Source: Desulfobacterales bacterium
GTDB lineage: Bacteria > Desulfobacterota > Desulfobacteria > Desulfobacterales > Desulfosalsimonadaceae
Length of the DNA stretch: 64,000 nt
Assembly (NCBI GenBank): GCA_018335195.1
Contig: JAGXKN010000004.1
Coordinates: forward strand, 62,001 to 126,000
Direction of reading: 5' to 3'
Shown here: in pieces, positions 1-64,000 of the stretch
Numbering within the stretch: position 1 is the stretch's first letter
Layout: every line of letters starts with the position of its first letter
Translations under genes and position numbers: made by a program
Notes under the pieces: generated by a model
The model's database searches: none
What the model was told of the DNA's origin: nothing
What the model saw: the letters and a program-made list of their open reading frames with translations, nothing else

Positions 1-60
1 CGCACCGAGGGGCTGACCGCCTTTAGGGAGAAACGAAAACCGGTATATAAGGGGAAGTAG
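1..60 (+). CDS. Enoyl-CoA hydratase/crotonase, C-terminal end only
   Basis: Reading frame 1 is open from the window edge to a TAG at 58-60 and encodes TEGLTAFREKRKPVYKGK after one Arg. This matches the usual tail of crotonase-family enoyl-CoA hydratases (EG..AF.EKRKP.(F/Y)KGK). The rest of the gene lies upstream of the window. Sitting just before a carboxyltransferase, an HMG-CoA-lyase-like gene and acetoacetyl-CoA synthetase, it could be a methylglutaconyl-CoA hydratase, but the substrate cannot be told from 19 residues. Confidence 0.7.
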   Translation, partial: RTEGLTAFREKRKPVYKGK

Positions 61-291
61 ATATTCCCCGGTGTGCAAAGGCGTTCCGGTTATTTCCGGA
101 GATGAAAAACCATAAGCAGAAATCCGAAATCTGAATTTCGAAATTTGAAACCATATCGGATGAGAAAAACGAAAATTATAAAAACAACTTAATCCGGATT
201 GGTTTTCTTCTGGCGGGAGGCTTTGCGCGGATTTCGAAATTTGGAATTATCACTTAAACCGAATTCATTTTTTCAAGGATGTGGGCGGATC
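61..291. other. Gene-free stretch with AT-rich repeats
   Basis: No gene is seen between the crotonase stop and the carboxyltransferase start. The stretch holds a perfect 12-bp palindrome AATTTCGAAATT at 134-145, a near copy of part of it at 232-243, and a 32-bp segment at 171-202 that matches the two flanks of a hairpin element at 10999-11097. An AAGGAT ribosome-binding site lies at 275-280. Confidence 0.6.
171..202. repeat. Flank-only copy of an intergenic hairpin element
   Basis: The segment runs GAAAATTATAAAAAC, then AAC, then TTAATCCGGATTGG. The same two blocks occur at 11000-11014 and 11081-11094, where they are separated by about 65 bases containing a CACGAAG hairpin. This copy therefore looks like the element with its centre missing. 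Confidence 0.5.
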
Positions 292-1893
292 ATGACAGAA
301 AATACGAGTGACAATCGGCAGCATTGGTTAAATGAAGAGGCAAAGCTCGATGAACGGGTCAACGAGGCGTTGTGGCCCGGCGGGCAGAAGGCCGTGGACC
401 GCCTGGCAGAGCAGGGCAAAAAGCCGGTGCGCGATCTGATTGACCAGCTCATCGATCCGGGGACGGAATTTTTTGAGCTCTCCCGGATCGCGGGTTTTGG
501 AATGGATTATCCCGGGGCAGAAGACGTGCCCTGTGCAGGCGTGGTCACTGGCCTGGGCCGGATTTACGGCAACTGGACCATGATTTTCGGAAATGACAGC
601 CGGGTCAAGGCGGGCACATATTTTCCCATCACGTTGAAAAAACACATGCGTGCCCAGGCCATTGCGGAAAAAAACGGGCTCAATTGCGTGTATATCGCCG
701 ATTCCGGCGGCGCGTTTCTGCCCATGCAGGCCGACGTGTTCCCGGATGATCAGCATTTCGGCTCCATGTTCTATAACATGGCCAGAATGTCTGCCATGGG
801 CTTAAAACAGGTCACGCTCTCCACGGGCGGCAATACCGCGGGCGGGGCCTACATCGTGTTCATGGCCTGCGAGTCTGTGATGATTGATAAGATGTCGTAT
901 TCGTTTCTTGGCGGACCGCCCCTGGTGAAAATGGCCACCGGAGAGGTGATTTCAGCCGAGGACCTGGGCGGCGCCAAGGTGCACACCCAGATTTCCGGCG
1001 GGGCGGATCATTTCTGCAAAAGCCAGGACGAGGCCATTGACAAAGTCTGCGAGATCCTGTCCCTGGAGCCGCCGCAGACCTGTCATTTGCACCGCTATGA
1101 AGAAAGTCCGCCTTTGTATCCCCAGGAAAGGCTTTATGACATTCTTCCGGCTCTGGGCAGCCAGGCGCTCGATACCCGTTCGGTTCTGGAGACCATTGCA
1201 GATGACAGCTATTTTTCGGAATACAAGGCCAATTACGCGATGGGCCGCAGTGACAATATCCTCACCGGAAAGCTCCGGATCAAGGGGTTTCCCATGGGCG
1301 TGATCGCGGCCAACCGTATCGGCGTGATATTTGACGAAGCCGCCCGCAAGGCGGCCGAGTGGATCGTGCGCTGTTCCTACGAGAAGCTGCCGATTTTGTT
1401 TGTCCAGGCATCGCCCGGATACATGGTGGGTTCCGAGTCCGAGCACAACGGCATCGGCAAGTACGGGGCCGACATGGTCCGGGCGGTTTCCTGCGCACAG
1501 GTGCCCCGGATCCAGCTTGTAATCGGCCAGGACAACGGGGCGGCCAATTACGGCATGTGCGGCCGCGCCTACAGGCCCACTTTTCTGTTTAACACCATGC
1601 GGGGACGCACCTCGGTGATGAGCGGCAAGAGCGCGGGCGGGGTTTTGCTTTCCATTGAGGAAAGAAAGCGCGAGGCCCAGGGCAGGCCCATGTCTGATGA
1701 GGAGCGCGACGCGTTTTACAAAAAGATGGTGGAGAAATATGACGGCGAGGCGCATCCGTTCTTTACCGGTGCGCGCCTGTTAAACGACCGGACCCTGAAG
1801 TTTACCGAAATCCGGGACTGGTTGGCCATGGCAGTGGAGGTCAGCACCCTGCAGCCCATCGGCGAGCCGCGTTTCGGCAATTTCAGGTTTTAA
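292..1893 (+). CDS. Acyl-CoA carboxylase carboxyltransferase (beta) subunit, methylcrotonyl-CoA carboxylase-like
   Basis: A biotin-dependent carboxyltransferase of 533 residues. It would move carboxylate between biotin and an acyl-CoA; a biotin carboxylase/BCCP partner is not in the window. ATG 292 is preferred over the upstream in-frame start at 199 because AAGGAT lies 11 bases before it and the extra 31 residues look non-coding. N-terminal crotonase-fold half: DSGGAFLPMQADVFPD, as in methylcrotonyl-CoA carboxylase beta. C-terminal half: NYGMCGRAY and a FGNFRF terminus, both close to the MCC beta pattern. It fits MCC beta better than glutaconyl-CoA decarboxylase alpha. Neighbours suggest a leucine/isovalerate-type pathway. 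The acyl substrate is an inference. Confidence 0.85.
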   Translation: MTENTSDNRQHWLNEEAKLDERVNEALWPGGQKAVDRLAEQGKKPVRDLIDQLIDPGTEFFELSRIAGFGMDYPGAEDVPCAGVVTGLGRIYGNWTMIFGNDSRVKAGTYFPITLKKHMRAQAIAEKNGLNCVYIADSGGAFLPMQADVFPDDQHFGSMFYNMARMSAMGLKQVTLSTGGNTAGGAYIVFMACESVMIDKMSYSFLGGPPLVKMATGEVISAEDLGGAKVHTQISGGADHFCKSQDEAIDKVCEILSLEPPQTCHLHRYEESPPLYPQERLYDILPALGSQALDTRSVLETIADDSYFSEYKANYAMGRSDNILTGKLRIKGFPMGVIAANRIGVIFDEAARKAAEWIVRCSYEKLPILFVQASPGYMVGSESEHNGIGKYGADMVRAVSCAQVPRIQLVIGQDNGAANYGMCGRAYRPTFLFNTMRGRTSVMSGKSAGGVLLSIEERKREAQGRPMSDEERDAFYKKMVEKYDGEAHPFFTGARLLNDRTLKFTEIRDWLAMAVEVSTLQPIGEPRFGNFRF

Positions 1894-1911
1894 GAAAGAC
1901 AACGAAAAAAA

Positions 1912-1985
1912 CACGAAGGTCACGGAGTACACGAAGAAAAAATTTCTTATCAACTTTGAACTTCGTGTGCTCCGTGGTCGTCGTG
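1912..1985. repeat. Imperfect inverted repeat, CACGAAG-type hairpin
   Basis: 25-base arms at 1912-1936 and 1961-1985 are complementary apart from a few positions; the core is CACGGAG(T/C)ACACGAAG. It fills the gap between two co-directional genes. A shorter relative is at 11023-11079. The CACGAAG/CACGGAG wording is typical of dispersed non-autonomous intergenic repeats. It has no T-run, so it is not a classic terminator. Confidence 0.75.
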
Positions 1986-2027
1986 GTGAATCGTTAGATA
2001 ATGATAAAAAACAACAGGAGGGGATTT

Positions 2028-3197
2028 ATGACGGATTATGATTACTGGAAAATTTTTCCCAGAATGCCGAAGAAAGTAACCATCGGCGATATTACGATTC
2101 GAGATGGGTTCCAGCACCTGGAGAAGTTCATCTCCACCCGGGCCAAGACCTATTATGCAGAAGAGCTGATTTTTGCGGGATGCCGGCATATCGAGGTGAC
2201 CAACCTGGGCAACCCGTATCTGCTGCCCCAGTTTTCGGACGCAGAAGAGGTGTTGGGATATCTGCGCAGCGAGCGGTTCAGGCGCCGCTGCAGCAAAAGG
2301 GGGATCAACCCGGATGATGTGAGTATTACGGCCGTGACCATCCGCGAACCCGCCGTGGACCGGGCCATTGAGCTCAAGGAAAAAGGCATCGGCCCGGACC
2401 GGGTGCTGATGATGGTCTCCACCGAGGAGGAGCATCACTTTGCCAACTCCGGTGTGACCCTGCCCATGTACTGGAAGGAAGCCGAGCGGTGTATCAAGAA
2501 ATGCACGGATGCCGGAATCAAGATGTGCGGCACGGTCAGCACGATATGGGGCAGTCCCATTGCCGGGGCCACGGAGCTGAAGGACGCAGTGGAGTTTACC
2601 AAGCGGTGGCTGGAAATCGGTGCTTCAGACATCGAGCATGCAGATCACGATGGAAGCGCATCTGCCGAGGAAGTGTATCGTTATTTTGCCATGATTCTCG
2701 ATGAAATCCCCGATCCGAGGCTTCACATTGCGCATTTCCATGAAACCAAGCGCATGGCAGCTGCATCCATCCTGGCGTCTTTGCAGGCCGGGATTATCAA
2801 CTTCGAGGCCACCATGGGCGGCATGGGCGGCCAGCCGGCCAATTTCCTGGATGATTGCCCGGTTCCGGGCACCGGGGAATATTACTACAAGGATCCGCGC
2901 TATGTGGGACTGAACTGTTTGGAGGATATGCTCGTGCAAATCGACGAGATGGGCATTGAGCATGGTTATGATGTGGACCGGATCCTTAAGCTGGGAGGCC
3001 AGATGGAGAAGACCACGGGCCAGCGGCTTCGCAGCGAGGCGGTGATCAACGGCCGGACCATGAAGGAGGGGCACATGGAGTTCGCCCGGCCAGGACTCAA
3101 AGAGCTCAAGGAAAAGCAGGGTGAGGCGCCAAAACAGCTCGTGCCCGGCGAATGGGGCGACAAAGCGGAGCTGCCGGAAAAGCATCGGCCCAGGTAA
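2028..3197 (+). CDS. HMG-CoA lyase-like DRE-TIM metallolyase
   Basis: A 389-residue protein of the HMG-CoA lyase/homocitrate synthase superfamily (TIM barrel, divalent metal). ATG 2028 has a strong AGGAGGGG at 2016-2023, so the start at 2001 is rejected. Motifs: TIRDGFQ at residues 23-29 (the DRE-type active-site strand) and HFH at 236-238 (the metal-binding HxH). The loop that reads GLGGCP in HMG-CoA lyase, with the catalytic Cys, reads GMGGQP here (residues 266-270), so Gln replaces Cys. With a carboxylase upstream and acetoacetyl-CoA synthetase downstream, cleavage of HMG-CoA to acetoacetate is a natural guess, but the missing Cys argues for a changed mechanism or substrate. Confidence 0.8.
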   Translation: MTDYDYWKIFPRMPKKVTIGDITIRDGFQHLEKFISTRAKTYYAEELIFAGCRHIEVTNLGNPYLLPQFSDAEEVLGYLRSERFRRRCSKRGINPDDVSITAVTIREPAVDRAIELKEKGIGPDRVLMMVSTEEEHHFANSGVTLPMYWKEAERCIKKCTDAGIKMCGTVSTIWGSPIAGATELKDAVEFTKRWLEIGASDIEHADHDGSASAEEVYRYFAMILDEIPDPRLHIAHFHETKRMAAASILASLQAGIINFEATMGGMGGQPANFLDDCPVPGTGEYYYKDPRYVGLNCLEDMLVQIDEMGIEHGYDVDRILKLGGQMEKTTGQRLRSEAVINGRTMKEGHMEFARPGLKELKEKQGEAPKQLVPGEWGDKAELPEKHRPR

Positions 3198-3245
3198 TAA
3201 AGGAAAATTTGAAGCGCGAAATCCGAAACTGCAAGGATACTGATA

Positions 3246-5201
3246 ATGTCGAAATTGCTGTGGCAGCCCGCTGCGGAAAGAATCCGCCAGACCCGCATGT
3301 ACCGGTTTATGACGTATGTAAACAAGCGTTATGGATTGAATATTCAAACTTACCCGGAATTGTATGAGTGGTCGGTCACGCAGATTCCGGAATTCTGGGC
3401 CGCGGTCTGGGATTTTGTGGAAATTCGCGCCTCCCGGCCGTATGAACAGGTGGTCGATGATCTGTCCAAAATGCCGGGCGCCGAGTGGTTTGCCGGCGCC
3501 CGGCTCAATTTTGCGGAAAATCTGCTGCGGTATCGGGATGAACAGACTGCCCTGATCTTTAAGGGTGAAAACCAGGACCCGGTGTATCTCACCTATGCCG
3601 GCCTCTACGACCGGGTCGCCCGGGTGGCCGAATCGCTCAAGGAAATGGGCATCGGGTCCGGAGACCGGGTGGTGGGTTACATGCCCAACATGCCCGAGAC
3701 CATTATTGCCATGCTGGCCGCTGTAAGCCTGGGGGCCACCTGGTCTTCCTGCTCCCCGGATTTCGGGATTAAGGGGGTGCTTGACCGGTTCGGGCAGATC
3801 GAACCGCGAGTGCTGTTCGCAGCAGACGGGTATTTTTTCAAGGGTAAGCGGGTTGACTCCATTTCCCGGCTGGAGCAGATCGCAAAGGAAATTCCTTCTG
3901 TGGAGCGCTTTCTCATCGTTCCCTACACGCAAGCCGAGCCCGATATTTCCGGGATACGGGATTCCGGGATGATCGCCGATTTCCAGTCGGATCAGTCCGG
4001 GCTGGATATCGATTTTGTCCAGCTTCCTGCCAGTCATCCCCTGTATATCATGTATTCCTCCGGCACCACCGGACTACCCAAGTGCATGGTCCAGGGCGCC
4101 GCAGGCATCCTGGTCAATCAGCTCAAGGAAATGTTTCTGCACACGGATGTGGGACGCGAGGACACGGTTTTTTATTTTACCACCTGCGGGTGGATGATGT
4201 GGAACTGGCTGACCAGTGCGCTTGGCGCCGGCGCCACCGCGGTGCTCTATGACGGCAACCCGTTTTACCCGGATGCGGGCGCGCTCTGGCAGATGGCCCA
4301 GGACGAGAAAATCACGGTCTTCGGCACAAGCGCCGGATACCTGGGCGCGTTGAAAAACACGGGAATGCGTCCCGGGGAAAACTATGACCTGTCGCCGTTG
4401 CGGGCGCTCTTGTCAACGGGTTCCCCGCTGGATGAGGAGGGTTTTGAATACGTGTATGACGCCGTCAAGGGCGATCTGCAACTGGCCTCCATTTCCGGTG
4501 GCACGGATTTAAACGGCTGTTTTGTCCTGGGCAACCCCATGGGGCCGGTGTATTCCGGAGAACTGCAGTGCCGTGGGCTGGGCATGAAGGTCGAGGCCTA
4601 TGACGAAAACGGCCAGCCGGTAATCGGCCGGCAGGGGGAGCTTGTCTGCACGGCGCCCTTTCCCTCCATGCCGCTTTACTTCTGGAACGATCCGGAAAAC
4701 AGCAAGTACGTTTCCGCCTATTTTGACGTTTATCCCGGGGTCTGGCGCCACGGCGACTACATCGAGATCAGCGGGCACGGGGGGGTCAAGATTTACGGCC
4801 GTTCCGATGCCACCCTCAACCCGGGCGGGGTGCGTATCGGCACCGCAGAGATCTACCGGCGGGTCAACGAGTTCGACGAAATCGAGGACAGCCTGGTGGT
4901 AGGCCAGGACTGGAAAGGCGATGTGCGGGCGATCCTGTTTGTCAAAATGACAGGAGGTTATCGTCTGACTGACGAAATTCGCCAGCAGATCAAAAAAACC
5001 TTGCGGGAGAATGCTTCTCCGCGCCACGTGCCGGCAAAGATCCTCGAGGTGCCGGATCTTCCGTATACGCTGAATATGAAAAAGGTGGAGCTGGCGGTGA
5101 AAAACATCATTGAAAATAAGCCGGTCACGAACCGAGACGCGCTTTCCAATCCGGATGTGCTGGATTCTTACGCCGGGCTTCAGGAAGTGCACCAGGATTG
5201 A
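3246..5201 (+). CDS. aacS: Acetoacetate-CoA ligase
   Basis: A 651-residue ANL-superfamily adenylate-forming enzyme making acetoacetyl-CoA from acetoacetate, ATP and CoA. AMP-binding motif YSSGTTGLPKCM, TTCGWMMWNW after it, the ISGGTD segment typical of AacS, the HGDY hinge region, and GRSDATLNPGGVRIGTAEIY, which is characteristic of acetoacetyl-CoA synthetase rather than acetyl-CoA synthetase. The length matches AacS (about 650). AAGGA at 3233-3237 supports the start. It would activate acetoacetate released by an HMG-CoA-lyase step, tying the operon into ketone-body or leucine-type catabolism. Confidence 0.92.
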   Translation: MSKLLWQPAAERIRQTRMYRFMTYVNKRYGLNIQTYPELYEWSVTQIPEFWAAVWDFVEIRASRPYEQVVDDLSKMPGAEWFAGARLNFAENLLRYRDEQTALIFKGENQDPVYLTYAGLYDRVARVAESLKEMGIGSGDRVVGYMPNMPETIIAMLAAVSLGATWSSCSPDFGIKGVLDRFGQIEPRVLFAADGYFFKGKRVDSISRLEQIAKEIPSVERFLIVPYTQAEPDISGIRDSGMIADFQSDQSGLDIDFVQLPASHPLYIMYSSGTTGLPKCMVQGAAGILVNQLKEMFLHTDVGREDTVFYFTTCGWMMWNWLTSALGAGATAVLYDGNPFYPDAGALWQMAQDEKITVFGTSAGYLGALKNTGMRPGENYDLSPLRALLSTGSPLDEEGFEYVYDAVKGDLQLASISGGTDLNGCFVLGNPMGPVYSGELQCRGLGMKVEAYDENGQPVIGRQGELVCTAPFPSMPLYFWNDPENSKYVSAYFDVYPGVWRHGDYIEISGHGGVKIYGRSDATLNPGGVRIGTAEIYRRVNEFDEIEDSLVVGQDWKGDVRAILFVKMTGGYRLTDEIRQQIKKTLRENASPRHVPAKILEVPDLPYTLNMKKVELAVKNIIENKPVTNRDALSNPDVLDSYAGLQEVHQD

Positions 5202-5262
5202 CGAATCCGGAAAAACCGGATACGAGAAAACAGGTTTTTTTCCGCAAGCAGCAGGAGTTTTT

Positions 5263-6036
5263 ATGAGCTCATCAGATGTCAAAACTCAGTTGGAATCCGT
5301 ATCAGACATGTCCGGAGAAGCCCTTGCCCGCTACGTGGCATCCATGTTTCATCGCCTCATTTTGCATCACGTGATCTGGTTTACCGAGGTCCGCCACCAG
5401 ATGGGCCATGACCGGGCCATGGAAATGCTGGATCGGGAGACTTCCACCAGCCTGCCGATACAGATCAGGCGCCTGTCCAAGGTGCTGGGCTTTGAAATGA
5501 AAGATGAACTGCCGGCAGTACTTTTTGATCTGCCCAAGGAAAAGCTTTATGAGCTGCTCGAGGCCGTGAGCGCCAACTGGCTGGCAAATGACGGCATCTG
5601 GTTTCAGACCGTGGAAAATGCCTACGGCATGGAAGAGGCCAAGCGGTGCAACGATTCCTGCTGGGCCCAGTTTTCCCCGCTGGAGGCGGATTTTGTCCGC
5701 AGAACCCTGGACCTGCCGCAAAAAGCGGGCCTGGAAGGCCTGAAAAGGGCGCTGCAATTCCGGCTCTATACCAATGTCAACACCCAGTCGATCGTGGAAG
5801 AGAGACCAAACAGCTTTGTGTTCCAGATGAACGACTGCCGGGTCCAGTCCGCCAGAAAACGCAGAAACCTGCCGGATTATCCCTGCAAGACCGCCGGGCT
5901 GGTGGAATATACCTACTTTGCCCGCTCCATTGACTCGCGCATTGCCACCGAGTGCATCGGGTGCCCGCCCGACGATCACCCGGAGGAATGGTACTGCGCC
6001 TGGCGGTTTACCCTTCAGGATGCCGAATCGAGCTGA
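5263..6036 (+). CDS. Conserved cysteine-rich protein of unknown function (DUF6125-like)
   Basis: 257 residues from ATG 5263, which has GCAGGAG at 5251-5257; the open frame back to 5110 overlaps aacS and is not used. The N-terminal half is helical and polar, with no membrane segment or signal peptide. The C-terminal third carries clustered Cys: QMNDCRVQSARK, YPCK, TECIGCPPDDHPEEWYCAW (Cys 192, 208, 231, 234, 245). These could bind a metal or a cofactor. The layout resembles a family I recall as DUF6125, common in anaerobic bacteria; that name is from memory. It is the last gene of the acyl-CoA operon, about 60 bases after aacS. Function is unknown. Confidence 0.6.
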   Translation: MSSSDVKTQLESVSDMSGEALARYVASMFHRLILHHVIWFTEVRHQMGHDRAMEMLDRETSTSLPIQIRRLSKVLGFEMKDELPAVLFDLPKEKLYELLEAVSANWLANDGIWFQTVENAYGMEEAKRCNDSCWAQFSPLEADFVRRTLDLPQKAGLEGLKRALQFRLYTNVNTQSIVEERPNSFVFQMNDCRVQSARKRRNLPDYPCKTAGLVEYTYFARSIDSRIATECIGCPPDDHPEEWYCAWRFTLQDAESS

Positions 6037-6396
6037 GCCCTTCAATCTCCGCAAGAGAAAACCCTGCCAAGTTTCACAGGCTGACTTCAGGTGCCGCAAA
6101 CCAGGTGGTTTATCGTTGAACTCTATGAATCCTGAAGTTTCTCGGGGAGAGAAGAGGAAACTGTAGAGTTGTTGGGGCAGGGCTGGAGGCGGAGTGGTTT
6201 GCGCAGATGCATCGGGCGCGCCAGCGGACGGCATATGCGTAAACTTCCCCGCCGGCCAGACTCTGCGGAAAGGCTGGAAGATTCAATTTTTGCAGGGGAT
6301 GTGTCGGGTGCTTCGGGGACATTGCAGAAACCGGCCGGGAGGAATAAAATTTGTGCTTGTCACCTGAAATGAAGTGATATACTTTATGGCACAGTT
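6037..6396. other. 360-base gap without a recognisable gene
   Basis: Open frames here are short and give no family signature. No clear promoter pair, terminator with a T-run or strong repeat was seen. Confidence 0.5.
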
Positions 6397-7737
6397 ATGG
6401 AGAACTTTCTGATCATAGGCGGAGATGCCGCGGGCATGAGCGCGGCCAGCAGGGCCCGGCGCCAGTATCCGGATCTGCGGGTCACTGTGCTGGAGCAGAC
6501 CGGGGACGTGTCCTATAGCGCCTGCGGCATGCCTTACAATATCGCCGATCCCCAACGCCCCATAGATGACCTGGTGGTACGCAACGCCGAGGTGTTCCGG
6601 GAAAAGCAGGGAATCAACCTGCTCACCGGCCACCGAGCCGAATCCATCAAGCGGGACAGGCACGTTGTCCGGGCCGCCGGACCGGGCGGCCAAACACTGG
6701 AATTTCCCTATGACAAGCTGCTGATTGCCACGGGCGCCTCGCCGATTGTCCCGGATGTTGCCGGCACCGAACTGCCGGGCGTGCTGCCGCTGAAAAACCT
6801 TTCTGACGGCCGGAAGATCAAGTCTTACCTGGCAGCGCACGACGTGCGCGATGCCGTGATCATCGGCATGGGATACATCGGCATGGAAATGTGCGAGGCC
6901 TTTGCCGAACTCGGGGTTAACGTGAAAATGGCCAGCCGCGGATTTCTGTCCGGCTATAATCGCGAGATTGCTGAAGTTGTGCGCCGGGACCTCGAAGATC
7001 GTGGCATCGAGCTTGACGAATCCTGTCCCTTGAGCGGCATTGAGCAGCACAACGGGCGGCTTCTGGCCACTTGCGGGGACGTCTCGATTGATGGAGATGT
7101 CGTGTTGTTGGGCATGGGCGTTGTGCCCAACAATTCTCTGGCCGCAGATGCCGGGCTTGCCCTGGGCGTAAAGGACGCTATTGCCGTGGACCGGTATATG
7201 CGCACCTCGGATCCGGATATTTTTTCCGCAGGCGATTGTGCAGATGCATATCACGTGGTTACCGGGGAGAAGGTCTGGATTCCGCTGGCCCTGCGTGCCA
7301 ACCGCGGGGGGTGGGCCGTGGCAGACAATCTCGAGGGCGATGTCACCGCGCTGCCGGGCGTGGCCGGCACGGCTGTGTTCAAGATTTTTGACCTGGAAGT
7401 CGGCCGCACCGGGCTAAACGTCGAACAAGCGGCAAAGACCGGTTTTTCCCCCGCAGAGGTGGTGATCCAGTCCCGCAGCCGGGCGCACGCGCATCCCGGG
7501 GCAGCCCCCATATGGGTCAACATAGTGGGGGATACGGATTCCGGCCGGATGCTGGGAGCACAGATGGTTTCCTCGGACGGGGCCGCCCACCGTATGAATG
7601 CACCGGCGGTTGCCCTGCACAGCGGCATGCGCGTGGCGGATTTCGCCCAGTGCGACCTTGCCTATGCCCCGCCGTTTTCCCCGGTATGGGATCCCATGCT
7701 CACAGCAGCCAATCAGTTGATCAAGAAACTGCCCTGA
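6397..7737 (+). CDS. FAD-dependent CoA-disulfide reductase/NADH oxidase-like protein
   Basis: 446 residues. N-terminal FAD-binding GGDAAGMSAA at 8-17, then SYSACGMPYNIAD with the single redox Cys at position 43, exactly as in CoA-disulfide reductases. NAD(P)H-binding VIIGMGYIGMEMCEA in the middle; FAD second motif IFSAGDCAD; dimerisation domain at the C-terminus. There is no fused rhodanese domain, unlike the persulfide-reductase relatives. It may keep CoA reduced or act as an NAD(P)H oxidase/polysulfide reductase; which of these cannot be decided from sequence. Confidence 0.85.
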   Translation: MENFLIIGGDAAGMSAASRARRQYPDLRVTVLEQTGDVSYSACGMPYNIADPQRPIDDLVVRNAEVFREKQGINLLTGHRAESIKRDRHVVRAAGPGGQTLEFPYDKLLIATGASPIVPDVAGTELPGVLPLKNLSDGRKIKSYLAAHDVRDAVIIGMGYIGMEMCEAFAELGVNVKMASRGFLSGYNREIAEVVRRDLEDRGIELDESCPLSGIEQHNGRLLATCGDVSIDGDVVLLGMGVVPNNSLAADAGLALGVKDAIAVDRYMRTSDPDIFSAGDCADAYHVVTGEKVWIPLALRANRGGWAVADNLEGDVTALPGVAGTAVFKIFDLEVGRTGLNVEQAAKTGFSPAEVVIQSRSRAHAHPGAAPIWVNIVGDTDSGRMLGAQMVSSDGAAHRMNAPAVALHSGMRVADFAQCDLAYAPPFSPVWDPMLTAANQLIKKLP

Positions 7738-7794
7738 ATTATATTTCGCCTGTCCCTTAATCCGCCAATACCGGCCGGTAAAGAGTGATCCCCA

Positions 7795-9012
7795 GTGATA
7801 CGCCGAATCGAGCTTGTCAATTTCATGTCCCATCCGCACACGGTGATCGAGCCTGCAAAGGGCCTGACCGTGCTCACCGGTGGAAACAACACCGGCAAGT
7901 CCGCCGTGATTTCCGCATTGCAGACCCTTTGCCGGAATATTTCCGGAGATTACATGGTCCGGCACGGCCAGAAGGAATGCCGCATCATCGTGGAAACCGG
8001 GGAAGGCAACGTGCTGGAATGGAAGCGGAAAAAAGGGACGGTGAGCTACACGGTAGACGGCCGGGAAGTGCACCGCCTGCGCGGGGCCGTGCCCGATGAC
8101 CTGCACGACCTGCTGCGCATGCCCCAGGTGGAAACCGAGGGTGAGCCGTTTGACGTCCATTTCGGAGAACAGAAAAAACCCATTTTCCTGCTGGATGAAT
8201 CCCCGGGCCGCAGGGCCACGTTTTTTGCTTCCTCCTCGGATGCCATTAAGCTTATCGAGATGCAGGGCCGGCACCGGGCGCGGGTTCGCGAAGCCAGAAG
8301 TGAGGAAAGCCGACTGGCCTCGCAGTCCGCCCGCCTCCAGCAGAGACTTATGACACTGGCACCGCTCGACGAACTGGAAGATCAAATCAAAGGCCTTGAA
8401 GCCGAGCATGAAGCCATCGGGCAGCTTGCCCGGCACCTGTCCGAGCTTGACCGGCATGTGGATGCCATGATCCGCACGGAACACATGGTCAAAAAGCATG
8501 CGGATTTGGCCGGAGCCGTGGCCTCCCTGGCCCCCCCGCCGGAACTGGCAGAAACGGGTTCGCTGGCCTGGATGATCCGGCAAATGAATTACCAGTCCCG
8601 CCGGATCAAGAAGGAATCCGAAGCTGCAAAAGCTGTCTCCCGGGTTCCGGCCCCGCCGGAGATGGCGGATGTCGGGCGACTCTCTGGGCTGATTTCGCAA
8701 ATGCAGCGGATTTCAGCCAGTGTTGACAAAGCTGCAGCCCGGGGCCGGGTGCTCTCCGATTGCCCGGCGCCGCCTGAAATGATTGACATTGCGGGGTTAC
8801 GCCGGCATATTGAATCAATGGAAAAGGCCGGAAAAAGCCTGCAAAAACGTTCCGGCGAGCTGGAGGAGGCGGAAACGCGGCTTGTTGAGGCTGAAAAAGC
8901 GCTTCGCCGCTTTATTGACGCTCACAATATCTGCCCGACCTGCGGTCAGCCAATGGATGCAGACCGGGTCCTGGACCAGTTCCACGGCACCGGGGAGCAG
9001 GCGGGACAATGA
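7795..9012 (+). CDS. Rad50/SbcC-like ATPase, N-terminal half ending in a zinc hook
   Basis: 405 residues from a GTG start. Residues 1-10 (MIRRIELVNF) are the usual SMC/Rad50 N-terminal strand and GGNNTGKS at 29-36 is the Walker A loop. Residues 165-370 are largely coiled coil, interrupted by three LAPPPEL/PAPPEM units spaced exactly 39 residues apart (245, 284, 323). CPTCGQ at 380-385 is a Rad50 zinc-hook motif, and the protein ends 20 residues later. No signature motif or Walker B follows, so it lacks the C-terminal half of a Rad50. That half is encoded at 10284-10961. The stop overlaps the next start (ATGA at 9009-9012). It probably works with the Mre11-like nuclease in DNA-end processing or defence. 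Confidence 0.8.
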   Translation: MIRRIELVNFMSHPHTVIEPAKGLTVLTGGNNTGKSAVISALQTLCRNISGDYMVRHGQKECRIIVETGEGNVLEWKRKKGTVSYTVDGREVHRLRGAVPDDLHDLLRMPQVETEGEPFDVHFGEQKKPIFLLDESPGRRATFFASSSDAIKLIEMQGRHRARVREARSEESRLASQSARLQQRLMTLAPLDELEDQIKGLEAEHEAIGQLARHLSELDRHVDAMIRTEHMVKKHADLAGAVASLAPPPELAETGSLAWMIRQMNYQSRRIKKESEAAKAVSRVPAPPEMADVGRLSGLISQMQRISASVDKAAARGRVLSDCPAPPEMIDIAGLRRHIESMEKAGKSLQKRSGELEEAETRLVEAEKALRRFIDAHNICPTCGQPMDADRVLDQFHGTGEQAGQ

Positions 9013-9980
9013 TGCGCTGCGATTTTATGGAAACCGGATACAGGGGACTGCTGGCCATCGGTGACCCTCACCTGGAAGGACGCGTTCCGGGTTTCCGAAA
9101 GGATGATTACCCGGCCCGGATACTGGAAAAGCTCCGGTGGTGCCTGGACTATGCCCGCCGGGAAAGTCTGCTGCCGGTGATCCTGGGGGACCTTTTCCAT
9201 TTGCCCAGAAGCAACCCCAACTGGCTGCTGGTCTCCGTGATGCGCCTGTTTGACCGGGAAATCCCCGGAATATACGGCAATCACGACGTGCATGAAAACA
9301 GCCTGACCACAGACGACAGCATCCGGGTGATTGCCGAATCCGGGAACTTGGTGCTGCTTGACGGAGATCGTACATACCCGGCCATTATCGGCGGCAGGCG
9401 GGTGATCATCGGCGGCACGCCCTGGGGACAGCGCCTGCCCGGGGAATTCATCCATACGGAGGACTCTGAAACAAATGATGATCGGCCGCTTGTGATATGG
9501 CTTGCCCATCATGATACGATTATGCCGGGATACGAGGAGCAGGGTCGGATTCATGTTCGTGAAATACCGGGTGTTGACCTGGTGATCAACGGGCATATCC
9601 ATCGGTTCCTGGGTGAAGTGCAAAACGGTACCACCCGCTGGATCGTTCCGGGAAATATCAGCCGCAGATCCAGAAGTGATGCGGCCCGGAGGCATGTACC
9701 CGCGGCTTTGCGCGTAGACATTGATGTCTCGGGTGCAAGCTGCTGCCATGTCACCGTGCCCCACCAGCCGTTTGAAAACGTGTTTCACGAGGCAGTTGAA
9801 CAGGAGGCAGAGGCCGAAGCCGGGTCGGCTTTTGTCGCCGGCCTGACCGAACTCCAGGCCCGGCGTACCCAGACCGGGCAGGGACTGTCGCTGTTTCTGG
9901 AAAAAAACCTGGATCAGTTTGATGCAGATGTGGCAGAAGAAATTCGGCAACTGGCTAAAGAGGTGATCCAAGATGAATGA
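9009..9980 (+). CDS. Mre11/SbcD-like metallophosphoesterase
   Basis: 323 residues of the calcineurin-like phosphoesterase fold. Metal-binding motifs in order: GDPH (18-21), GDLFH (60-64), GNHD (90-93), AHHD (166-169), GHIH (195-198). The order and spacing fit Mre11/SbcD-type nucleases. The last 100 residues are a charged helical tail that could contact the ATPase. It overlaps the ATPase half by 4 bases and the coiled-coil gene by 8, so the four genes are probably made together. ATGs at 9009, 9012 and 9027 are all possible starts; 9009 gives the coupling. Confidence 0.85.
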   Translation: MMRCDFMETGYRGLLAIGDPHLEGRVPGFRKDDYPARILEKLRWCLDYARRESLLPVILGDLFHLPRSNPNWLLVSVMRLFDREIPGIYGNHDVHENSLTTDDSIRVIAESGNLVLLDGDRTYPAIIGGRRVIIGGTPWGQRLPGEFIHTEDSETNDDRPLVIWLAHHDTIMPGYEEQGRIHVREIPGVDLVINGHIHRFLGEVQNGTTRWIVPGNISRRSRSDAARRHVPAALRVDIDVSGASCCHVTVPHQPFENVFHEAVEQEAEAEAGSAFVAGLTELQARRTQTGQGLSLFLEKNLDQFDADVAEEIRQLAKEVIQDE

Positions 9981-10287
9981 ATCCGGCAATACCAAGCAGA
10001 GCATCGAGGAACTGAAAAAGCGGTATGAAACCCTGCACCGGAAAAAGATCCAGGCCGAGGCCAACCTGGATAACGCCAAAAAACAGCTTGAAGAGCTCAA
10101 GGAACAGACCAGGAAGGAATACGGCACAGACGATATCGAAGCCTTGAAGAAAAAGCTGTCAGAAATGCAGGCGGAAAACGAGCGCCGCCAGTCCGAGTAC
10201 CAGCAGCAGCTCAGCAAGGTGGAATCCGATCTGGCCGCGGTTGAAGAAAAATATAAACACGTGGATTCGCAGAACAGCCGATCATGA
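9973..10287 (+). CDS. Small coiled-coil protein
   Basis: 104 residues, almost all charged heptad-like helix (ELKKRYETLHRKKIQAEANL onward), with no Cys and no membrane segment. It lies between the nuclease and the C-terminal ATPase half and overlaps both. A Rad50 split at its hook would lack the returning arm of the coiled coil; this protein is the right kind and place to supply or bridge it. That role is inference only. Confidence 0.7.
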   Translation: MNESGNTKQSIEELKKRYETLHRKKIQAEANLDNAKKQLEELKEQTRKEYGTDDIEALKKKLSEMQAENERRQSEYQQQLSKVESDLAAVEEKYKHVDSQNSRS

Positions 10288-10961
10288 GCACGGCGGACAA
10301 AAGCCCTTTGAGGTCGCCTGCAGGCGTGCGCCAGCGCTTTACACGTCTGTCTGCCTGGCGCGAGCAGGCCAGAAACGAGGCTGCCCGGACCGAAACCCGG
10401 CTGGAGGAGATTCGCAGATATCTTTCGATTTCCGAAAAGGTCTCCGAAGCCCTGGAAAGCCTGAATCAGAAGTTGTTCCGAGAGCTTCTGGACGTAATCG
10501 AGGACAAGCTGACCATTGCCCTCCGGGAGGTCCTTGAGCAGCCCATTTCCCTGAAAGCCGAAGTGGAATGGAAACGCAATGCCGCCAGCGTGGAATTCTG
10601 GATCGAGCGCGAAGGTCTTCGGGAGGATATATTAAAAGGGCAGGGCGGGTCCGTGGCCAATATTCTGTCCGTGGGCCTGCGCATGTTTGCCCTGACCGCC
10701 CTGGATGAAGGCCGCCACAGGCGCTTTCTGGTTTTAGACGAGCAGGACTGCTGGCTGCACCCGGAACTGGTTCCGCGCCTGGTCAAGATCGTCCACGATG
10801 CCGGCAGAGCCCTGGACTTTCAGGTGCTGATGGTTTCTCACCACGATGCGGACTCGTTTGCCCGGTACGCAGACCGCATCTATCGCCTGGTGCCCCGGGG
10901 CGAAGACGGGGTGTCCGTGGTACCGGCGGATCAGGGGCCGGCGGCTGAAGATCCGTTGTGA
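10284..10961 (+). CDS. Rad50/SbcC-like ATPase, C-terminal half
   Basis: 225 residues. Residues 25-85 are coiled coil. KGQGGSVANILSVGLRMFAL at 118-137 is in the place of the ABC signature helix of Rad50/SMC proteins. RFLVLDEQDCWLHP at 147-160 is Walker B with the D-loop region, and SHHD at 185-188 is the H-loop. There is no P-loop in this protein. It complements the P-loop protein at 7795-9012, so a complete ATP site would need both chains. Start ATG 10284 overlaps the coiled-coil gene's stop. Last gene of the four-gene unit. Confidence 0.8.
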   Translation: MSTADKSPLRSPAGVRQRFTRLSAWREQARNEAARTETRLEEIRRYLSISEKVSEALESLNQKLFRELLDVIEDKLTIALREVLEQPISLKAEVEWKRNAASVEFWIEREGLREDILKGQGGSVANILSVGLRMFALTALDEGRHRRFLVLDEQDCWLHPELVPRLVKIVHDAGRALDFQVLMVSHHDADSFARYADRIYRLVPRGEDGVSVVPADQGPAAEDPL

Positions 10962-10998
10962 TTCGCAATTTGAAGCCGAAGCGCTGGCCGCAGGTTGG

Positions 10999-11097
10999 CG
11001 AAAATTATAAAAACCACACAGGTCACGAAGAAAAGAAATTATCCGCTCATTCGCCGGAATCTTTTCGCGGACTTCGTGGTTTAATCCGGATTGGCGG
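10999..11097. repeat. Intergenic hairpin element
   Basis: Flanks GAAAATTATAAAAAC (11000-11014) and TTAATCCGGATTGG (11081-11094) enclose inverted TCACGAAG (11023-11030) and CTTCGTGG (11072-11079). The same flanks with no hairpin occur at 171-202. It overlaps the start region of the ACT-domain gene. Confidence 0.55.
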
Positions 11098-11099
11098 AC

Positions 11100-11387
11100 A
11101 TGGAAAAACAAAAAGAACTGGTCTTTATCACGGTGATCGGGCAGGACCGAAAAGGGGTGGTGGCGTCCATATCCGGATATCTCTACCGCAAGGACGTCAA
11201 TATCGTGGACATTAACCAGCGGATCATGACGGACGGCTATTTTGTTATGTCCATGGCCGTGGATGCAAAAGCCGCAACCGTTTCCATGACGGAGATGAGT
11301 CGGGAACTCGATCAGGTGGGCAGGGAGCTGGGCATGCAGGTCCAGATACAGCACGAAAACGTTTTCCGCATGATGCACAGGATATGA
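11100..11387 (+). CDS. ACT-domain protein (UPF0237-like)
   Basis: 95 residues from ATG 11100; a TTG at 11091 is an alternative start. One ACT domain, beginning VFITVIGQDRKGVVASISGY, the regulatory ligand-binding fold found in GlyR/UPF0237 proteins. It is immediately followed by a UPF0210 gene (3-base gap), and this ACT-UPF0210 pair is widely conserved. It probably binds a small molecule and works with the larger partner; the actual role is not established. Confidence 0.85.
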   Translation: MEKQKELVFITVIGQDRKGVVASISGYLYRKDVNIVDINQRIMTDGYFVMSMAVDAKAATVSMTEMSRELDQVGRELGMQVQIQHENVFRMMHRI

Positions 11388-11390
11388 AAA

Positions 11391-12749
11391 ATGGCTTTTG
11401 ACGTGGAGGAAATCTATGAAACCGCCAGCATGATTCTGCGTCAGAACCTCGATATCCGGGCCACGACGCTGGGGATCAATCTCAAGGACTGTATAGACTC
11501 GGATTTTTCTGCGTTCTGCGCCGGGGTTTATTATCGGATCTGCGGGCATGCGTCCCGATTGGTGGCCGAGACCGAAGAACTGGAGCGAAAGTACGGCATT
11601 CCGATTGTAAACAAACGCATTGCCGTCACGCCCGTAAGCCTGATCATGGAAACCCACCGCACCCCGGAACGCTTCCTGGAAATGGGCAAAACCCTGGATG
11701 CCGCGGCTCGGGATGCGGGAATCGATTTTATCGGCGGCTTCGGCGCGCTGGTGCAAAAGGGGCTCACCCGCACGGACCGGATGCTCATTGAGGTGCTGCC
11801 CGAGGTGCTTTCCCGGACCGACCGGGTTTGCGCTTTTTTGAATGTGGGCTCCACCGTGTCCGGATTAAACCTGGATGCAGTCAATCTGCTCGGCGGCATG
11901 CTCAAGCAGACAGCCGCCAAAAGCGAAAATGCAGTGGGGTGTGCCAAGTTCGTGGTGTTTGCCAATGCACCGGAGGACAATCCTTTTATGGCCGGAGCCT
12001 TTCATGGGGTGGGAGAGGCCGACACCGCGCTTAATATCGGCATCAGCGGGCCCGGTGTGGTCAAAAGCGTGGTGGATCAAAATCGGCAGTGTGATTTGAC
12101 CGCGCTTTCTGAACTGATCAAGCGCACCGTGTTCAAGATTACCCGGGCAGGAGAATTGATCGGGCGGGAACTGGCAGCGGCCATGGATGTAAATTTCGGC
12201 ATCGTGGATATTTCCCTTGCCTCGACCACCGCCCGGGGTGACAGCGTGGCCGGCGTGATCGAGGCCTTCGGCATTGAAAAAATCGGCGCGCACGGATCCA
12301 CCCTGGCGATTGCACTTTTGATGAATGCGGTGAAAAAGGGCGGGGCCATGGCCAGCGGCAACGTGGGCGGCCTGAGCGGTACATTCATTCCGGTCAGCGA
12401 GGATGCCGGCATGATAGATGCGGTCAGTAAAGGCGCGCTGGGGCTTGACAAGCTCGAATCCCTGACCGCGGTCTGCTCTGTTGGGCTGGACATGTTTGCC
12501 GTACCCGGCGACGTGCCCGAAGAGACCATCAACGCTATTATCGCCGATGAACTGGCCATTGGCGTAATAAACAACAAGACCACAGGCGTGCGGCTGATTC
12601 CGATGCCCGGCAAGCAGGCCGGGGATCTTGTGGAATTCGGCGGGCTGCTGGGGACCGTGCCCGTGATGCGGGTCAACGCCTTTTCCGCAACGGATTTTCT
12701 CAAACGCGGCGGCCGCCTGCCTGCGCCGGTAACCAGCCTGCGCAACTGA
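11391..12749 (+). CDS. UPF0210 (DUF711/PFL) family protein
   Basis: 452 residues, the usual length. Family-typical stretches: DIRATTLGINLKDCIDSD near the N-terminus, a Gly-rich AFHGVGEADTALNIGISGPG in the middle, and GNVGGLSGTFIPVSEDAGM near residue 325. The fold is related to glycyl-radical/PFL-like barrels, but no glycyl-radical loop is visible. Paired with the ACT gene. Function unknown. Confidence 0.88.
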   Translation: MAFDVEEIYETASMILRQNLDIRATTLGINLKDCIDSDFSAFCAGVYYRICGHASRLVAETEELERKYGIPIVNKRIAVTPVSLIMETHRTPERFLEMGKTLDAAARDAGIDFIGGFGALVQKGLTRTDRMLIEVLPEVLSRTDRVCAFLNVGSTVSGLNLDAVNLLGGMLKQTAAKSENAVGCAKFVVFANAPEDNPFMAGAFHGVGEADTALNIGISGPGVVKSVVDQNRQCDLTALSELIKRTVFKITRAGELIGRELAAAMDVNFGIVDISLASTTARGDSVAGVIEAFGIEKIGAHGSTLAIALLMNAVKKGGAMASGNVGGLSGTFIPVSEDAGMIDAVSKGALGLDKLESLTAVCSVGLDMFAVPGDVPEETINAIIADELAIGVINNKTTGVRLIPMPGKQAGDLVEFGGLLGTVPVMRVNAFSATDFLKRGGRLPAPVTSLRN

Positions 12750-12767
12750 CTTTACGGAGGTTTTCCT

Positions 12768-13628
12768 ATGATTGAGCGTTTCCTGGCATCTGTGGATTTT
12801 TCCATGCTTACGGACAAGCTTCTGGGCTATGTGCCGAACCTGATCGGTGCGATCCTTTTAATCATCCTGTTCTGGGTGTTAATCAAGATTATTACAAAAA
12901 TGTTTACCTCCGGACTGGAAAAAACCCAGGTGGCACCTGAGGTCCGCTCTCTTCTGGCGCGGTTTGTCAAATACGGGGTCATGATCATCGCCGCGCTGAC
13001 CGTGGCCGACCAGCTCGGGATCAATGTTACCTCCCTGATTGCAGGTGTGGGGATTGCCGGATTGGCTATTTCCTTTGCCGCCCAGGACACCATTGCCAAT
13101 TTTATTTCCGGGATTTCCCTGATCATTGACCGGCCGTTTGTCCAGGGCGACTGGATTTCCATTGGTGATCTGCACGCGACTGTCACCGACATCCGGCTGC
13201 GCAGCACGGTGCTGACCACGTTTGACAATGAAGTTGTGGTGGTGCCCAACACGCAGCTGGCACAGGAACGGGTCATCAATTACACGCTGACCCCGAAAAT
13301 CCGGGTGCGGGTCCCGATCGGCATCGCCTACAAGGAGGATATCGACAGGGCCCGGGAGGTGATGCTGTCCACGGTCCAGGGCGACAGCCGTGTCATGGAT
13401 GACCCGGCTCCCATGGTGCTGGTCACTTCCCTGGGTGATAGCAGCGTGAATCTGGAAATGCGTTTCTGGACCCGGGACTCAGTGATGAAGTATTCCCTGA
13501 TGTGGGAATATATTGAAAAGGTGAAAACCGCCCTGGACCGGTCCGGCATCGAGATTCCGTTTCCGCACATGCAGCTGTTTGTGGAGCAGACCGAAGCCGT
13601 AAATGCGCTGGCCGCCGGGCGGGGCTGA
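12768..13628 (+). CDS. mscS: Small-conductance mechanosensitive channel, MscS family
   Basis: 286 residues with GGAGG six to eight bases before ATG. Three membrane helices: about 25-45, 67-87 and a Gly/Ala-rich pore helix around 95-125 (GVGIAGLAISFAAQDTIANF), followed by the MscS beta domain (FVQGDWISIGD, VVVPNTQLAQERVINY) and a cytoplasmic alpha/beta domain. It opens on membrane tension to release osmolytes. Confidence 0.92.
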   Translation: MIERFLASVDFSMLTDKLLGYVPNLIGAILLIILFWVLIKIITKMFTSGLEKTQVAPEVRSLLARFVKYGVMIIAALTVADQLGINVTSLIAGVGIAGLAISFAAQDTIANFISGISLIIDRPFVQGDWISIGDLHATVTDIRLRSTVLTTFDNEVVVVPNTQLAQERVINYTLTPKIRVRVPIGIAYKEDIDRAREVMLSTVQGDSRVMDDPAPMVLVTSLGDSSVNLEMRFWTRDSVMKYSLMWEYIEKVKTALDRSGIEIPFPHMQLFVEQTEAVNALAAGRG

Positions 13629-13683
13629 CTCCGGGTTTTCGCGGCGGTTTATGTTGTTTGGTATCAATGAAATGGAGAAGCAG

Positions 13684-14457
13684 GTGGGTGATACGTATCG
13701 ATCATACATGGAGTTTGCGGTGGAAACCGCTTACCTGGCCGGAAGGCTGACGCTGGGGTATTTTCAGGCCGGCATCCGGCCCGAGTTCAAGGCGGATGAC
13801 ACCCCGGTCACGGTGGCGGATCAAAGGGCCGAGGAATTGATCCGTTCGCGGATTGAACACAAATACCCGGATCATGCCGTTGTCGGCGAGGAGTTCGGCG
13901 AATCCGGCGGTTCGGACCCACAGCACAGGTGGTATATCGATCCCATTGACGGCACCAAGGCCTTTACCCGGGGGGTGCCGTTGTATGCCGTGCTTCTGGG
14001 CCTGGAGATCGAGGGCCGGGTAGAGGTCGGCGTGGCGTACTTCCCGGCCTTAAACGAAATGGTGGCCGCGGCAACCGGTCGGGGCTGCTGGTTAAACGGC
14101 CGCCGGGTCCGGGTCTCGCAGGTATCCGAGCTCAGCCAGGCCGTAGTCTTGTTTACGGATGCGGGCAGCTTTGAAGAATACGGCCGCACGCAGGCATGGG
14201 AGCGCATCTGCAGATCCGCCTGGGTTCGGGCCGGCTGGGGGGATGCTTACGGTCACTGCCTGGTGGCCACGGGCCGGGCGGAATTGATGCTGGACCCGAT
14301 TGTCAGCAACTGGGACTGCGCACCGTTTCCCCCGATTCTCAAAGAGGCCGGGGGCTATTTCGGAGATTGGACCGGCAACGCCACCATATACGCAAACGAG
14401 GCCGTCTCCGTCAATGCGGAGCTCTTGTCTGCGGTCATGACGATGATCCGGGGGTAA
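13684..14457 (+). CDS. Inositol-monophosphatase-family phosphatase, HisN-like histidinol-phosphatase
   Basis: 257 residues from GTG 13684, chosen because GGAGAAG begins at 13674 and the length then matches HisN; ATGs at 13651, 13672 and 13708 are alternatives. Mg-binding motifs GEEFGE, IDPIDGTKAFTRGVPLY and NWDCAPFPPILKEAGG are those of the IMPase superfamily, with the WD-AP motif nearest HisN. Likely substrates are histidinol phosphate or another sugar phosphate. No other his genes are nearby, so the pathway is not confirmed. Confidence 0.8.
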   Translation: MGDTYRSYMEFAVETAYLAGRLTLGYFQAGIRPEFKADDTPVTVADQRAEELIRSRIEHKYPDHAVVGEEFGESGGSDPQHRWYIDPIDGTKAFTRGVPLYAVLLGLEIEGRVEVGVAYFPALNEMVAAATGRGCWLNGRRVRVSQVSELSQAVVLFTDAGSFEEYGRTQAWERICRSAWVRAGWGDAYGHCLVATGRAELMLDPIVSNWDCAPFPPILKEAGGYFGDWTGNATIYANEAVSVNAELLSAVMTMIRG

Positions 14458-14495
14458 GGCAAACGGATAATGCTCGCCGCATGCCGGGCTGCTGT

Positions 14496-15137
14496 CTACT
14501 GCATGCTCAGATCCTCCGGGCCGGGATTTGCATGATCGCATGATTCGAAAATCGAAGCCACTGTGTCTGTCAGGCGGAGCGTGTGCTGCTTGAGTTCTTC
14601 GGTGGTTCGTCCGGGGTATCGGGCATAGCTGATCATGATGCCGTTTAAAGCGGAAAAAAGCGCATGTGCGGAAATCCGGGTATCTGTTTGAATGCTGGCC
14701 ATCCGGACCGCATTTTCGAATCGGTCCATCATGCTGCGCATGCTCTGGTTGAGTTTTGGCGTGGCTTCCTCGGAAAGCCCCCCTCCCAGGATAAAGCGGC
14801 TCATCATCTGGAAGAAGGTCATGTTGTCGTTTAAATAGTTGATGTACACCCGGCAGACGCGCCTGAAGGCTCCGGGGCGATTGCCCTCAAGCGCCTTGTC
14901 CATAAGCCGGGTGATCTGCCGGCCGCTTTCCAGAAAAACATCCAGAAACAGTTCGCCCAGGTTTGCATAGTGGTTGTAGATGGTTCCCACGCTTACCCCG
15001 GCCGCCTTGGCAATTTCCCGGACAGTGACTTCCTGGAACTCCTTTTGGGCAAAAAGCTCCCTGGCGGTGTCTGCGATCAGTTTCCGCCGGGCCTCCCGTT
15101 CTTCGACCTTTAATTGTTCAAGGGTTTTCAGGGCCAC
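14496..15137 (-). CDS. TetR/AcrR-family transcriptional regulator
   Basis: 213 residues from a GTG start at 15137 with GGAG eight bases before it; a longer frame from 15179 lacks a site. Residues 10-60 form the TetR helix-turn-helix (VREIAKAAGVSVGTIYNHYA); the rest is a helical ligand-binding domain. It lies downstream of an acyl-CoA dehydrogenase on the same strand (gap about 110 bases), as many fatty-acid-responsive TetR repressors do. It may bind the palindrome at 16578-16595. Confidence 0.9.
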   Translation of the reverse strand: MALKTLEQLKVEEREARRKLIADTARELFAQKEFQEVTVREIAKAAGVSVGTIYNHYANLGELFLDVFLESGRQITRLMDKALEGNRPGAFRRVCRVYINYLNDNMTFFQMMSRFILGGGLSEEATPKLNQSMRSMMDRFENAVRMASIQTDTRISAHALFSALNGIMISYARYPGRTTEELKQHTLRLTDTVASIFESCDHANPGPEDLSMQ

Positions 15138-15249
15138 GGTGCATTCTCCTTTTTCCAACCGACGATATTGATAAACCAAAGGTAAAAATTAGACTCGCAA
15201 GTTCAATTTTAATATGACATACAGCGCGGTCCTTTTTCCAGCATAAATT

Positions 15250-16524
15250 TTATCCTCCGGAAAAATTTTTAAAGACCGCTTCCATGTCTTCATCCGTGTG
15301 ACAGCGTTCGCTTTCATCCGGCATCATGGCGTCGGCTTCCATTTTGCGGCGGTCATATCCGGGATCCAGCACATGGTTATAGTATTCATGCTGGATCAAA
15401 AGATTCATGATCTCACTGGTACCCGTCCAGATCATGCCCAGGCGGATATCGCGCAGGGCCCGTTCAATGGGATATACTTCGGTATATCCGATGCCGCCCA
15501 TGACCTGCATGGCATTGTTTACGATTTCCCAGGCAGCTTCCGTGGCAAACCGTTTGGCTTCGCTGACAAGTCGGCGAACCTCGGGGTAGTTTTCATCCAC
15601 CGCGCGGGCGGCCATGTAGGTGATGGCGCGGGCCGCATCCAGCTTGGTAATCGAGTCTGCCACGTTGAAACTCACTGCCTGGTAGTTGCGGATGGTCTTG
15701 CCAAAAGCCCGCCTGCGGTCTGAATAGCGGACAGCCAAGTCCAGGGCGCCCCAGATTCCAAGGCATCCGCCGGCTGAGGTCAGCCGCTCCGGAATCATCA
15801 TCTGGTGGAAGCACAGGGCCCCGCCGTGGAGTTCGCCCACGAGATTGTCCTTTGGTACTTTGACGTCCCGGAAGACCAGCCGCCCGGTGCCGCCGCCCCG
15901 GCATCCCAGCAGGCCGTAAAGGTATTCGGTTTCCACACCTGGGCCCCGCTCCACGAGCAGCAGGCTGATACGCTGGTACTTGTGGGCCTCGGGCTCAAAG
16001 TTGGTGCGGCAGTAAACCAGAAAGAAATCCGCCCCTTCGGCACCCACCACGAAACGCTTCATGCCGTTTAAGACAAAATGGTCCCCCTTGTCTTCGGCCC
16101 GGGTCATGGCGCCGAAAAAATCAGAGCCGCCCCGGGGTTCGGTCAGGGCTTCGGCTGCAACCAGCTTTCCCTCGAGATAGGGCTTGAGGTATTTTTGTTT
16201 CTGCTCTTCAGTGCCGAACTGATGCAGGGCCTCGCCGACAATGGAAGGCATGACAAATGCGCAGCCCAGCGCCATACCCAAGCACCCGATCTCTTCTGCG
16301 GCGGCCATTTCAGCCACCCAGCTCATGTTGCGTCCGCCGTATTTTTCCGGAAAGCGGATGCCGAAAAGTTTGCGCTCGGCGAGTTTTTCAACGAACTCCC
16401 GGGGATAGGTAATCTCGTTTTTATCCATTTTCCGCAGAAAATCACCGGAGATTTCATCTCTGACAAAGTCGCGAACCTGTTTTTTCAGCTCCTGCTCCTG
16501 CGGGGTCAGCATAAAGTCGTACAT
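15250..16524 (-). CDS. Acyl-CoA dehydrogenase with an isovaleryl/long-chain-type catalytic Glu
   Basis: 424 residues; ATG 16524 has GGAGG six bases upstream. FAD/substrate motifs: ALTEPRGGSDFFGAM, GGIGYTEVYPIERALRD, and the C-terminal WTGTSEIMNLLIQ. The Glu of the usual YEGTSEI box is Thr here. Instead IPERLTSAGG (Glu about residue 246) sits in the helix that carries the catalytic Glu of isovaleryl-CoA and long-chain dehydrogenases. This suggests a branched or bulky acyl-CoA substrate, which fits the leucine-like operon at the start of the window. Electrons would go to ETF, not encoded here. The substrate is inferred. Confidence 0.9.
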   Translation of the reverse strand: MYDFMLTPQEQELKKQVRDFVRDEISGDFLRKMDKNEITYPREFVEKLAERKLFGIRFPEKYGGRNMSWVAEMAAAEEIGCLGMALGCAFVMPSIVGEALHQFGTEEQKQKYLKPYLEGKLVAAEALTEPRGGSDFFGAMTRAEDKGDHFVLNGMKRFVVGAEGADFFLVYCRTNFEPEAHKYQRISLLLVERGPGVETEYLYGLLGCRGGGTGRLVFRDVKVPKDNLVGELHGGALCFHQMMIPERLTSAGGCLGIWGALDLAVRYSDRRRAFGKTIRNYQAVSFNVADSITKLDAARAITYMAARAVDENYPEVRRLVSEAKRFATEAAWEIVNNAMQVMGGIGYTEVYPIERALRDIRLGMIWTGTSEIMNLLIQHEYYNHVLDPGYDRRKMEADAMMPDESERCHTDEDMEAVFKNFSGG

Positions 16525-16577
16525 CACAGGCCTCCGTTAAATCTTGTTATTGGAAGGGGAAAAGCGCTTTTGACCAA

Positions 16578-16595
16578 TGATCAATATATTGAACA
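16578..16595. promoter_or_regulatory. Palindromic operator candidate upstream of acyl-CoA dehydrogenase
   Basis: TGATCAATATATTGAACA is an 18-base palindrome with one mismatched pair and a perfect 12-base core (16581-16592). It lies 54 bases before the dehydrogenase start on the coding side. Size and position suit a TetR-family dimer; the TetR gene at 14496-15137 is the obvious candidate binder. Confidence 0.45.
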
Positions 16596-16710
16596 TGGCT
16601 CATGGTGTCAAGGGGGAATTTGAGACGTCAGTTTTTTATCTAAGGTTTTATAATGAAATGTAACAGATTTTCAAAATTGATAACAGGAGCAAATGATCCG
16701 TTCACAGCAG

Positions 16711-16766
16711 AAATCGGTATCGAATCGGTATCGAAATCGGGTTCGCAGTCGATTTCGATGCCGATA
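16711..16766. repeat. ATCGGTATCG-type palindromic repeat, copy 1
   Basis: Tandem ATCGGTATCG units followed by an inverted copy: arms 16724-16740 and 16749-16765 match at 15 of 17 positions. It is preceded by TTCACAG, as is copy 2 near 31300. Other copies are at 31294-31342 and 45151-45194. It lies in the 413-base gap before coaBC, which otherwise holds only promoter-like sequence. Confidence 0.65.
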
Positions 16767-16834
16767 AGACTGAACCCGCATAACAATAACCTGATAATTA
16801 TTCACCGGAAATTGCCGGACAGGGCCCTGCGGGT

Positions 16835-16861
16835 TTGACAATTCGGATAAAACCGGATAAT
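16835..16861 (+). promoter_or_regulatory. Possible sigma-70 promoter for coaBC
   Basis: TTGACA at 16835-16840 and GATAAT at 16856-16861, with a short 15-base spacer; TAATTT at 16858 is an alternative with 17. About 75 bases ahead of the coaBC start. Confidence 0.35.
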
Positions 16862-16937
16862 TTCATAATATTCTGTTATCCGTTGCTTGGGCCGGCGGCG
16901 GTTCAGGCATTTTCATAAAGACAACCGGATGGATTTT

Positions 16938-18140
16938 ATGGAGTTCCTTTCGAATAAGCGGATCATCCTCGGCGTAACCGGCGGAATCGCATGCTACAAG
17001 AGCGTAGAGCTCATGCGGCACCTGCAGCGGGCCGGGGCCGAGGTGTATGTGGCAATGACCCGGAATGCCGGCTGGTTTGTGGGACCGGTGACGTTTGAAG
17101 CCATATCCGGTCATCCGGTATTCCTAGATATGTTCGAGTCGAAGCGGGAAGAACCCATGCGGCATATTTCCTGGGCTGAAAATGCTGATGCCGCGGTGAT
17201 TGCACCGGCAACCGGCAACATTATCGGCAAGCTGGCCAATGGGATCGCTGATGATGCCCTGAGCACCCTGATGCTGGCGGTGACCGCGCCAAAACTGATT
17301 TGTCCGGCCATGAACACGCACATGTATGAAAACCGGGCCGTGCAAAGAAACCTGGAGCAGCTCGAGGCGGACGGCTACATCATTGTGGAGCCGAGTGCCG
17401 GCGAACTGGCCTGCAAGGCGGTAGGGCCGGGAAGGCTGGCTGATCCGGAGCGGATCTACAGCCAGATCCTGGATGTTTTTCTGCCCAATGATTATTTCGG
17501 CAAAAAGGTGGTCGTCACAGCAGGTCCCACCCGTGAACCCATGGACCCGGTTCGGTTTATCAGCAACCCGTCATCCGGGAAAATGGGATATGCCCTTGCC
17601 CGGGCCGCGGCAGGCAGAGGCGCGCACGTGATCCTGGTATCCGGGCCCACCGAGATTGTGCTGCCGGACCGGATTCACCATGTCCGGGTGCAAACCGCGC
17701 AGGAAATGGCTGAAGCCGTGTTTGCCGAGGCAGATAGCGCGGACATGATCATCAAGGTGGCTGCCGTATCCGATTACCGACCCGTGGAAGTTGCCCGGCA
17801 CAAGGTCAAGAAGGGTAAAGAACGTATTACCCTGGAGCTTGAAAAAACCACCGACATCCTGGCGGCACTGGCAGAGCGCAAGCGGGCCGGGCAGATCCTG
17901 GTCGGCTTTGCCGCCGAGACCCGGGACCTGGAAGAAAATGCCACTTTGAAGCTGGCGGCCAAGAAACTCGACATGATTGCCGCCAACCTGATCGGCGGGG
18001 CGGATTCCGGATTCCGCGCAGAGACCAACCACATCCGGCTGTTTTACAAGGACGGCAAATCCGAGCAGCTGCCGTTGATGGACAAGGAGGCGGCAGCACA
18101 CGTGCTGCTCGACCGGATCATTACTCTGGAAACCGCCTGA
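16938..18140 (+). CDS. coaBC: Bifunctional phosphopantothenoylcysteine decarboxylase/phosphopantothenate-cysteine ligase
   Basis: 400 residues from ATG 16938, where [20 protein letters not shown] is the standard CoaBC beginning and GGATGG precedes it; ATG 16929 is an alternative. CoaC half: [10 protein letters not shown] flavin loop, [11 protein letters not shown] with the active-site His, [10 protein letters not shown], and the Cys-containing [13 protein letters not shown]. CoaB half from about 190: [37 protein letters not shown] and LEKTTDIL. Two consecutive steps of CoA synthesis in the cytosol. Confidence 0.95.
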
Positions 18141-18157
18141 ATGCGGAAGGGTTTGGC

Positions 18158-18859
18158 ATGGGGACAGTGAATCCCGGATTCTGTGCGCAGATTCTTGACG
18201 AGGTCAGGCAATACTTGTGCTTTTTAAATGACATCGGGTGTACCGGTATCGGACCGGGCCCAACGGGCCGGCAGATCGCGGAACAGTGGGAGGGCCGAGG
18301 TGCGCGGACATCCGGCGGTCTGGAAGAGATAAAGGAAGGCATCGGCGCCTGCCGGCGCTGCCGTCTGGCAGATGAACGCCGTGTCGTGGTCTTCGGGCAC
18401 GGCAATCCCCGGGCCCGGCTCATGTTTATCGGCCCTTTTCCGGAGGCCGAAGACGAGCAGGCCGGCATTCCATACAGCGGAGAAGCGGGGGCATTGCTCA
18501 CGCGGATCATCGAGGCCATCGGGCAGAGCCGGGAGTCCGTCTACATCAGCCATGCGGTCAAATGCCGTCCGCAATCCGACCGGGTGCCGGATAAATTCGA
18601 AGCCCGGGCCTGTCGGAAGCACCTGGAACTGCAGATTCATGCGGTATCCCCCGAAGTGATATGCCCACTCGGCGGGTTTGCCGCTCAGGCCCTTTTACGA
18701 ACCGAGTCGCCAATATCCCGCATCCGGGGAGAGTTTCGGGAGTACCAGGGCATTTGCGTGATGCCCACCCACGAACCCGCCTATCTGCTGGTCAATCCTG
18801 AGGCCAAAAGGGCGGTATGGGAGGATATGAAGAAGGTCATGGCGCGTATAAGTCATTAA
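18158..18859 (+). CDS. Family-4-like (Fe-S) uracil-DNA glycosylase
   Basis: 233 residues. An N-terminal region of about 45 residues precedes the UDG fold. Four Cys in the family-4 arrangement: CRRC near residue 66, KCRP and RACRK further on. The pattern VYISHAVKCRP, SGEAGALLTRII and the late THEPAYLL box are recognisable. The first active-site box, normally GE(A/G)PG..ED, reads GPFPEAEDE, and the late HP(S/A)YLL box reads HEPAYLL, so it is a divergent member. It removes uracil from DNA if active. It follows coaBC by 17 bases. Confidence 0.8.
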   Translation: MGTVNPGFCAQILDEVRQYLCFLNDIGCTGIGPGPTGRQIAEQWEGRGARTSGGLEEIKEGIGACRRCRLADERRVVVFGHGNPRARLMFIGPFPEAEDEQAGIPYSGEAGALLTRIIEAIGQSRESVYISHAVKCRPQSDRVPDKFEARACRKHLELQIHAVSPEVICPLGGFAAQALLRTESPISRIRGEFREYQGICVMPTHEPAYLLVNPEAKRAVWEDMKKVMARISH

Positions 18860-18866
18860 ATATTCA

Positions 18867-18895
18867 TTGACATCGCAAAAACATATATTTTAAAT
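18867..18895 (+). promoter_or_regulatory. Sigma-70-type promoter ahead of the Rho_N gene
   Basis: TTGACA (18867-18872), 17-base spacer, TTAAAT (18890-18895). Transcription would start near 18902 and run into the leader hairpins at 18897-18962. Confidence 0.5.
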
Positions 18896-18920
18896 ACAAG
18901 GATTGACTTTATATAGGATT

Positions 18921-18952
18921 GCGGGGGCATCGACCTCCGCTTTGTATTTTTT
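18921..18952 (+). terminator. Terminator-like hairpin in the leader of the Rho_N gene
   Basis: Stem GCGGGGG (18921-18927) with CCTCCGC (18934-18940), loop CATCGA, then TTTGTATTTTTT. It can compete with longer pairings GGATTGC/GCAATCC (18916-18922 with 18953-18959) and CAAGGATTG/CAATCCTTG (18897-18905 with 18954-18962). Being after a promoter and before the gene, it could be an attenuator. It could also simply end transcription from coaBC-udg. Confidence 0.55.
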
Positions 18953-18988
18953 GCAATCCTTGAAAATCAACGGAGATGAGAGCAAACC

Positions 18989-19318
18989 ATGGGAAAAAAG
19001 GAAAAACAGACCAAGGAAAAACCGCTGGAGAAAATGACCGCTTCTGAGTTGCGGGATATGGCAATCAATCTGCCGGAAATTACCGGCGCTTCCGGCATGA
19101 ACAAGACCGAACTGATCAAGGCCATTAAAAAAGTCAAGGGGATCGAAGACACCGGCAGGAAAAAACAGTCGGATGTCTCCGTTCGCCAGATCAAGGAAAA
19201 GATCCGGGAGCTTAAAAAACAACGGCAGGCTTGTCTTGAACAGGACGACAAGAAGATGGCCGATATCTATCGGCGCCGAATCAGTCGTTTGAAGAAGAAA
19301 ACCCGGCGTGTGGCATAA
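18989..19318 (+). CDS. Small Rho N-terminal-domain (SAP-like) protein
   Basis: 109 residues, very basic. KMTASELRDMAINLPEITGA then NKTELIKAIKKVKG at residues 15-50 is the Rho_N helix-extension-helix that binds nucleic acid; residues 60-109 are charged helix. No ATPase follows, so it is not Rho. It probably binds RNA or DNA; such stand-alone Rho_N proteins are poorly understood. GGAGATGAG precedes the start, and the leader is structured. Confidence 0.75.
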   Translation: MGKKEKQTKEKPLEKMTASELRDMAINLPEITGASGMNKTELIKAIKKVKGIEDTGRKKQSDVSVRQIKEKIRELKKQRQACLEQDDKKMADIYRRRISRLKKKTRRVA

Positions 19319-19333
19319 TTCAGACATGCAGAC

Positions 19334-19909
19334 ATGAAAATCGATCCCGCTTTTCTGGCATTTGATATCGACGGGGTGGTGGCAGACACCATGTCTTTGT
19401 TTCTGGCGATTGCCGAGAAGGATTTCGGCATCAGCCACATCCGCTATGAGGATATAACGGACTACGATCTGCGGCAGTACGATGGTGTTGATGAAACCGT
19501 GATGTGGGAGATTATCCTCCGGATCCTGGAGGGCAAATATGCACTGCCGCTTTACCCGATTGCTCACGCCCCGGAAGTGCTACAGCGAATCATTAGCAGC
19601 CGCCGACCGGCGCTTTTTGTCACCGCCCGGCCGGCGGGAGTCCATATTGCCGAGTGGCTTTGCAGCGTTTTGGATGTAGATGCCGATTGCCTTGACGTGG
19701 TGGCCACCGGGTCATTTGAGGATAAAAGGGAAGTGCTGGCCGAGCGCAACATCTCCCACTTTGTGGAAGACCGGCTGGAAACCTGTTACCTGCTTGCCGA
19801 AGCCGGTATTCAGCCGATTGTATTTTCGCAGCCGTGGAACCGGAAAAAACATCCGTTTCCGGAGGTCAGCAGCTGGCTGGAACTCGAATCCATGATCGCG
19901 CTTGAATGA
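19334..19909 (+). CDS. HAD-superfamily 5'-nucleotidase-like phosphatase
   Basis: 191 residues. Motif I DIDGVVADTM, motif II TARP, a Lys in DKREVL (motif III) and VEDRLE (motif IV) are the HAD set in order; the DxDG(V)VAD form and size resemble the NT5C (deoxy)nucleotidase group. A 4-base ATGA overlap with xerC links their translation. The substrate is unknown. Confidence 0.8.
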   Translation: MKIDPAFLAFDIDGVVADTMSLFLAIAEKDFGISHIRYEDITDYDLRQYDGVDETVMWEIILRILEGKYALPLYPIAHAPEVLQRIISSRRPALFVTARPAGVHIAEWLCSVLDVDADCLDVVATGSFEDKREVLAERNISHFVEDRLETCYLLAEAGIQPIVFSQPWNRKKHPFPEVSSWLELESMIALE

Positions 19910-20871
19910 CTGCAAATGCCGTAACAGAGCTGATCGATTCATTCGTGGATTACCTGGCCGCTGAAAAAGGGTATTCCGATCACACCTGCCGGGCTTATGC
20001 CAGGGACCTGAAGGATTTTTTGACATACTTTGTCGCCAACCGGACCACAGCTGCCACAAAGGATTCGCAGGAGGCGGAGACAGATGCAGATTCGGGGCAA
20101 TCCGCCGGCATCGAGCAGGTCAGTGCCCTGGTGATCCGGAGCTACCTGGGGCTGCTTTATAAGCAGAAAATCAAGAAGACCTCGATTGCCCGGAAGTTGT
20201 CTGCGATCCGGTCCTTTTTCAACTTTCTGGAAAAGCACCGGGTGATCTCCGAGAACCCGGCTACCTCGGTGCTTACACCCAAGCAGGACAAACCGGTGCC
20301 TAACTACCTGACCGTGGATGACATGTTCCGGCTGATTGATTCGGTAAAGGATCATACGCTGTCGGGAAAACGCAACCGGGCGATCCTGGAAGCGCTTTAC
20401 TCGACGGGTATTCGGGTTTCCGAGCTGGTGGGGCTGGACGTGGAGGACATCGATTTTGACCAGCGCATTGTCCGCGTGCTGGGCAAGGGGTCAATTGAGC
20501 GGATCGTGCCGATCGGCGAAAAGGCGCTTCAGGCCGTCCGGGTTTATCGGGAGGATTTGTACGGCAACAGTGCGAAGACGCCGGATATATATAAAGGCCC
20601 GCTTTTTTTGAATAAAAACGGCGGCCGCCTGACCGTGCGATCCGTTGCGCGCATGCTGGAGCAGGCGGCCCGGGCGGCCGGCCTGACCATGCCTGTTTCT
20701 CCGCATGACCTGCGCCACACCTTTGCCACGCATCTGCTCGATGCCGGTCTGGACCTTCGGATGGTCCAGGAACTTCTGGGGCACAAGCAGCTCTCCACGA
20801 CCCAGAAATATACGCATGTCAGCATTGAGCGGCTGATGGCCGCCTATGACAGCGCACACCCCAGGAAATAA
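19906..20871 (+). CDS. xerC: Tyrosine recombinase XerC
   Basis: 321 residues. N-terminal SAM-like core-binding domain ([20 protein letters not shown]), then catalytic Arg in TGIRVSEL, Lys in [34 protein letters not shown] with the His and the nucleophile Tyr. It resolves chromosome dimers at dif with XerD. It is followed by hslV and hslU, the order seen in Bacillus codV-clpQ-clpY, which supports a housekeeping XerC rather than a mobile integrase. It has an extra Ser/Asp/Glu-rich stretch near residues 45-65. Confidence 0.93.
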
Positions 20872-20888
20872 GGAAAGGCACGACATTT

Positions 20889-21431
20889 ATGGCGGATTTT
20901 CACGGAACGACAATATTGGCGGTCCGGTACAACGGCAGGGTTGCCGTGGCCGGGGACGGCCAGGTCACTTTAAACGATGCGGTTATTAAGCACCAGGCCC
21001 GGAAGGTCAGACGGATATATAATGATCAGATCGTTGTCGGGTTTGCCGGCGCCACTGCAGACGCCTTAAACCTTTCCGAGCGGCTGGAAGGCAAGCTGGA
21101 GAGATACAACGGCAACCTGATCCGGGCAGCCGTGGAGCTGGCCCGGGACTGGCGCACCGACAAGTACCTGCGGCGCCTGGAGGCGATGATGATCGCGGTA
21201 GATGCCGCCCAGATGCTGTTGATTTCCGGCAACGGTGACGTGATAGAACCGGACGAAGGTATTCTCGGCATCGGATCCGGCGGGGTGGCGGCGCATGCCG
21301 CGGCTACCGCGCTGATCAAGCATGCCGACGAACTGAAACTGGAGGCTTCAGCTATTGTTCGCCAATCCATGGAGATTGCCGCCGGATTGTGCATATACAC
21401 GAATCATGAGTTCGTGGTGGAAGAAATTTAA
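20889..21431 (+). CDS. hslV: ATP-dependent protease HslV, peptidase subunit
   Basis: 180 residues. [12 protein letters not shown] resembles the ClpQ N-terminus; Thr7 would become the N-terminal nucleophile after removal of six residues. [18 protein letters not shown] and [15 protein letters not shown] are conserved HslV motifs. Forms a double hexamer capped by HslU. Confidence 0.96.
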
Positions 21432-21453
21432 AAACGGATATCATACAACGCTT

Positions 21454-22854
21454 ATGAGTGATTTAAAACCATCGCAAATTGTAGAAGAGCTCGATAAATA
21501 CATCATCGGCCAGCATAACGCCAAGCGCTCTGTGGCCATTGCGCTTCGCAACCGCTGGCGCCGCCGCCAGGTGGATCCCGAGCTGCGCGAGGAGATTGCG
21601 CCGAAAAACATCATCCTGATCGGTCCCACCGGCGTGGGCAAAACCGAGATTGCGCGTCGGCTGGCCAACCTCACGGATTCCCCCTTTTACAAGGTGGAGG
21701 CTTCAAAGTTTACAGAGGTTGGATACATCGGCCGGGACGTGGAATCCATGATCCGGGATCTGCTGGAGCTGACCATAAACATGCTCAAGGCGCGCGAGCA
21801 GGAGGCTGTACAGGGCAAGGCCCGGGAAATGGCAGAGGAGCGGATATTGGATCTGCTTTTGCCCGACTCCGGAAGCCGCGGCACCCGGCAGCAGTCTTCC
21901 CAGGCCGAAACCGGTAGCACGGATGACTCCGGCCTTGAGGTCTATGAACCGGAAAAACCGGCAGCTGCTTCTGAAACGCGGGAAAAGCTCCGGCGCATGC
22001 TTCGCGACGGCAGGCTCGATAACCGGCAGGTTGACATTGATGTTTCTGATCGGTCCTCCTCGCCCATGGTGGAGATTTTTTCCAATACCGGCATGGAAGA
22101 AATGGGGATCAACTTCAAGGATATGCTCGGCAGCATGATGCCGCGGGGATCCTCGCGCAAACGGCGGGTCACAGTGGCCGAGGCCGTGGAGATCCTGGCC
22201 CAGGAAGAGGCCCAGGGGCTTGTGGACATGGACAAGGTGACCCAGGAGGCCATTGAAAAGGTGGAGCAGTCCGGCATTATTTTTCTCGACGAAATCGACA
22301 AGATTACGGGAAAAGAGGGCGGACAGGGTCCGGATGTTTCCCGGGAGGGCGTGCAGCGCGACATGCTGCCCATTGTGGAGGGCAGCACGGTCAATACCAA
22401 GCACGGACCGGTCAAGACGGATCACGTCCTGTTTATCGCTTCCGGGGCGTTTCACACCAACAAGCCCTCGGACCTGATCCCTGAACTCCAGGGACGTTTT
22501 CCCATTCGCGTGGAGCTGGATTCCTTGTATAAGAATGATTTCATCCGGATTCTCACAGAACCGAAAAACGCGCTGCTGCTGCAGTATATCGCTCTGCTGC
22601 GCACCGAGGGGATGGAAGTGGCCTTTTCCGATGACGCCGTGGAGGAGATCGCGGGGTTTGCCGAAACCGTGAACAATCAGACCGAAAACATCGGTGCACG
22701 ACGGCTTCATACGTTAATGGAGCATCTGCTGGAAGATATCCTGTTTGACGCCCCGGATATTGATCAAAAGAAACTGGAGATCGACCGGGCGTTTGTGGAA
22801 GAACGGCTCCGGGACGTAAAAGAGGACCAGGACCTGAGCCGCTATATCCTGTAG
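21454..22854 (+). CDS. hslU: ATP-dependent protease ATPase subunit HslU
   Basis: 466 residues from ATG 21454; the open frame upstream overlaps hslV out of frame and is not used. GPTGVGKT at 57-64 (Walker A), [10 protein letters not shown] (Walker B) and an I domain in between rich in charged and Ser residues, then the sensor/arginine regions ([27 protein letters not shown]). C-terminus ends LSRYIL, as expected for docking into HslV. Unfolds substrates for HslV. Confidence 0.96.
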
Positions 22855-22873
22855 AAAGGAATCCGGGCGAATC

Positions 22874-23749
22874 ATGACACCCAATGTTGCAGACATACTC
22901 ATCGAGGCCCTGCCGTATATCAGGTTTTTTTCCGGAATGACCCTGGTGGTCAAATACGGCGGTCATGCCATGGTTGATGAGCAGCTCAAGGAGGATTTCG
23001 CCAGGGATATCACACTGATGAAGTTCATCGGTCTGCACCCGGTGATTGTCCACGGCGGCGGCCCGCAGATTAACAGCGTGCTCGAGCGCATGGGCATCAG
23101 CCCCCGGTTTGTGCGCGGCATGCGCTTTACCGACCAGGAGACCATGGATGTCGTGGAGATGGTGCTCGGCGGAAACGTCAACAAGTCCATCGTGGCCCAG
23201 ATCAGCCGCCAGGGGGGGAAATCCGTGGGCCTGACCGGTAAGGACGGCGGGCTGATCCTGGCAGAAAAACTGCAGATCATGCATCAGCCGGATGAAAACA
23301 AGGCACCCGAGATCATCGATCCCGGCCTGGTGGGCAAGGTGACCCGCGTGAACGCGGAACTGATCCGGACGCTGTCCGGCCAGGGTTTTATTCCGGTGAT
23401 CGCCCCGGTCGGGGTGGGCACGGCCGGCGAGACCTACAACATCAACGCGGACCTGGTGGCGGCCAAGGTCGCCGGGGAACTGGCCTCCGGCCGGCTGATT
23501 TACCTGACCGACGTGGACGGTCTGATGGATACGGAGCAAAACCTGGTTTCCTCTGTGGACACGGAAACGGTCAAGCAGATGATCCAGGCGGGTACGATTT
23601 CCGGCGGCATGATTCCCAAGATTGAATACGCACTCGATGCGCTGAAAAACGGGGTGGAAAAGGTCCAGATCATCAACGGCACCCGGCGTCATGCCCTGCT
23701 TCTGGAGCTTTTCACGGACCAGGGCATCGGCACTCAGGTAACCACATAG
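22874..23749 (+). CDS. argB: Acetylglutamate kinase
   Basis: 291 residues. VVKYGGHAMVDEQLKEDFA, VHGGGPQIN, the GGNVNKSIVAQI substrate region and the ADLVAAKVAGELASGRLIYL nucleotide segment are those of ArgB. Phosphorylates N-acetylglutamate, second step of arginine synthesis. First of five consecutive arg genes; AAAGGA precedes the start. Arginine feedback is common for this long form but cannot be proven here. Confidence 0.96.
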   Translation: MTPNVADILIEALPYIRFFSGMTLVVKYGGHAMVDEQLKEDFARDITLMKFIGLHPVIVHGGGPQINSVLERMGISPRFVRGMRFTDQETMDVVEMVLGGNVNKSIVAQISRQGGKSVGLTGKDGGLILAEKLQIMHQPDENKAPEIIDPGLVGKVTRVNAELIRTLSGQGFIPVIAPVGVGTAGETYNINADLVAAKVAGELASGRLIYLTDVDGLMDTEQNLVSSVDTETVKQMIQAGTISGGMIPKIEYALDALKNGVEKVQIINGTRRHALLLELFTDQGIGTQVTT

Positions 23750-23758
23750 GCGGGAAAA

Positions 23759-24964
23759 ATGAACGAACAATACATCGATAGAGCCAATCAGGTGATTGCC
23801 AATACCTACAAGCGTTTTCCGCTGGTAATCAAGCGGGGACGGGGATGTACGCTGTGGGATGCCGATAATAACGAATACACGGATTTCGTGGCCGGTATTG
23901 CGGTGTGCAACCTCGGGCATGCCAGCCCGGAAATTTCCCGGGCCTTGAGGCTGCAGGCCGACAAGCTCTATCACGTATCCAACCTGTACTATACGGTCCC
24001 GCAGATTGATCTGGCCGAGTGGCTGGTTGCGCGCAGCTTTGCAGACCGGGTGTTTTTCTGCAACAGCGGATCCGAGGCAAACGAGGCGGCTTTGAAGCTG
24101 GCGCGCAAGACCTTCTTTGACAAGGGGGAGGATCAGCGCTGGCGGGTGGTGGCCATGGACCAGTCGTTTCACGGGCGCACCTTTGCCGCGCTTTCGGCAA
24201 CCGGCCAGAAGAAGGTGCGCGAGGGGTTCGAGCCGATCCTGGAAGGATTTGATTTCGTGCCGTTTAATGACATGGAAAAGCTTGAAGCGGCGGTCACGGA
24301 CAAGACCTGTGCGGTGCTCATGGAGCCGGTCCAGGGAGAAGGCGGCGTCCGCTGCGCAGACTCAGGTTTTCTTGAAGAGGTGCGCCGGCTTTGTGACGAA
24401 AAAGGCATTATCCTCATATTTGACGAAATCCAGACGGGCATCGGCAGGACCGGTAAATTGTTCGCCTATGAGCATTTCCATGTCAAGCCGGATGTCATGA
24501 CCCTGGCCAAGGCCCTGGGCAACGGATTGCCCATCGGTGCCATGCTGTGTACGGAAGCGGTTTCCAAGGCCTTTACACCCGGAAGTCACGCTTCGACCTT
24601 CGGCGGGACGCCGGTGATTACGGCAGCCGCGCGCGAAGTGCTCAAACTAATCGAGGAGGAAAACATCCTCGGGCACTGCCGGGAAGTGGGCGAATATTTC
24701 AAGTCCCAGCTGCTGTGGCTCAAGGACCGGTACCAGGAGATCGAGGAAGTGCGCGGCATCGGCGTGATGCTGGGCATGAAACTTTCGGAAAAAGGCGCGC
24801 CCATTGTTGAGGCCTGCATGAAAAAGGGCTTTCTGATTAACTGCACCCAGGAAAACGTGTTGCGGTTTGTCCCGCCGCTGATAATTACCCGGGAGGAAGT
24901 TGACGGACTGATTCAGTGTCTGGATGAAATTTTTGCCGAAAGGGGCGAAAGCCGAACCTGCTGA
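23759..24964 (+). CDS. argD: Acetylornithine aminotransferase
   Basis: 401 residues, class-III PLP aminotransferase. FVAGIAVCNLGHASPEI, FCNSGSEANEAALKLAR, DEIQTGIGRTG and the PLP-lysine box TLAKALGNGLPIGAM. Nine bases after argB. Converts N-acetylglutamate semialdehyde to N-acetylornithine. Confidence 0.96.
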   Translation: MNEQYIDRANQVIANTYKRFPLVIKRGRGCTLWDADNNEYTDFVAGIAVCNLGHASPEISRALRLQADKLYHVSNLYYTVPQIDLAEWLVARSFADRVFFCNSGSEANEAALKLARKTFFDKGEDQRWRVVAMDQSFHGRTFAALSATGQKKVREGFEPILEGFDFVPFNDMEKLEAAVTDKTCAVLMEPVQGEGGVRCADSGFLEEVRRLCDEKGIILIFDEIQTGIGRTGKLFAYEHFHVKPDVMTLAKALGNGLPIGAMLCTEAVSKAFTPGSHASTFGGTPVITAAAREVLKLIEEENILGHCREVGEYFKSQLLWLKDRYQEIEEVRGIGVMLGMKLSEKGAPIVEACMKKGFLINCTQENVLRFVPPLIITREEVDGLIQCLDEIFAERGESRTC

Positions 24965-24973
24965 GAGGAAACA

Positions 24974-25894
24974 TTGAAAAAGGATATACTGACACTGGTC
25001 GATCTGGCAGCTTCTGATTTCGATCACCTGTTTTCCCGCGCCGGCGAGCTCAAACACCGCCGGAAACAGGGCATTTCCGACCCCTGCCTGGCGGGCAGAA
25101 CCGTGGGGCTGATTTTTGAAAAAGCCTCCACCCGGACACGGATTTCCTTTGAGGCGGCCGCAGCCCAATTGGGCGGCACATCACTGTTTATCAGTTCTGC
25201 TGACACTCAGCTTGCCAGACAGGAACCCATTGCGGATACGGCCCGGGTGCTGGAGCGTTACCTGGATGCGCTTGTGCTGAGAACCTTTTCCCAGGAAATG
25301 CAGGCCGAATTTGCCCGGATTGCCTCAATACCCGTAATCAATGCCTTGACCGATACCTACCATCCCTGCCAGGTGTTAAGTGATCTTATGACCGTAATTG
25401 AGTTCAAGGGCGGATACAGTGGCATCAGAGTCGCCTGGGTGGGGGACGGCAACAATATGGCCCAATCCTGGATCAATGCCGCGGCCGTGCTTGGTTTTGA
25501 ACTGATCCTGGCATGTCCAGAGGGCTACATGCCGGAGGCGGCAATCGTGGAGCGTGCACGGAGCTGGGCCGGCAATAAAATCCGGGTTGTCCATGACCCG
25601 GCAGAAGCCGTGGAAAACGCGGACGTGGTCAATACGGATGTGTGGGCCAGCATGGGGCAGGAAAGCGAAGAAGAGACCAGGCGATCGGTGTTTGCGCCTT
25701 TCCAGGTAAACCGGGATCTCATGACACGCACTGCAAAAGATGCCATCGTAATGCATTGCCTGCCCGCGCACAAGGGCGAGGAAATTACCGAGGAAGTCTT
25801 TGAATCAGGTCAGTCCGTGGTGTGGGACCAGGCGGAAAACAAGATGCACATGCACAAGGCGATACTGGAGATGCTGATTATCGGGCAGGCCTGA
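24974..25894 (+). CDS. argF: Ornithine carbamoyltransferase
   Basis: 306 residues from a TTG start with GAGAGGAA just before it. [17 protein letters not shown] carries the carbamoyl-phosphate site; [21 protein letters not shown] and [16 protein letters not shown] complete the OTC signature. Makes citrulline. Nine bases after argD. Confidence 0.96.
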
Positions 25895-25929
25895 ATTTTG
25901 CGCAACCGAACACAACAGGAGAAACGATT

Positions 25930-27144
25930 TTGGGTGCAAGTATCAACAAAGTGGTTCTGGCTTATTCCGGTGGCCTGGACACGTCCGTGATCTTGAAATG
26001 GCTGGCTGAAACCTATGACTGTGAGGTGATCGCGTTTGCCGCGGATATCGGCCAGGGCGAGGAGCTTGACCCCATCGAGGACAAGGCGAAAAAGACCGGA
26101 GCGTCTGCAGTCTATATTGACGACCTGAAGGAAGAATTCGTATCCGATTACGTGTTTCCGGCGTTCCGGGCCAATGCCATCTACGAGGGCCAATACCTGC
26201 TGGGCACATCCCTGGCCCGGCCCCTGATTGCCAAGCGGCAGATTGAAATCGCGCATGCGGAAAGCGCCGAAGCGGTCAGCCACGGCGCCACCGGCAAGGG
26301 AAACGACCAGGTGCGCTTTGAGCTCAGTTATTACGCCATTGATCCGCATATCAAAGTGATCGCCCCTTGGCGCGAGTGGGACCTGAATTCCCGCACTGCA
26401 CTGATGGCTTTTGCGGAAAAGCACGGCATTGCCGTGACCTCCACGAAAGAAAAACCCTACAGCACGGACCGCAACCTGCTGCATATCAGCTACGAGGGCG
26501 GCATCCTGGAAGATCCATGGAATCCGGCGCCCGAGGACATGTTTCTGCTGACGGTCTCGCCAAGGCAGGCCCCCGATGAACCGGAAGTTGTTGACATCAC
26601 GTTTGATCAGGGAGATCCGGTGGCTGTTAACGACCAGCCCCTGTCCCCGGCCGCATTACTCGCGGAGCTAAACCGGCTGGGCGGCCGCCACGGCATCGGC
26701 CGGGTCGATATCGTGGAAAACCGGTTCGTGGGGATGAAATCCCGCGGCATATATGAGACGCCCGGCGGTAACATTCTGCGCACCGCTCACATGGCCATGG
26801 AGTCCATTACAATGGACCGGGAGGTCATGCACCTGCGAGATTCCATGATCCCGCGGTATTCGGAGATGATATACAACGGGTTCTGGTTCGCCCCGGAACG
26901 CGAATTGCTGCAGTCCATGATGGACCAGGCCCAGAAGAACGTCTCCGGCGCGGTGCGGCTGGAACTCTACAAGGGCGGATGCCGGGTGCTGGGCCGCAAA
27001 TCCGAGCATTCCCTGTACAGCGAGGATTTTGCCACCTTCGAGGATGACACGGTGTACCGGCAGGAGGATGCCGAAGGCTTTATCCGGTTAAATGCGCTTC
27101 GGCTCCGGATTCGAAACCTGATGGAAAAGTCGGGACGGGGGTAA
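25930..27144 (+). CDS. argG: Argininosuccinate synthase
   Basis: 404 residues from TTG 25930 (AGGAG at 25917-25921); an upstream frame start at 25822 lies inside argF and is not used. [15 protein letters not shown] is the ATP-pyrophosphatase P-loop, [12 protein letters not shown] and [14 protein letters not shown] are family motifs. Joins citrulline and aspartate. Confidence 0.96.
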
Positions 27145-27148
27145 GTGC

Positions 27149-28549
27149 ATGGGTGAAAAACCCTGGGACGGCAGGTTTTCCGAGCCCACGGACAAGGCGG
27201 TGGAGGCCTTTACCTCTTCCATGGCCGTGGACCGGCATTTGTACCACTATGATATTGACGGCAGCATCGCCCACTGCCGGACCTTGGCCCGGGCCGGCGT
27301 GATTTCACAATCCGAAGCCGAAGAGCTGGTGGCCGGTCTGGAAAAGGTGCGCCAAGAGATCTTTCGCGGAGAGGTGGTGTTTTCAGACCGGCTTGAAGAC
27401 ATTCACATGCACGTGGAAGACCGGCTGGCCGCACACGTGGGCACGCTTGCCCGCAAGCTGCATACCGGCAGAAGCCGCAACGACCAGATCGCACTGGATG
27501 CGCGGCTGTACCTAAAAACCGAGACCCGGAGCATTATTGCACAACTCCGCGCATTCAGACAGGCGCTGGTGGATCTGGCAGAGGCCAACATGGATGTGGC
27601 AATGCCCGGATACACCCATTTGCAGCGGGCCCAGCCCGTATTGTTTTCCCATCACGCTATGGCCTATTATGAAATGTTTGCCCGGGATACCGGCCGCTTT
27701 TGCGATGCCCTGGAACGAATGGACGTGATGCCGCTGGGCAGTGCTGCGCTGGCAGGCACCACCTATCGGCTGGACCGGGCGTACACGGCCCGGCTGCTCG
27801 GATTTTCAAAAGTCTCGGAAAACAGCATGGACGCGGTATCCGACAGGGATTTCATGCTTGAATTCATGTCCGCGGCCAGCATCTGCATGACGCATTTATC
27901 CCGGCTTTCAGAGGAACTGGTGCTCTGGTCCTCGGCGGAGTTCGATTTCGTGGACCTGCCGGATGCGTTCTGCACCGGGAGCAGCATCATGCCGCAGAAA
28001 AAAAATCCCGACATCCCGGAGCTGGTGCGGGGAAAAACCGGCCGGGTATTCGGCGGGCTGGTCAACCTGCTGACCTTGATGAAGTCGCTGCCCCTGACCT
28101 ATAACCGGGACATGCAGGAGGACAAGATCCCGCTCATGGAGGCGGTGGAGACCCTGAAGGCGTGCCTGGATATCTATGTCCGCATGACGCCGAACATCCG
28201 GGTCAAGTCCGAGGTTACCGGCCGCGCGGCCGGGCGGAGCTTTCAAAACGCCACGGACCTGGCCGACTACCTGGTTTCAAAGGGCATGGCGTTTCGCGAG
28301 GCCCATGCATGCGTGGGCAAGGCCGTGGCCCGGGCACTGGATTGCGGGAAAGAGCTCCACGAGTTGAGCCTGGCGGAACTGCTGGAGTTCTCCGGGAAAA
28401 TCGGCGAGGATGTTTACGATGCCCTGTCTGTTGAGCAGATGATTGACCGGCGCCGGGTCTTTGGCGGCACTGCCCGGGAAAATGTCGCAGAGGCCCTCAA
28501 AAGGGCCAGAAAGCGCCTGGAAGCCGAACAGCGGCCGGGAGTGGAGTGA
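27149..28549 (+). CDS. argH: Argininosuccinate lyase
   Basis: 466 residues. TGRSRNDQIALD, GYTHLQRAQPV and the fumarase-superfamily signature GSSIMPQKKNPD. Releases arginine and fumarate. Five bases after argG. Confidence 0.96.
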   Translation: MGEKPWDGRFSEPTDKAVEAFTSSMAVDRHLYHYDIDGSIAHCRTLARAGVISQSEAEELVAGLEKVRQEIFRGEVVFSDRLEDIHMHVEDRLAAHVGTLARKLHTGRSRNDQIALDARLYLKTETRSIIAQLRAFRQALVDLAEANMDVAMPGYTHLQRAQPVLFSHHAMAYYEMFARDTGRFCDALERMDVMPLGSAALAGTTYRLDRAYTARLLGFSKVSENSMDAVSDRDFMLEFMSAASICMTHLSRLSEELVLWSSAEFDFVDLPDAFCTGSSIMPQKKNPDIPELVRGKTGRVFGGLVNLLTLMKSLPLTYNRDMQEDKIPLMEAVETLKACLDIYVRMTPNIRVKSEVTGRAAGRSFQNATDLADYLVSKGMAFREAHACVGKAVARALDCGKELHELSLAELLEFSGKIGEDVYDALSVEQMIDRRRVFGGTARENVAEALKRARKRLEAEQRPGVE

Positions 28550-28552
28550 TTC

Positions 28553-29023
28553 ATGAAAAGCCTGCAGACCCTGGCCCTGTATCTGCTTCTGGCAATGCTG
28601 CTGGCGGGCGCGGGGACGTGCGGCAAAAAGGGTTCCCCTGAAGCGCCCCAGCCGCCGCAGTTTACTGCCGTGGAAAATCTGAAGATTGCCAGGGGCGATT
28701 CGGTCCTTATATTAAGCTGGTCTCTGGCAGAAGAAGGAAAACAAGGGGAGGCGGCACCGGCGGGTTTTTTCGTGTATCGTGCAAAAACGCCGGTTGAGTC
28801 GGACTGCCTGGAATGTCCGCACCGGTATGAAAAAATTACTCGGGTGGCCCGGCGGGAAGGGCGTGTATCGTCTGAAACCTGGCAGTTCCGGGATCGGCCC
28901 GAGCCCGGGTACGTGTATCGATATCAGGTGCGGTGTTACAATCGCAGGGGAACGCAGGGCGAGCCCTCCAGTCCGGTAAAATACGTCATGACCCGGGACG
29001 GTGCAAATGACGGTTCCAGGTAA
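28553..29023 (+). CDS. Small lipoprotein with a fibronectin-III-like domain
   Basis: 156 residues. A hydrophobic N-terminus of about 20 residues runs into LLAGAGTCGKKGSPEAP. Cys21 followed by GKKG resembles the small CGxKG lipoproteins often found by amino-acid biosynthesis genes, although Thr at -1 is unusual for a lipobox. The remainder (VLILSWSLAEE, FRDRPEPGYVYRYQVRCYN) looks like one fibronectin type III strand set. Three bases after argH; overlaps folK. Confidence 0.7.
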   Translation: MKSLQTLALYLLLAMLLAGAGTCGKKGSPEAPQPPQFTAVENLKIARGDSVLILSWSLAEEGKQGEAAPAGFFVYRAKTPVESDCLECPHRYEKITRVARREGRVSSETWQFRDRPEPGYVYRYQVRCYNRRGTQGEPSSPVKYVMTRDGANDGSR

Positions 29024-29594
29024 AAACACGTATACCGCTTACATTGCGGTGGGCGCCAATCTCGGAGACCGAATCGCGGGCTGCCGGGAGGGGATTTTGC
29101 GACTAGCAGAAAGCGGGGATATTGAAATTGTGCATCATTCGCCGTATTATTATACAGAGCCCGTGGATTATGCGGACCAGCCCTGGTTTGTTAACGCAGT
29201 GTGCCGTGTTCACACGTGCCTGGATCCGCGGTCTCTGCTGGGGCGGCTGAAAACAGTGGAGGCCACAACCGGCCGCAGCTTTGGCGGCGTCCGGTTCGGG
29301 CCTCGGGTGCTTGATCTGGACCTGATTTTCTACGATCAGGCCGTGATTCAAACCCGGGATCTGGTTGTCCCGCATCCCAGGATGCATCAAAGAGCGTTTG
29401 TACTGCGGCCGTTGCATGACATTGCCGCAGACTTTGTCCATCCGGTTTTCCGGACCCGCATCAGCGAGATGCTAAGTGATCCGGAAGTTGCCGGGCAGGC
29501 TTGCTATCGCGTTGCGGACGAAGCGTTCTGCAAAACAGCAGCCGGTCGGACAGCGGCCGGTTGTGAAGAAATCGGAAACAGCTTGTATAAATGA
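29007..29594 (+). CDS. folK: 2-amino-4-hydroxy-6-hydroxymethyldihydropteridine pyrophosphokinase
   Basis: 195 residues from ATG 29007 (GTG 29001 is an alternative). [12 protein letters not shown] at the start, then [14 protein letters not shown] and [20 protein letters not shown], the HPPK signature. Folate synthesis. Overlaps the lipoprotein gene by 17 bases. The C-terminal 35 residues extend beyond a usual FolK and look low in conservation. Confidence 0.93.
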
Positions 29595-29607
29595 AAAGGA
29601 GTTTGGA

Positions 29608-30252
29608 ATGAAGTTTTTTATTGATACGGCCAACGTGGATGAGATTCGTGAAGCCAGTGAAATGGGCATGGTTGACGGGGTGACTACCAACCCCTCGCTG
29701 ATTGCCAAGGAAGGCCGCGATTTCAAAGAAATTATTCAGGAGATCTGCCAAATTGTTGACGGCCCGATCAGTGCTGAAGCCATCAGCCTGGACGCCAAGG
29801 GCATGATCGAGGAAGCGCGGGACTTGGCAGCGATTCATAAGAACATCGTGGTCAAGATTCCCATGACCATCGAGGGAATGAAAGCCGTGCGCACCCTTTC
29901 GGCCGAGGGCATCGGCACAAACGTTACCCTGGTGTTCTCACCGCTTCAGGCATTGATGGCGGCAAAAGCCGGGGCTACCTTTGTCAGCCCGTTTGTGGGC
30001 CGCCTGGACGATCTTTCCCAGGACGGCATGGAGCTGGTGGAACAGATCGGCAATATTTATGACAATTACGGGTACCAGACTGAGGTGATTGTCGCCAGCA
30101 TCCGCAACCCGATCCACGTGCTGGAAACCGGGCTGATCGGGGCGGATATTGCCACAATTCCGTTTTCCGTGCTAAAGAAGCTGGCCGCCCATCCCATGAC
30201 GGACAAGGGGATTCAGGCCTTTCTCGATGACTGGGAAAAAGCCAAAAAATAA
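29608..30252 (+). CDS. Transaldolase of the fructose-6-phosphate aldolase (FSA/TalC) family
   Basis: 214 residues, the length of the short transaldolases. ATG 29608 has AAGGAG upstream. [30 protein letters not shown] and VVKIPMT with the Schiff-base Lys; [23 protein letters not shown] is the family C-terminus. Works in sugar-phosphate exchange; transaldolase and F6P aldolase activities cannot be separated by eye. Confidence 0.93.
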
Positions 30253-30300
30253 TCCGGCCACAGGACAGTGGCCCGTCCTGCATATGAAACGGGTGTGAAT

Positions 30301-30891
30301 ATGCTTTCAAACCGCAGAGAGATGTTTTCCCGCATCCTGAAAGATCCCAACAGCCTGACCCTGTTCCGGGTAGGGGCGGTGCCCCTTTTGATTGTGCTGC
30401 TTTTATTTGATAACCGGGCCTGCGGCCTAGTGGCCGCATTCGTGTTTTCCATGGCCGCGATTACCGATTATTTCGACGGGTATATCGCCCGGCGCTACGG
30501 GATGGTATCGAATCTCGGCAAGATGTTGGATCCGCTGGCAGACAAGCTGCTGGTGGCCTCGTCTCTGATCATGCTAACGGATCTCGGCCGGGTGCCGGCG
30601 TGGGCCATATGCATTATTCTCGGCCGTGAGCTTGCGGTCACCGGGCTCCGCAGCGTAGTCACCGACCAGGGCGCGGATGTATCCGCTTCCATGCTGGGAA
30701 AGTACAAGACCGGCTTTCAGATAGCCGCCATCATTCCCCTGCTGATCCATTATTCATACTTAGGCATCAATTTCCACGCGGTGGGCATGCCCCTGTTCTG
30801 GATCGCCCTTGTCATTACCCTGTGGTCGGGGGCGGATTATTTTGTTCGTTTGTGGAAGCATGTTTATGCGGATACCGCAGATGAGGGGTAA
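30301..30891 (+). CDS. pgsA: CDP-diacylglycerol-glycerol-3-phosphate 3-phosphatidyltransferase
   Basis: 196 residues from ATG 30301. The CDP-alcohol phosphotransferase signature is complete in DYFDGYIARRYGMVSNLGKM followed by LDPLAD (Asp pairs in place). Five to six membrane helices. Makes phosphatidylglycerol phosphate in the inner membrane. Last gene of the long xerC-to-pgsA run. Confidence 0.92.
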   Translation: MLSNRREMFSRILKDPNSLTLFRVGAVPLLIVLLLFDNRACGLVAAFVFSMAAITDYFDGYIARRYGMVSNLGKMLDPLADKLLVASSLIMLTDLGRVPAWAICIILGRELAVTGLRSVVTDQGADVSASMLGKYKTGFQIAAIIPLLIHYSYLGINFHAVGMPLFWIALVITLWSGADYFVRLWKHVYADTADEG

Positions 30892-30936
30892 TCCCGGATT
30901 AGGTGCTGCTGCGCCAAGCGGCGATGCAATTTTTTA

Positions 30937-30965
30937 TTGACAACAAAATGAAAAGCCCTTATTAG
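30937..30965 (+). promoter_or_regulatory. Promoter for the tRNA pair
   Basis: TTGACA (30937-30942), 17-base spacer, TATTAG (30960-30965), about 20 bases ahead of tRNA-Gly. Confidence 0.6.
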
Positions 30966-30985
30966 TAGTGACCAAATAAAGATGA

Positions 30986-31060
<75 letters not shown>

Positions 31061-31089
31061 TTTTTATTTTTGGGCCTTTTATTTTTTGA

Positions 31090-31164
31090 GGCGGCATAGC
31101 CAAGTGGTAAGGCAGAGGCCTGCAAAGCCTTTATTCCCCGGTTCGAATCCGGGTGCCGCCTCCA
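31090..31164 (+). tRNA. tRNA-Cys (GCA)
   Basis: 75 bases with encoded CCA. Acceptor GGCGGCA pairs with TGCCGCC; anticodon loop CCTGCAAAG gives GCA; T-loop GTTCGAATC. 29 bases after tRNA-Gly, probably one transcript. Confidence 0.97.
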
Positions 31165-31190
31165 GGTTTTCTGTCTGAATCGCGGATATA

Positions 31191-31225
31191 AAGGGGTCCC
31201 GGCATAATCACCGGGGCCCCTTTTT
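31191..31225 (+). terminator. Rho-independent terminator after the tRNAs
   Basis: AAGGGGTCCCGG and CCGGGGCCCCTT pair across an eight-base loop with one G-T wobble, followed by TTTTT. 27 bases past tRNA-Cys. Confidence 0.85.
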
Positions 31226-31293
31226 CGTTTTATACCATCTGAACCTAAACATACCGAATTTTTCCCGTCACCCGCAACCCGGAAAGTCTCTTG

Positions 31294-31342
31294 TTCACAG
31301 AATCGGTATCGGTATCCGAATCGAAAAAAATACCGGATACGA
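31294..31342. repeat. ATCGGTATCG-type palindromic repeat, copy 2
   Basis: TTCACAGAATCGGTATCGGTATCC followed by an inverted GGATAC segment. It shares its TTCACAG lead and its units with 16711-16766. It lies in the gap between the terminator and the TPR gene. Confidence 0.55.
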
Positions 31343-31547
31343 AAATATCGCGAATTTTTTCTTGATTTCCGGAAAGGCGTTTGATTCCGGTTTCGTACCG
31401 GACAAGACCGGTTTGCCGGCAATGGGTGCATTTTCCGGTACAGGGTAATTGTTTAGTTCGGGATTGATAAGCAGGGTTTTTTCCCGTATACATGAACAAG
31501 GAAGAGGCTTTCAGGCAACCTGCAACTCAGCAATAAGGAGGGATTTC

Positions 31548-32411
31548 ATGAAAGTTCGAATCTTATTTGTGATGGCGGGGCTTTTGGGGATGCTGCTGAC
31601 CGTTCAGTCACTGCAGTGGACCGGTAATGCAGGTGCTGCGGAGACCGTGGTACAAGCGGCTGCTGAGGAAAACGCGGAAAGCGGCTCCGAAAGTCTGAGT
31701 CAGGCTGAAAAAGTGGAAAAAAAGGTCGAGCAGCTTCGCAGCCAGACCGATGCGCTCATGGAAAAAGGGAAACTGCAGGATCTGAAAGAGGTTGTCGAAC
31801 TCTATGAGGAAGTACTGGCGTCTCATCCCGATAATTTTGAGTTCAACTGGAAGTGCGCCAAGGCATGCCGCTTATATGGCGACCTGACCAAGCGGATGGA
31901 AAAAGAGGGGTGGAAGGATATTTGCGCCGAGTACGGCAAAAAGGGCATGAAGTATGCAAAAAAGGCCATTGAGCTGGAACCGGACAAGCCCAACGGATAT
32001 TACTACTACGGGCTGTGCGTGGGCACCTATTCAGACGGTGTCGGGCTGATTACCGCCCTTCGGGAAGGGCTGAAGGACAAGACCCAGAACAACCTGGAAA
32101 AGGCCTACGAAATAGACAAGCATTTTGAGAATGGCGGCCCCATCGTGGCCTTCGGCCGGTTCTGGCAGGTCGTGCCTTGGCCCTACAACGACGAGGACAA
32201 GGCCATGGAATATTACCGGGAATTTCAGGAAACCGAGTATTATGAGACTGCCGAAGGGGTCAACGCCCGTGTATACATGGCAGAGATCCTCGCGGACCGC
32301 TGGGGAAGCGAGCCCAAGGAAGAGGCGCGGCAGCTTTTAAATGAAGCAATCGAACTCACCGATAATCCTTACTGGGAGAAACGGGCCGAGGAACTTCTGG
32401 CAGATCTCTGA
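31548..32411 (+). CDS. Exported TPR-like protein, TRAP-T/TatT type
   Basis: 287 residues; AAGGAGGG at 31535-31542 fixes the start at ATG 31548. A signal peptide (residues 1-30, cleavage likely after GNAGAA) precedes an acidic linker and helical TPR-like repeats. The stretch YYYYGLCVGTYSDGVGLITA, with its bulky aromatic run, resembles TRAP-transporter-associated periplasmic T components. It may hold a periplasmic ligand or protein partner; no transporter genes adjoin. Confidence 0.65.
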   Translation: MKVRILFVMAGLLGMLLTVQSLQWTGNAGAAETVVQAAAEENAESGSESLSQAEKVEKKVEQLRSQTDALMEKGKLQDLKEVVELYEEVLASHPDNFEFNWKCAKACRLYGDLTKRMEKEGWKDICAEYGKKGMKYAKKAIELEPDKPNGYYYYGLCVGTYSDGVGLITALREGLKDKTQNNLEKAYEIDKHFENGGPIVAFGRFWQVVPWPYNDEDKAMEYYREFQETEYYETAEGVNARVYMAEILADRWGSEPKEEARQLLNEAIELTDNPYWEKRAEELLADL

Positions 32412-33006
32412 GATGAATCCGGCCGCCGGGACGGGCCGATGATCGCGACGCACACATTCCGATACTGGTGGGATGCCGGTCGGCCCGGAAACCAGATTTT
32501 GCGGGTTGGCTGTCAAACGGGCTTGCTTGCCGGATTGTTCTGCTTTTGTTCAGTTTTCCCGGATCCGGTCTTCTTTTTCTTGTAGCAGGTCCGGTCTGAT
32601 CGCACAAAAGCGCAGAGATTCGGGTTGTTGTATTCCTTGCAGTTTAACGGATTATACAATGGACATTCCGGATGAGCCTGCATCATAACGCCTTCCAGAG
32701 CTTCTTTTATTGAGTGTTTTTCTTGCTATATAACATAAATGAATGCAGTTCACAAGGCTTGAATTCCGTCCCGGCGGGGATGTCAACGGGATTTGCGCGC
32801 AATCTTTTCGGAGAATCCCTTTGACAATCCAATGGCAAGATGTCATGGTATATCATTTATGTGTGGCATCATTGATGCTGGTTTCTGTGTATGCATGATC
32901 ACAGGCACCAAGCGCACAAGGGCTTTGTAACCGTGCATCATTACGGGTTGACTGTAGGGTCCGTGCGCTTTGGGGCGGTAAACGAGATTTTTTCAAACAC
33001 CTCCGC
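32412..33006. other. 595-base gap
   Basis: No convincing gene. Open frames (for example 32473-32688) are short and without family features. TTGACA at 32821-32826 and an extended -10 TGGTATATC at 32846-32854 are 22 bases apart; they could promote the dynamin-like gene downstream. No terminator with a T-run was found. Confidence 0.4.
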
Positions 33007-35259
33007 ATGACTGAACAAAACCCCAAACAGGCGCTTTTGCAATCCAGCCGAGCACTGTGCGAACTGCTGGAGCGGGCGGAACGCGAGATTTCCGGTGCGT
33101 CCGGGGATCTTTTTTCAGAATGGCACCGTTCCTGCCGGCGAAGCGAACAGCGCCTCGATGATGACCTGCTTCGCATGGGCGTTGTCGGCACGATCAAGTC
33201 CGGTAAGAGCACTTTTATCAATGCATTGTTGGGCGGAGATTACCTGAAGCGGGGAGCCGGGGTGATCACTTCGATCGTGACCAAGGTCCGCCGGTCTGAT
33301 TCTCTTCGGGCAGTGCTTACTTTCAAGTCTTGGGCGGAAATCAACCGGGAAATCCGGCAGGCCCTGAGCCTTTTTTCCTCCGGCAAATGGCGAAGTTCTG
33401 CAGAGCCGTTTGATCTTCGGAGCGATGCAGACCGGCAGGAACTGTCCCGGGCCCTGGAGAGCCTGGAGTCCAAGTATCTGATGAGCCGGGATTCGCGCAG
33501 TGTCAGCGCGGTCCTGCTCAGCGCCTGCCTGAAAGGCTATCCCCATGTCAAAGATCTGATCTCCGAGCAAACGGAAACCGTAACGTACTCGGGCCAGCGA
33601 TTTTACGAGCACCAGGCCTTTGCCGGCAGTGAAGACCTGTCGGTTTTTTTAAAGGATCTGCACCTGGAAATCGATTCCAACGACTCGGCCGGAAATATCG
33701 AAATCGCAGATTGCCAGGGCAGCGATTCCCCCAATCCGCTGCACCTTGCCATGATCCAGGATTACCTGCGCACATCGGATCTGATTATATATGTGATCAG
33801 CAGCCGTACGGGCATCCGCCAGGCGGATATTAACTTCATGTCCATGATCAAGCAGATCGGTGGCATGGGCAATGTATTGTTCGTTGTGAACTGCGATTTC
33901 AATGAACATGAGGACCGTGCGGATCTGGAGCGGGTGGTGGAAAAAATCCGGGCGGATCTTTCCCTGATGACCGATTCCCCGTCGGTATACACGTTTTCCT
34001 GTCTTTACGCACTCTTTCAGTCCCGGCGCCAATGGCTGAAAGAAAAAGACGCGGCCCGTCTTTCCCAGTGGAAGAGGGAAAATTCCCTGGCCGCATTTTC
34101 AGAAGCGGAAAAGGATCGTTTTGAATCCGATTTCCGGCATATGATCACCGAGCAGCGTTACAGTATTCTGCTTCGAAATCAGCTCCAGCGTCTGCGAACC
34201 ACGGCTGCGGATTTCCACAACTGGCTGACGCTGAACCGGGAGATATTTTCCGCTGATGCCGATGGCGCCGGCACGCTGATGAATCGCATTAAACAGCAGC
34301 AGAAAAAGACCGAGAAGATCCGTTCCATGGTCAACAGCACGCTTTCCGGTGCGTCCCAGCAGCTGAAAAAGGAGATCAAGGGGGCTGTGGACCGGTTTTT
34401 CGATATTCGCCACGGGGAAATCGTCCCGGGGATACTGGATTTTATCGCCGGATACAACATCGCCTATGATCAATACCGGGATCAACTTGCGGAAAACGGG
34501 TTTGCCGATACTTTGTTTGCGGTTTTCCAGAATTTCAAGGAACAACTGGATCGCTACATGGCCGAAACCGTCAATCCCCGACTTTTCCGGTTTGCCCGGG
34601 AAAACGAATCCTATATCCAGGGGTATTTCGAATCCATCACCCGCCCGTATGAGAGCATGGTGCGCGAAACCCTCGGGGAATTTCAGGATCATGCCGGGAG
34701 CGCGTATAACGGGGCGCATGATCGCCAGAACAACCCGGAAGAAACCGAAGGCCCCCCGATTTCCTTGGATGCAGTGAAAAAGACCCATGCCATTGACCTG
34801 CCGGATGCCGCCACCACACTTGCCTACAGCAGCGGCCTGAAGACCGAGGCTTTTATGAAGCTCGGATATTACCGGTTCGTTCAGACAATGAAACAGCTGG
34901 CAAAGCGCGGACAGGGCAGCGGTCATGCAGATATCTCTGCACTGAAAAGCGGGGTGGCGAAAATGAAGCGGGAAACCGAGGCCACCATTGTGTTTCACTT
35001 TAAAAACTACAGGGAAAACCTGAAATTTCAGTATTTTTACCGATTGATCGATTCCACTGCCCAGGAGTTGAACCAGTGGCTGGTCAACCGTTTTCAGACT
35101 TACAGCACGGATCTCAACCGGATCCGGGAGATGACCAACAGGGACCAGGCGCACAAGGAACAGGCACTGAAAAGCATTGACGAGATTCTGGCCGCACTCG
35201 GACAAGTGGATGCGCAGCTGGGAAATCTGCAGCACGATCTTCCCCCGGGCGGGAAATAG
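33007..35259 (+). CDS. Bacterial dynamin-like GTPase (no obvious membrane segment)
   Basis: 750 residues. G1 P-loop GTIKSGKST at 61-69; a G2 Thr probably near ITSIVTK (87-93); G3 reads DCQGSD at 235-240 where DxPG is usual; the G4 region VVNCDF (293-298) is a degenerate NKxD. The long helical remainder (about 400-740) suits a dynamin stalk. There is no clear transmembrane helix. No ribosome-binding site is visible before ATG 33007. Likely binds membranes in nucleotide-dependent assembly. It pairs in the locus with a ParA and, convergently, a second dynamin-like protein. Confidence 0.8.
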   Translation: MTEQNPKQALLQSSRALCELLERAEREISGASGDLFSEWHRSCRRSEQRLDDDLLRMGVVGTIKSGKSTFINALLGGDYLKRGAGVITSIVTKVRRSDSLRAVLTFKSWAEINREIRQALSLFSSGKWRSSAEPFDLRSDADRQELSRALESLESKYLMSRDSRSVSAVLLSACLKGYPHVKDLISEQTETVTYSGQRFYEHQAFAGSEDLSVFLKDLHLEIDSNDSAGNIEIADCQGSDSPNPLHLAMIQDYLRTSDLIIYVISSRTGIRQADINFMSMIKQIGGMGNVLFVVNCDFNEHEDRADLERVVEKIRADLSLMTDSPSVYTFSCLYALFQSRRQWLKEKDAARLSQWKRENSLAAFSEAEKDRFESDFRHMITEQRYSILLRNQLQRLRTTAADFHNWLTLNREIFSADADGAGTLMNRIKQQQKKTEKIRSMVNSTLSGASQQLKKEIKGAVDRFFDIRHGEIVPGILDFIAGYNIAYDQYRDQLAENGFADTLFAVFQNFKEQLDRYMAETVNPRLFRFARENESYIQGYFESITRPYESMVRETLGEFQDHAGSAYNGAHDRQNNPEETEGPPISLDAVKKTHAIDLPDAATTLAYSSGLKTEAFMKLGYYRFVQTMKQLAKRGQGSGHADISALKSGVAKMKRETEATIVFHFKNYRENLKFQYFYRLIDSTAQELNQWLVNRFQTYSTDLNRIREMTNRDQAHKEQALKSIDEILAALGQVDAQLGNLQHDLPPGGK

Positions 35260-35307
35260 ATTCGGGTGCCGTCGGTGCAGGCGCCGGCAGACGGCGAGGA
35301 GTTGAAA

Positions 35308-36102
35308 ATGGGGAAAAACACGGCACGCGTGGTGGCAGTGGCCAATGAAAAGGGCGGCGTGGGCAAGACCGCAATGGCGATCAACCTGGCAGCGGCGCTG
35401 GCAAAAATGGGAAAGCGGGTTCTGCTGGTGGACATGGATCCGCAGCATAATGCCGGCAGCGGTCTGGGCGTTGAAGTCGATGAAGATGCGGTCAACACCT
35501 ATGATTTGATGACGGATCCGGAAAATTATACATTCGCGGATGCGGTTTGCCATACCCGGTGGGAAGGCCTGGATCTGGTCGCCTCGCATATCGATCTGTC
35601 CGGGGCCGAGGTGGAGCTTGTCGAGCAGGCGGGCCGGGAAAACCGCCTTAAGATGGCAATGCTCGGAGCCGATGAAAATTATGATGTCATCATGATGGAT
35701 ACCCCGCCGAGCCTTTCCCTGCTGACCATCAACGTGCTTGCCGCCTGCCGGGAAGTGCTGGTTCCCTGTCAGACCCAGCCGTATGCGTTTCGCGCCCTGG
35801 AAGACCTGCTTGACACGGTGGCATCTGTCCGGGAGGAGATTAATCCGGATATCCGCATTTCCGGGCTGATTCCCACCTTTTACGACCGCCGGACCCGGGT
35901 GAGTCAAATGATCCTGGAACGCCTGCAAACCGATGCCCGCTACCGGCACCTGGTATATAATACCGCCATCCGCACCAATACCACCATCGCCGATAGCAGC
36001 GAGGCGGGCAAGCCGGTGGTTTTCTACCGCACCACCAGCAACGGAGCCCGGGATTTCACCGCCCTGGCAGAAGAGTTTGTCCGTCGGGCGCCGCAGCAAT
36101 AG
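35308..36102 (+). CDS. ParA/Soj-family ATPase without a ParB partner
   Basis: 264 residues from ATG 35308 (GAGGAG upstream); GTG 35266 is an alternative. Deviant Walker A NEKGGVGKTAMAINLA, VDMDPQHNA and MMDTPPSLSLLT, all ParA-type. No ParB gene or parS-like array is near. It lies 48 bases after the dynamin-like gene, so it may position that protein or its cargo rather than segregate DNA; inference. Confidence 0.88.
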   Translation: MGKNTARVVAVANEKGGVGKTAMAINLAAALAKMGKRVLLVDMDPQHNAGSGLGVEVDEDAVNTYDLMTDPENYTFADAVCHTRWEGLDLVASHIDLSGAEVELVEQAGRENRLKMAMLGADENYDVIMMDTPPSLSLLTINVLAACREVLVPCQTQPYAFRALEDLLDTVASVREEINPDIRISGLIPTFYDRRTRVSQMILERLQTDARYRHLVYNTAIRTNTTIADSSEAGKPVVFYRTTSNGARDFTALAEEFVRRAPQQ

Positions 36103-36110
36103 TCCAAGGA

Positions 36111-36734
36111 TCATTTCTCCAGTTGCGCCAGCGCTTTCTGATAGACCGCCTCGCAGGTTTCAAATGAAAACCCCCGCCGCCTGAGGTGTTCGTAGATTTT
36201 CTTTTTCAGATCAAAGGGTTCAAGCTTTTTCCATTGCGCCAGTTTCGGGATCACGGCCCGCCATGCGGGTTCGGCTTCCTGGAAGTCGACCAGCATCCGG
36301 TCAATGATCGTTTCTTTGACGCCTTTCTGGAAAAGCTCGTGGCGAAGGGCGAATTCCCCCCGGGGGCGGTGCCGGCACCGGCTTTCAATCCAGGCGCGGG
36401 CAAATTGTGCATCATCAATATACTTGAAATCTTCGAGCTTTTTCAGCGTATCCGCGATAATTGCCCCGGAAAATCCCTTTTTCTCCAAAAAATCACGAAT
36501 TTCCTCCCGGCTGCGGGATCGGAACTTCAGGTAGTGCATGGCCCGGGACAGGGCGTGCTCCCGCTGATCCTCGGTCTTCAGGCGTTCGATCTCGTCCGCT
36601 TCCAGGTAGCCACCCACCGGCAATGACACGGCCAGCCGTTCTGAGATGGAAAACGCATAATCTTCGTCAATAAATACGTTGTACCGCTTTTTGTTTCGCT
36701 TTTGAGGGGTAATGGCGGTGATCCGGCCGTTCAT
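36111..36734 (-). CDS. recX: RecX-family regulatory protein
   Basis: 207 residues from ATG 36734, whose ATGA overlaps the stop of the upstream dynamin-like gene. Three-helix RecX repeats: AMHYLKFRSRSREEIRDFLE, YIDDAQFARAWIESR and ALRHELFQKGV. RecX normally restrains RecA; recA is not in the window. Being coupled to a dynamin-like gene is unusual. Confidence 0.88.
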   Translation of the reverse strand: MNGRITAITPQKRNKKRYNVFIDEDYAFSISERLAVSLPVGGYLEADEIERLKTEDQREHALSRAMHYLKFRSRSREEIRDFLEKKGFSGAIIADTLKKLEDFKYIDDAQFARAWIESRCRHRPRGEFALRHELFQKGVKETIIDRMLVDFQEAEPAWRAVIPKLAQWKKLEPFDLKKKIYEHLRRRGFSFETCEAVYQKALAQLEK

Positions 36735-38242
36735 GACTGTTTTTGGGAAAGGCAATCCGCGGTTTCAGCCGCTTCGGGGTTTTCGGTTTCAGGCTCCGGC
36801 GGGATCGCTTCGTCCCGGATGGGACTGGAAAGCCCGTCAAACACGGACTGGTCGGGTTTGATCCCGGCCAGTTCGTTTAATGCCTTTCGGACTTCCCGGG
36901 CACCCTCAGCATAGATCCGGTGGACCCGGTTGTATTCGTTTTTAACGGTTTTGAGTGGAAAACGGCCCCCGGTTTTTTCAAGGTATCGGAGAACCACCGG
37001 CCTGATGACCTGCCAGGTATCCCTGCGGGTCTGGGTTTCAAGGGGAATGAGCCGGTCAATGTTTTTGAGGCTCCTGTTGTGGCATACCCGAACAAAGAAA
37101 CCCATGGGCCCTACGCGCCACAGGAATAAAAACAGCAGCAGCGCCCCGATGCCTGCTGAAACCGCAATCGGGTCGGTAAAGCCGCCGAAAATCCCGACCG
37201 AAATTCCGGCCAGAACCGCAGCGCCGCCGCAAATCAGGCAGAGCAGGCCGCCGATCAATCCCAGCTTGATGCGAAAATCCCGGAGCCGGGTTCGGTAAGC
37301 GACCATTGCCTCAAGAAGCTGATCCAGGCGTTCGGAGTGGGTTTCAATAAAGGAGGCAAGATTGTCCAGCCGCCGGCGCGGCGCATCCAGGATACCCTCC
37401 TTGAGCTTTTTGCGCTGGTTTTGAAGATGGTAGAGAAACCCGCGGGTGTCCGGGTGGAACGAGTCGGCGTTTCCGGCTGCACGGGAGGAATAGGTAAGGT
37501 GAATCGGGGGAATGTCTTTTCTGCCGGTAATCTGGGAAAGATTCCAGCACAGCGTTCCGTACACCTGGAGCAGGTCGCTTAATGATGCGCATTCATCAAT
37601 GCGGTTGAGCACGAAAAGAACCCGATCCTCAAAAGTGCGGGCCGATATGGTCTCCCGGAGACTGGTATGGGCTTCCCTGACCGTGCCGGCCTTGTGCGGA
37701 TCAAAGAGTACCAGGACTAGGTCGGCCAGTTGGGCCATATCCCCGATCACGTCCTGGTAGTCATACCCCCTGTCCCGCTCAGTGACCGAATCGAGCATGC
37801 CCGGGGTATCGATTAAGGCCAGGTTGCGCAGGAACTGGGAGTTGACTTTTTTTAGCCGGAAGTGCGAGGCGAATCTGTGCCCGTGCTTTTTTAAAATTTC
37901 AAAAGGGTAATCCGGGTCGTTTAACAGGAATTTGCCGTCCCTTTTTTCCGTGGTCCGGACGGGGTCGGCCTCCCCGGCCTCGTCGTCATAGGTGAGGATT
38001 GTAAATGAGTCGTCGGTCGGGGCCTGCCCCACGGCCTGGATGTCAGCCCCCAGAAATTCGTTGATCAGGGTGGATTTGCCCGAGGAATAGTTTCCCACGA
38101 CCAGTACCAGGGGACGCCACTTGATGGTACTTTCCAGGGCTACGTCGGCATATCCGTACTTCAGCGCCGCTGGGGAAAGGTATTCCCGGACCATTTCCAC
38201 CATTTCCAGGCGCAGCGAGTTGATGTAATTTTCCCGGTACAT
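36731..38242 (-). CDS. Dynamin-like GTPase with a membrane hairpin
   Basis: 503 residues from the second in-frame ATG (38242), which has AGGA six bases upstream; ATG 38257 is an alternative. G1 GNYSSGKST about residue 50, APTDD switch, DTPGML (G3) and NRIDE (G4) are well kept. At about 325-385 two long hydrophobic helices (LGLIGGLLCLICGGAAVLAG and a second IGALLLFLFLW) could insert in the membrane. A helical tail follows. It lies tail-to-tail with the ParA/dynamin pair. Confidence 0.85.
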   Translation of the reverse strand: MYRENYINSLRLEMVEMVREYLSPAALKYGYADVALESTIKWRPLVLVVGNYSSGKSTLINEFLGADIQAVGQAPTDDSFTILTYDDEAGEADPVRTTEKRDGKFLLNDPDYPFEILKKHGHRFASHFRLKKVNSQFLRNLALIDTPGMLDSVTERDRGYDYQDVIGDMAQLADLVLVLFDPHKAGTVREAHTSLRETISARTFEDRVLFVLNRIDECASLSDLLQVYGTLCWNLSQITGRKDIPPIHLTYSSRAAGNADSFHPDTRGFLYHLQNQRKKLKEGILDAPRRRLDNLASFIETHSERLDQLLEAMVAYRTRLRDFRIKLGLIGGLLCLICGGAAVLAGISVGIFGGFTDPIAVSAGIGALLLFLFLWRVGPMGFFVRVCHNRSLKNIDRLIPLETQTRRDTWQVIRPVVLRYLEKTGGRFPLKTVKNEYNRVHRIYAEGAREVRKALNELAGIKPDQSVFDGLSSPIRDEAIPPEPETENPEAAETADCLSQKQS

Positions 38243-38452
38243 TTCTCGTCCTGTCATCGTGGGTAACAGATATAGCGCGCCGTTTTTCCGGGCGCCCGGA
38301 CCTTGATCCCCCGAACAACTCCGTTATACCTATCAGCAAAACGCGGCCGGGTCAAGTTTATGCAGCAGCCCAGGCAGGTTTAAAGTGCTTGAAAACTGAA
38401 GACTTTACGGGTAATGTGGGAAAAAATTTTTCTTTTTCAAGGCTTCTGCGTG

Positions 38453-40183
38453 ATGTCTTACGAAATATCCCGAAAATACATGGTTTTTCTTATCCGGCTG
38501 CTGGTGATTGTTGTCACTGCCTATGTGATCATTTTCACGCCGGCCGGAGAGGTAGACAAGTTCCGGGGATATGCTTTTATCGCGTTTTACCTGTTTACCA
38601 ATCTGCTCATGGTCTACTTGCCGGACCGGTATTTTGAAGAAGGGCAGATCTTTTATTTTTTCATGTTTTTTGACACCCTGCTCATTGTGGGGGGGATTTA
38701 CGCGGCCGGGTTGGTCGGCACGGATCTATACCTGGCCTACTTTTTGATTCTCTGCCTGGCAAGCCTCAGCGCGCAATTCCGGTACCTGATGATCAGTGTC
38801 ATGGTGTTTATCGGGCTGTACGGCTGGTTTTTATATAAAAACGGCTACTTTTCCGGTGACATGGCAGTTTCCTATCTGCTGCGCCTGCCGTTTATTCTTG
38901 TCATTGCCATGTTTTACGGGTTTATTGTCACAACTCTGCTTCGCGACCGGGAGCGCCGCTATCACGAAACCCAGGAACGCTACTGGCAGTTGTTTCAATC
39001 CTCGGATGTCTTTGTCTACACCGTGGGCCTGTTTGGCGAATACCTATCTGCAAACCCCAAGCTTTATGAGGCCTACGGGTTTGCAGATGAAGTTTCCATG
39101 CTGGGGCTGTCGTTTTCCCGGTTCCATGACCCAGAGGAAACCGAGCAATTTCAGTCCCGGCTGGATGCCGTGTTTGAGCAGGGCCGGCCGGTGCAGTACG
39201 AGTCCTATGATTCTTATGTGCATCGGTGGCTTTTTCATACATTGAGCCCGATTTTTGATCATTCCCAGCGCAATGTTTTTGCTGTTGCGGTGGTTTCCAA
39301 GGACATCACGGACCGGGTTCAAAAGGAGGAGGAGCTGAAAAAGGCTTATGAGAAACTGCGTGAAACAAGGGATCAGTTGATTCAGAAGGACAAGATGGCC
39401 GCCCTGGGCCGCCTGGCTTCGGGCGTGGCCCACGAGATTCGAAATCCCTTGGAAATCATCTCCATGGGAGTGGATTACCTGGAAAATGCAGTACCAGCAG
39501 ACAATCCGGAAGCTTCCCGTTCCATAGAAAAGATTAATAGCGCCATTGACCGGGCCAATGCCATCATTAATGATGTGCTTAAATTTTCCCGCAAATCCGA
39601 GTCCGTGATCGAGCCGGTGGATATCCGGGCGCTTGTGGCGGAAACTATTTCCATGGGCGATCACCACATTCGAAAGCTCGGCGTGCAGGTGGATCGGCAA
39701 AGCCCTGAGTCTCCCGTGCGGGTGGCAGGAAACCGAAATATGCTCAGCCAGGTATTGCTCAATTTGGTCAACAACGCGGTGGATGCCATGGCTGAGTCAG
39801 ACATCCGAGAACTGTCTCTGCGGGTTTATACGCGAAAGGTCACCGAGGTGGGGTATAAGACCGGGTACCGGCGGGCGGATTATTTCAAGATGGGAGATGA
39901 GATGGTGGTGGTGGAGATTACCGATACCGGTCAGGGGATTGATGAAAATGATTTGCCCAAGATTTTTGAGCCTTTTTTCACGACCAAAGGGGCCGGCCGG
40001 GGCACCGGGCTCGGGCTGAGTCTGGCGCATATGATCATGGACCGCATTATGGGCACCATTGATGTGAGCAGCCGGCCCGGGGCCGGAACGACCTTTTACG
40101 TAAAACTTCAGCCGGAAACAAAACTCCAAATGATCCAAGAGGCCGAATATGACGAACTCCAGAAAAAAAGTGCTGGTCATTGA
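38453..40183 (+). CDS. Membrane sensor histidine kinase with a PAS domain
   Basis: 576 residues from ATG 38453; 38414 is an alternative start. Five to six membrane helices in the first 165 residues, then a PAS-like domain (about 185-290), a short coiled coil, the H-box SGVAHEIRNPLEII, N-box QVLLNLVNNAVDAM, and the ATP-binding DTGQGI and TKGAGRGTGLGLS boxes. Overlaps the receiver gene by 35 bases. The signal is unknown; the coupled transporter suggests a link with cobalamin or metal chelates. Confidence 0.9.
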   Translation: MSYEISRKYMVFLIRLLVIVVTAYVIIFTPAGEVDKFRGYAFIAFYLFTNLLMVYLPDRYFEEGQIFYFFMFFDTLLIVGGIYAAGLVGTDLYLAYFLILCLASLSAQFRYLMISVMVFIGLYGWFLYKNGYFSGDMAVSYLLRLPFILVIAMFYGFIVTTLLRDRERRYHETQERYWQLFQSSDVFVYTVGLFGEYLSANPKLYEAYGFADEVSMLGLSFSRFHDPEETEQFQSRLDAVFEQGRPVQYESYDSYVHRWLFHTLSPIFDHSQRNVFAVAVVSKDITDRVQKEEELKKAYEKLRETRDQLIQKDKMAALGRLASGVAHEIRNPLEIISMGVDYLENAVPADNPEASRSIEKINSAIDRANAIINDVLKFSRKSESVIEPVDIRALVAETISMGDHHIRKLGVQVDRQSPESPVRVAGNRNMLSQVLLNLVNNAVDAMAESDIRELSLRVYTRKVTEVGYKTGYRRADYFKMGDEMVVVEITDTGQGIDENDLPKIFEPFFTTKGAGRGTGLGLSLAHMIMDRIMGTIDVSSRPGAGTTFYVKLQPETKLQMIQEAEYDELQKKSAGH

Positions 40184-40541
40184 CGACGAGGAGGATTTCT
40201 GTTTTTTTGTCCGGGAAAATCTGGCCAATACCGGCAGATTCGAGGTGGTGATTGCCACTAAAGGCTTGCGGGGCATTGAACTGGCCGAAGTCGAGGCACC
40301 GGATATCATCCTGCTCGACATGGTGATGCCGGATATGGGCGGTGAGGAAATTCTGGAAAAATTGCGGGAAAACCGTCGAACCGCCGAAATTCCGGTGGTG
40401 TTTCTAACCGCCCTGGCTACCCGGCAGGACACCGGCAGCGAGGTTTTTAAAAAAATCGGAGATTCATATTTTGTCGCCAAGCCGGTGCGGACCCGGGAAC
40501 TGATCCGTGCCATTGATTATTTCCTGGGTGCAAACGCGTAA
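40149..40541 (+). CDS. Single-domain response regulator
   Basis: 130 residues: only a receiver domain. Acidic pair DDEED at 12-16, phospho-Asp in IILLDMVMPDMGG, Thr in FLTALAT and Lys in VAKPVRT. There is no output domain, so it acts through protein contact or a phosphorelay. It overlaps the kinase end, and its stop shares a base with the btuF start. Confidence 0.9.
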   Translation: MTNSRKKVLVIDDEEDFCFFVRENLANTGRFEVVIATKGLRGIELAEVEAPDIILLDMVMPDMGGEEILEKLRENRRTAEIPVVFLTALATRQDTGSEVFKKIGDSYFVAKPVRTRELIRAIDYFLGANA

Positions 40542-41479
40542 TGCTCGCCCTAAGTAGGCCTGTTTACAGCAGATATCTTATCTTTATGCCCTTCTGCATT
40601 GTTTTTTTTGTATTGCTGCTTGGTGCCGCCGGTCTGCGGGCGGAAATGGTCACCGATCATGCCGGCAGGCAGGTTGACGTGCCCGAAAATCCAATTCGGG
40701 TGGTGAGCTTGGCCCCCAGTATCACGGAGATCGTTTTTGCAGTGGACCGGGGCGATCGGCTGGTCGGGGTGACCGAATACAGCAACTATCCGCAGAATGC
40801 CCGGGAAATTCCATCCGTGGGCTCATACGTGTACCTGGACCTTGAAAAGATCTTTTCCCTGGAACCCGACCTGTGCATTGCCATCAAGGACGGCAATCCC
40901 ATCGGGGTGATCCGGCGGCTGCAGGAACTCGATATCCCGGTGTTTGCCGTAAATCCCAGGGATCTGGAATCGGTAATGACCTCGCTGTCCGATATCGGTG
41001 CATTGCTCGGGACGAAAAAAAAAGCCGATGAAGTGGTGGCGGACATGAAAACCCGGATAAAGCGGGTTCGGCAAAAAGTGGATGAGATATCCCGCCGACC
41101 CGGTGTCTTTTTCCAGATCGGAATTTCTCCCATTGTTTCAGCCGGGACCGACACTTTTATTCATGAACTGATTGTCGAGGCAGGCGGCCGGAACCTGGCT
41201 GCCGACAACACCGGGTATCCGCGCTATACCACGGAGGAGGTCCTGGCCCTGGCCCCGGAGATTATCGTCGTAACATCCATGGCCCGGGCGCAGATGTTTG
41301 ACAAGGTCCTGAAAAAGTATCAAAAGTGGGAGGATCTGCCCGCGGTGGCCCATAATCGCATTTACCTGGTCAACTCGGATCTGGTGGACCGTCCTTCGCC
41401 ACGGCTGGTCAAGGGACTTGAAAAACTGACCCGGCTGATACATCCGGAACTGTTCGAAGCGGATTCAGAAAGCAACTGA
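40541..41479 (+). CDS. Periplasmic binding protein of a cobalamin/siderophore-type ABC transporter
   Basis: 312 residues, BtuF-like. The start overlaps the receiver stop (TAATG). A signal peptide (about 15-38, ending GLRA) precedes a class-III binding fold: RVVSLAPSITEIVFAV, VGVTEYSNYP and the paired YLDLEKIFSLEPDL. Delivers the ligand to the 41481 permease. Confidence 0.85.
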   Translation: MLALSRPVYSRYLIFMPFCIVFFVLLLGAAGLRAEMVTDHAGRQVDVPENPIRVVSLAPSITEIVFAVDRGDRLVGVTEYSNYPQNAREIPSVGSYVYLDLEKIFSLEPDLCIAIKDGNPIGVIRRLQELDIPVFAVNPRDLESVMTSLSDIGALLGTKKKADEVVADMKTRIKRVRQKVDEISRRPGVFFQIGISPIVSAGTDTFIHELIVEAGGRNLAADNTGYPRYTTEEVLALAPEIIVVTSMARAQMFDKVLKKYQKWEDLPAVAHNRIYLVNSDLVDRPSPRLVKGLEKLTRLIHPELFEADSESN

Positions 41480-41480
41480 G

Positions 41481-42482
41481 ATGTCCGGTGTGTTTAAAAA
41501 TATCGTCGCTGTTTCCTGTCTGCTGGTCGTGCTGCTGGTAATAACAATATTTCTGGGCCTGAGCATGGGTTCTTCCGGTGCCGGGTTTTCCGCAATTGCC
41601 CAGGCCGTAAGCGATGCTTTTCACAGCGGGAGCATGATGCACGATATTATCTGGAAAATCCGGTTTCCCCGGGTGATTCTGGCTGCCCTGGTCGGAGCCA
41701 CCCTGTCTTTGGGCGGGCTGGTCTTCCAGGCGCTTTTGCGAAATCCGCTTGCAGAGCCCTATATTCTGGGAATTTCCGGAGGATCCGCCATTGGCGCAAT
41801 CATCGGGATACTGCTCGGCCTGGCGCGATTTCCCGGGGTGGGCATCCTGGCGTTTATCGGGGGCATGGCTACCCTGTTTCTGGTGCTGGGTATCGCCGCC
41901 GGCCGGACCGTGGCCCAAAAGGAATCCCTGTTGCTGGCCGGGGTCATGGTCAATGCGTTTTGCTCGGCGGTGATCATGTTTCTGATTTCCCTGTCCAGAG
42001 ACGCCAGGCTGCACAACATCATGTTCTGGCTCATGGGCGATCTTTCCTCTGCAAGCGCCTCCGAGGTGATGGCGCTGGGGGTCATGGTGCTGCCGTGTTT
42101 TGTCCTGGTCTTCTGGATGTCCCACAGGATGAACCTGCTGCTGATGGGCGGGGAAATGGCCCAGTCCATGGGTGTCAATGTCCGGCTGGTAACCCTGACC
42201 CTGCTGGTGATCACCTCGTTTATGACCAGTGCCACAGTGGCCCAGTGCGGGCTGATCGCCTTTGTGGGACTGGTGATTCCCCATCTGCTTCGGCTGTTGA
42301 TGGGCTCGGATCACCGGGTGCTGGTCCCGGCCTGCATTTTCGGCGGCGGCGCCTACCTGGTAATCTGTGATCTTCTGGCAAGAACCCTGCCCCGGCAGGG
42401 AGAGATGCCGGCCGGCGTGATTACCGCCATGGTGGGCGCGCCGGTATTTATTTTCCTGCTGAGAAGAAGGGGCGGTTCATGA
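41481..42482 (+). CDS. FecCD/BtuC-family ABC permease
   Basis: 333 residues with about ten hydrophobic helices. PRVILAALVGATLSLGGLVF, NPLAEPYILGISGGSAIGA and CGLIAFVGLVIPHLLRLLMG are the standard BtuC/FecCD marks. One base after the binding protein. Confidence 0.92.
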   Translation: MSGVFKNIVAVSCLLVVLLVITIFLGLSMGSSGAGFSAIAQAVSDAFHSGSMMHDIIWKIRFPRVILAALVGATLSLGGLVFQALLRNPLAEPYILGISGGSAIGAIIGILLGLARFPGVGILAFIGGMATLFLVLGIAAGRTVAQKESLLLAGVMVNAFCSAVIMFLISLSRDARLHNIMFWLMGDLSSASASEVMALGVMVLPCFVLVFWMSHRMNLLLMGGEMAQSMGVNVRLVTLTLLVITSFMTSATVAQCGLIAFVGLVIPHLLRLLMGSDHRVLVPACIFGGGAYLVICDLLARTLPRQGEMPAGVITAMVGAPVFIFLLRRRGGS

Positions 42483-43297
42483 CAAGGGTGATCGAGGTCA
42501 AGGGCGTTTGTGCCTCCTACGGGGATCAGCCGGTGCTCGATGCGCTTTGTTTTGCCGTGGACAAGGGGGAATGCTTTATCGTAATCGGCCCCAACGGTTC
42601 GGGCAAAACCACCCTGATGAAACTGGCAACCGGCATACACCGGCCGGATGCAGGAGAGATCTTCATCGGCGGAAATCCGATCCGGAGCTATGGCAGAAAA
42701 GCCCTAGCCCGCAAGATGGCCTTTGTCCCGCAGCAGGTCCCGCTGGACTTTCCATTCCGGGTTCGGGACGTGGTGCTCTTTGGCCGAAGCCCCCATCTCG
42801 GGACCTTTGGACTGGAATCCGTGCATGACCGCACTCTGGCCGACCAGGCCATGGAATTCATGGAAGTCGGGCACCTGGCCGAGCGTCGGATGGATCAGTT
42901 AAGCGGCGGGGAACGCCAGCGGGTGTTCATCGCCCGCGCCATATGCCAGGAGCCGGAGATCATGATCCTCGATGAGCCCACCGCCGCCCTGGATATCGCG
43001 CATCAGCTCCGGGTCATGGATCTGATGGAGAAGATGAAGACCGAAAAGGGGATCACGGTGGTCATGGTTTCCCATGACGTCAACCTGGCGGCCATGTACG
43101 CGGATACGCTTCTGCTTTTGCACCGCGGGCGAAAAGTCCATTGCGGGCCCCCGGGTGAAGTCCTCACCTACAAGACGCTGGAGGAAACATACGGCTGTCA
43201 GCTGCTGGTGGACCAAAGCCCGCTTGGGCCAATGCCGCGGGTCACCCCGGTTCCGGGAAGATACATCCGCGAGGATCTCAAGGGGCTTGACCGGTAA
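42479..43297 (+). CDS. ABC transporter ATP-binding protein, BtuD/FecE type
   Basis: 272 residues. Walker A GPNGSGKTT, Q-loop FVPQQVP, signature LSGGERQRVFIARA and Walker B IMILDEPTAALD. Overlaps the permease by 4 bases. C-terminal 40 residues carry the usual family extension. Its tail overlaps the convergent YcaO gene by 20 bases. No cobalamin riboswitch precedes the set. Confidence 0.93.
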   Translation: MTRVIEVKGVCASYGDQPVLDALCFAVDKGECFIVIGPNGSGKTTLMKLATGIHRPDAGEIFIGGNPIRSYGRKALARKMAFVPQQVPLDFPFRVRDVVLFGRSPHLGTFGLESVHDRTLADQAMEFMEVGHLAERRMDQLSGGERQRVFIARAICQEPEIMILDEPTAALDIAHQLRVMDLMEKMKTEKGITVVMVSHDVNLAAMYADTLLLLHRGRKVHCGPPGEVLTYKTLEETYGCQLLVDQSPLGPMPRVTPVPGRYIREDLKGLDR

Positions 43298-45014
43298 GTT
43301 TCTCCAGGCCCTGCCGGGCGAAGTCAATGCCCGGATCGAGTTCCAGGGCGATGCGGAAATAGGCGATGGCGGTTTCAATGTCCCCGGTTTCCCGGTAATT
43401 GACGGCCAGGTTGGCGTAATCAATGGCAGAGGCGGGATTTAACCGGATCACCCGGGAGAAGCTGTCAATGGCCGCCTCATGTTTTCCGCGTTTGAAATGG
43501 CAGAAGCCGGCAAGATTATGCAGGTCGGTGCGCGCCGCATCCCAGCCAAGCCCCGATTCCGCGGCTTTAAGCGCTTTTTCGTATGCCCCCGTTTCCTTGT
43601 ATGCCTGCCCCAGAAAGGAATAGATGCTTGGGATATCCTGAGCATCGGGGTCCAGTTCCATGGCTTTTTCAAAATACGCAACAGCCGATTCAGGTGCGTC
43701 CAGTTCAAGGTGTACCCGGCCCAGGTAGAACTGCACGTAATATTTTCCGGGCAGCAGGCGATCGATTTCGGATAATTCCGCAACGGCGCGTTTTGGGGCG
43801 TATTTTTCCGCCGCCAGCCTTGCGCAGAACATGCCCACGCTGGATGCTTCGGCCCGTTCCCGGAAACGCGCGCCCGGGATCATCGAATATAGCGCCGGAA
43901 TACCCAGTCCCGGGTGCGTGGTGTCAATACTGAAGGTTTCCATGTCCCTTTGTTCCAGTGCGGCCAGGCAGTGATTGACTTCAATCCGGATATTGGGATC
44001 GGAAAGATCCGGCAGGTCGCGGATGGAGATCGTCTGGCCCGGGTTGATGATGAAATCCGCCGCTGTGATATCCTGGAACTTGGGCAGCCCGCTTGCCACG
44101 TAGTTCGCACCGGAGTTGAAATCGCCTGCAAGCTGGGCGGTTTCGGAAAGGGCCCGGGAGAAGGCCTTTTGCGGGTCCGGTGCGGCGCCCGCGGTCCACA
44201 CGATCTCGCTTTGCTCCGGAAACGTCTCCGGGTCCCAGGCCAGCACGCCCACGGTGGCAATACCCATGTCCAGGGTGAAATCCGAAGCATAAATCCGAAT
44301 GTTGTTTGTACGGTATTTTTCCACCATTTCCCGGACCATGGGATCATCTGCGGAATCCGGGTCAATTGCCGGCACCCGGATCCGTTCCCGGCTCACCCGG
44401 GCCGATACGTGGCGTTCCACGATTTCGCAGACCCCTTGGCAGAGCGCTTCCTCCAGGCAGTTGCCCGCGGATGTGCCGTTGAATTCGTTGATGGTAAAAA
44501 ACCAGTCAAACGGGATGAGCACGGATTCCTGCCGGGTCAGGTTGGCTCCGCGGGCCCACTTGAGTTCCAGCCGGTCAAAAGCCCGGCGGGCTGCATCCAG
44601 ATCTTCGGCGGTGTCATGAACGGATCTGGCGATATCCTTGAAATCCATGGCTTGGGCGCCCATTTCCGGCCGGGTGCCGGTGCGGAAGTTTGCCGGGTTT
44701 TGGGCAAAGCTGTAAAAGCTGAATCGTTCCACCAGCTCCATGACCGCGCTGGCCTCTGCCTGGGCCGGAGTGGCGCCTTTTCCCATCTGCTTGGCCGTGC
44801 CTGTCAGTTCTTTGGCATCCGGGCCGCAAACGCTGAAATAGACCGGGATATCCAGGCGGCCGTTGTCGATGCGCATAGTTTCATCCAGGATCTGCAGGCC
44901 TTGTTGGGCAAAACGCTGCTTGATCCTTGCCACGGTTTGTTCGGGCGGCGACGTTTTGTCCTGGTCTTCGGTGTACTGCTTATATGCGTCTTTCAGGGTC
45001 CATTTGGGATCCAA
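43278..45014 (-). CDS. YcaO-domain protein with C-terminal TPR repeats
   Basis: 578 residues from TTG 45014 (GGGAG upstream), giving the expected beginning DPKWTLKDAYKQYT; an upstream TTG at 45122 is possible but adds an atypical basic segment. YcaO domain about 1-380: MGKGATPAQAEASAVMELVE and the ATP-binding EALCQGVCEIVERH box. Three or more TPR units follow (about 420-570: IYSFLGQAYKETGAYEKAL and similar). YcaO enzymes activate amides with ATP to make azolines, thioamides or amidines. No precursor peptide, TfuA or dehydrogenase adjoins, so the substrate is unknown; a protein modification is possible. Confidence 0.87.
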   Translation of the reverse strand: MDPKWTLKDAYKQYTEDQDKTSPPEQTVARIKQRFAQQGLQILDETMRIDNGRLDIPVYFSVCGPDAKELTGTAKQMGKGATPAQAEASAVMELVERFSFYSFAQNPANFRTGTRPEMGAQAMDFKDIARSVHDTAEDLDAARRAFDRLELKWARGANLTRQESVLIPFDWFFTINEFNGTSAGNCLEEALCQGVCEIVERHVSARVSRERIRVPAIDPDSADDPMVREMVEKYRTNNIRIYASDFTLDMGIATVGVLAWDPETFPEQSEIVWTAGAAPDPQKAFSRALSETAQLAGDFNSGANYVASGLPKFQDITAADFIINPGQTISIRDLPDLSDPNIRIEVNHCLAALEQRDMETFSIDTTHPGLGIPALYSMIPGARFRERAEASSVGMFCARLAAEKYAPKRAVAELSEIDRLLPGKYYVQFYLGRVHLELDAPESAVAYFEKAMELDPDAQDIPSIYSFLGQAYKETGAYEKALKAAESGLGWDAARTDLHNLAGFCHFKRGKHEAAIDSFSRVIRLNPASAIDYANLAVNYRETGDIETAIAYFRIALELDPGIDFARQGLEKLTGQAP

Positions 45015-45150
45015 CAGATTTCTCCCTGCCTTCGGGTTGAAAAAAATGATTTTCCGGCACCGGCGCCGGTAAAAGTTTTTAACATAGGCAAGCACACCCG
45101 CTCCGTCAAGACTTTTGGCCAATTCTTAATTGAACACCCCCCTAATGGAA

Positions 45151-45194
45151 ATCGGTATCGGGATCGGTATCGAAGGAAAAATCCCGACACCGAT
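45151..45194. repeat. ATCGGTATCG-type palindromic repeat, copy 3
   Basis: Arms 45151-45164 (ATCGGTATCGGGAT) and 45181-45194 (ATCCCGACACCGAT) pair with one mismatch. Just upstream of the YcaO gene. Confidence 0.6.
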
Positions 45195-45304
45195 CATGAC
45201 GGCGCGCCAGATGCATCTGCGCCATCCCTTGCCGGCAAACCCCGGCCAACCCTCTCTATAATGCCAACAATATCGTCCTGAAGGGCCTCAAAATTCCCCG
45301 TGTA

Positions 45305-45328
45305 GGGGCGAACCTGTGTGTTCGCCCC
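45305..45328. repeat. Perfect 9-bp inverted repeat
   Basis: GGGGCGAAC and GTTCGCCCC flank a six-base loop CTGTGT. This GTAGGGGCGAAC wording is known from dispersed intergenic repeats in many bacteria. No T-run follows. Confidence 0.7.
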
Positions 45329-45395
45329 GGGGTTTCCGGAAGCTTTCAATATTGTCCGGCGCTGCAAAAAAATACGGTGGCTTCAAGGGTTTTCG

Positions 45396-45485
45396 CAGGG
45401 GCGGGACGGCGGGTATAATTTGTTCGAATGCTGACCGCTGGCGCGCTCAATGCATCTCACAAATCATCCCCGCCGTCCGCCCCTG
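45396..45485. repeat. 90-bp element with long imperfect terminal inverted repeats
   Basis: Arms 45396-45423 and 45459-45485 are complementary over 27-28 bases with one indel and two mismatches (CAGGGGCGG(G)ACGGCGGG...TTTGT), around a 35-base centre. It looks like a small non-autonomous mobile repeat or an RNA hairpin. Confidence 0.7.
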
Positions 45486-46073
45486 TCCAAACCCCGTGGT
45501 AAGTCCCCAATCTATTACCGGAAGGTTTCAAATATCCTGGAATTCAAAGACAAATCATTCAAATTGTGGCACCCGGCAGGGTTTTCTCGTGCGGAGATTG
45601 ACGGGGCTTCCGCATGGCGCATTTGCACGAGGGTCGGAGCAGCTCTTGGCGAAGCGGAGCAGGCGGCCGGCTTTGTCTGAGCCGACAGCCGAGTTTGCCG
45701 AGCCGCCGCGAAGCGACTCTTAGAGATGCCCGGCTCGAGTGCAGCGACATGCGGTTGCCCCGGCAAGCGAAGCACGCGGCGATGCGTTGAAGACTGCTTT
45801 TACCAGGGCCTTTCAACTTCATAAGGCTCTGAAAAAAACATGGGGCTTCCCGGTTTTTCGCATTATCGGCCAGCGGTTTTAAATCTGTTTCTTAACGTGA
45901 AGCGCTTTGCAAGGGCTAAAACGTTTTGCCGGCATCCTTCAAAACCCGCCTTGCGGCAAACAGCCCGGGATGTTATGAAATAGTGGTACGTAGGAATTCG
46001 TCCGGAGGCGATTGATCCTTGAGTTCTTCGGGGTTTTCATATCTTTTGACAACACGCATAAAGGGGGCAGGGT

Positions 46074-47132
46074 ATGGACCCGGAAAGGGTCAGCAGAAAG
46101 TTCGGCATGGCGCCGGGGTCCCTGGTGTATATCGGCGATAAGAGCGCAGCGCCCGTTGAGATCCGTGTGATGGATTACACGGCAGAAGCATTCACTGAGA
46201 CCGGGGTAGAAAACCTGGCCGCCTGCCGGGAATATAGGGATCGGGACTCGGTGACCTGGATTGATATCTCCGGCATCCACGACCCGGAAATGATTGCGCA
46301 GCTCGGCCGGACATTCGAACTGCATCCCCTTGTCCTGGAAGACGTGCTCAACACCCAGACCCGGCCGAAGCTCGATGATTACGAGGATTACCTGTTTGCC
46401 GTGCTCAAGATGATCGACTATGACGCAGACAGCCGGGAGCTGGACCACGAGCAGGTCAGCCTCGTCATTGCACCCGGTCTGGTGATCTCGCTTCAGGAAA
46501 AAACAGGCGACGTGTTTGATCCGGTTCGCTTGCGGATCCGCAATTCAAAGGGCAGAATCCGGAAATCCGGGGCGGACTACCTGGCCTACGCGTTAATCGA
46601 CATGGTGGTGGATCACTACTTCGCCATCCTGGAGCAGGTGGGCGAACAGATCGAAACGCTCCAGGACGCGGTCATTGCCGAACCGGATGAACAGATCGTC
46701 GGAGACATTCACCGGTGCAAGCACCAGATCATTTTCCTGAGAAAGTCGGTCTGGCCGGTGCGGGAAATCATCGCCGGCCTGCTGCGGGGGGAGTCCGCCC
46801 TGATTTCCCCGGATGTGCGTCCGTACCTGCGGGATGTATACGATCACACCATCCAGGTGGTGGATACGGTGGAAACCTACCGGGACATCCTTTCCGGGGT
46901 GCTTGACATCTACCTGACCAACGTGAGCAACCGGATGAACGAGGTCATGAAGGTGCTCACCGTGATCGCCACCATATTTATCCCGCTGACCTTTTTGGCC
47001 GGGGTCTACGGAATGAATTTCGAATACATGCCCGAGCTGTCCAGGCCCTGGGCCTACCCGGCGCTGTGGGCAATATTTCTGGCGATTTTTGTCGGCCTGC
47101 TGGCGTGGTTCCGCCGGAAAAAATGGCTTTGA
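46074..47132 (+). CDS. corA: CorA-family divalent cation transporter
   Basis: 352 residues. A soluble N-terminal domain (VTWIDISGIHDPEMIAQLGR, EDVLNTQTRPKLDDYEDYLF) and two C-terminal membrane helices with the hallmark YGMNF between them; ends FRRKKWL. AAGGGGG precedes the start. Mg, Co or Ni channel; specificity not visible. Confidence 0.95.
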   Translation: MDPERVSRKFGMAPGSLVYIGDKSAAPVEIRVMDYTAEAFTETGVENLAACREYRDRDSVTWIDISGIHDPEMIAQLGRTFELHPLVLEDVLNTQTRPKLDDYEDYLFAVLKMIDYDADSRELDHEQVSLVIAPGLVISLQEKTGDVFDPVRLRIRNSKGRIRKSGADYLAYALIDMVVDHYFAILEQVGEQIETLQDAVIAEPDEQIVGDIHRCKHQIIFLRKSVWPVREIIAGLLRGESALISPDVRPYLRDVYDHTIQVVDTVETYRDILSGVLDIYLTNVSNRMNEVMKVLTVIATIFIPLTFLAGVYGMNFEYMPELSRPWAYPALWAIFLAIFVGLLAWFRRKKWL

Positions 47133-47146
47133 AAAACCCGAACCAA

Positions 47147-50100
47147 TCAGGCCAGTTTCTCCACGATCTGTTCTGCAATTTTTTCCGCAGACCGCCCGAA
47201 AAGCTCGTCTGTTTCCAAGAGTTCCAGAAAATCATCCTGCCAGGTGATGTTGTTTTCCTGGACCAGGTTTTTGATGTGCTCGTACTTGCCGCCAAGCGCC
47301 CGGGTCTTGGTCGCCAGATCGGCATCGATTGTGAAGGCCACGTCGAGCAGCAGCAGGTATTCCACCATGTTCGGCCGGGACGGATCTCCTGAAATAATCG
47401 GGACGACCAGGATGCTTCTGTCGTCCTTGCGCCCCTTTCCCATGTAGACGTTGCCCTGGCGGACGATGATCCGTTTGGTACCTTTCAGCGGCTGCTCAGT
47501 ATCCGCCCGCGAAGGCATTTGCGCAGAGGTCCCCTGCTTGTCTATGACCTCGATGGTGGTTTCTTCCGTGGGCTCGCCCAGCAGATTGACCCCGGAGATC
47601 CGGTACAGGGTGTGCCCGTTGACCCGATTGAGGATTCTCTGGAGGTTTTTGAGCACCATGATGTTGTTCAGGGTCAGGTGCTCGATGCCGAAATCCATCT
47701 CGGAAAGCTTGTCAAAGAGCATGCCCTCGGCTTTTTCCTCAATTCGGCTGGTGCCCACGGTAACGGTTTTGGCCTGGTGCTTGATGGCATCCACAGGCCG
47801 TGCCATGGCGTTGATGGCTTCTGCCAGGGAGGCAAAAAGCATGTCAAACATGTTTTTGGCCGTGCCCTTCACGCCGAAGTCAAGTTCGAAATCCGCCACC
47901 GGCAGGCGGCCGGCCAGGTACTTGAGTAGCAGGATCAGGTTGGTGGACTCCTGCACGGCCAGAGTGGAGGGAAGCCGGCTTTCGGATTGCCGTTTGCGGA
48001 ATTCGTTGTAAAACTGCAGCACTTTTTCCCGGAAGGATTTTTCCAGGGCGATTTCGAAAATATCAAGCCCGGTTTCCGAGTAACCGTGCATGGTCTGCCG
48101 CAGGTCCTCCCTGAAGGCGTGGAGAAACCGGGATCCGTCGTTGATGGTAAGTGCCGCGTAATATCCCCACATGTGCCCCACCAGGGTGTTGACGATCGGT
48201 GCGAAATGTTCGCTGACCGCGGGTACGTGGAAGACGTCTTCAGCGTATGCCTCGAACCGGTCCTCGTGCTGGTCCGCGATGACTACCGGCAGGGCCTTGT
48301 GGGAGCGGAAAATCGCCGTATCCTTGACAATGTCGCTGATGACGCTTCTGCGGGTACCTGCCGCGCAGATTATAATCAGGGGTTCAGAGGAAAGGTCAAT
48401 GTGTTTCTTGTCCTCCACAAAGTCCGAGGATATCGTTTTATAACAGAGTTCGCTGAGCTTGATCCGGATTTCGTCGGCAGCCGCTTTATTGGGGCCGCTG
48501 CCCACCGCCGCCCAGTAAGTTCGTCTCAGTGCCAGGCGCTGTGCTGAAGAGCGGATTTGATCGGCCATGGACAGCACCTGCTCCATGATATCCGGCAGTT
48601 GGATCATCTGTTTGATCTCATTGGAAACAAAGGCCCGGCCCCGCTGTTGCGTCGCCTGGGCCATGTACAGGCCCAGGATGGCCCCGGCAATGATCTGGGA
48701 GTAAAAGGCCTTGGTGGATGCCACAGACATTTCAATGTCACGGCCGCTGCTGGTATATACGACACCGTCAGTTTTGAAGGTCAAATCCGAATCCCTGCGG
48801 TTGACAATACAGATGGACCATGCGCCCTTTTTTTTGACCATGTCCACGGCACGGTTGGTGTCTGTAGTGGTGCCGGACTGGCTTATGGGGATCAGCAGGG
48901 TGTCTGAAAGATCCCGGCCGTCGTATTCATTCAGCACAAAGCCGGAAAGCTCGGATGACTTGAGCGACTCAATGCGCATGGCCGGATCGTCGATATAGTA
49001 GCGCATGAGATTGGCACATGCCATGGCCGCCACTCCGGCCGTGCCCTGGCCGATAAACAGGATGCGGCGGATATGTCGGGCATTTATTTCATCCACCAGT
49101 TTCTGCGGCACGTTTGTATCATCCAGCCAGATTTCGTAGCGGCGGCCGTCGGTGTTGATTACCTTCCAGCGGTTTTCCAGGGTGCGCCGAACCGAGGCCG
49201 GGGATTCGGAAATTTCCTTCAGGAAATAATGATCAAAGTCCTGCCGGTCAATATCCCGGGAGGTAAGCCGGGTCTGGCGGATGTCTGACTCGGTGAAGGC
49301 AATGGGGGTGCTGTCGTAAAACATGCGGGTAATCCCGGAAAGACCGCCGTCTGAGGCCTGGTCGACCACACAGATTTGGCCGGTAACGGCCTTGCCGGCC
49401 GCATCCCGGCGCACGGCCTCGCCGTCCATTTTTACAAAGTAGGGGGTTTCCTCGGCAAACCCGTAGACCTCGGATGTGGGAATGTAATGATCCTGCCCCA
49501 GGCCGATGAAAAGGGCCTGGCCGCTTCCCTTCAGCGCCAGAAAGATCTTGCCCGGTGCCAGGTCCGTATGCATGGAAATGGCGTGCGAGCCCTCAAAATC
49601 GTTGACCGCCAGGCGAAAGGCTTCCTGGATATCGTGTCCCTGATTCAGGTAGGCGGCCAGGTGTACGGGAATAATTTTGGTGTCACTGCTGATTTCCTCG
49701 GGATAACGCACGCCCCGGGCGATATGGTTGGATTTTAATGCCTGGTAATTGTCAATGTCGCCGTTTAAATTGACGTGAAGGATTCCCGTGTCCTGGCTGA
49801 TGGTGGTCTCGGTGCAGGCATCGACCGGATGGCAATTGGCTTCGTTGATCTCTCCGACAGAGGCCCACCGTGTATGAGCTGATACCGTGAAATACCGGTG
49901 CTCCTTGCTTAACAGGACTTGAAGAAGCCTGTCTGTATTCAGCTCCCGGCGCAGAAAGGCGATGTTATCGCCGAGGCTGCCGATTTCAGCGGCCAACTTG
50001 TAGGTCATGGCAATTGCGGTCTGCCGCCTGCCGTCAGAATCAGTGGAATGCCGGATGCTGATGCTATTGTTAACCAGCAGGCCCTGGCCGGCGCGGCTCT

Positions 50101-50902
50101 GGAATTCGGGCTGCAGGCCCTTTTCAGCGACTTTGCTTTCAAAGGCGGAAAACGTGGCATCATCCAGGACGAACAAAAGCGATATCCCGGCTGAGTCCCG
50201 GCCCCGGACCTCGAGACGGTCGATGCTGTTAAACACCGCATTGATCTGACGGGATTCGGAAACCGCGGTTTGCGAGGGCTCCGGGATGCCGGAGAGCATG
50301 TCACGGATTTTTTCAAGATTGCCGAGAATTTCGGTTCTCAGGCTCCAGGCCGCATCCTTTAGGGTCTCGATTCTTGCCGAGACCGTGTCAAACAGGTCTG
50401 TCGGCAGCCGGCCCATCCACGTGCGAAGCAGTGCGGATTCCCGGTTTATCAGGCGGGTCAGTTCTTCGAGCACTTCGTAAAGCCGGGCATCCGCGGCGGG
50501 GTCAAGAAACAGGGCATAAAACCGCTCGTCCTGCTTGAGATCCCGGATATCCGTATAAAGCCGCTCCACTATTTCCGGACCGCCGAGATACACATCCCGG
50601 AGCATGGATTCATCCAGCTCGTTTTCCGGAAAACCCTGATTTGCTGCCTGCTCGACCAGGTAGCGGAAGGAGTTCGGATCCGTGTCCGGCAACTTTCCTG
50701 CTGCCTTCCGGGGCTGCCGGAAAGCCAGGATGCCGGTTAATCCGCATGACAGGCAATTGGGGTGGTATGGAAAGAAAATGATTGCGCCTTGCCCCGTCCG
50801 GCGGGGGGCTTTGCCAAAATAAACCGGTGTTTTGAGGCCCGCGGCGATTCTGCCCAGGCACCGGCGCCATTTTCGGGTGCGTCTGGTGTGAAGTGCATGC
50901 AT
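47147..50902 (-). CDS. Giant GlmS-like protein (glutamine amidotransferase class II plus two SIS domains)
   Basis: 1251 residues, about twice GlmS (about 610). CGLTGILAF at 53-61 matches the catalytic CGIVG start of GlmS, but Cys53 has 52 residues before it. An inserted stretch of about 165 residues separates it from DRLEVRGRDSAGIS (228-241), the next GlmS block. AHTRWASVGEINEANCHP (342-359), LNGDIDNY, and HYFLKEISESPASVRRTL (558-575) also align. SIS1: FIGQGTAGVAAMA, ISQSGTTTDT, SVASTKAF (about 612-735). SIS2: about 795-910. About 300 extra C-terminal residues have no recognised domain. It starts right after the stop of a penicillin-binding protein, hinting at amino-sugar or wall metabolism. 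Fructose-6-phosphate amidation is unproven. Confidence 0.85.
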   Translation of the reverse strand: MHALHTRRTRKWRRCLGRIAAGLKTPVYFGKAPRRTGQGAIIFFPYHPNCLSCGLTGILAFRQPRKAAGKLPDTDPNSFRYLVEQAANQGFPENELDESMLRDVYLGGPEIVERLYTDIRDLKQDERFYALFLDPAADARLYEVLEELTRLINRESALLRTWMGRLPTDLFDTVSARIETLKDAAWSLRTEILGNLEKIRDMLSGIPEPSQTAVSESRQINAVFNSIDRLEVRGRDSAGISLLFVLDDATFSAFESKVAEKGLQPEFQSRAGQGLLVNNSISIRHSTDSDGRRQTAIAMTYKLAAEIGSLGDNIAFLRRELNTDRLLQVLLSKEHRYFTVSAHTRWASVGEINEANCHPVDACTETTISQDTGILHVNLNGDIDNYQALKSNHIARGVRYPEEISSDTKIIPVHLAAYLNQGHDIQEAFRLAVNDFEGSHAISMHTDLAPGKIFLALKGSGQALFIGLGQDHYIPTSEVYGFAEETPYFVKMDGEAVRRDAAGKAVTGQICVVDQASDGGLSGITRMFYDSTPIAFTESDIRQTRLTSRDIDRQDFDHYFLKEISESPASVRRTLENRWKVINTDGRRYEIWLDDTNVPQKLVDEINARHIRRILFIGQGTAGVAAMACANLMRYYIDDPAMRIESLKSSELSGFVLNEYDGRDLSDTLLIPISQSGTTTDTNRAVDMVKKKGAWSICIVNRRDSDLTFKTDGVVYTSSGRDIEMSVASTKAFYSQIIAGAILGLYMAQATQQRGRAFVSNEIKQMIQLPDIMEQVLSMADQIRSSAQRLALRRTYWAAVGSGPNKAAADEIRIKLSELCYKTISSDFVEDKKHIDLSSEPLIIICAAGTRRSVISDIVKDTAIFRSHKALPVVIADQHEDRFEAYAEDVFHVPAVSEHFAPIVNTLVGHMWGYYAALTINDGSRFLHAFREDLRQTMHGYSETGLDIFEIALEKSFREKVLQFYNEFRKRQSESRLPSTLAVQESTNLILLLKYLAGRLPVADFELDFGVKGTAKNMFDMLFASLAEAINAMARPVDAIKHQAKTVTVGTSRIEEKAEGMLFDKLSEMDFGIEHLTLNNIMVLKNLQRILNRVNGHTLYRISGVNLLGEPTEETTIEVIDKQGTSAQMPSRADTEQPLKGTKRIIVRQGNVYMGKGRKDDRSILVVPIISGDPSRPNMVEYLLLLDVAFTIDADLATKTRALGGKYEHIKNLVQENNITWQDDFLELLETDELFGRSAEKIAEQIVEKLA

Positions 50903-52264
50903 TTATGGACTTCCGGATGTATTGATGCGGTTTTCGAAATAATCAAAGACGATTTTGCGAAAATACTCCGGCGCACGGGTACCGATGTATTTTTCATGGG
51001 CCACGAGTACGGATGCGGCGATTTTTTTGCCGCTTTGCCTGTGCTGGGCATACCCGGCAAACCAGTCATACCTGATTTGCTGGGGGTTATTGTTAATCGA
51101 GCCGGTTTTGCCGCCGATATGAAAATTTTTCAGCAGTTCTTGACCGGTGTTGCCGCGAAAACTGCCGCGGGCAGTACCCCGGGTAACCGAGGCCTCCATC
51201 AGGGGGCGCAGGCGCCGGGCGATTTCCGGGGTCACGCACCGGTCCAGGATTTCTGTTTTGCCCCGGTAAACCACCCGGCCGTTGACCGAAGCCGTATCTA
51301 CAATCCTGGGGACCATAAGGCGGCCGTTGTTAACCACCGCAGCGGCCAGCATGGCCCCGTGCAGCGGGGACATGCGGGTGGTGCTGTTGAATCCGCAGGC
51401 AATTTCCGCCCAATTATAAGCCTGATCCGAAATTTTGACAACGCTGGTGTCAAGCGGCAAGTCAAAGTTGATTTCCTGGTTGAATCCAAAGCGGGTCGCG
51501 TACTTTTCCAGGTTGGCCCCGCCCAGGCAGTTTTGGCCGATTTTGCCGAAGATCGGGTTGACCGATTGGGCAAAAGCCCGTTCAAGCGTGAGCGAATTGG
51601 TGTATTTATTGACGGTTTCTTTCAGCTGAGAACGATACAGGGTGTACTTGCCCCCGTTGAAGTTCAGCCGGGTTTCCGGTCCGTATCCGCAGGTTTCCAT
51701 GGCAGCGGCCGCGGTGATGATCTTAAACAGGCTAGCGGCGGGAAAGGCTGCACTGAGGCAGGGATCCTTGCTGGAATCTGTTTTGTCAAGGGAAGCCATG
51801 CCGAGGATGCGGCCGGTTTGCGGATCCATGACTACGATGGCGATCTGCCTGGACCACCTGCGGTCCATCATGGAAATCAGCGATTCCTGCAGATCCGGAT
51901 CCAGGCTTGTGTGAAAGGTATATGCGCGGGCACCGCTCCGGCTCTGAATTTTCGATTCCCTGGCGTTGACAAAGGCTGCCGGGTCGATGCGCCGGCGAAG
52001 CCCGGAATGATCGATACCCTCGGTCTCGGGGGTGCCGGCCGTGGTATGGGTGGCGGGTCTCGACATCAATGCTTCGAGCAGAAAAAATCCACCCTTGATC
52101 AGTACCAAGGCAATGCAGAAAATCAGCACGTATCCCGGCAGACGCCTGACCGTTTTGCGCGCTGCCGATTTGTGCTTCAGTTTGTCCTGGTATCGCCGCC
52201 ATGCGGTGTTATTCCGCATGGGCCGGCGGGTATCCGGAGATTTTCGCTTTTTTAGTCTATCCAT
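50903..52264 (-). CDS. Penicillin-binding protein, transpeptidase domain
   Basis: 453 residues from ATG 52264 (GTG 52279 is an alternative). Basic cytoplasmic N-terminus, one membrane helix (about 43-66), then a transpeptidase domain with ASLFK (SxxK), SVN (SxN) and GGKTGS (KTG). There is no glycosyltransferase domain, and the pedestal is short. Crosslinks peptidoglycan in the periplasm, class-B-like. Its stop abuts the giant GlmS-like gene. Confidence 0.88.
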   Translation of the reverse strand: MDRLKKRKSPDTRRPMRNNTAWRRYQDKLKHKSAARKTVRRLPGYVLIFCIALVLIKGGFFLLEALMSRPATHTTAGTPETEGIDHSGLRRRIDPAAFVNARESKIQSRSGARAYTFHTSLDPDLQESLISMMDRRWSRQIAIVVMDPQTGRILGMASLDKTDSSKDPCLSAAFPAASLFKIITAAAAMETCGYGPETRLNFNGGKYTLYRSQLKETVNKYTNSLTLERAFAQSVNPIFGKIGQNCLGGANLEKYATRFGFNQEINFDLPLDTSVVKISDQAYNWAEIACGFNSTTRMSPLHGAMLAAAVVNNGRLMVPRIVDTASVNGRVVYRGKTEILDRCVTPEIARRLRPLMEASVTRGTARGSFRGNTGQELLKNFHIGGKTGSINNNPQQIRYDWFAGYAQHRQSGKKIAASVLVAHEKYIGTRAPEYFRKIVFDYFENRINTSGSP

Positions 52265-52288
52265 GGGTGACAGTTTCACAGAGAGTTG

Positions 52289-54238
52289 CTATTTCAACCG
52301 CGTACCGGGGGGCATGGGGCGGTCCAGCACGGCCACGGAAGCGTTTTCCCTGTCCAGGGCCGCCAGCACCATTCCCTCGGAGGATACGCCCCGGAGTTTT
52401 GCCGGTTTCAGGTTGGCCAGCACAACGACCGTTTTCCCGATGAGATCCCCGGGCTCGTAGAATTCCGCAATGCCCGCCACCACGGTTCGCTTTTCAAAGC
52501 CCAGGTTTACTCCGAGTTTAAGCAGCTTGTCGGCTTTGGGGAGTTTTTCAGCGGTCTCAACAGTGGCCGCCCGCAAATCGATGCCCGAAAAGTCATCCAG
52601 CGAGATTTCCGCTTCGAGCGGCGTGTACTGCTGGGCTTGCGCTTTTTTCGTCTCCGCCGCATGCTTGCCCGTAGCCTTGTCCTCGGCAAAAACGGCATCC
52701 GGATCCAGCCTTGGAAACAGGGAAATCCCCTTGGGCAGTCTGGCCCCGGGCTGGATAAATCCCCACTTGCGCAATTCATCCACAAGGTAAAACTCGTGAT
52801 CCGGATCTTGGCCGAGGTGGACCTGCATGGTTGCTGATGTTTCGGGCATTACCGGGTAAATCAGCCCGGAAACCACCCGCAGGCCTTCGAGCAGGTTGCC
52901 GATCACCGCTTTCAATCGTTCCTGTCCGGATTCCTGCTTTGCCAGTTCCCAGGGCGCGGCAGTGTCCACGAATTTGTTCATCATGCCGATATATTCCCAT
53001 ACCGATGCAAGTCCTCTGTGGAAGGCAAAGTTCTCCATTTCCGCGGTAAAATCCGCGATTGCCTGTTTTGCCCCGGCCTTGAGATCGAACCCCATGACAC
53101 GGGATTCTTCCGGGTTCCAGTCCGGGACCACGCCCTTGAAATATTTTTGGAACATGGCCAGCACCCGGGAAAACAGGTTGCCCAGGTCATTGGCCAGGTC
53201 CGCGTTGATCCGGTTGATCAGGGCGACTTCCGAGAAACTCGAATCCAGCCCGAAGGTCATCTCGCGCATGAGAAAATACCGGATGGCATCACTTCCGTAG
53301 CTCTCCTTGAGTTCAATGGGGTCGATCACGTTGCCCAGGCTTTTCGACATTTTGCTTTCATCCACGTTCCAGTAGCCGTGTACGAAAAGATGCTTGTAGA
53401 TTTTGATGCCGGCGGCCTTGAGCATGATGGGCCAGTAGATGCCGTGGGGCTTGAGAATATCCTTGGCCACCACGTGATGCACGTGCGGCCAGAAGGTTTC
53501 GAATTTTTCCCCGTTCGGATACCCGAGCGCGGATATATAATTGATCAGGGCGTCAAACCACACGTAAGTGACGTATCTCTCATCAAAGGGCAGGGTGATT
53601 CCCCACTGCAGGCGGGACTTGGGTCTTGAAATGCACAGGTCCTCCAGCGGTTCGCGAAGAAAGCCGAGAACCTCGTTTTTATAGCGTTCGGGCTGAATCA
53701 GGTCCGGGTTTTCGTGGATGTAGTCAATAAGCCATTGCTGGTAGCGGCTCATCCGGAAGAAATAATTGGATTCCTTGATGGGAACCGTTTCTTTTGCGTG
53801 ATCCGGACACTTGCCGTCCACCAGATCCCTTTCTCCGTAAAACTGTTCGCAGTCAAAGCAGTAAAGTCCTTCATACTCGCTGAAATAGATATCTCCGGCA
53901 TCATAGATCTCCTGCAGAATGCGTTGTACCACAGCCACGTGGTCGGCATCCGTGGTACGGATGAACCGATCCGGGGAGATCCAATAATGCGGCCACAACT
54001 CTTTGAACAGCGCGGAGATTTTGTCTGCATAGGTGTGGGGTTCCATATCGTTGGCTTCTGCCGCCTTGACGATCTTGTCCCCGTGTTCGTCGGTACCCGT
54101 CAGGAAAAAGGTCCGCTTCCCCTTCATTTGGTGGAAGCGCCTGGCCACGTCTGCCGCGATGGTCGTGTAGGTGTGGCCCAGATGCGGCTTTGCGTTTACG
54201 TAGTAAATCGGTGTCGTGATGTAAAAGGCAGATGTCAT
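52289..54238 (-). CDS. metG: Methionyl-tRNA synthetase
   Basis: 649 residues from ATG 54238; the open frame up to 54346 overlaps ricT. TTPIYYVNAKPHLGHTYTTI (HIGH-type HLGH), Zn ligands in CFDCEQFYGERDLVDGKC, KMSKSLGN, anticodon-binding helices, and a C-terminal EMAP-like tRNA-binding domain (FSGIDLRAATVETAEKLPKA). Part of the conserved holB-ricT-metG set. Confidence 0.96.
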   Translation of the reverse strand: MTSAFYITTPIYYVNAKPHLGHTYTTIAADVARRFHQMKGKRTFFLTGTDEHGDKIVKAAEANDMEPHTYADKISALFKELWPHYWISPDRFIRTTDADHVAVVQRILQEIYDAGDIYFSEYEGLYCFDCEQFYGERDLVDGKCPDHAKETVPIKESNYFFRMSRYQQWLIDYIHENPDLIQPERYKNEVLGFLREPLEDLCISRPKSRLQWGITLPFDERYVTYVWFDALINYISALGYPNGEKFETFWPHVHHVVAKDILKPHGIYWPIMLKAAGIKIYKHLFVHGYWNVDESKMSKSLGNVIDPIELKESYGSDAIRYFLMREMTFGLDSSFSEVALINRINADLANDLGNLFSRVLAMFQKYFKGVVPDWNPEESRVMGFDLKAGAKQAIADFTAEMENFAFHRGLASVWEYIGMMNKFVDTAAPWELAKQESGQERLKAVIGNLLEGLRVVSGLIYPVMPETSATMQVHLGQDPDHEFYLVDELRKWGFIQPGARLPKGISLFPRLDPDAVFAEDKATGKHAAETKKAQAQQYTPLEAEISLDDFSGIDLRAATVETAEKLPKADKLLKLGVNLGFEKRTVVAGIAEFYEPGDLIGKTVVVLANLKPAKLRGVSSEGMVLAALDRENASVAVLDRPMPPGTRLK

Positions 54239-54263
54239 GGTGTTGCCGGTCCTGTGATTTCTA

Positions 54264-55004
54264 TCAATTGTCTGAATCGTTGTTCTTTGCGTTGCCGGAT
54301 CCGTTGTTTGCTGTCTTTTGTTTTTCGGCGTATCCGTTGTATTCAAAAGCCAGGCAGCACATCAGCCGTCCGCAGACGCCGGAGATTTTCGTGGGATTTA
54401 AGGAAAGCCCCTGCTTTTTGGCCATCTTTATGGTTACCGGATCAAATTTTGTCATGAATGCCGAACAGCACAGGATGCGTCCGCATCGGCCGACGCCGCC
54501 GCACATTTTGGCCTGATTGCGGATGCCGACCTGCCGCATTTCAATCTTGGTGCGAAACCGCTTGACAAGCATCTTCACAAGCTTACGGAAATCCACCCGG
54601 CCGTCGGCGGTAAAGAAGAATGTCAGCTTGCTGCCGTCAAAATTGCTTTCCACGGAAAACAGGTGCATCTTCATCTCAAGCGAGTCGATGCACTCCCGGC
54701 AGTATTCGTAGGCTTCCTGCTCGATTTCCGCGTTTTTATCCTCCTGCTCACGGTCCTCGTCCGTGGCCGGGCGATAAACCTTTTTAAGCGGCTGCTTGAA
54801 TTGATCCGGGTCCATTTCCTCGGGCTCGGCAGCCACGGTGCCGTAGCTGAGCCCGTGCTCGGTTTCGACAATCACGTCATCGCCGATTTTTAACACATAG
54901 GCCCCGCAATTAAAATCATATATTTTTCCGGCCGGCTTGAAACGCACGCCGACGACTTTGACACAACTTTTTTGGTTGGCTTGGGCTTCATTTGTGGTAT
55001 TCAT
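54264..55004 (-). CDS. ricT: PSP1-domain protein, RicT/YaaT type
   Basis: 246 residues. Cys-rich CGGVGRCGRILCC and CGRLMCC are the PSP1/RicT signature, likely Fe-S or redox sites. In Bacillus RicT works with RicA and RicF in RNA maturation; the others are not seen here. A low-complexity Asn-rich tail ends the protein. Between holB and metG, as in many genomes. Confidence 0.9.
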   Translation of the reverse strand: MNTTNEAQANQKSCVKVVGVRFKPAGKIYDFNCGAYVLKIGDDVIVETEHGLSYGTVAAEPEEMDPDQFKQPLKKVYRPATDEDREQEDKNAEIEQEAYEYCRECIDSLEMKMHLFSVESNFDGSKLTFFFTADGRVDFRKLVKMLVKRFRTKIEMRQVGIRNQAKMCGGVGRCGRILCCSAFMTKFDPVTIKMAKKQGLSLNPTKISGVCGRLMCCLAFEYNGYAEKQKTANNGSGNAKNNDSDN

Positions 55005-55034
55005 ATGCGTTCAATGGTTTCCTCGGTAATCCGT

Positions 55035-56048
55035 TTATTCGGCCAGCTCCATCACAAGGACATCCAGGGCCAGCCGGACATTGGCATTGCCGGACAGTGC
55101 CTTTTGCGCCCGGTCGATGGCATCGGATTTTTCCAGAATGGTTTCCAGTGATTCTTGTTTGCATGCCGAGCGGATCTGTTCGCGTAAGTCCTGATTGTAA
55201 ATGTGTCCGGGAAAATGGGCAAAAACCGCCAGGTCCCGGTACCAGTTTTTCATGATTTCAAAGATCACTTCCAGCTTCGCCCTCTCTGCGGCAAGCATTT
55301 CGGCAAAGGCAAGCCGGAATGCCGGCGGCTGCTGCGGAAGCCGGCAAAGCCTTTGGATGATAAAATTGCGCCGGGTCATCCAATCCTCGGATGCCATATC
55401 CAGGGCCCGGGACAGGCTTCCGCGGGCCAGGGAGGCGATGGTCGCTGCGTTTTCATTATCCAGCTCACTGCGCCAGCCGAGGTATTCTGCCAATTCCTTT
55501 TGCGGTATCGGATTGAAGCGGACGTGCCGGCATCTGGAAACAATCGTGGGCAGCAGGTCCTGCGTATCCGGGGCGGTAAGCACAAAAAAGGTGGCCTCGG
55601 GCGGTTCTTCCAGAATCTTGAGCAGCGCGTTGCCGGCCTCGGGGTTCATCGTGTGCGCATCCGCAATCAGGACGAAGCGGTTTGACGCCTCGTCGGGCTT
55701 CAGGGCAAGGCGCCCGCACAGTTCGCGGATTTGGTCAATTCGGATGTAGGCCCCGGCGGGTTTGATTACGTGAAAGTCCGGATGGGTCCCGTGTTCGATC
55801 CTTCTGCAGTATCGACAGATCCCGCAGGCTGCAAAATGCTGTTCCGGTGCCGTGTCTTTCTGCGGCTTTCGGGAACCGGAGATGCCTGCACAGTTGCAGA
55901 CCTTGGCAATCTCGATTGCCGCGGTTGCCTTGCCGACCCCGTCTTCGCCCGTAAACAGGAGCGCATGGGGAATACTGTCGTTGATCAGCGCGTTGCACAG
56001 CATCCGGATTGGGCGCTGCTGCCCGATAAGCGTCGTTAAACCGGTCAC
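55035..56048 (-). CDS. holB: DNA polymerase III delta-prime subunit
   Basis: 337 residues. P-loop variant GEDGVGKATAA, Zn-type Cys in CGICRYC, HTMNPEAGNALLKILEEPPE and the sensor SRC in TIVSRCRHVRF. Clamp-loader subunit. First of the holB-ricT-metG group. Confidence 0.92.
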   Translation of the reverse strand: MTGLTTLIGQQRPIRMLCNALINDSIPHALLFTGEDGVGKATAAIEIAKVCNCAGISGSRKPQKDTAPEQHFAACGICRYCRRIEHGTHPDFHVIKPAGAYIRIDQIRELCGRLALKPDEASNRFVLIADAHTMNPEAGNALLKILEEPPEATFFVLTAPDTQDLLPTIVSRCRHVRFNPIPQKELAEYLGWRSELDNENAATIASLARGSLSRALDMASEDWMTRRNFIIQRLCRLPQQPPAFRLAFAEMLAAERAKLEVIFEIMKNWYRDLAVFAHFPGHIYNQDLREQIRSACKQESLETILEKSDAIDRAQKALSGNANVRLALDVLVMELAE

Positions 56049-56060
56049 GAATTCCGCCGC

Positions 56061-56342
56061 TTATGCTTTCTCATTTACGCGTTCCCGCAGCTCCTTGCCG
56101 CATTTGAAAAACGGCAGCTTTTTGGGCTGGATTCGGACCTTTTCACCGGTCTTGGGGTTGCGGCCGGTATAGCTCTTGTAGTTTTTCACGAAAAAGCTGC
56201 ACAGGCCGCGGATTTCAATTCTTTCCTCGTTTGCAAGCGCATCTGCCATGGAATCGAAAAAGATCTGCACGACCCTGGCGGCTTCGGATTTTGAAATATT
56301 GGCTTCCTTTTTAAGGGCGGATATCATTTCAAGCTTATTCAT
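56061..56342 (-). CDS. HU/IHF-family DNA-bending protein
   Basis: 93 residues. MNKLEMISALKKEANISKSE begins the family; RGLCSFFVKNYKSYTGRNPK and TGEKVRIQPKKLPFFKCGKE hold the beta-arm Pro and C-terminus. Probably an IHF-type subunit; alpha, beta or HU is not certain. AGGAGG precedes ATG. Its own promoter-like pair lies upstream. Confidence 0.92.
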   Translation of the reverse strand: MNKLEMISALKKEANISKSEAARVVQIFFDSMADALANEERIEIRGLCSFFVKNYKSYTGRNPKTGEKVRIQPKKLPFFKCGKELRERVNEKA

Positions 56343-56383
56343 GTGTCCTCCTGTTTAAAATTCCGAATTGCTGATTATTCCTT

Positions 56384-56412
56384 TTATTAAACATAAATTT
56401 TTTATAAGTCAA
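56384..56412 (-). promoter_or_regulatory. Promoter candidate for the HU/IHF gene
   Basis: On the minus strand TTGACT (56412-56407), 17-base spacer, TAATAA (56389-56384), about 40 bases before the start, in an AT-rich stretch. Confidence 0.45.
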
Positions 56413-56616
56413 GGGGTTATATGAAATTCCGGCAATTTCCGGCAAAGATCGCCCATCGACGCATACCATTGAAAACCGGTTCGTGTATTTCTGCGAAAGT
56501 CCGATTTCTTATCCCAAAGCGCATGAAGGTACTGTTTTTTCATAATTTCAGCTTCGTGCGCTTTGCGCCCCGCGTGGTTGCGATAAAACCTTCGGTTCCG
56601 ATGACACGCCCGGTGG

Positions 56617-58860
56617 CTATCGTTCCAGCCTATCGCCGATGCCGCCCAGACCGTATAATTCGAGCATGGCCATGTAGCTTTGGTCCGTCTCCTCGTCCAG
56701 GTAGGCCAGCTCCACGGCCCAGCACTGGGATTCCCAGCGGGCCCCTATACCTTTTTCAATATCGGTTTGCGTTTCCAGGTTTCTTTCAAAATGGCCGAAA
56801 AGCTTTAACCGTCTTGTCACCGGGGTATCCAGAGACAGGTACAGGCTTTTGTTGGCATCCCGCTCGTACCGGTATTCCACGTGAAGCCGATCTCCCCGCT
56901 GGTCGCGCAGGCGCCCGGAAATATTGGCGGTTGTCAGTTCATCGGTTTGATGGCTCCATTGCGCGTCTGCATGAAAGGTTATCGGGTTTGCCGGTGTCAG
57001 GTTCAGTTCTGCATACAGGGGCAGAAATGCGGCTTCCGGATCATCACGCTGCCTGAAATCGTATGCCTGCTCGATGAAAAATCGGGAGAACCGGTTGTGC
57101 TGGTATTCGGCCGATTCTTCTGCCGGTCCGGAGATTTTGTATTTTGATGTGAAAAGATGGGTAAACGACAGTCCCAGGCGGTTTAGCGGGTCAACCCGGT
57201 CGGTCTGGTCAAAATCCGGGTATTCGGATTGATCCGTGTCCGGGATATAGTTGTAGGCAAGCCTGGGAATGATCACGTGCTTGATTTTTTTGATCCGGTC
57301 GCCGTTCACGGAAAATACCCGGTTGATATCCGTTGAGAGATCGGCTTCGATGTCATATAGCTCCCGATGTTTGTACCGATCGCGTTCGTTTCCGTAGTAC
57401 TGCCGCTCGGCATCCACGTACCACGCGGTCTGGCGGATGCCCACGGACGGTTCAAAATTCAAATACGGCCCGGCGCGCATGGGCAGGTAGAACCTGGGGT
57501 GCAGATCAACGCGATGGCCGGTGAGCCCGTCCCGGCGGTAAAAATAGGTGTATTCCGAGCCAAGCGAGCCAAAGAGCATCCTGTCGGTAAGCTCCGGGAA
57601 CAGGGGCTGCTTTAGCGAGTCGAATCGGATACGCGGTAACTGCTGGAGCGTGTAATCTGTATCCGAAAGCCGGCGCTTGATGACATTGTCGTACCACACC
57701 AGATCGGCATTAAGGCTTTGGTAGGTCCATGTTCGCCGGATATTTAAGCGGTTGGTTCGAACCGGGTCGTTTTCATCATCAATATCCCGGCCGAATTCGG
57801 ACACGAATTGGTCCGCGGTAGGTTCATATCCCATGTATCCATCGGAAAATTCCCGAAGATAGTCCTGGTCGCTGACGATGTCCAGATCCAGGCGGGCCAT
57901 GGCATCCCATGGAAGCTGTTGGTCGGCCTTCATGCGGAACCAGTATCGTCCGTCATTGGGTCGTATGGCGTTGTCATCGTCGTATCCCCATTTCTCGGCC
58001 GCCTCCGGGGTGCCGTCATCGATTCTGCGGTCTTCGAATCCATCGGCAATCAGGATTCCCCTGGAGTCTTTTGAGCGCATGTACCGGTATTCCACGCCGA
58101 ATTTTTCGCCCCGTTCCCGGAGGTGATGGAAATAGAACGTGGCATCGCTGCTCTTGGAGATGGCCCAGAAAAACGGCTGGATGTACTGGGCGCCGTTTCT
58201 GCTGGAATACCCGGCCTGGGGGGCAAGCAGTCCGGTTTGCCGTTCCAGTTTGACCGGGAACACAAACCAGGGCACGTAGAAGAACGGCAGCCGGCGGGCC
58301 CAGAAGGCGGCATGGGAAACCGTGCCGTAGCCGCCAATGGTCACATTCACATCCTTGCCGGTAATTTGCCAGTCCGGGCGGGGTCCCTGGCATGTGGTCA
58401 TGCTGCCCTCCCGGATGCGGTAGGTGTCTTCCCCGGTTTTCTCAATTATGTCGCCCTGGATATGGAAATTGTTTTTCCGGATAAACACCTCTCCCTGGTA
58501 CAGGGTGCCGGTACCCACGGCCATATCCATTTCCAGGCGCCGGCCGATGAGCCGGTCATTTCCGGAAACCAGGCGGACCCGGCCGAATGCCCGGGCCGAG
58601 TTTTCCTCCCGGTTGAGCACCACCCGATCGGCACGCAGTTCTTTTTCCCCCTGGACGATTACGACGTTGCCGGTGGCCGTGTATTGGCGGCTGTCTGCAT
58701 CGTAGGTAATATGATCGGCGGCAACCTCCCATTTGCCGTCTTCCGTGATCATCTGATCGGAAAGCTCCTGGCAGGACACCAATGGCGGACATACGGCGGC
58801 AAGGCAGGCGGCAATTGCCACAAGCTGAAAGATATTAAGGATGAATCTCGGTGATCGCAT
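56617..58860 (-). CDS. lptD: LPS-assembly outer-membrane protein LptD
   Basis: 747 residues. Signal peptide about 1-30; it contains LVSC, so a lipid anchor is conceivable but unusual for LptD. OstA/LptA-like jelly-roll about 40-165 (ADHITYDADSRQYTATGNVV, RADRVVLNREENSARAFG), then a beta-barrel rich in aromatic alternation, ending ELYGLGGIGDRLER. Inserts LPS into the outer membrane, which supports a Gram-negative envelope. Confidence 0.92.
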   Translation of the reverse strand: MRSPRFILNIFQLVAIAACLAAVCPPLVSCQELSDQMITEDGKWEVAADHITYDADSRQYTATGNVVIVQGEKELRADRVVLNREENSARAFGRVRLVSGNDRLIGRRLEMDMAVGTGTLYQGEVFIRKNNFHIQGDIIEKTGEDTYRIREGSMTTCQGPRPDWQITGKDVNVTIGGYGTVSHAAFWARRLPFFYVPWFVFPVKLERQTGLLAPQAGYSSRNGAQYIQPFFWAISKSSDATFYFHHLRERGEKFGVEYRYMRSKDSRGILIADGFEDRRIDDGTPEAAEKWGYDDDNAIRPNDGRYWFRMKADQQLPWDAMARLDLDIVSDQDYLREFSDGYMGYEPTADQFVSEFGRDIDDENDPVRTNRLNIRRTWTYQSLNADLVWYDNVIKRRLSDTDYTLQQLPRIRFDSLKQPLFPELTDRMLFGSLGSEYTYFYRRDGLTGHRVDLHPRFYLPMRAGPYLNFEPSVGIRQTAWYVDAERQYYGNERDRYKHRELYDIEADLSTDINRVFSVNGDRIKKIKHVIIPRLAYNYIPDTDQSEYPDFDQTDRVDPLNRLGLSFTHLFTSKYKISGPAEESAEYQHNRFSRFFIEQAYDFRQRDDPEAAFLPLYAELNLTPANPITFHADAQWSHQTDELTTANISGRLRDQRGDRLHVEYRYERDANKSLYLSLDTPVTRRLKLFGHFERNLETQTDIEKGIGARWESQCWAVELAYLDEETDQSYMAMLELYGLGGIGDRLER

Positions 58861-59018
58861 GGGGATTGAGTTACCGTTCTTTCTGGATCGCCCCTGGGTT
58901 TATGAATTTTTGCAAAAGCATGCAGGCGTTGACAATCGAATACTCGGATTGCCTCATTCAGATATCCGGACTTTTATGACAGCGGCGCGGGCATCGGCAT
59001 TGTCCTGCGAATAATACC

Positions 59019-59047
59019 TTGATGCACGGGTAAAATTCCAGTATAAA
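59019..59047 (+). promoter_or_regulatory. Sigma-70-type promoter for the YhaM-like operon
   Basis: TTGATG (59019-59024), 17-base spacer, TATAAA (59042-59047), giving a leader of about 70 bases. The rest of 58861-59125, between divergent lptD and this operon, shows nothing further. Confidence 0.5.
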
Positions 59048-59125
59048 AAGTCGAAACATGAATTCCGTTGCGCCATCCGGCGGGGAGGGTACCCGCCAGC
59101 AAAGCAGTTACAAGGCATTTGCCAG

Positions 59126-60082
59126 ATGAAGAATCTGTTTGTCAATCAACTCCGTGCCGGCGAAACAGTTAATGACCTGTTTGTTTTGTCCGATAAAGCC
59201 TTGGGGCACAAAAAAGACGGGGCGCCTTACCTGAGCATTGCGCTGTCGGATAAGACCGGGCAGATCCGGGGTGTGGTTTGGGACAACGTGGACCAGATCG
59301 CCTCTGCAGCCGTAGCCGGTGATTTTGTCCATGTCCAGGGAAACGTCTCCGAGTATAAGGGCGTGCCGCAAGTGGTTGTCAAGGCCCTGCGCGCACAAGC
59401 CGAGGGGGTGGATACGGCGGATTTTCTGCCGGCTACCGCCCGGGATCCGGAGCAGATGTTTGAACGCTTAAAGACCCTGGGCGACGCATTGGAAACCGAA
59501 AGCCTGCGGGAACTGCTGGAGCGGTTCTGGGCCGATGAGCAGTTTGTGGCCGCCTTCAAGAAGGCGCCTGCGGCCAAGAAAATACACCATGCCTATATCG
59601 GCGGACTGCTCGAGCACACCCTTTCGTTGACCCTGCTTGCAGACCGGGTGGCGGGACATTATTCCGGCCTTGACCGGGATATGCTCATTGCGGGCGCGAT
59701 TCTACATGACATCGGCAAGATCCGGGAATTTACCTATGACACCCGCATCGATTATTCCGACGAGGGGCGGCTGGTCAGCCATATTGTGATCGGCGTTCGG
59801 ATGCTCGAGGAAAAAATCGCGGCAATGAAATCGATACCGCCCAATACCGCGCTTCTGCTCAAACATTTGATCATCAGCCATCACGGCAGCCGGGAGTTCG
59901 GTTCCCCGGAACCGCCCAAGACTCTGGAGGCCCTTTTGTTGAACTATCTCGACGATATTGATTCCAAGATTAACGGAATCCGAAAGTTCATGGACAGCCA
60001 AGATCCGGATGCCGATTGGACGGCCTATCATCGCCCGCTGGAAAGATTTTTCTACAAGGGCAAACCGAAACCGGTTTCATAG
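59126..60082 (+). CDS. YhaM-like 3'-5' exoribonuclease (OB-fold plus HD domain)
   Basis: 318 residues. N-terminal OB-fold about 10-95 (YLSIALSDKTGQIRGVVWDN, VHVQGNVSEYKGVPQ); HD domain about 150-300 with HHAYIGGLLEHTLS, HDIGK and HLIISHHG metal ligands. Resembles Bacillus YhaM. First gene of a run with tmk. Confidence 0.88.
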   Translation: MKNLFVNQLRAGETVNDLFVLSDKALGHKKDGAPYLSIALSDKTGQIRGVVWDNVDQIASAAVAGDFVHVQGNVSEYKGVPQVVVKALRAQAEGVDTADFLPATARDPEQMFERLKTLGDALETESLRELLERFWADEQFVAAFKKAPAAKKIHHAYIGGLLEHTLSLTLLADRVAGHYSGLDRDMLIAGAILHDIGKIREFTYDTRIDYSDEGRLVSHIVIGVRMLEEKIAAMKSIPPNTALLLKHLIISHHGSREFGSPEPPKTLEALLLNYLDDIDSKINGIRKFMDSQDPDADWTAYHRPLERFFYKGKPKPVS

Positions 60083-60104
60083 CAGGCAGGCGGGTTGATT
60101 TCTC

Positions 60105-60746
60105 ATGTTTATCACACTCGAAGGCATTGAAGGATCCGGCAAGTCAACCCAGATCCCCCATATCGTGGCCTATCTTGAGCAGCGCGGGCACACCTGTCTG
60201 GTCACCAAAGAGCCCGGGGGAACCGCCATTGGCGAACATATCCGCTCCATCCTGCTGGATCCGGGGAACTCCGGGCTCGATGCAATGGCCGAACTGTTCC
60301 TGTATGAGGCTGACCGGGCCCAACACGTCAGCCGGGTCATCGCCCCGGCCCTGGAGACGGGCAAAACCGTTATCTGCGATCGGTTCAGCGATTCCACTGT
60401 GGTTTACCAGGGCGCGGCCAGGGGGATTGAAGCCGGGCTCATCAAAAGGCTAAACGGCATTGTCCAGGGTGCCCACCGGCCGGATGTGACATTTTTGCTT
60501 GATCTCCCGCCCGAAATCGGGCTATCCCGGGCATGGCACCAGATCGAATCCGGCCTGCGGCAAAGGCGGGAAACCCGGTTTGAAAGAGAAAAAATCCGGT
60601 TTCATGAAAAGGTCAGGTGGGGATACCTTGAGCTGGCCGAAGACGAGCCCGACCGTTTCCGGATAATTGATGCCGGGGCACCGCCGGACGAGGTCTGCTC
60701 GGCCATCACAGAAGAACTGAAACGCCGGTTATACCCGGCGGAATAA
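60105..60746 (+). CDS. tmk: Thymidylate kinase
   Basis: 213 residues. P-loop EGIEGSGKSTQ, DRFSDSTVVYQGAARG, and a LID-type RRETRFE. Makes dTDP from dTMP. 14 bases ahead of the cysteine synthase-CysRS fusion. Confidence 0.93.
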   Translation: MFITLEGIEGSGKSTQIPHIVAYLEQRGHTCLVTKEPGGTAIGEHIRSILLDPGNSGLDAMAELFLYEADRAQHVSRVIAPALETGKTVICDRFSDSTVVYQGAARGIEAGLIKRLNGIVQGAHRPDVTFLLDLPPEIGLSRAWHQIESGLRQRRETRFEREKIRFHEKVRWGYLELAEDEPDRFRIIDAGAPPDEVCSAITEELKRRLYPAE

Positions 60747-60760
60747 GAGTTACGGATATC

Positions 60761-63064
60761 ATGACACGTTTTTCCATACTGGATGCCATCGGAAACACGC
60801 CGCTTGTGGAAATCCGGCGCCTAAATCCGAACCCGGACGTCCGTATTCTGGCCAAGCTTGAATACGTCAACCCGGGCGGCTCGGTAAAAGACCGTCCGGC
60901 CCTTTCCATGATCGAGGCAGGCGAGCGATCCGGCGAACTGACCCCGGATAAGACGGTGCTCGAAGCTACCAGCGGCAATACCGGTATCGGCCTGGCTATG
61001 ATCTGCGCGGTCAAGGGATATCGGCTGCTTCTGGCCATGTCGGATGCCGTTTCCATGGAACGGCGCAAGATTCTGGCCGCCCGGGGCGCCGAGATCCTTC
61101 TTACGCCCGGCCATCTGGGCACCGATGGCGCCATCGAGGAAGTATACCGCCTGGTCCGGGAAGATCCGGATCGCTATTTCATGACGGATCAGTACAACAA
61201 CCCGGCCAACCTGGAGGCGCATTACAGCGGCACAGCAGCGGAGATCCTGCGGCAGACCGGGGGTGATATAAGTCGGTTCGTGGCCACCATGGGCACCACG
61301 GGTACGGTCATGGGATGTGCCCGGCGGTTTCGCGAATACGACGAAAAAATTGAGATTATCGGGGTGGAGCCGTATCTCGGCCACAAGCTCCAGGGACTTA
61401 AAAACCTCAAGGAGGCCTACCGGCCCGAGATTTTTGAGAAGCGGTGGCTGGACAGGAAGGTCAACATCGACGACGAGGAGGCCTTTGAGATGACCCGGCG
61501 ACTGGGCCGGGAGGAAGGTCTTTTTGTGGGCATGAGCAGCGGGGCGGCAATGGTGATCGCCGCGCAGGAAGCCCGGCAGATGTCTTCGGGTACCATCGTT
61601 GTCCTGTTTTCCGACAGCGGGGAGCGCTATTTGAGCACTCCGGTGTTTGCAGTGAAGAAAAAGGCCGAGATTTACCTGTTTAATACCCTGACGCGGTCCA
61701 AGGCGCCCTTTGACCCCATCCGAAGCGGGCGGGTGTCGATGTATACCTGCGGGCCCACTGCGAACAAGCGGATTCACCTGGGGGAATGCCGCCGGTTCGT
61801 ATTTTCCGATCTGATGTATCGTTATCTGACATACCGGGACCTTCAGGTCACCCATGTCATGAACATTACCGACCTGGATGACAACACCATCCAGGGTTCC
61901 GAGGCCGCGGGACAGACCCTTGCCGAATTTACGCAGTATTATATCGACCTGTTCAGGGCCGATCTGGCGGCATTGAATATTGTGCCGGCTGAAATTTATC
62001 CCCGGGCCAGCGAGAATGTCGGCGAAATGGTGGGACTGGCGAAAAAGCTGCATGAAAAGGGCTTTGCCTATGAGAAGCTTCGCTCGCTTTATTTCAGCAT
62101 CAGTGCATTTCCGGAATACGGGCGGCTTTCCGGCATTGATCTGGACAAGATCAAGCTGGGCGCCACCGTGGATCTCGACGAGTACGAAAAAAACAACCCC
62201 CGGGATTTCACACTGCTCAAACGCGCCCGGCTCTCAGAGCTCAAACGCGGCATATACGTCAAAACCCAGTGGGGCAATGTGCGGCCTTCCTGGCACATCC
62301 AGTGTGCGGCCATGTCCATGAAGCACCTGGGTGAAACCTATGACATTCATACCAGCACCCGGGAGCTGGTTTTTCCGCACCATGAAAACGAGCTGGCCAT
62401 GGCCCGGGCGCTGACCGGCAAGCCGCTGGCTCGCTACTGGGTGCACTGCGAGCAGGTGCTGGTCGAGGAGGCAGACGAAAACCAGCAAAAAAACGGCCTG
62501 CAAACACTCGGGGATTTGACCGCACTCGGATACACCGCCCGCACGGTCCGGTTCTGGCTGGTTACCGCGCATTACCGCAAACCGCTGCAGTATGCGCAAA
62601 AACGTTTGGATCAGGCCCAACGGGCCATCCGGCGGATTGACGAATGCGTGCAGTCCCTTCAAGATCTTGCAGACACGGGTCGGGGAAATGCTTCTTACGA
62701 GGAAATCGACCAGCTGGCATATGATATCCGGCATGGATTGATCACTGCCATGGACGACGATTTGAATATGCCGCGGGCCATGTCCGCGGTTTTCCGGAAG
62801 ATACGGCAGATCAACGCGCTATTGTCAGAACATCGTTTGGGTGCCGGGGATGCGCGGAAAATCCTGGATACGTTCGCCGATATCGACCGTGTTCTGGGAA
62901 TTTTTGACTTTACCCGGGAATCCTACAGCCCGGAAATCGAGGCGCTGATCGAAGAGCGCAGGCAAGCCCGGCGCCGCAAGGATTTTGCAAAAGCCGACCA
63001 AATCCGCGAGCAGTTGATACAGGCGGGAATTGAAATCAAAGACGAGAAAATCGATAAATCATGA
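60761..63064 (+). CDS. Cysteine synthase-cysteinyl-tRNA-synthetase fusion with degenerate CysRS motifs
   Basis: 767 residues. Residues 1-300 are a PLP cysteine synthase/CBS-family fold: GNTPLVEI, PLP lysine 43 in NPGGSVKDRP, TSGNTG at 70-75, ATMGTTGTVMG, FSDSGERYLST. Residues 305-765 align end to end with CysRS: Zn Cys in MYTCGPT (330), NITDLDD, SWHIQCAAMSMKHLGE, FPHHENELAMA, and the C-terminal EALIEERRQARRRKDFAKAD. The HIGH motif reads HLGE (339-342), the GGG before FPHH reads TST, and the KMSKS loop is replaced by DENQQKNG (572-579). Adenylation of cysteine on tRNA is therefore doubtful. No frameshift is present, so it is not a simple pseudogene. Confidence 0.9.
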   Translation: MTRFSILDAIGNTPLVEIRRLNPNPDVRILAKLEYVNPGGSVKDRPALSMIEAGERSGELTPDKTVLEATSGNTGIGLAMICAVKGYRLLLAMSDAVSMERRKILAARGAEILLTPGHLGTDGAIEEVYRLVREDPDRYFMTDQYNNPANLEAHYSGTAAEILRQTGGDISRFVATMGTTGTVMGCARRFREYDEKIEIIGVEPYLGHKLQGLKNLKEAYRPEIFEKRWLDRKVNIDDEEAFEMTRRLGREEGLFVGMSSGAAMVIAAQEARQMSSGTIVVLFSDSGERYLSTPVFAVKKKAEIYLFNTLTRSKAPFDPIRSGRVSMYTCGPTANKRIHLGECRRFVFSDLMYRYLTYRDLQVTHVMNITDLDDNTIQGSEAAGQTLAEFTQYYIDLFRADLAALNIVPAEIYPRASENVGEMVGLAKKLHEKGFAYEKLRSLYFSISAFPEYGRLSGIDLDKIKLGATVDLDEYEKNNPRDFTLLKRARLSELKRGIYVKTQWGNVRPSWHIQCAAMSMKHLGETYDIHTSTRELVFPHHENELAMARALTGKPLARYWVHCEQVLVEEADENQQKNGLQTLGDLTALGYTARTVRFWLVTAHYRKPLQYAQKRLDQAQRAIRRIDECVQSLQDLADTGRGNASYEEIDQLAYDIRHGLITAMDDDLNMPRAMSAVFRKIRQINALLSEHRLGAGDARKILDTFADIDRVLGIFDFTRESYSPEIEALIEERRQARRRKDFAKADQIREQLIQAGIEIKDEKIDKS

Positions 63065-63882
63065 GTCAATTCACAGCTGCATTGTTTCCTTTTACATTTT
63101 TTTCCGAAGAGCTGGCACACGCCAGCCATGCCCGCTTCGGAGCCATCGTTGTATATCAGCCGGCCGCCGGCCAGACACCAGCGGCAATGGAAAGACTGGC
63201 GGCAGACGGCAGAATTGTCCTCAGATTCCCCGTCCGGGGAGATGAGCGGCGGCTGGTGGAGCTTGCAGGCAATTACCGGGACTGGGGCGAGGTTTATCAG
63301 AAGGATGCGGCCGCTTTGAAGAAAATCTCGGATACCGGGTTTTTTCACAAGGAGTTTGCCCCGGAAATCAGCACGGAAATCCGCAGGGGCACAAAGCCCG
63401 AAGCGCGGGCACCGGACCCGGTTTTTCAGGCCAGGTTGTTTTTGTTTTTGGCCCAGGAGTATGACCGGCAGACCGCCGAGCTTCAAAGCGAACTCGCAGC
63501 CACGGACCGGGCAGAACAGGAAATGTTTTTCCGGATCCGGGGCGGTCCCGAGCAATCGGATCGTTTTTCCGGAGGCAATACGGGTGCGTCAAAAAATCCG
63601 GTGAAGGATCCGGGCGCCTACATGACCGAATCCCGCCTGTGGGCATGGCATACCCTGATGGCTGCCGATTCCGATCCGCCGCGGTTTTTTGTTACGTCCA
63701 GCCAGGCTGTCATCGAAGCCGTGGCCGAGGAAGATGAAACCCTGAGGAAAATGGACGATCCGCCCGAAGCGTTGCAGATTATGTCGTGCAAGGCCGGCGG
63801 GCCTGATGACGGCTATAAAGCGGATTTCTACGAATCCGGCAACCGGGACCGGATCATCGCGCTTTTGCACCGAATCGGGTAG
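63061..63882 (+). CDS. Conserved protein of unknown function
   Basis: 273 residues, coupled to the fusion gene by an ATGA overlap. No signal peptide or membrane segment. The first 60 residues alternate hydrophobic strands and loops (FTAALFPFTFFSEELAHASH, FGAIVVYQP); the middle is charged helix (RLFLFLAQEYDRQTAELQSE); the C-terminal third has WAWHTLMAAD and RFFVTSSQAVIEAV. I do not recognise a family. The coupling suggests a role with the cysteine synthase-CysRS protein. Confidence 0.7.
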   Translation: MSQFTAALFPFTFFSEELAHASHARFGAIVVYQPAAGQTPAAMERLAADGRIVLRFPVRGDERRLVELAGNYRDWGEVYQKDAAALKKISDTGFFHKEFAPEISTEIRRGTKPEARAPDPVFQARLFLFLAQEYDRQTAELQSELAATDRAEQEMFFRIRGGPEQSDRFSGGNTGASKNPVKDPGAYMTESRLWAWHTLMAADSDPPRFFVTSSQAVIEAVAEEDETLRKMDDPPEALQIMSCKAGGPDDGYKADFYESGNRDRIIALLHRIG

Positions 63883-63908
63883 TTACCGGAAAAATCTGAG
63901 CAGGCCCC

Positions 63909-63937
63909 TTGACTCGGCGCAACAATTGGTATATTTG
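63909..63937 (+). promoter_or_regulatory. Promoter candidate near the window end
   Basis: TTGACT (63909-63914), 17-base spacer, TATTTG (63932-63937). It would serve a gene beyond the window; a TATAAT at 63985-63990 lacks a matching -35. Confidence 0.35.
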
Positions 63938-64000
63938 AAAAATCTTATTGCATAGGCGCCGAAATTAATAGCCCATTGATATACTATAATCCATATGGAA

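What the first reader, a model, noticed from the sequence alone, without database searches (positions are those of the whole stretch)
7795..10961. Rad50 split into two proteins around an Mre11-like nuclease
Four overlapping genes encode a P-loop/coiled-coil protein ending in a CPTCGQ zinc hook, an Mre11-type phosphoesterase, a small coiled-coil protein, and a protein with only the signature helix and Walker B. Canonical Rad50/SbcC carries all ATPase parts in one chain with the hook in the middle. Here an active site would have to be built from two chains. Stop/start overlaps at 9009-9012, 9973-9980 and 10284-10287 indicate co-translation, so this is not a chance split. I know of no described system with this layout. 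It could be a DNA-repair variant or a defence complex.
Basis: partly seen in the sequence, partly recalled or inferred. Interest (0 to 1): 0.85.

Follow-up and report, generated by a model that had tools for sequence, protein, structure and literature searches.

The report
Four-part split Mre11–Rad50 DNA-end machine
The ATP-driven half of a universal DNA-break repair machine, always thought of as one long protein, is here encoded as separate pieces beside its nuclease, in bacterial chromosomes, plasmids and phages, where it seems to stand in for the usual version.

Summary
Window 7795-10961 encodes four overlapping genes. A has the Rad50-type P-loop lobe and a stalk that ends in a CPTCGQ hook. 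B is an Mre11-type phosphoesterase. C is a small coiled coil. D has only the Rad50 C-lobe (signature, Walker B, H-loop). It is not a frameshift. All four genes occur in 18 of 19 D-positive genomes of the phylum and contiguously in 11 of 11 D-positive Planctomycetota. No intact fused A+D was seen. The same set is in five distinct phages and in 27 of 27 viral contigs of one phage clade. On two Bacillota megaplasmids B is fused to A while C and D stay separate. D's predicted fold best matches Rad50 C-lobes crystallised as separate chains. The nucleases form one group apart from SbcD, YhaO and T4 gp47 (support 100/99). Genomes with the set nearly all lack SbcD and YhaO: 1 of 19, 8.0 expected. Best reading: a four-subunit Mre11-Rad50 variant, shared with phages, that replaces SbcCD/YhaON in DNA-end repair. 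Defence is not supported. Biochemical function is inferred. Ten open-access literature searches found no description.

The parts
7795..9012 (+). gene A: Rad50 N-lobe (Walker A, Q-loop) + stalk + C-terminal zinc hook; 405 aa, GTG start
7879..7902 (+). Walker A GGNNTGKS (A residues 29-36)
8530..8925 (+). stalk region with proline-marked repeats of 39 aa (PP marks at A residues 246, 285, 324); the number of repeats varies among relatives
8932..8949 (+). CPTCGQ zinc-hook motif (A residues 380-385), near the C-terminus instead of mid-chain
9009..9980 (+). gene B: Mre11/SbcD-type metallophosphoesterase, 323 aa; overlaps A by 4 bases
9063..9071 (+). phosphoesterase motif I D-x-H (B residues 19-21)
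9276..9287 (+). phosphoesterase motif GNHD (B residues 90-93)
9973..10287 (+). gene C: small coiled-coil subunit, 104 aa; overlaps B by 8 bases
10284..10961 (+). gene D: helix + Rad50 C-lobe (signature, Walker B, H-loop), 225 aa; overlaps C by 4 bases
10638..10652 (+). ABC signature region GQGGS (D residues 119-123)
10725..10748 (+). Walker B FLVLDEQD (D residues 148-155)
10839..10844 (+). H-loop (D residues 186-187)

Best explanation
The four genes encode a four-subunit Mre11-Rad50-type complex in which Rad50 is divided at the zinc hook. A (P-loop, Q-loop, rising stalk, hook) and D (signature, Walker B, H-loop) together build one ATPase head. Two A-D heads sandwich two ATPs, and each site uses A and D of one head plus the D signature of the other. 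B, the nuclease, docks at the root of the stalk and cuts DNA ends when the heads cycle. The terminal CxxC of A pairs with another A through zinc to tether ends. C probably supplies part of the returning coil that A lacks. The complex processes and tethers broken DNA ends for recombination, and it takes the place of SbcCD or YhaO-YhaN in the bacteria that have it. Shown here: the anatomy, conservation, linkage, B-A fusion, D fold match, shared kinship with phage sets, near mutual exclusion. Inferred: assembly, metal and ATP use, nuclease activity, the role of C, direction of transfer.
For: Halves map to opposite ends of one-chain Rad50. Phage A' 4-45 matches Rad50 profile positions 3-44/878 and phage D' 124-210 matches 804-893/895. 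Against phage SbcC profile phrog_77 (967), A' matches 299-427 and D' 874-952. D model: best chains 1f2u_B Z 10.2 and 9a9j_B Z 10.0; also 1us8_B 8.4 and 1f2t_B 8.0 (Foldseek 6.1e-7). These are Rad50 C-lobe chains separate from the N-lobe chains of the same entries (N-lobe chains 1f2u_A/C), so a two-chain head can assemble. Conserved set: 18 of 19 phylum genomes, 11 of 11 Planctomycetota, five phages, 27 of 27 viral contigs. A has Walker A and a CxxC 9-35 residues from its end in 35 of 35. B-A fusion on two megaplasmids, hook at the fusion's end, C and D separate. In G164 and G131 A is unlinked yet intact. Exclusion: SbcD or YhaO in 1 of 19 D-positive genomes against 8.0 expected, P 0.0004; inside family f1 0 of 8 against 8 of 12 (Fisher 0.005). 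Phage neighbours: RecA-like protein, UvsX, RuvC and SSB, resolvase and UvsW helicase.
Against: No biochemistry. The A model is poor (pLDDT 62.5, pTM 0.28) and the D model moderate (71.4, 0.42); no complex could be predicted. The window's B has no significant solved relative (none; best E 0.09, Vps29), so Mre11 type rests on motifs, linkage and weak SbcD/Mre11 matches of a phage B' and phrog_100. Exclusion statistics ignore phylogeny; 229 of 395 genomes have neither SbcD nor YhaO, so the function is often dispensable; G427 has both the split set and YhaO. Phage Magritte's A' has no CxxC and Mvi-JY20's B' has altered metal motifs. C matches across groups are weak and coiled-coil-prone.
Confidence: 0.82

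Rival explanations
1. An anti-phage defence complex (Lamassu-, Gabija- or Septu-like) built from an SMC-like ATPase and a nuclease.
For: A matches LmuB at 3.8e-11 and D matches mad3 at 9e-9 in PADLOC.
Against: Those matches are short or coiled-coil and spread over many ATPases; B has no PADLOC match. Seven neighbours have no PADLOC match at E 1e-10; six of them scanned with Pfam are metabolic, channel or unknown-function families. Flanks are syntenic within families and do not look like defence islands. Phages themselves carry the set beside recombination genes.
Confidence: 0.07
2. A tether or loop-forming SMC-like machine in which B is structural or acts on another nucleic acid, so that it is not a repair nuclease.
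For: Long modular stalk with 39-aa steps; B has no close Mre11 relative among solved structures; one phage B' has altered metal motifs; an RNB ribonuclease gene sits between C and D in a family f69 genome.
Against: Phosphoesterase motif residues are conserved across 12 diverse sequences; near-exclusion of SbcD and YhaO; phage linkage to recombination genes.
Confidence: 0.08
3. A decaying or frameshifted SbcCD operon.
For: G370 has a 259-aa ORF with pieces of A and D and no Walker A or signature.
Against: Intact, overlapping, conserved ORFs in many families and two phyla, in phages and with A unlinked from B-C-D in two genomes.
Confidence: 0.01

Closest known systems
Mre11-Rad50 / SbcCD
   Same: same ATPase motifs, CxxC hook, Mre11 phosphoesterase motifs, linked genes
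   Different: Rad50 is two chains cut just after the hook, plus a small coiled-coil subunit; B is in a separate clade
T4 gp46/gp47
   Same: phage-borne SbcC/SbcD-like pair needed for recombination (record annotation); gp46 has CxxC and Walker motifs
   Different: gp46 is a single chain with the CxxC mid-chain (288 of 560); gp47 groups with the one-chain nucleases
YhaO-YhaN (AAA_27) pair (names recalled)
   Same: nuclease plus SMC-like ATPase; occurs in close relatives that lack the split set
   Different: one-chain ATPase of about 1180 aa with AAA_27; YhaO is in another clade
Mre11/Rad50 fusions (Yoshida et al. 2011, PMC3175470; passages and section 6 read)
   Same: Mre11 fused to Rad50; the paper notes that a Bacillus phage and an Anaerostipes fusion lack one P-loop segment, as in the B-A fusion here
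   Different: no separate C-lobe gene is reported in the passages and section read; I could not fetch that phage
P. furiosus Rad50 two-chain construct (PDB 1f2t/1f2u; that it was a man-made cut is recalled)
   Same: N- and C-lobes as separate chains forming one head
   Different: man-made; here it is the natural state

Membership tests
Mre11-Rad50 / SbcCD | Rad50 N-lobe with Walker A | tested here: met
   (35 of 35 A proteins)
Mre11-Rad50 / SbcCD | Rad50 C-lobe with signature, Walker B, H-loop | tested here: met
Mre11-Rad50 / SbcCD | both lobes in one chain with the hook mid-chain | tested here: not met
Mre11-Rad50 / SbcCD | CxxC zinc hook motif | tested here: met
   (35 of 35); zinc binding itself not testable; absent from one phage A'
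Mre11-Rad50 / SbcCD | Mre11 phosphoesterase motifs | tested here: met
Mre11-Rad50 / SbcCD | score above the curated SbcD or SbcC cut-off | tested here: not met
Mre11-Rad50 / SbcCD | Mre11 capping and helix-loop-helix domains | tested here: inconclusive
   short conserved C-terminal part of B; not modelled
Mre11-Rad50 / SbcCD | ATP-regulated nuclease complex | not testable with these tools
   needs biochemistry
Lamassu (LmuB) | one-chain SMC-like LmuB with an LmuA effector | tested here: not met
   split ATPase; no effector match among B or seven neighbours
YhaO-YhaN | YhaO-type nuclease and one-chain AAA_27 ATPase | tested here: not met
T4 gp46/gp47 | one-chain gp46 ATPase and gp47-type nuclease | tested here: not met

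The most novel reading that the evidence does not exclude
A single ancient fission of Rad50 at its hook gave a four-subunit machine that spread with phages and giant plasmids and entered bacterial chromosomes, where it displaced SbcCD or YhaO-YhaN repeatedly. It keeps a hook on a stalk without a covalent return strand, tunes stalk length in 39-residue steps, and runs ATP sites made of three chains, so A, C or D could exchange on a tethered complex. This would be a mode of regulation that one-chain Rad50 cannot have.
Probability: 0.4. Interest if true: 0.88.

Novelty: new variant of a known kind. Interest (0 to 1): 0.78.

Why it matters
Rad50 is one of the most conserved repair proteins, and its single-chain layout with a mid-chain hook underlies the models of how it tethers and cuts DNA ends. 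A natural, widespread version cut at the hook lets the role of chain continuity, the hook and the return coil be tested directly. It also explains phage proteins now filed separately as 'exonuclease', 'ATPase' and unknown, and may explain fusions earlier noted as lacking one P-loop segment. And it adds a case of phage-shared machinery standing in for a core host repair complex.

Tried and rejected
Defence system: rejected. Frameshift or decay: rejected. Finding window-like D in viral contigs: none. Tree of D with SbcC/YhaN C-lobes: unresolved, the split group was not one side of a branch. Solved relatives of B: none significant. D profile against solved sequences: weak only, best 6qpw E 0.0068. 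A fold search: weak SMC/Rad50 matches at low TM from a poor model, so A's fold rests on sequence. Whether A's hook lies far from the head or folds back could not be decided from the low-confidence model. Promoter and terminator scan near chance: 3 against 1.2 and 7 against 4.5 expected. Bacillus phage 0305phi8-36 could not be fetched. Literature: ten searches of an open-access PMC library gave no description of a split Rad50; subscription papers and preprints are largely not covered. Papers seen: passages of PMC7824862, PMC12153180, PMC3175470 (also section 6), PMC12474458, PMC5105663; others only as search listings.
Full report
What is there. The window holds four overlapping genes: A 7795-9012, B 9009-9980, C 9973-10287, D 10284-10961. 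A starts with a Rad50-like nucleotide-binding lobe (Walker A at residues 29-36; Pfam AAA_23 8.5e-8 at residues 4-52; Rad50 profile 3.3e-11). It continues into a helical stalk and ends with CPTCGQ 20 residues from its end. B is a calcineurin-like phosphoesterase (PF00149 6.3e-7) with the Mre11 motif order (motif names recalled). C is a 104-aa coiled coil. D has a long helix, then the ABC signature, Walker B and H-loop, and no P-loop.

Is the split real? Yes. A profile of D finds 19 of 395 genomes of the phylum at E 1e-5, in 13 of 245 genera. I read the surroundings of all 19. A-B-C-D is contiguous in 13. In 2 (L064, L066) there is a gene between C and D; the one I scanned (L066) has an RNB domain. 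In 1 (G268), A-B-C and D lie near the ends of different contigs. In 2 (G164, G131), B-C-D is together and an intact A lies elsewhere. One (G370) has only a 259-aa remnant without Walker A or signature. Thus all four genes are in 18 of 19. Outside that draw the set is also in other genomes of the window's family. In Planctomycetota D is in 11 of 294 genomes, and all 11 have A-B-C-D in order; a twelfth genome, G450, found earlier, has it across two contigs. In 35 of 35 A proteins examined there is a Walker A, and a CxxC 9-35 residues from the C-terminus. A loose Walker B pattern matched in 4, always in the N-lobe and never after the hook. No genome had an intact one-chain A+D.

Phages have it too. 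Five distinct phages carry the pieces: a 485-kb uncultured phage (A', B', D' in the same order, spaced out); Microbacterium phage Magritte (A', B', C', D' scattered; its A' lacks CxxC); Tunturiibacter phage Tunturi_5 (A', B', D', a weak C'); Bacillus phage vB_BboS-125 (A', C', D' and an unannotated B'); and Microcystis phage Mvi-JY20, with A'-B'-C'-D' contiguous as in the window (its C' match is weak, E 0.04, and its B' has altered metal motifs). A scan with the Bacillus phage D' gave 27 viral contigs; 27 of 27 have A', C', D', B', and every A' ends in a CxxC. These 27 are one clade and not independent. PHROGs files A' as 'exonuclease' (phrog_16465), C' as unknown (phrog_18563) and D' as 'ATPase' (phrog_15167), while A' and D' match the two ends of the lobes of its one-chain SbcC family phrog_77.

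Natural fusion. Of nine plasmid records with D' I read three. On Paenibacillus polymyxa pSC2 and an Aneurinibacillus megaplasmid, B and A form one chain (841 and 937 aa; B part first, then A, with a CxxC near the end), followed by separate C and D. On a Bacillus velezensis plasmid all four are separate. This links B and A physically and shows that the cut between A and D is kept even when other joints are fused. A 2011 paper on Mre11/Rad50 fusions (PMC3175470, section 6) noted that a Bacillus phage and an Anaerostipes fusion lacked one P-loop segment. A separate D gene would explain that, but I could not fetch that phage.

Structure. The predicted D (pLDDT 71, pTM 0.42) matches Rad50 C-lobes first: 1f2u_B Z 10.2 (rmsd 3.8, 142 residues) and 9a9j_B Z 10.0, then SMC C-lobes at 8-9. 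Z near 8-10 is modest, but the top rows are the expected family and cover the domain. 1f2t/1f2u contain N- and C-lobes as separate chains (that this was a deliberate cut is recalled), so a two-chain head is known to fold. The A model is too poor to use. Phage A' and D' align with the first and last residues of Rad50 profiles.

The stalk. A's stalk carries proline-marked repeats 38-40 residues apart. Chain lengths such as 405, 443 and 482 fit added units; overlapping matches of the window A to single homologues point the same way. The pattern is clear in the window's family and patchy elsewhere.

One origin? In a tree of nucleases, 16 that travel with a split ATPase are separated from 8 that travel with a one-chain ATPase (SbcD, YhaO, T4 gp47, a Bacillus phage nuclease) with support 100/99; a different sampling with Mvi-JY20 gave 97/97. 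The D tree does not resolve this. The root is not known, so this is consistent with one fission and does not prove it. Direction of transfer between phages and bacteria is not shown.

What it replaces. SbcD (TIGR00619, E 1e-20) is in 75 of 395 phylum genomes, YhaO in 100 of 395, either in 166; 229 have neither. Of the 19 D-positive genomes, 1 (G427, YhaO) has either; 8.0 were expected, hypergeometric P 0.0004, without correction for kinship. Inside the window's family, SbcD/YhaO matches at E below 1e-10 are in 0 of 8 genomes with the set and in 8 of 12 without it (Fisher 0.005). Two of those 8 genomes are only 60-76% complete. Swaps appear inside families f1, f36, f69, f79 and f112. G000's only SbcC-profile match is an SMC-like protein, judged by its start.

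How it most likely works. See Best explanation. A and D make the head, B the nuclease, A's terminal hook the tether. C is likely the missing part of the return strand: in the chromosomes and the Bacillota phage clade it lies next to or near D, and one C' also matches D's N-terminal helix (1.2e-4), although coiled coils match each other easily. Neighbouring phage genes point to recombination: a RecA-like protein, UvsX, RuvC and SSB, resolvase and UvsW helicase. In the chromosomes the neighbours are ordinary and none of seven in the window has a defence match.

Novelty. Ten searches of an open-access library found no description of a Rad50 split into separate genes; jumbo-phage and giant-phage papers describe SbcC as one protein in the passages read. 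I class it as a new variant of the Mre11-Rad50 kind: it works like that complex, but one defining feature, the one-chain Rad50 with a mid-chain hook, was tested and not met.

Noticed in passing
L067:2198-2977 (genome G370): A 259-aa ORF joins pieces of A and D but lacks Walker A and the signature; decay or assembly error.
   Followed up: partly
L064:4694-6656 and L066:3355-5418: A ribonuclease-like gene lies between C and D in two genomes of family f69; the L066 copy has an RNB domain by Pfam, the L064 copy was only compared by eye.
   Followed up: partly
L129:5924-6904 (Bacillus phage vB_BboS-125): A 326-aa SbcD-like ORF is missing from the public annotation.
   Followed up: yes
L029:3006-4244 (phage Magritte gene 247): Annotated 'ASCE ATPase' but by eye it reads like a sliding clamp; not tested.
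   Followed up: no
YhaO and SbcD also tend to avoid each other in the phylum (9 genomes with both, 19.0 expected), and 229 of 395 genomes have neither.
   Followed up: partly
G164 (L097) and G131 (L098): A is unlinked from B-C-D and sits after a phosphomannomutase-like gene (by eye) in both genomes.
   Followed up: partly

Follow-up and report, generated by a model that had tools for sequence, protein, structure and literature searches.

The window analysed here, a stretch of 64,000 nucleotides from a Desulfobacterales bacterium (GenBank assembly GCA_018335195.1, contig JAGXKN010000004.1, positions 62,001 to 126,000 of the forward strand), carries a gene in which a CysM-type cysteine synthase is joined to a region resembling cysteinyl-tRNA synthetase (CysRS) (Table 1). 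The gene is one uninterrupted reading frame of 767 codons, running from an ATG start to a TGA stop, and the intact fused frame described in the initial annotation was borne out by matches to Pfam and NCBIfam models in the synthase half as well as in the CysRS half. The Pfam matches were to PALP (residues 6-285, 8e-70), tRNA-synt_1e (317-620, 2e-77) and, C-terminally, DALR_2 and CysS_C; the CysRS-like region (residues 304-763) is of full length and comprises the catalytic core, a DALR domain and CysS_C. The protein scored 350.8 bits with the NCBIfam model cysS (cut-off 340) and 348.9 bits with cysKM (TIGR01136, cut-off 344.15). Since it exceeds the cut-offs for cysteine synthase and for cysteine--tRNA ligase alike, the fusion can be misread as the CysRS of the cell, and the present finding would correct such annotations.

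Table 1. Features of the fusion gene and its immediate neighbours (window coordinates; "order" refers to fusions from the order of the window, "others" to fusions from outside it)
Feature	Coordinates	Strand	Details
Thymidylate kinase gene, directly upstream	60105..60746	+	position -1 is taken by a tmk-like gene in 97 loci, nearly all of them from the order
CysM-CysRS-like fusion gene	60761..63064	+	767 aa; open frame; each half matched in Pfam and NCBIfam; orthologues of full length in most of 60 relatives
CysM-type cysteine synthase domain	60761..61651	+	residues 1-297; PF00291; PLP lysine K43 in NPGGSVKDRP; QGLKN (K214)
Short inter-domain linker	61652..61669	+	residues 298-303; AlphaFold2 pLDDT <50 at 298-301
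CysRS-like catalytic-core domain	61670..62620	+	residues 304-620; PF01406 at 317-620; Zn ligands C330, C515, H540, E544 kept
HLGE replacing HIGH	61775..61786	+	residues 339-342; E. coli H40 retained in just 3% (order) / 11% (others) of fusions
HTSTREL replacing HGGGSDL	62348..62368	+	residues 530-536, before FPHHENE; E. coli G225, G226 kept in <=13% of fusions
DENQQ replacing KMSKS	62474..62488	+	residues 572-576 = E. coli 266-270; K269 kept in 2% (order) / 4% (others); loop disordered in model
C-terminal anticodon-binding-type domain	62921..63061	+	residues 721-767; PF23493 CysS_C; R733, R737, F742, D746, R749, D761
273-aa uncharacterised ORF	63061..63882	+	ATG overlaps fusion stop codon (ATGA); position +1 in 102 loci, nearly all of them from the order

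The thymidylate kinase gene is not thought to be part of the function of the fusion, and the 273-residue ORF had no match in Pfam or NCBIfam. Clustering of the neighbouring genes showed that conservation of the neighbours (these two and a YhaM-like gene) does not extend beyond the order, outside which the gene neighbours gave no support for a function. Elsewhere in the window, genes for tRNA-Gly(GCC) and tRNA-Cys(GCA) lie side by side (30986-31164, + strand).

In the AlphaFold2 model of the fusion, built with 77 aligned sequences, each domain was well defined (mean pLDDT 89.9), while the loop at the KMSKS site (residues 571-577) was disordered (pLDDT <50). Since the mutual arrangement of the domains was uncertain (pTM 0.62), the model does not show how the CysRS part would reach the CysM active site. 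The CysRS half matched 8qhp (Z 49.5), 1u0b, which includes tRNACys (Z 48.9 over 303-765), E. coli CysRS with cysteine, 1li7 (Z 48.3), and MshC, 3c8z (Z 44.4). The CysM half matched the CysM structures of E. coli (2bht) and M. tuberculosis (3dki), with a Z of 42.9.

The altered HIGH, HGGG and KMSKS motifs pointed out in the initial annotation are present as described, and the loss of these class I catalytic signatures proved to be family-wide. It was followed in an alignment of 151 fusions, 97 from the order and 54 from outside it, together with 52 canonical CysRS (E. coli numbering). Amongst the adenylation residues, G225 is kept in 0% of order and 2% of other fusions and G226 in 3% and 13%, with K269 and H40 at the similarly low frequencies listed in Table 1, whereas all four are at >=95% in the canonical enzymes. 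W184, W194, Q241 and R168 are also lost nearly everywhere, in and beyond the order. The degenerate motifs recur in 88 related fusions of the order, amongst which the letters at the KMSKS site differ. A sequencing error or lone oddity was therefore rejected, the pattern being common to these 88 members and to the 151 overall, and chance does not explain the motif changes either. The decay has proceeded at uneven speed, and a few deep members are near-canonical (L130, L145). The possibility that these are still active was considered, but they were not counted in favour of charging, since even they (for example L130, HLGN...KMSRSLGN) are without the second KMSKS lysine, and most have TSG in place of GGG. 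Since that lysine, the two HGGG glycines and the last HIGH histidine are nearly always lost, the CysRS-like domain should not adenylate cysteine, and since they are missing in nearly every member, they have probably been gone since the last common ancestor of the fusion family.

These losses bear on the suggestion that the CysRS part activates cysteine, either as a ligase like MshC of mycothiol synthesis or to make the persulfide Cys-SSH. While the fold does match that of MshC, and a sulfide-rich metabolism would make persulfides plausible, the ATP-handling residues are lost throughout the family and the window protein scored 186 bits with the MshC model TIGR03447, far below its cut-off of 485.1, so that MshC-like ligation is unsupported. 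In CARS-type persulfide synthase the PLP-binding lysines of the KIIK and KMSK motifs have been shown to be needed (PMC5660078). Since the window protein has N375 and Q378 at the former positions and D572 and Q575 at the latter, persulfide synthesis is unsupported for it as well, and we regard both activities as extremely improbable. The initial annotation had offered a cysteine or tRNA sensor beside the cysteine conjugate or persulfide, and it is the sensor that fits best, since the ATP residues are lost while residues of the cysteine pocket and of anticodon recognition are kept.

The retention of the Zn-binding cysteines was confirmed: C330 and C515 are present in the window protein, as are H540 and E544, the four corresponding to E. 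coli C28, C209, H234 and E238. In order and other fusions respectively, C28 is kept in 99% and 78%, C209 in 96% and 85%, H234 in 100% and 100%, and E238 in 88% and 50%. T68, D69, W205, H206 and F232-N237 are also kept across the fusions, and the pocket-motif residues T31, T68, W205, H224 and H234 stand at 98-100% in the order. Such a pocket could serve a sensor of cysteine only, in which bound free cysteine inhibits CysM and replaces the feedback otherwise mediated by CysE, tRNA being uninvolved; the frequent occurrence of the fusion as the only synthase of a genome lacking CysE would agree with this. However, a Zn-binding cysteine is missing in 16 of the 151 fusions, the glutamate at 238 is present in only half of those outside the order, and a pure cysteine sensor would need none of the anticodon residues, whose conservation is the highest in the C-terminal domain, in members without a Zn cysteine as well. 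We therefore consider this reading unlikely. Several lineages have an incomplete Zn site, so that the sensing of cysteine cannot be a feature of all fusions.

The C-terminal domain is the most variable and fastest-evolving part of the fusions, with the majority residue reaching a median of only 48% per column. It nevertheless holds the most distinct signal of the alignment: R733, R737, D746, R749 and D761 (E. coli R423, R427, D436, R439 and D451) are 99-100% conserved in the 151 fusions, and position 742 (E. coli W432) is always W, F or Y. All 16 fusions without a Zn cysteine still carry the five conserved residues. In the E. coli CysRS-tRNACys complex, R427 and D436 hydrogen-bond G34, W432 stacks on G34 and R423 takes part in a water network (PMC12684709). 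The conserved C-terminal residues could instead be structural, which would count against the reading of tRNA. A terminal D-T-x-x-G-x-x-W is found in 38 of the 54 non-order fusions and in none of the 97 order members, the window protein included; since the order is without this tail, tRNA binding may be weaker in the window protein.

It might also be supposed that the CysRS-like half is a drifting relic which binds no ligand and merely stabilises or oligomerises the synthase. The catalytic motifs do vary freely (the first histidine of HIGH is present in 61 of the 88 order fusions and the KMSKS loop is unconserved), the CysRS half of the window fusion is only 34-50% identical to non-order members as against 54-68% for the CysM half, and genomes without the fusion manage with a free CysM. 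Simple drift, however, does not accord with the patterned conservation observed, in which the anticodon residues, the Zn ligands and the WH and FPHHEN motifs persist while the ATP residues go, or with the presence of a full-length CysRS-like domain in all 151 aligned fusions. The dN/dS over the CysRS part is also low, at about 0.07-0.16 (NG86, against relatives of the window protein; dS is saturated in several pairs), indicating purifying selection. A relic is thus improbable.

The second canonical cysS gene that the initial annotation proposed to look for was found, as were further fusions with changes at the same motifs. The genome of the window (G000, 99.7% complete) encodes a separate canonical CysRS of 492 residues with HIGH, HGGG and KMSKS (G000:C31:18569), so that the fusion is not needed for tRNACys charging there. 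Amongst 53 further fusion genomes, 52 have a second CysRS gene, in one case as a fragment only (G082); the lone exception (G064) is only 79% complete. The idea that the fusion is the sole cellular CysRS is therefore rejected for the window genome and for these 52, and the fusion is a dedicated paralogue.

Two further kinds of CysRS-like gene were observed. The window genome has a third CysRS-like gene (G000:C61:164416-165312; locus L260:6345-7598, also L003) encoding 417 residues, with HIGN and KMSKSRGN kept, no anticodon-binding domain and altered Zn-ligand positions (QDAAM, YRHHDYN). It adjoins two radical SAM/SPASM-like genes, a cupin gene and a DUF169-like gene (named by eye), a similar gene occurs in G425 (L258), and it is possibly an MshC-like ligase or a CysRS*-like enzyme. 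A second CysRS lineage with HLGN/HIGN, HSGG/HCGG and KMAKSAGN was seen at L259 (G079:C1), alongside the canonical CysRS, and at L257 (G163:C11), in its place.

The kept tRNA-reading residues, together with a second CysRS in nearly every genome, might also suggest that the synthase is tethered to tRNACys so that its product arises beside the canonical CysRS, or that CysM acts on a tRNA-bound precursor in the manner of SepCysS. Such tRNA-dependent cysteine synthesis is known elsewhere (PMC5424206). The fusion, however, has no enzyme able to load the precursor, and there is no sign of contact to the CysM active site. SepCysS, moreover, has a PLP fold different from that of CysM, and we hold either form of tRNA-anchored synthesis to be highly improbable.

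In 395 genomes drawn evenly across the phylum, the fusion was found in 156, down to 43% identity. The threshold used was 1e-130, and since the free-standing CysM of the phylum reach at best 2.8e-107, it counts fusions. A scan of named genomes gave 80 retained loci with the fusion at full length, under titles of Desulfobacteraceae, Desulfobacterales or deltaproteobacteria, Desulfonema magnum and Desulfosarcina cetonica being amongst the carriers; in the plasmid collection, no place covered 80% of the fusion protein. The CysRS halves cluster together, apart from the canonical CysRS (SH-aLRT 99). The CysM halves also form one group, with modest support (77) in a tree that joins long branches with the M. 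tuberculosis CysM sequence. Both trees are most simply explained by one ancient fusion event. In phylum members that lack the fusion, CysM is encoded as a free-standing protein with a GLKN/GLKH motif and 46-58% identity to its fused counterpart (L216-L220, L229, L233-L235, L240, L243-L245), and these proteins are natural comparisons for the contribution of the CysRS half.

The synthase half has the PLP fold, the Schiff-base lysine and the above-cut-off TIGR01136 score of the CysK/CysM enzymes, and K43 and K214 of the GLKN motif are invariant in the fusion alignment (A1). CysE was undetected in 76 of the 156 fusion genomes, and 72 of these 76 encode no CysK/M other than the fusion; a second CysK is present in 77 of the 80 genomes that have CysE. 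The presence of CysE thus tracks that of a second CysK (Fisher p ~2e-35 over the 156 fusion genomes, relatedness uncorrected). Since it is the sole CysK/M in 72 genomes without CysE, the fusion is probably their principal cysteine synthase. The genome of the window belongs to the CysE-bearing kind, its CysE adjoining a CysK with a GIGAGF motif. This CysE-linked CysK is presumably the O-acetylserine enzyme, whereas the fusion operates in the absence of CysE in roughly half of its hosts. One genome of the same order (G387, 97% complete) has a canonical CysRS, with CysK/M, CysE and the fusion all undetected; it is possible that this organism is a cysteine auxotroph or has a further cysteine route.

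The substrate of the fusion is perhaps O-phosphoserine. In M. tuberculosis CysM the use of O-phosphoserine is linked to Arg220, and Lys214 of the fusion presumably sits where that enzyme has Arg220 (ALRN), which serves only as a lead. The SerC family TIGR01364 was found in only 10 of 24 genomes, that of the window among them. Instead of an O-phosphoserine route, the genomes without CysE may have an unrelated serine acetyltransferase.

Since the ATP residues are lost while the cysteine pocket is mostly kept and the anticodon residues are kept, the CysRS half is best explained as a tRNACys-reading regulatory or binding domain. We propose, with moderate confidence, that the fusion is a working CysM-type synthase joined to a former CysRS that no longer adenylates and would bind tRNACys and, in most lineages, cysteine. 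The CysM half would make cysteine, often as the only synthase of the cell and possibly from O-phosphoserine, while the permanently attached CysRS half would have a regulatory role by binding ligands. In it, tRNACys would be read by the C-terminal domain through the residues that contact G34, and in most lineages the Zn pocket would hold the cysteine side chain. By these means the CysRS half may sense uncharged versus cysteinylated tRNACys (or tRNA together with free cysteine) and adjust the synthase fused to it, with either activation by uncharged tRNA or inhibition by cysteine or Cys-tRNA as the effect. A wider form of this proposal, in which a dead CysRS throughout the phylum would read both the anticodon of tRNACys and the attached cysteine, so setting synthesis by charging state in the manner of GCN2 and replacing CysE feedback, is one we offer only tentatively and regard as doubtful. 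If the proposal is true, it would explain how dozens of genomes of the phylum without CysE make, and may control, cysteine, and would tie cysteine production to the need for protein synthesis in a phylum of mostly sulfate-reducing-type bacteria.

Compared with canonical CysRS (E. coli CysS, EC 6.1.1.16), the fusion shares the whole fold with its C-terminal domain, the Zn ligands and R423, R427 and D436. It differs in being without HIGH, HGGG and KMSKS, in being joined to CysM, in occurring beside a separate CysRS gene and in forming its own tree clade. MshC is likewise derived from CysRS and has the same fold, but is an ATP-dependent ligase without tRNA, whereas the fusion has lost the ATP residues and kept the tRNA-reading domain. 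The O-phosphoserine-dependent CysM of M. tuberculosis shares the CysM fold with 40% identity; it is free-standing and has the thiocarboxylate of CysO as donor. The CysRS* of Desulfobacterales, which lacks the anticodon-binding domain, charges a tRNASec-like tRNA and is linked to selC*/selB* (PMC9437257). Like the fusion it is an additional CysRS-like protein of Desulfobacterales, but the fusion has the anticodon-binding domain (CysS_C), and no selC*/selB* was seen beside it in the flanking genes or the tRNA scan.

The fusion joins another enzyme to a synthetase paralogue that lacks adenylation residues, and for this arrangement HisZ and GCN2 are the nearest models. HisZ, a HisRS paralogue without adenylation activity, regulates HisG in histidine synthesis (PMC9437257). 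The likeness is by mechanism and not by domain descent: in both cases a pseudo-synthetase is attached to the pathway that makes its cognate amino acid. HisZ is a class II separate subunit, whereas the fusion is class I, fused and apparently tRNA-reading. In the kinase GCN2 a HisRS-like domain senses uncharged tRNA. It has in common with the fusion an enzyme that carries a synthetase domain devoid of catalysis, which in the fusion may likewise sense tRNA, again with no relation by domain descent. GCN2 is, however, a eukaryotic kinase, and the fusion a bacterial biosynthetic enzyme with a class I domain, for which tRNA binding is only predicted. We found no description of a CysM-CysRS fusion among the CysRS and cysteine papers and reviews within reach (which excluded most subscription papers), and the one review consulted on synthetase paralogues in amino-acid synthesis lists none of CysRS origin joined to a cysteine synthase. 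If true, the proposal would add a class I, tRNA-reading pseudo-synthetase inside a biosynthetic enzyme. The recruitment of synthetase paralogues to amino-acid synthesis is already known; what would be new is a CysRS paralogue built into cysteine synthase.
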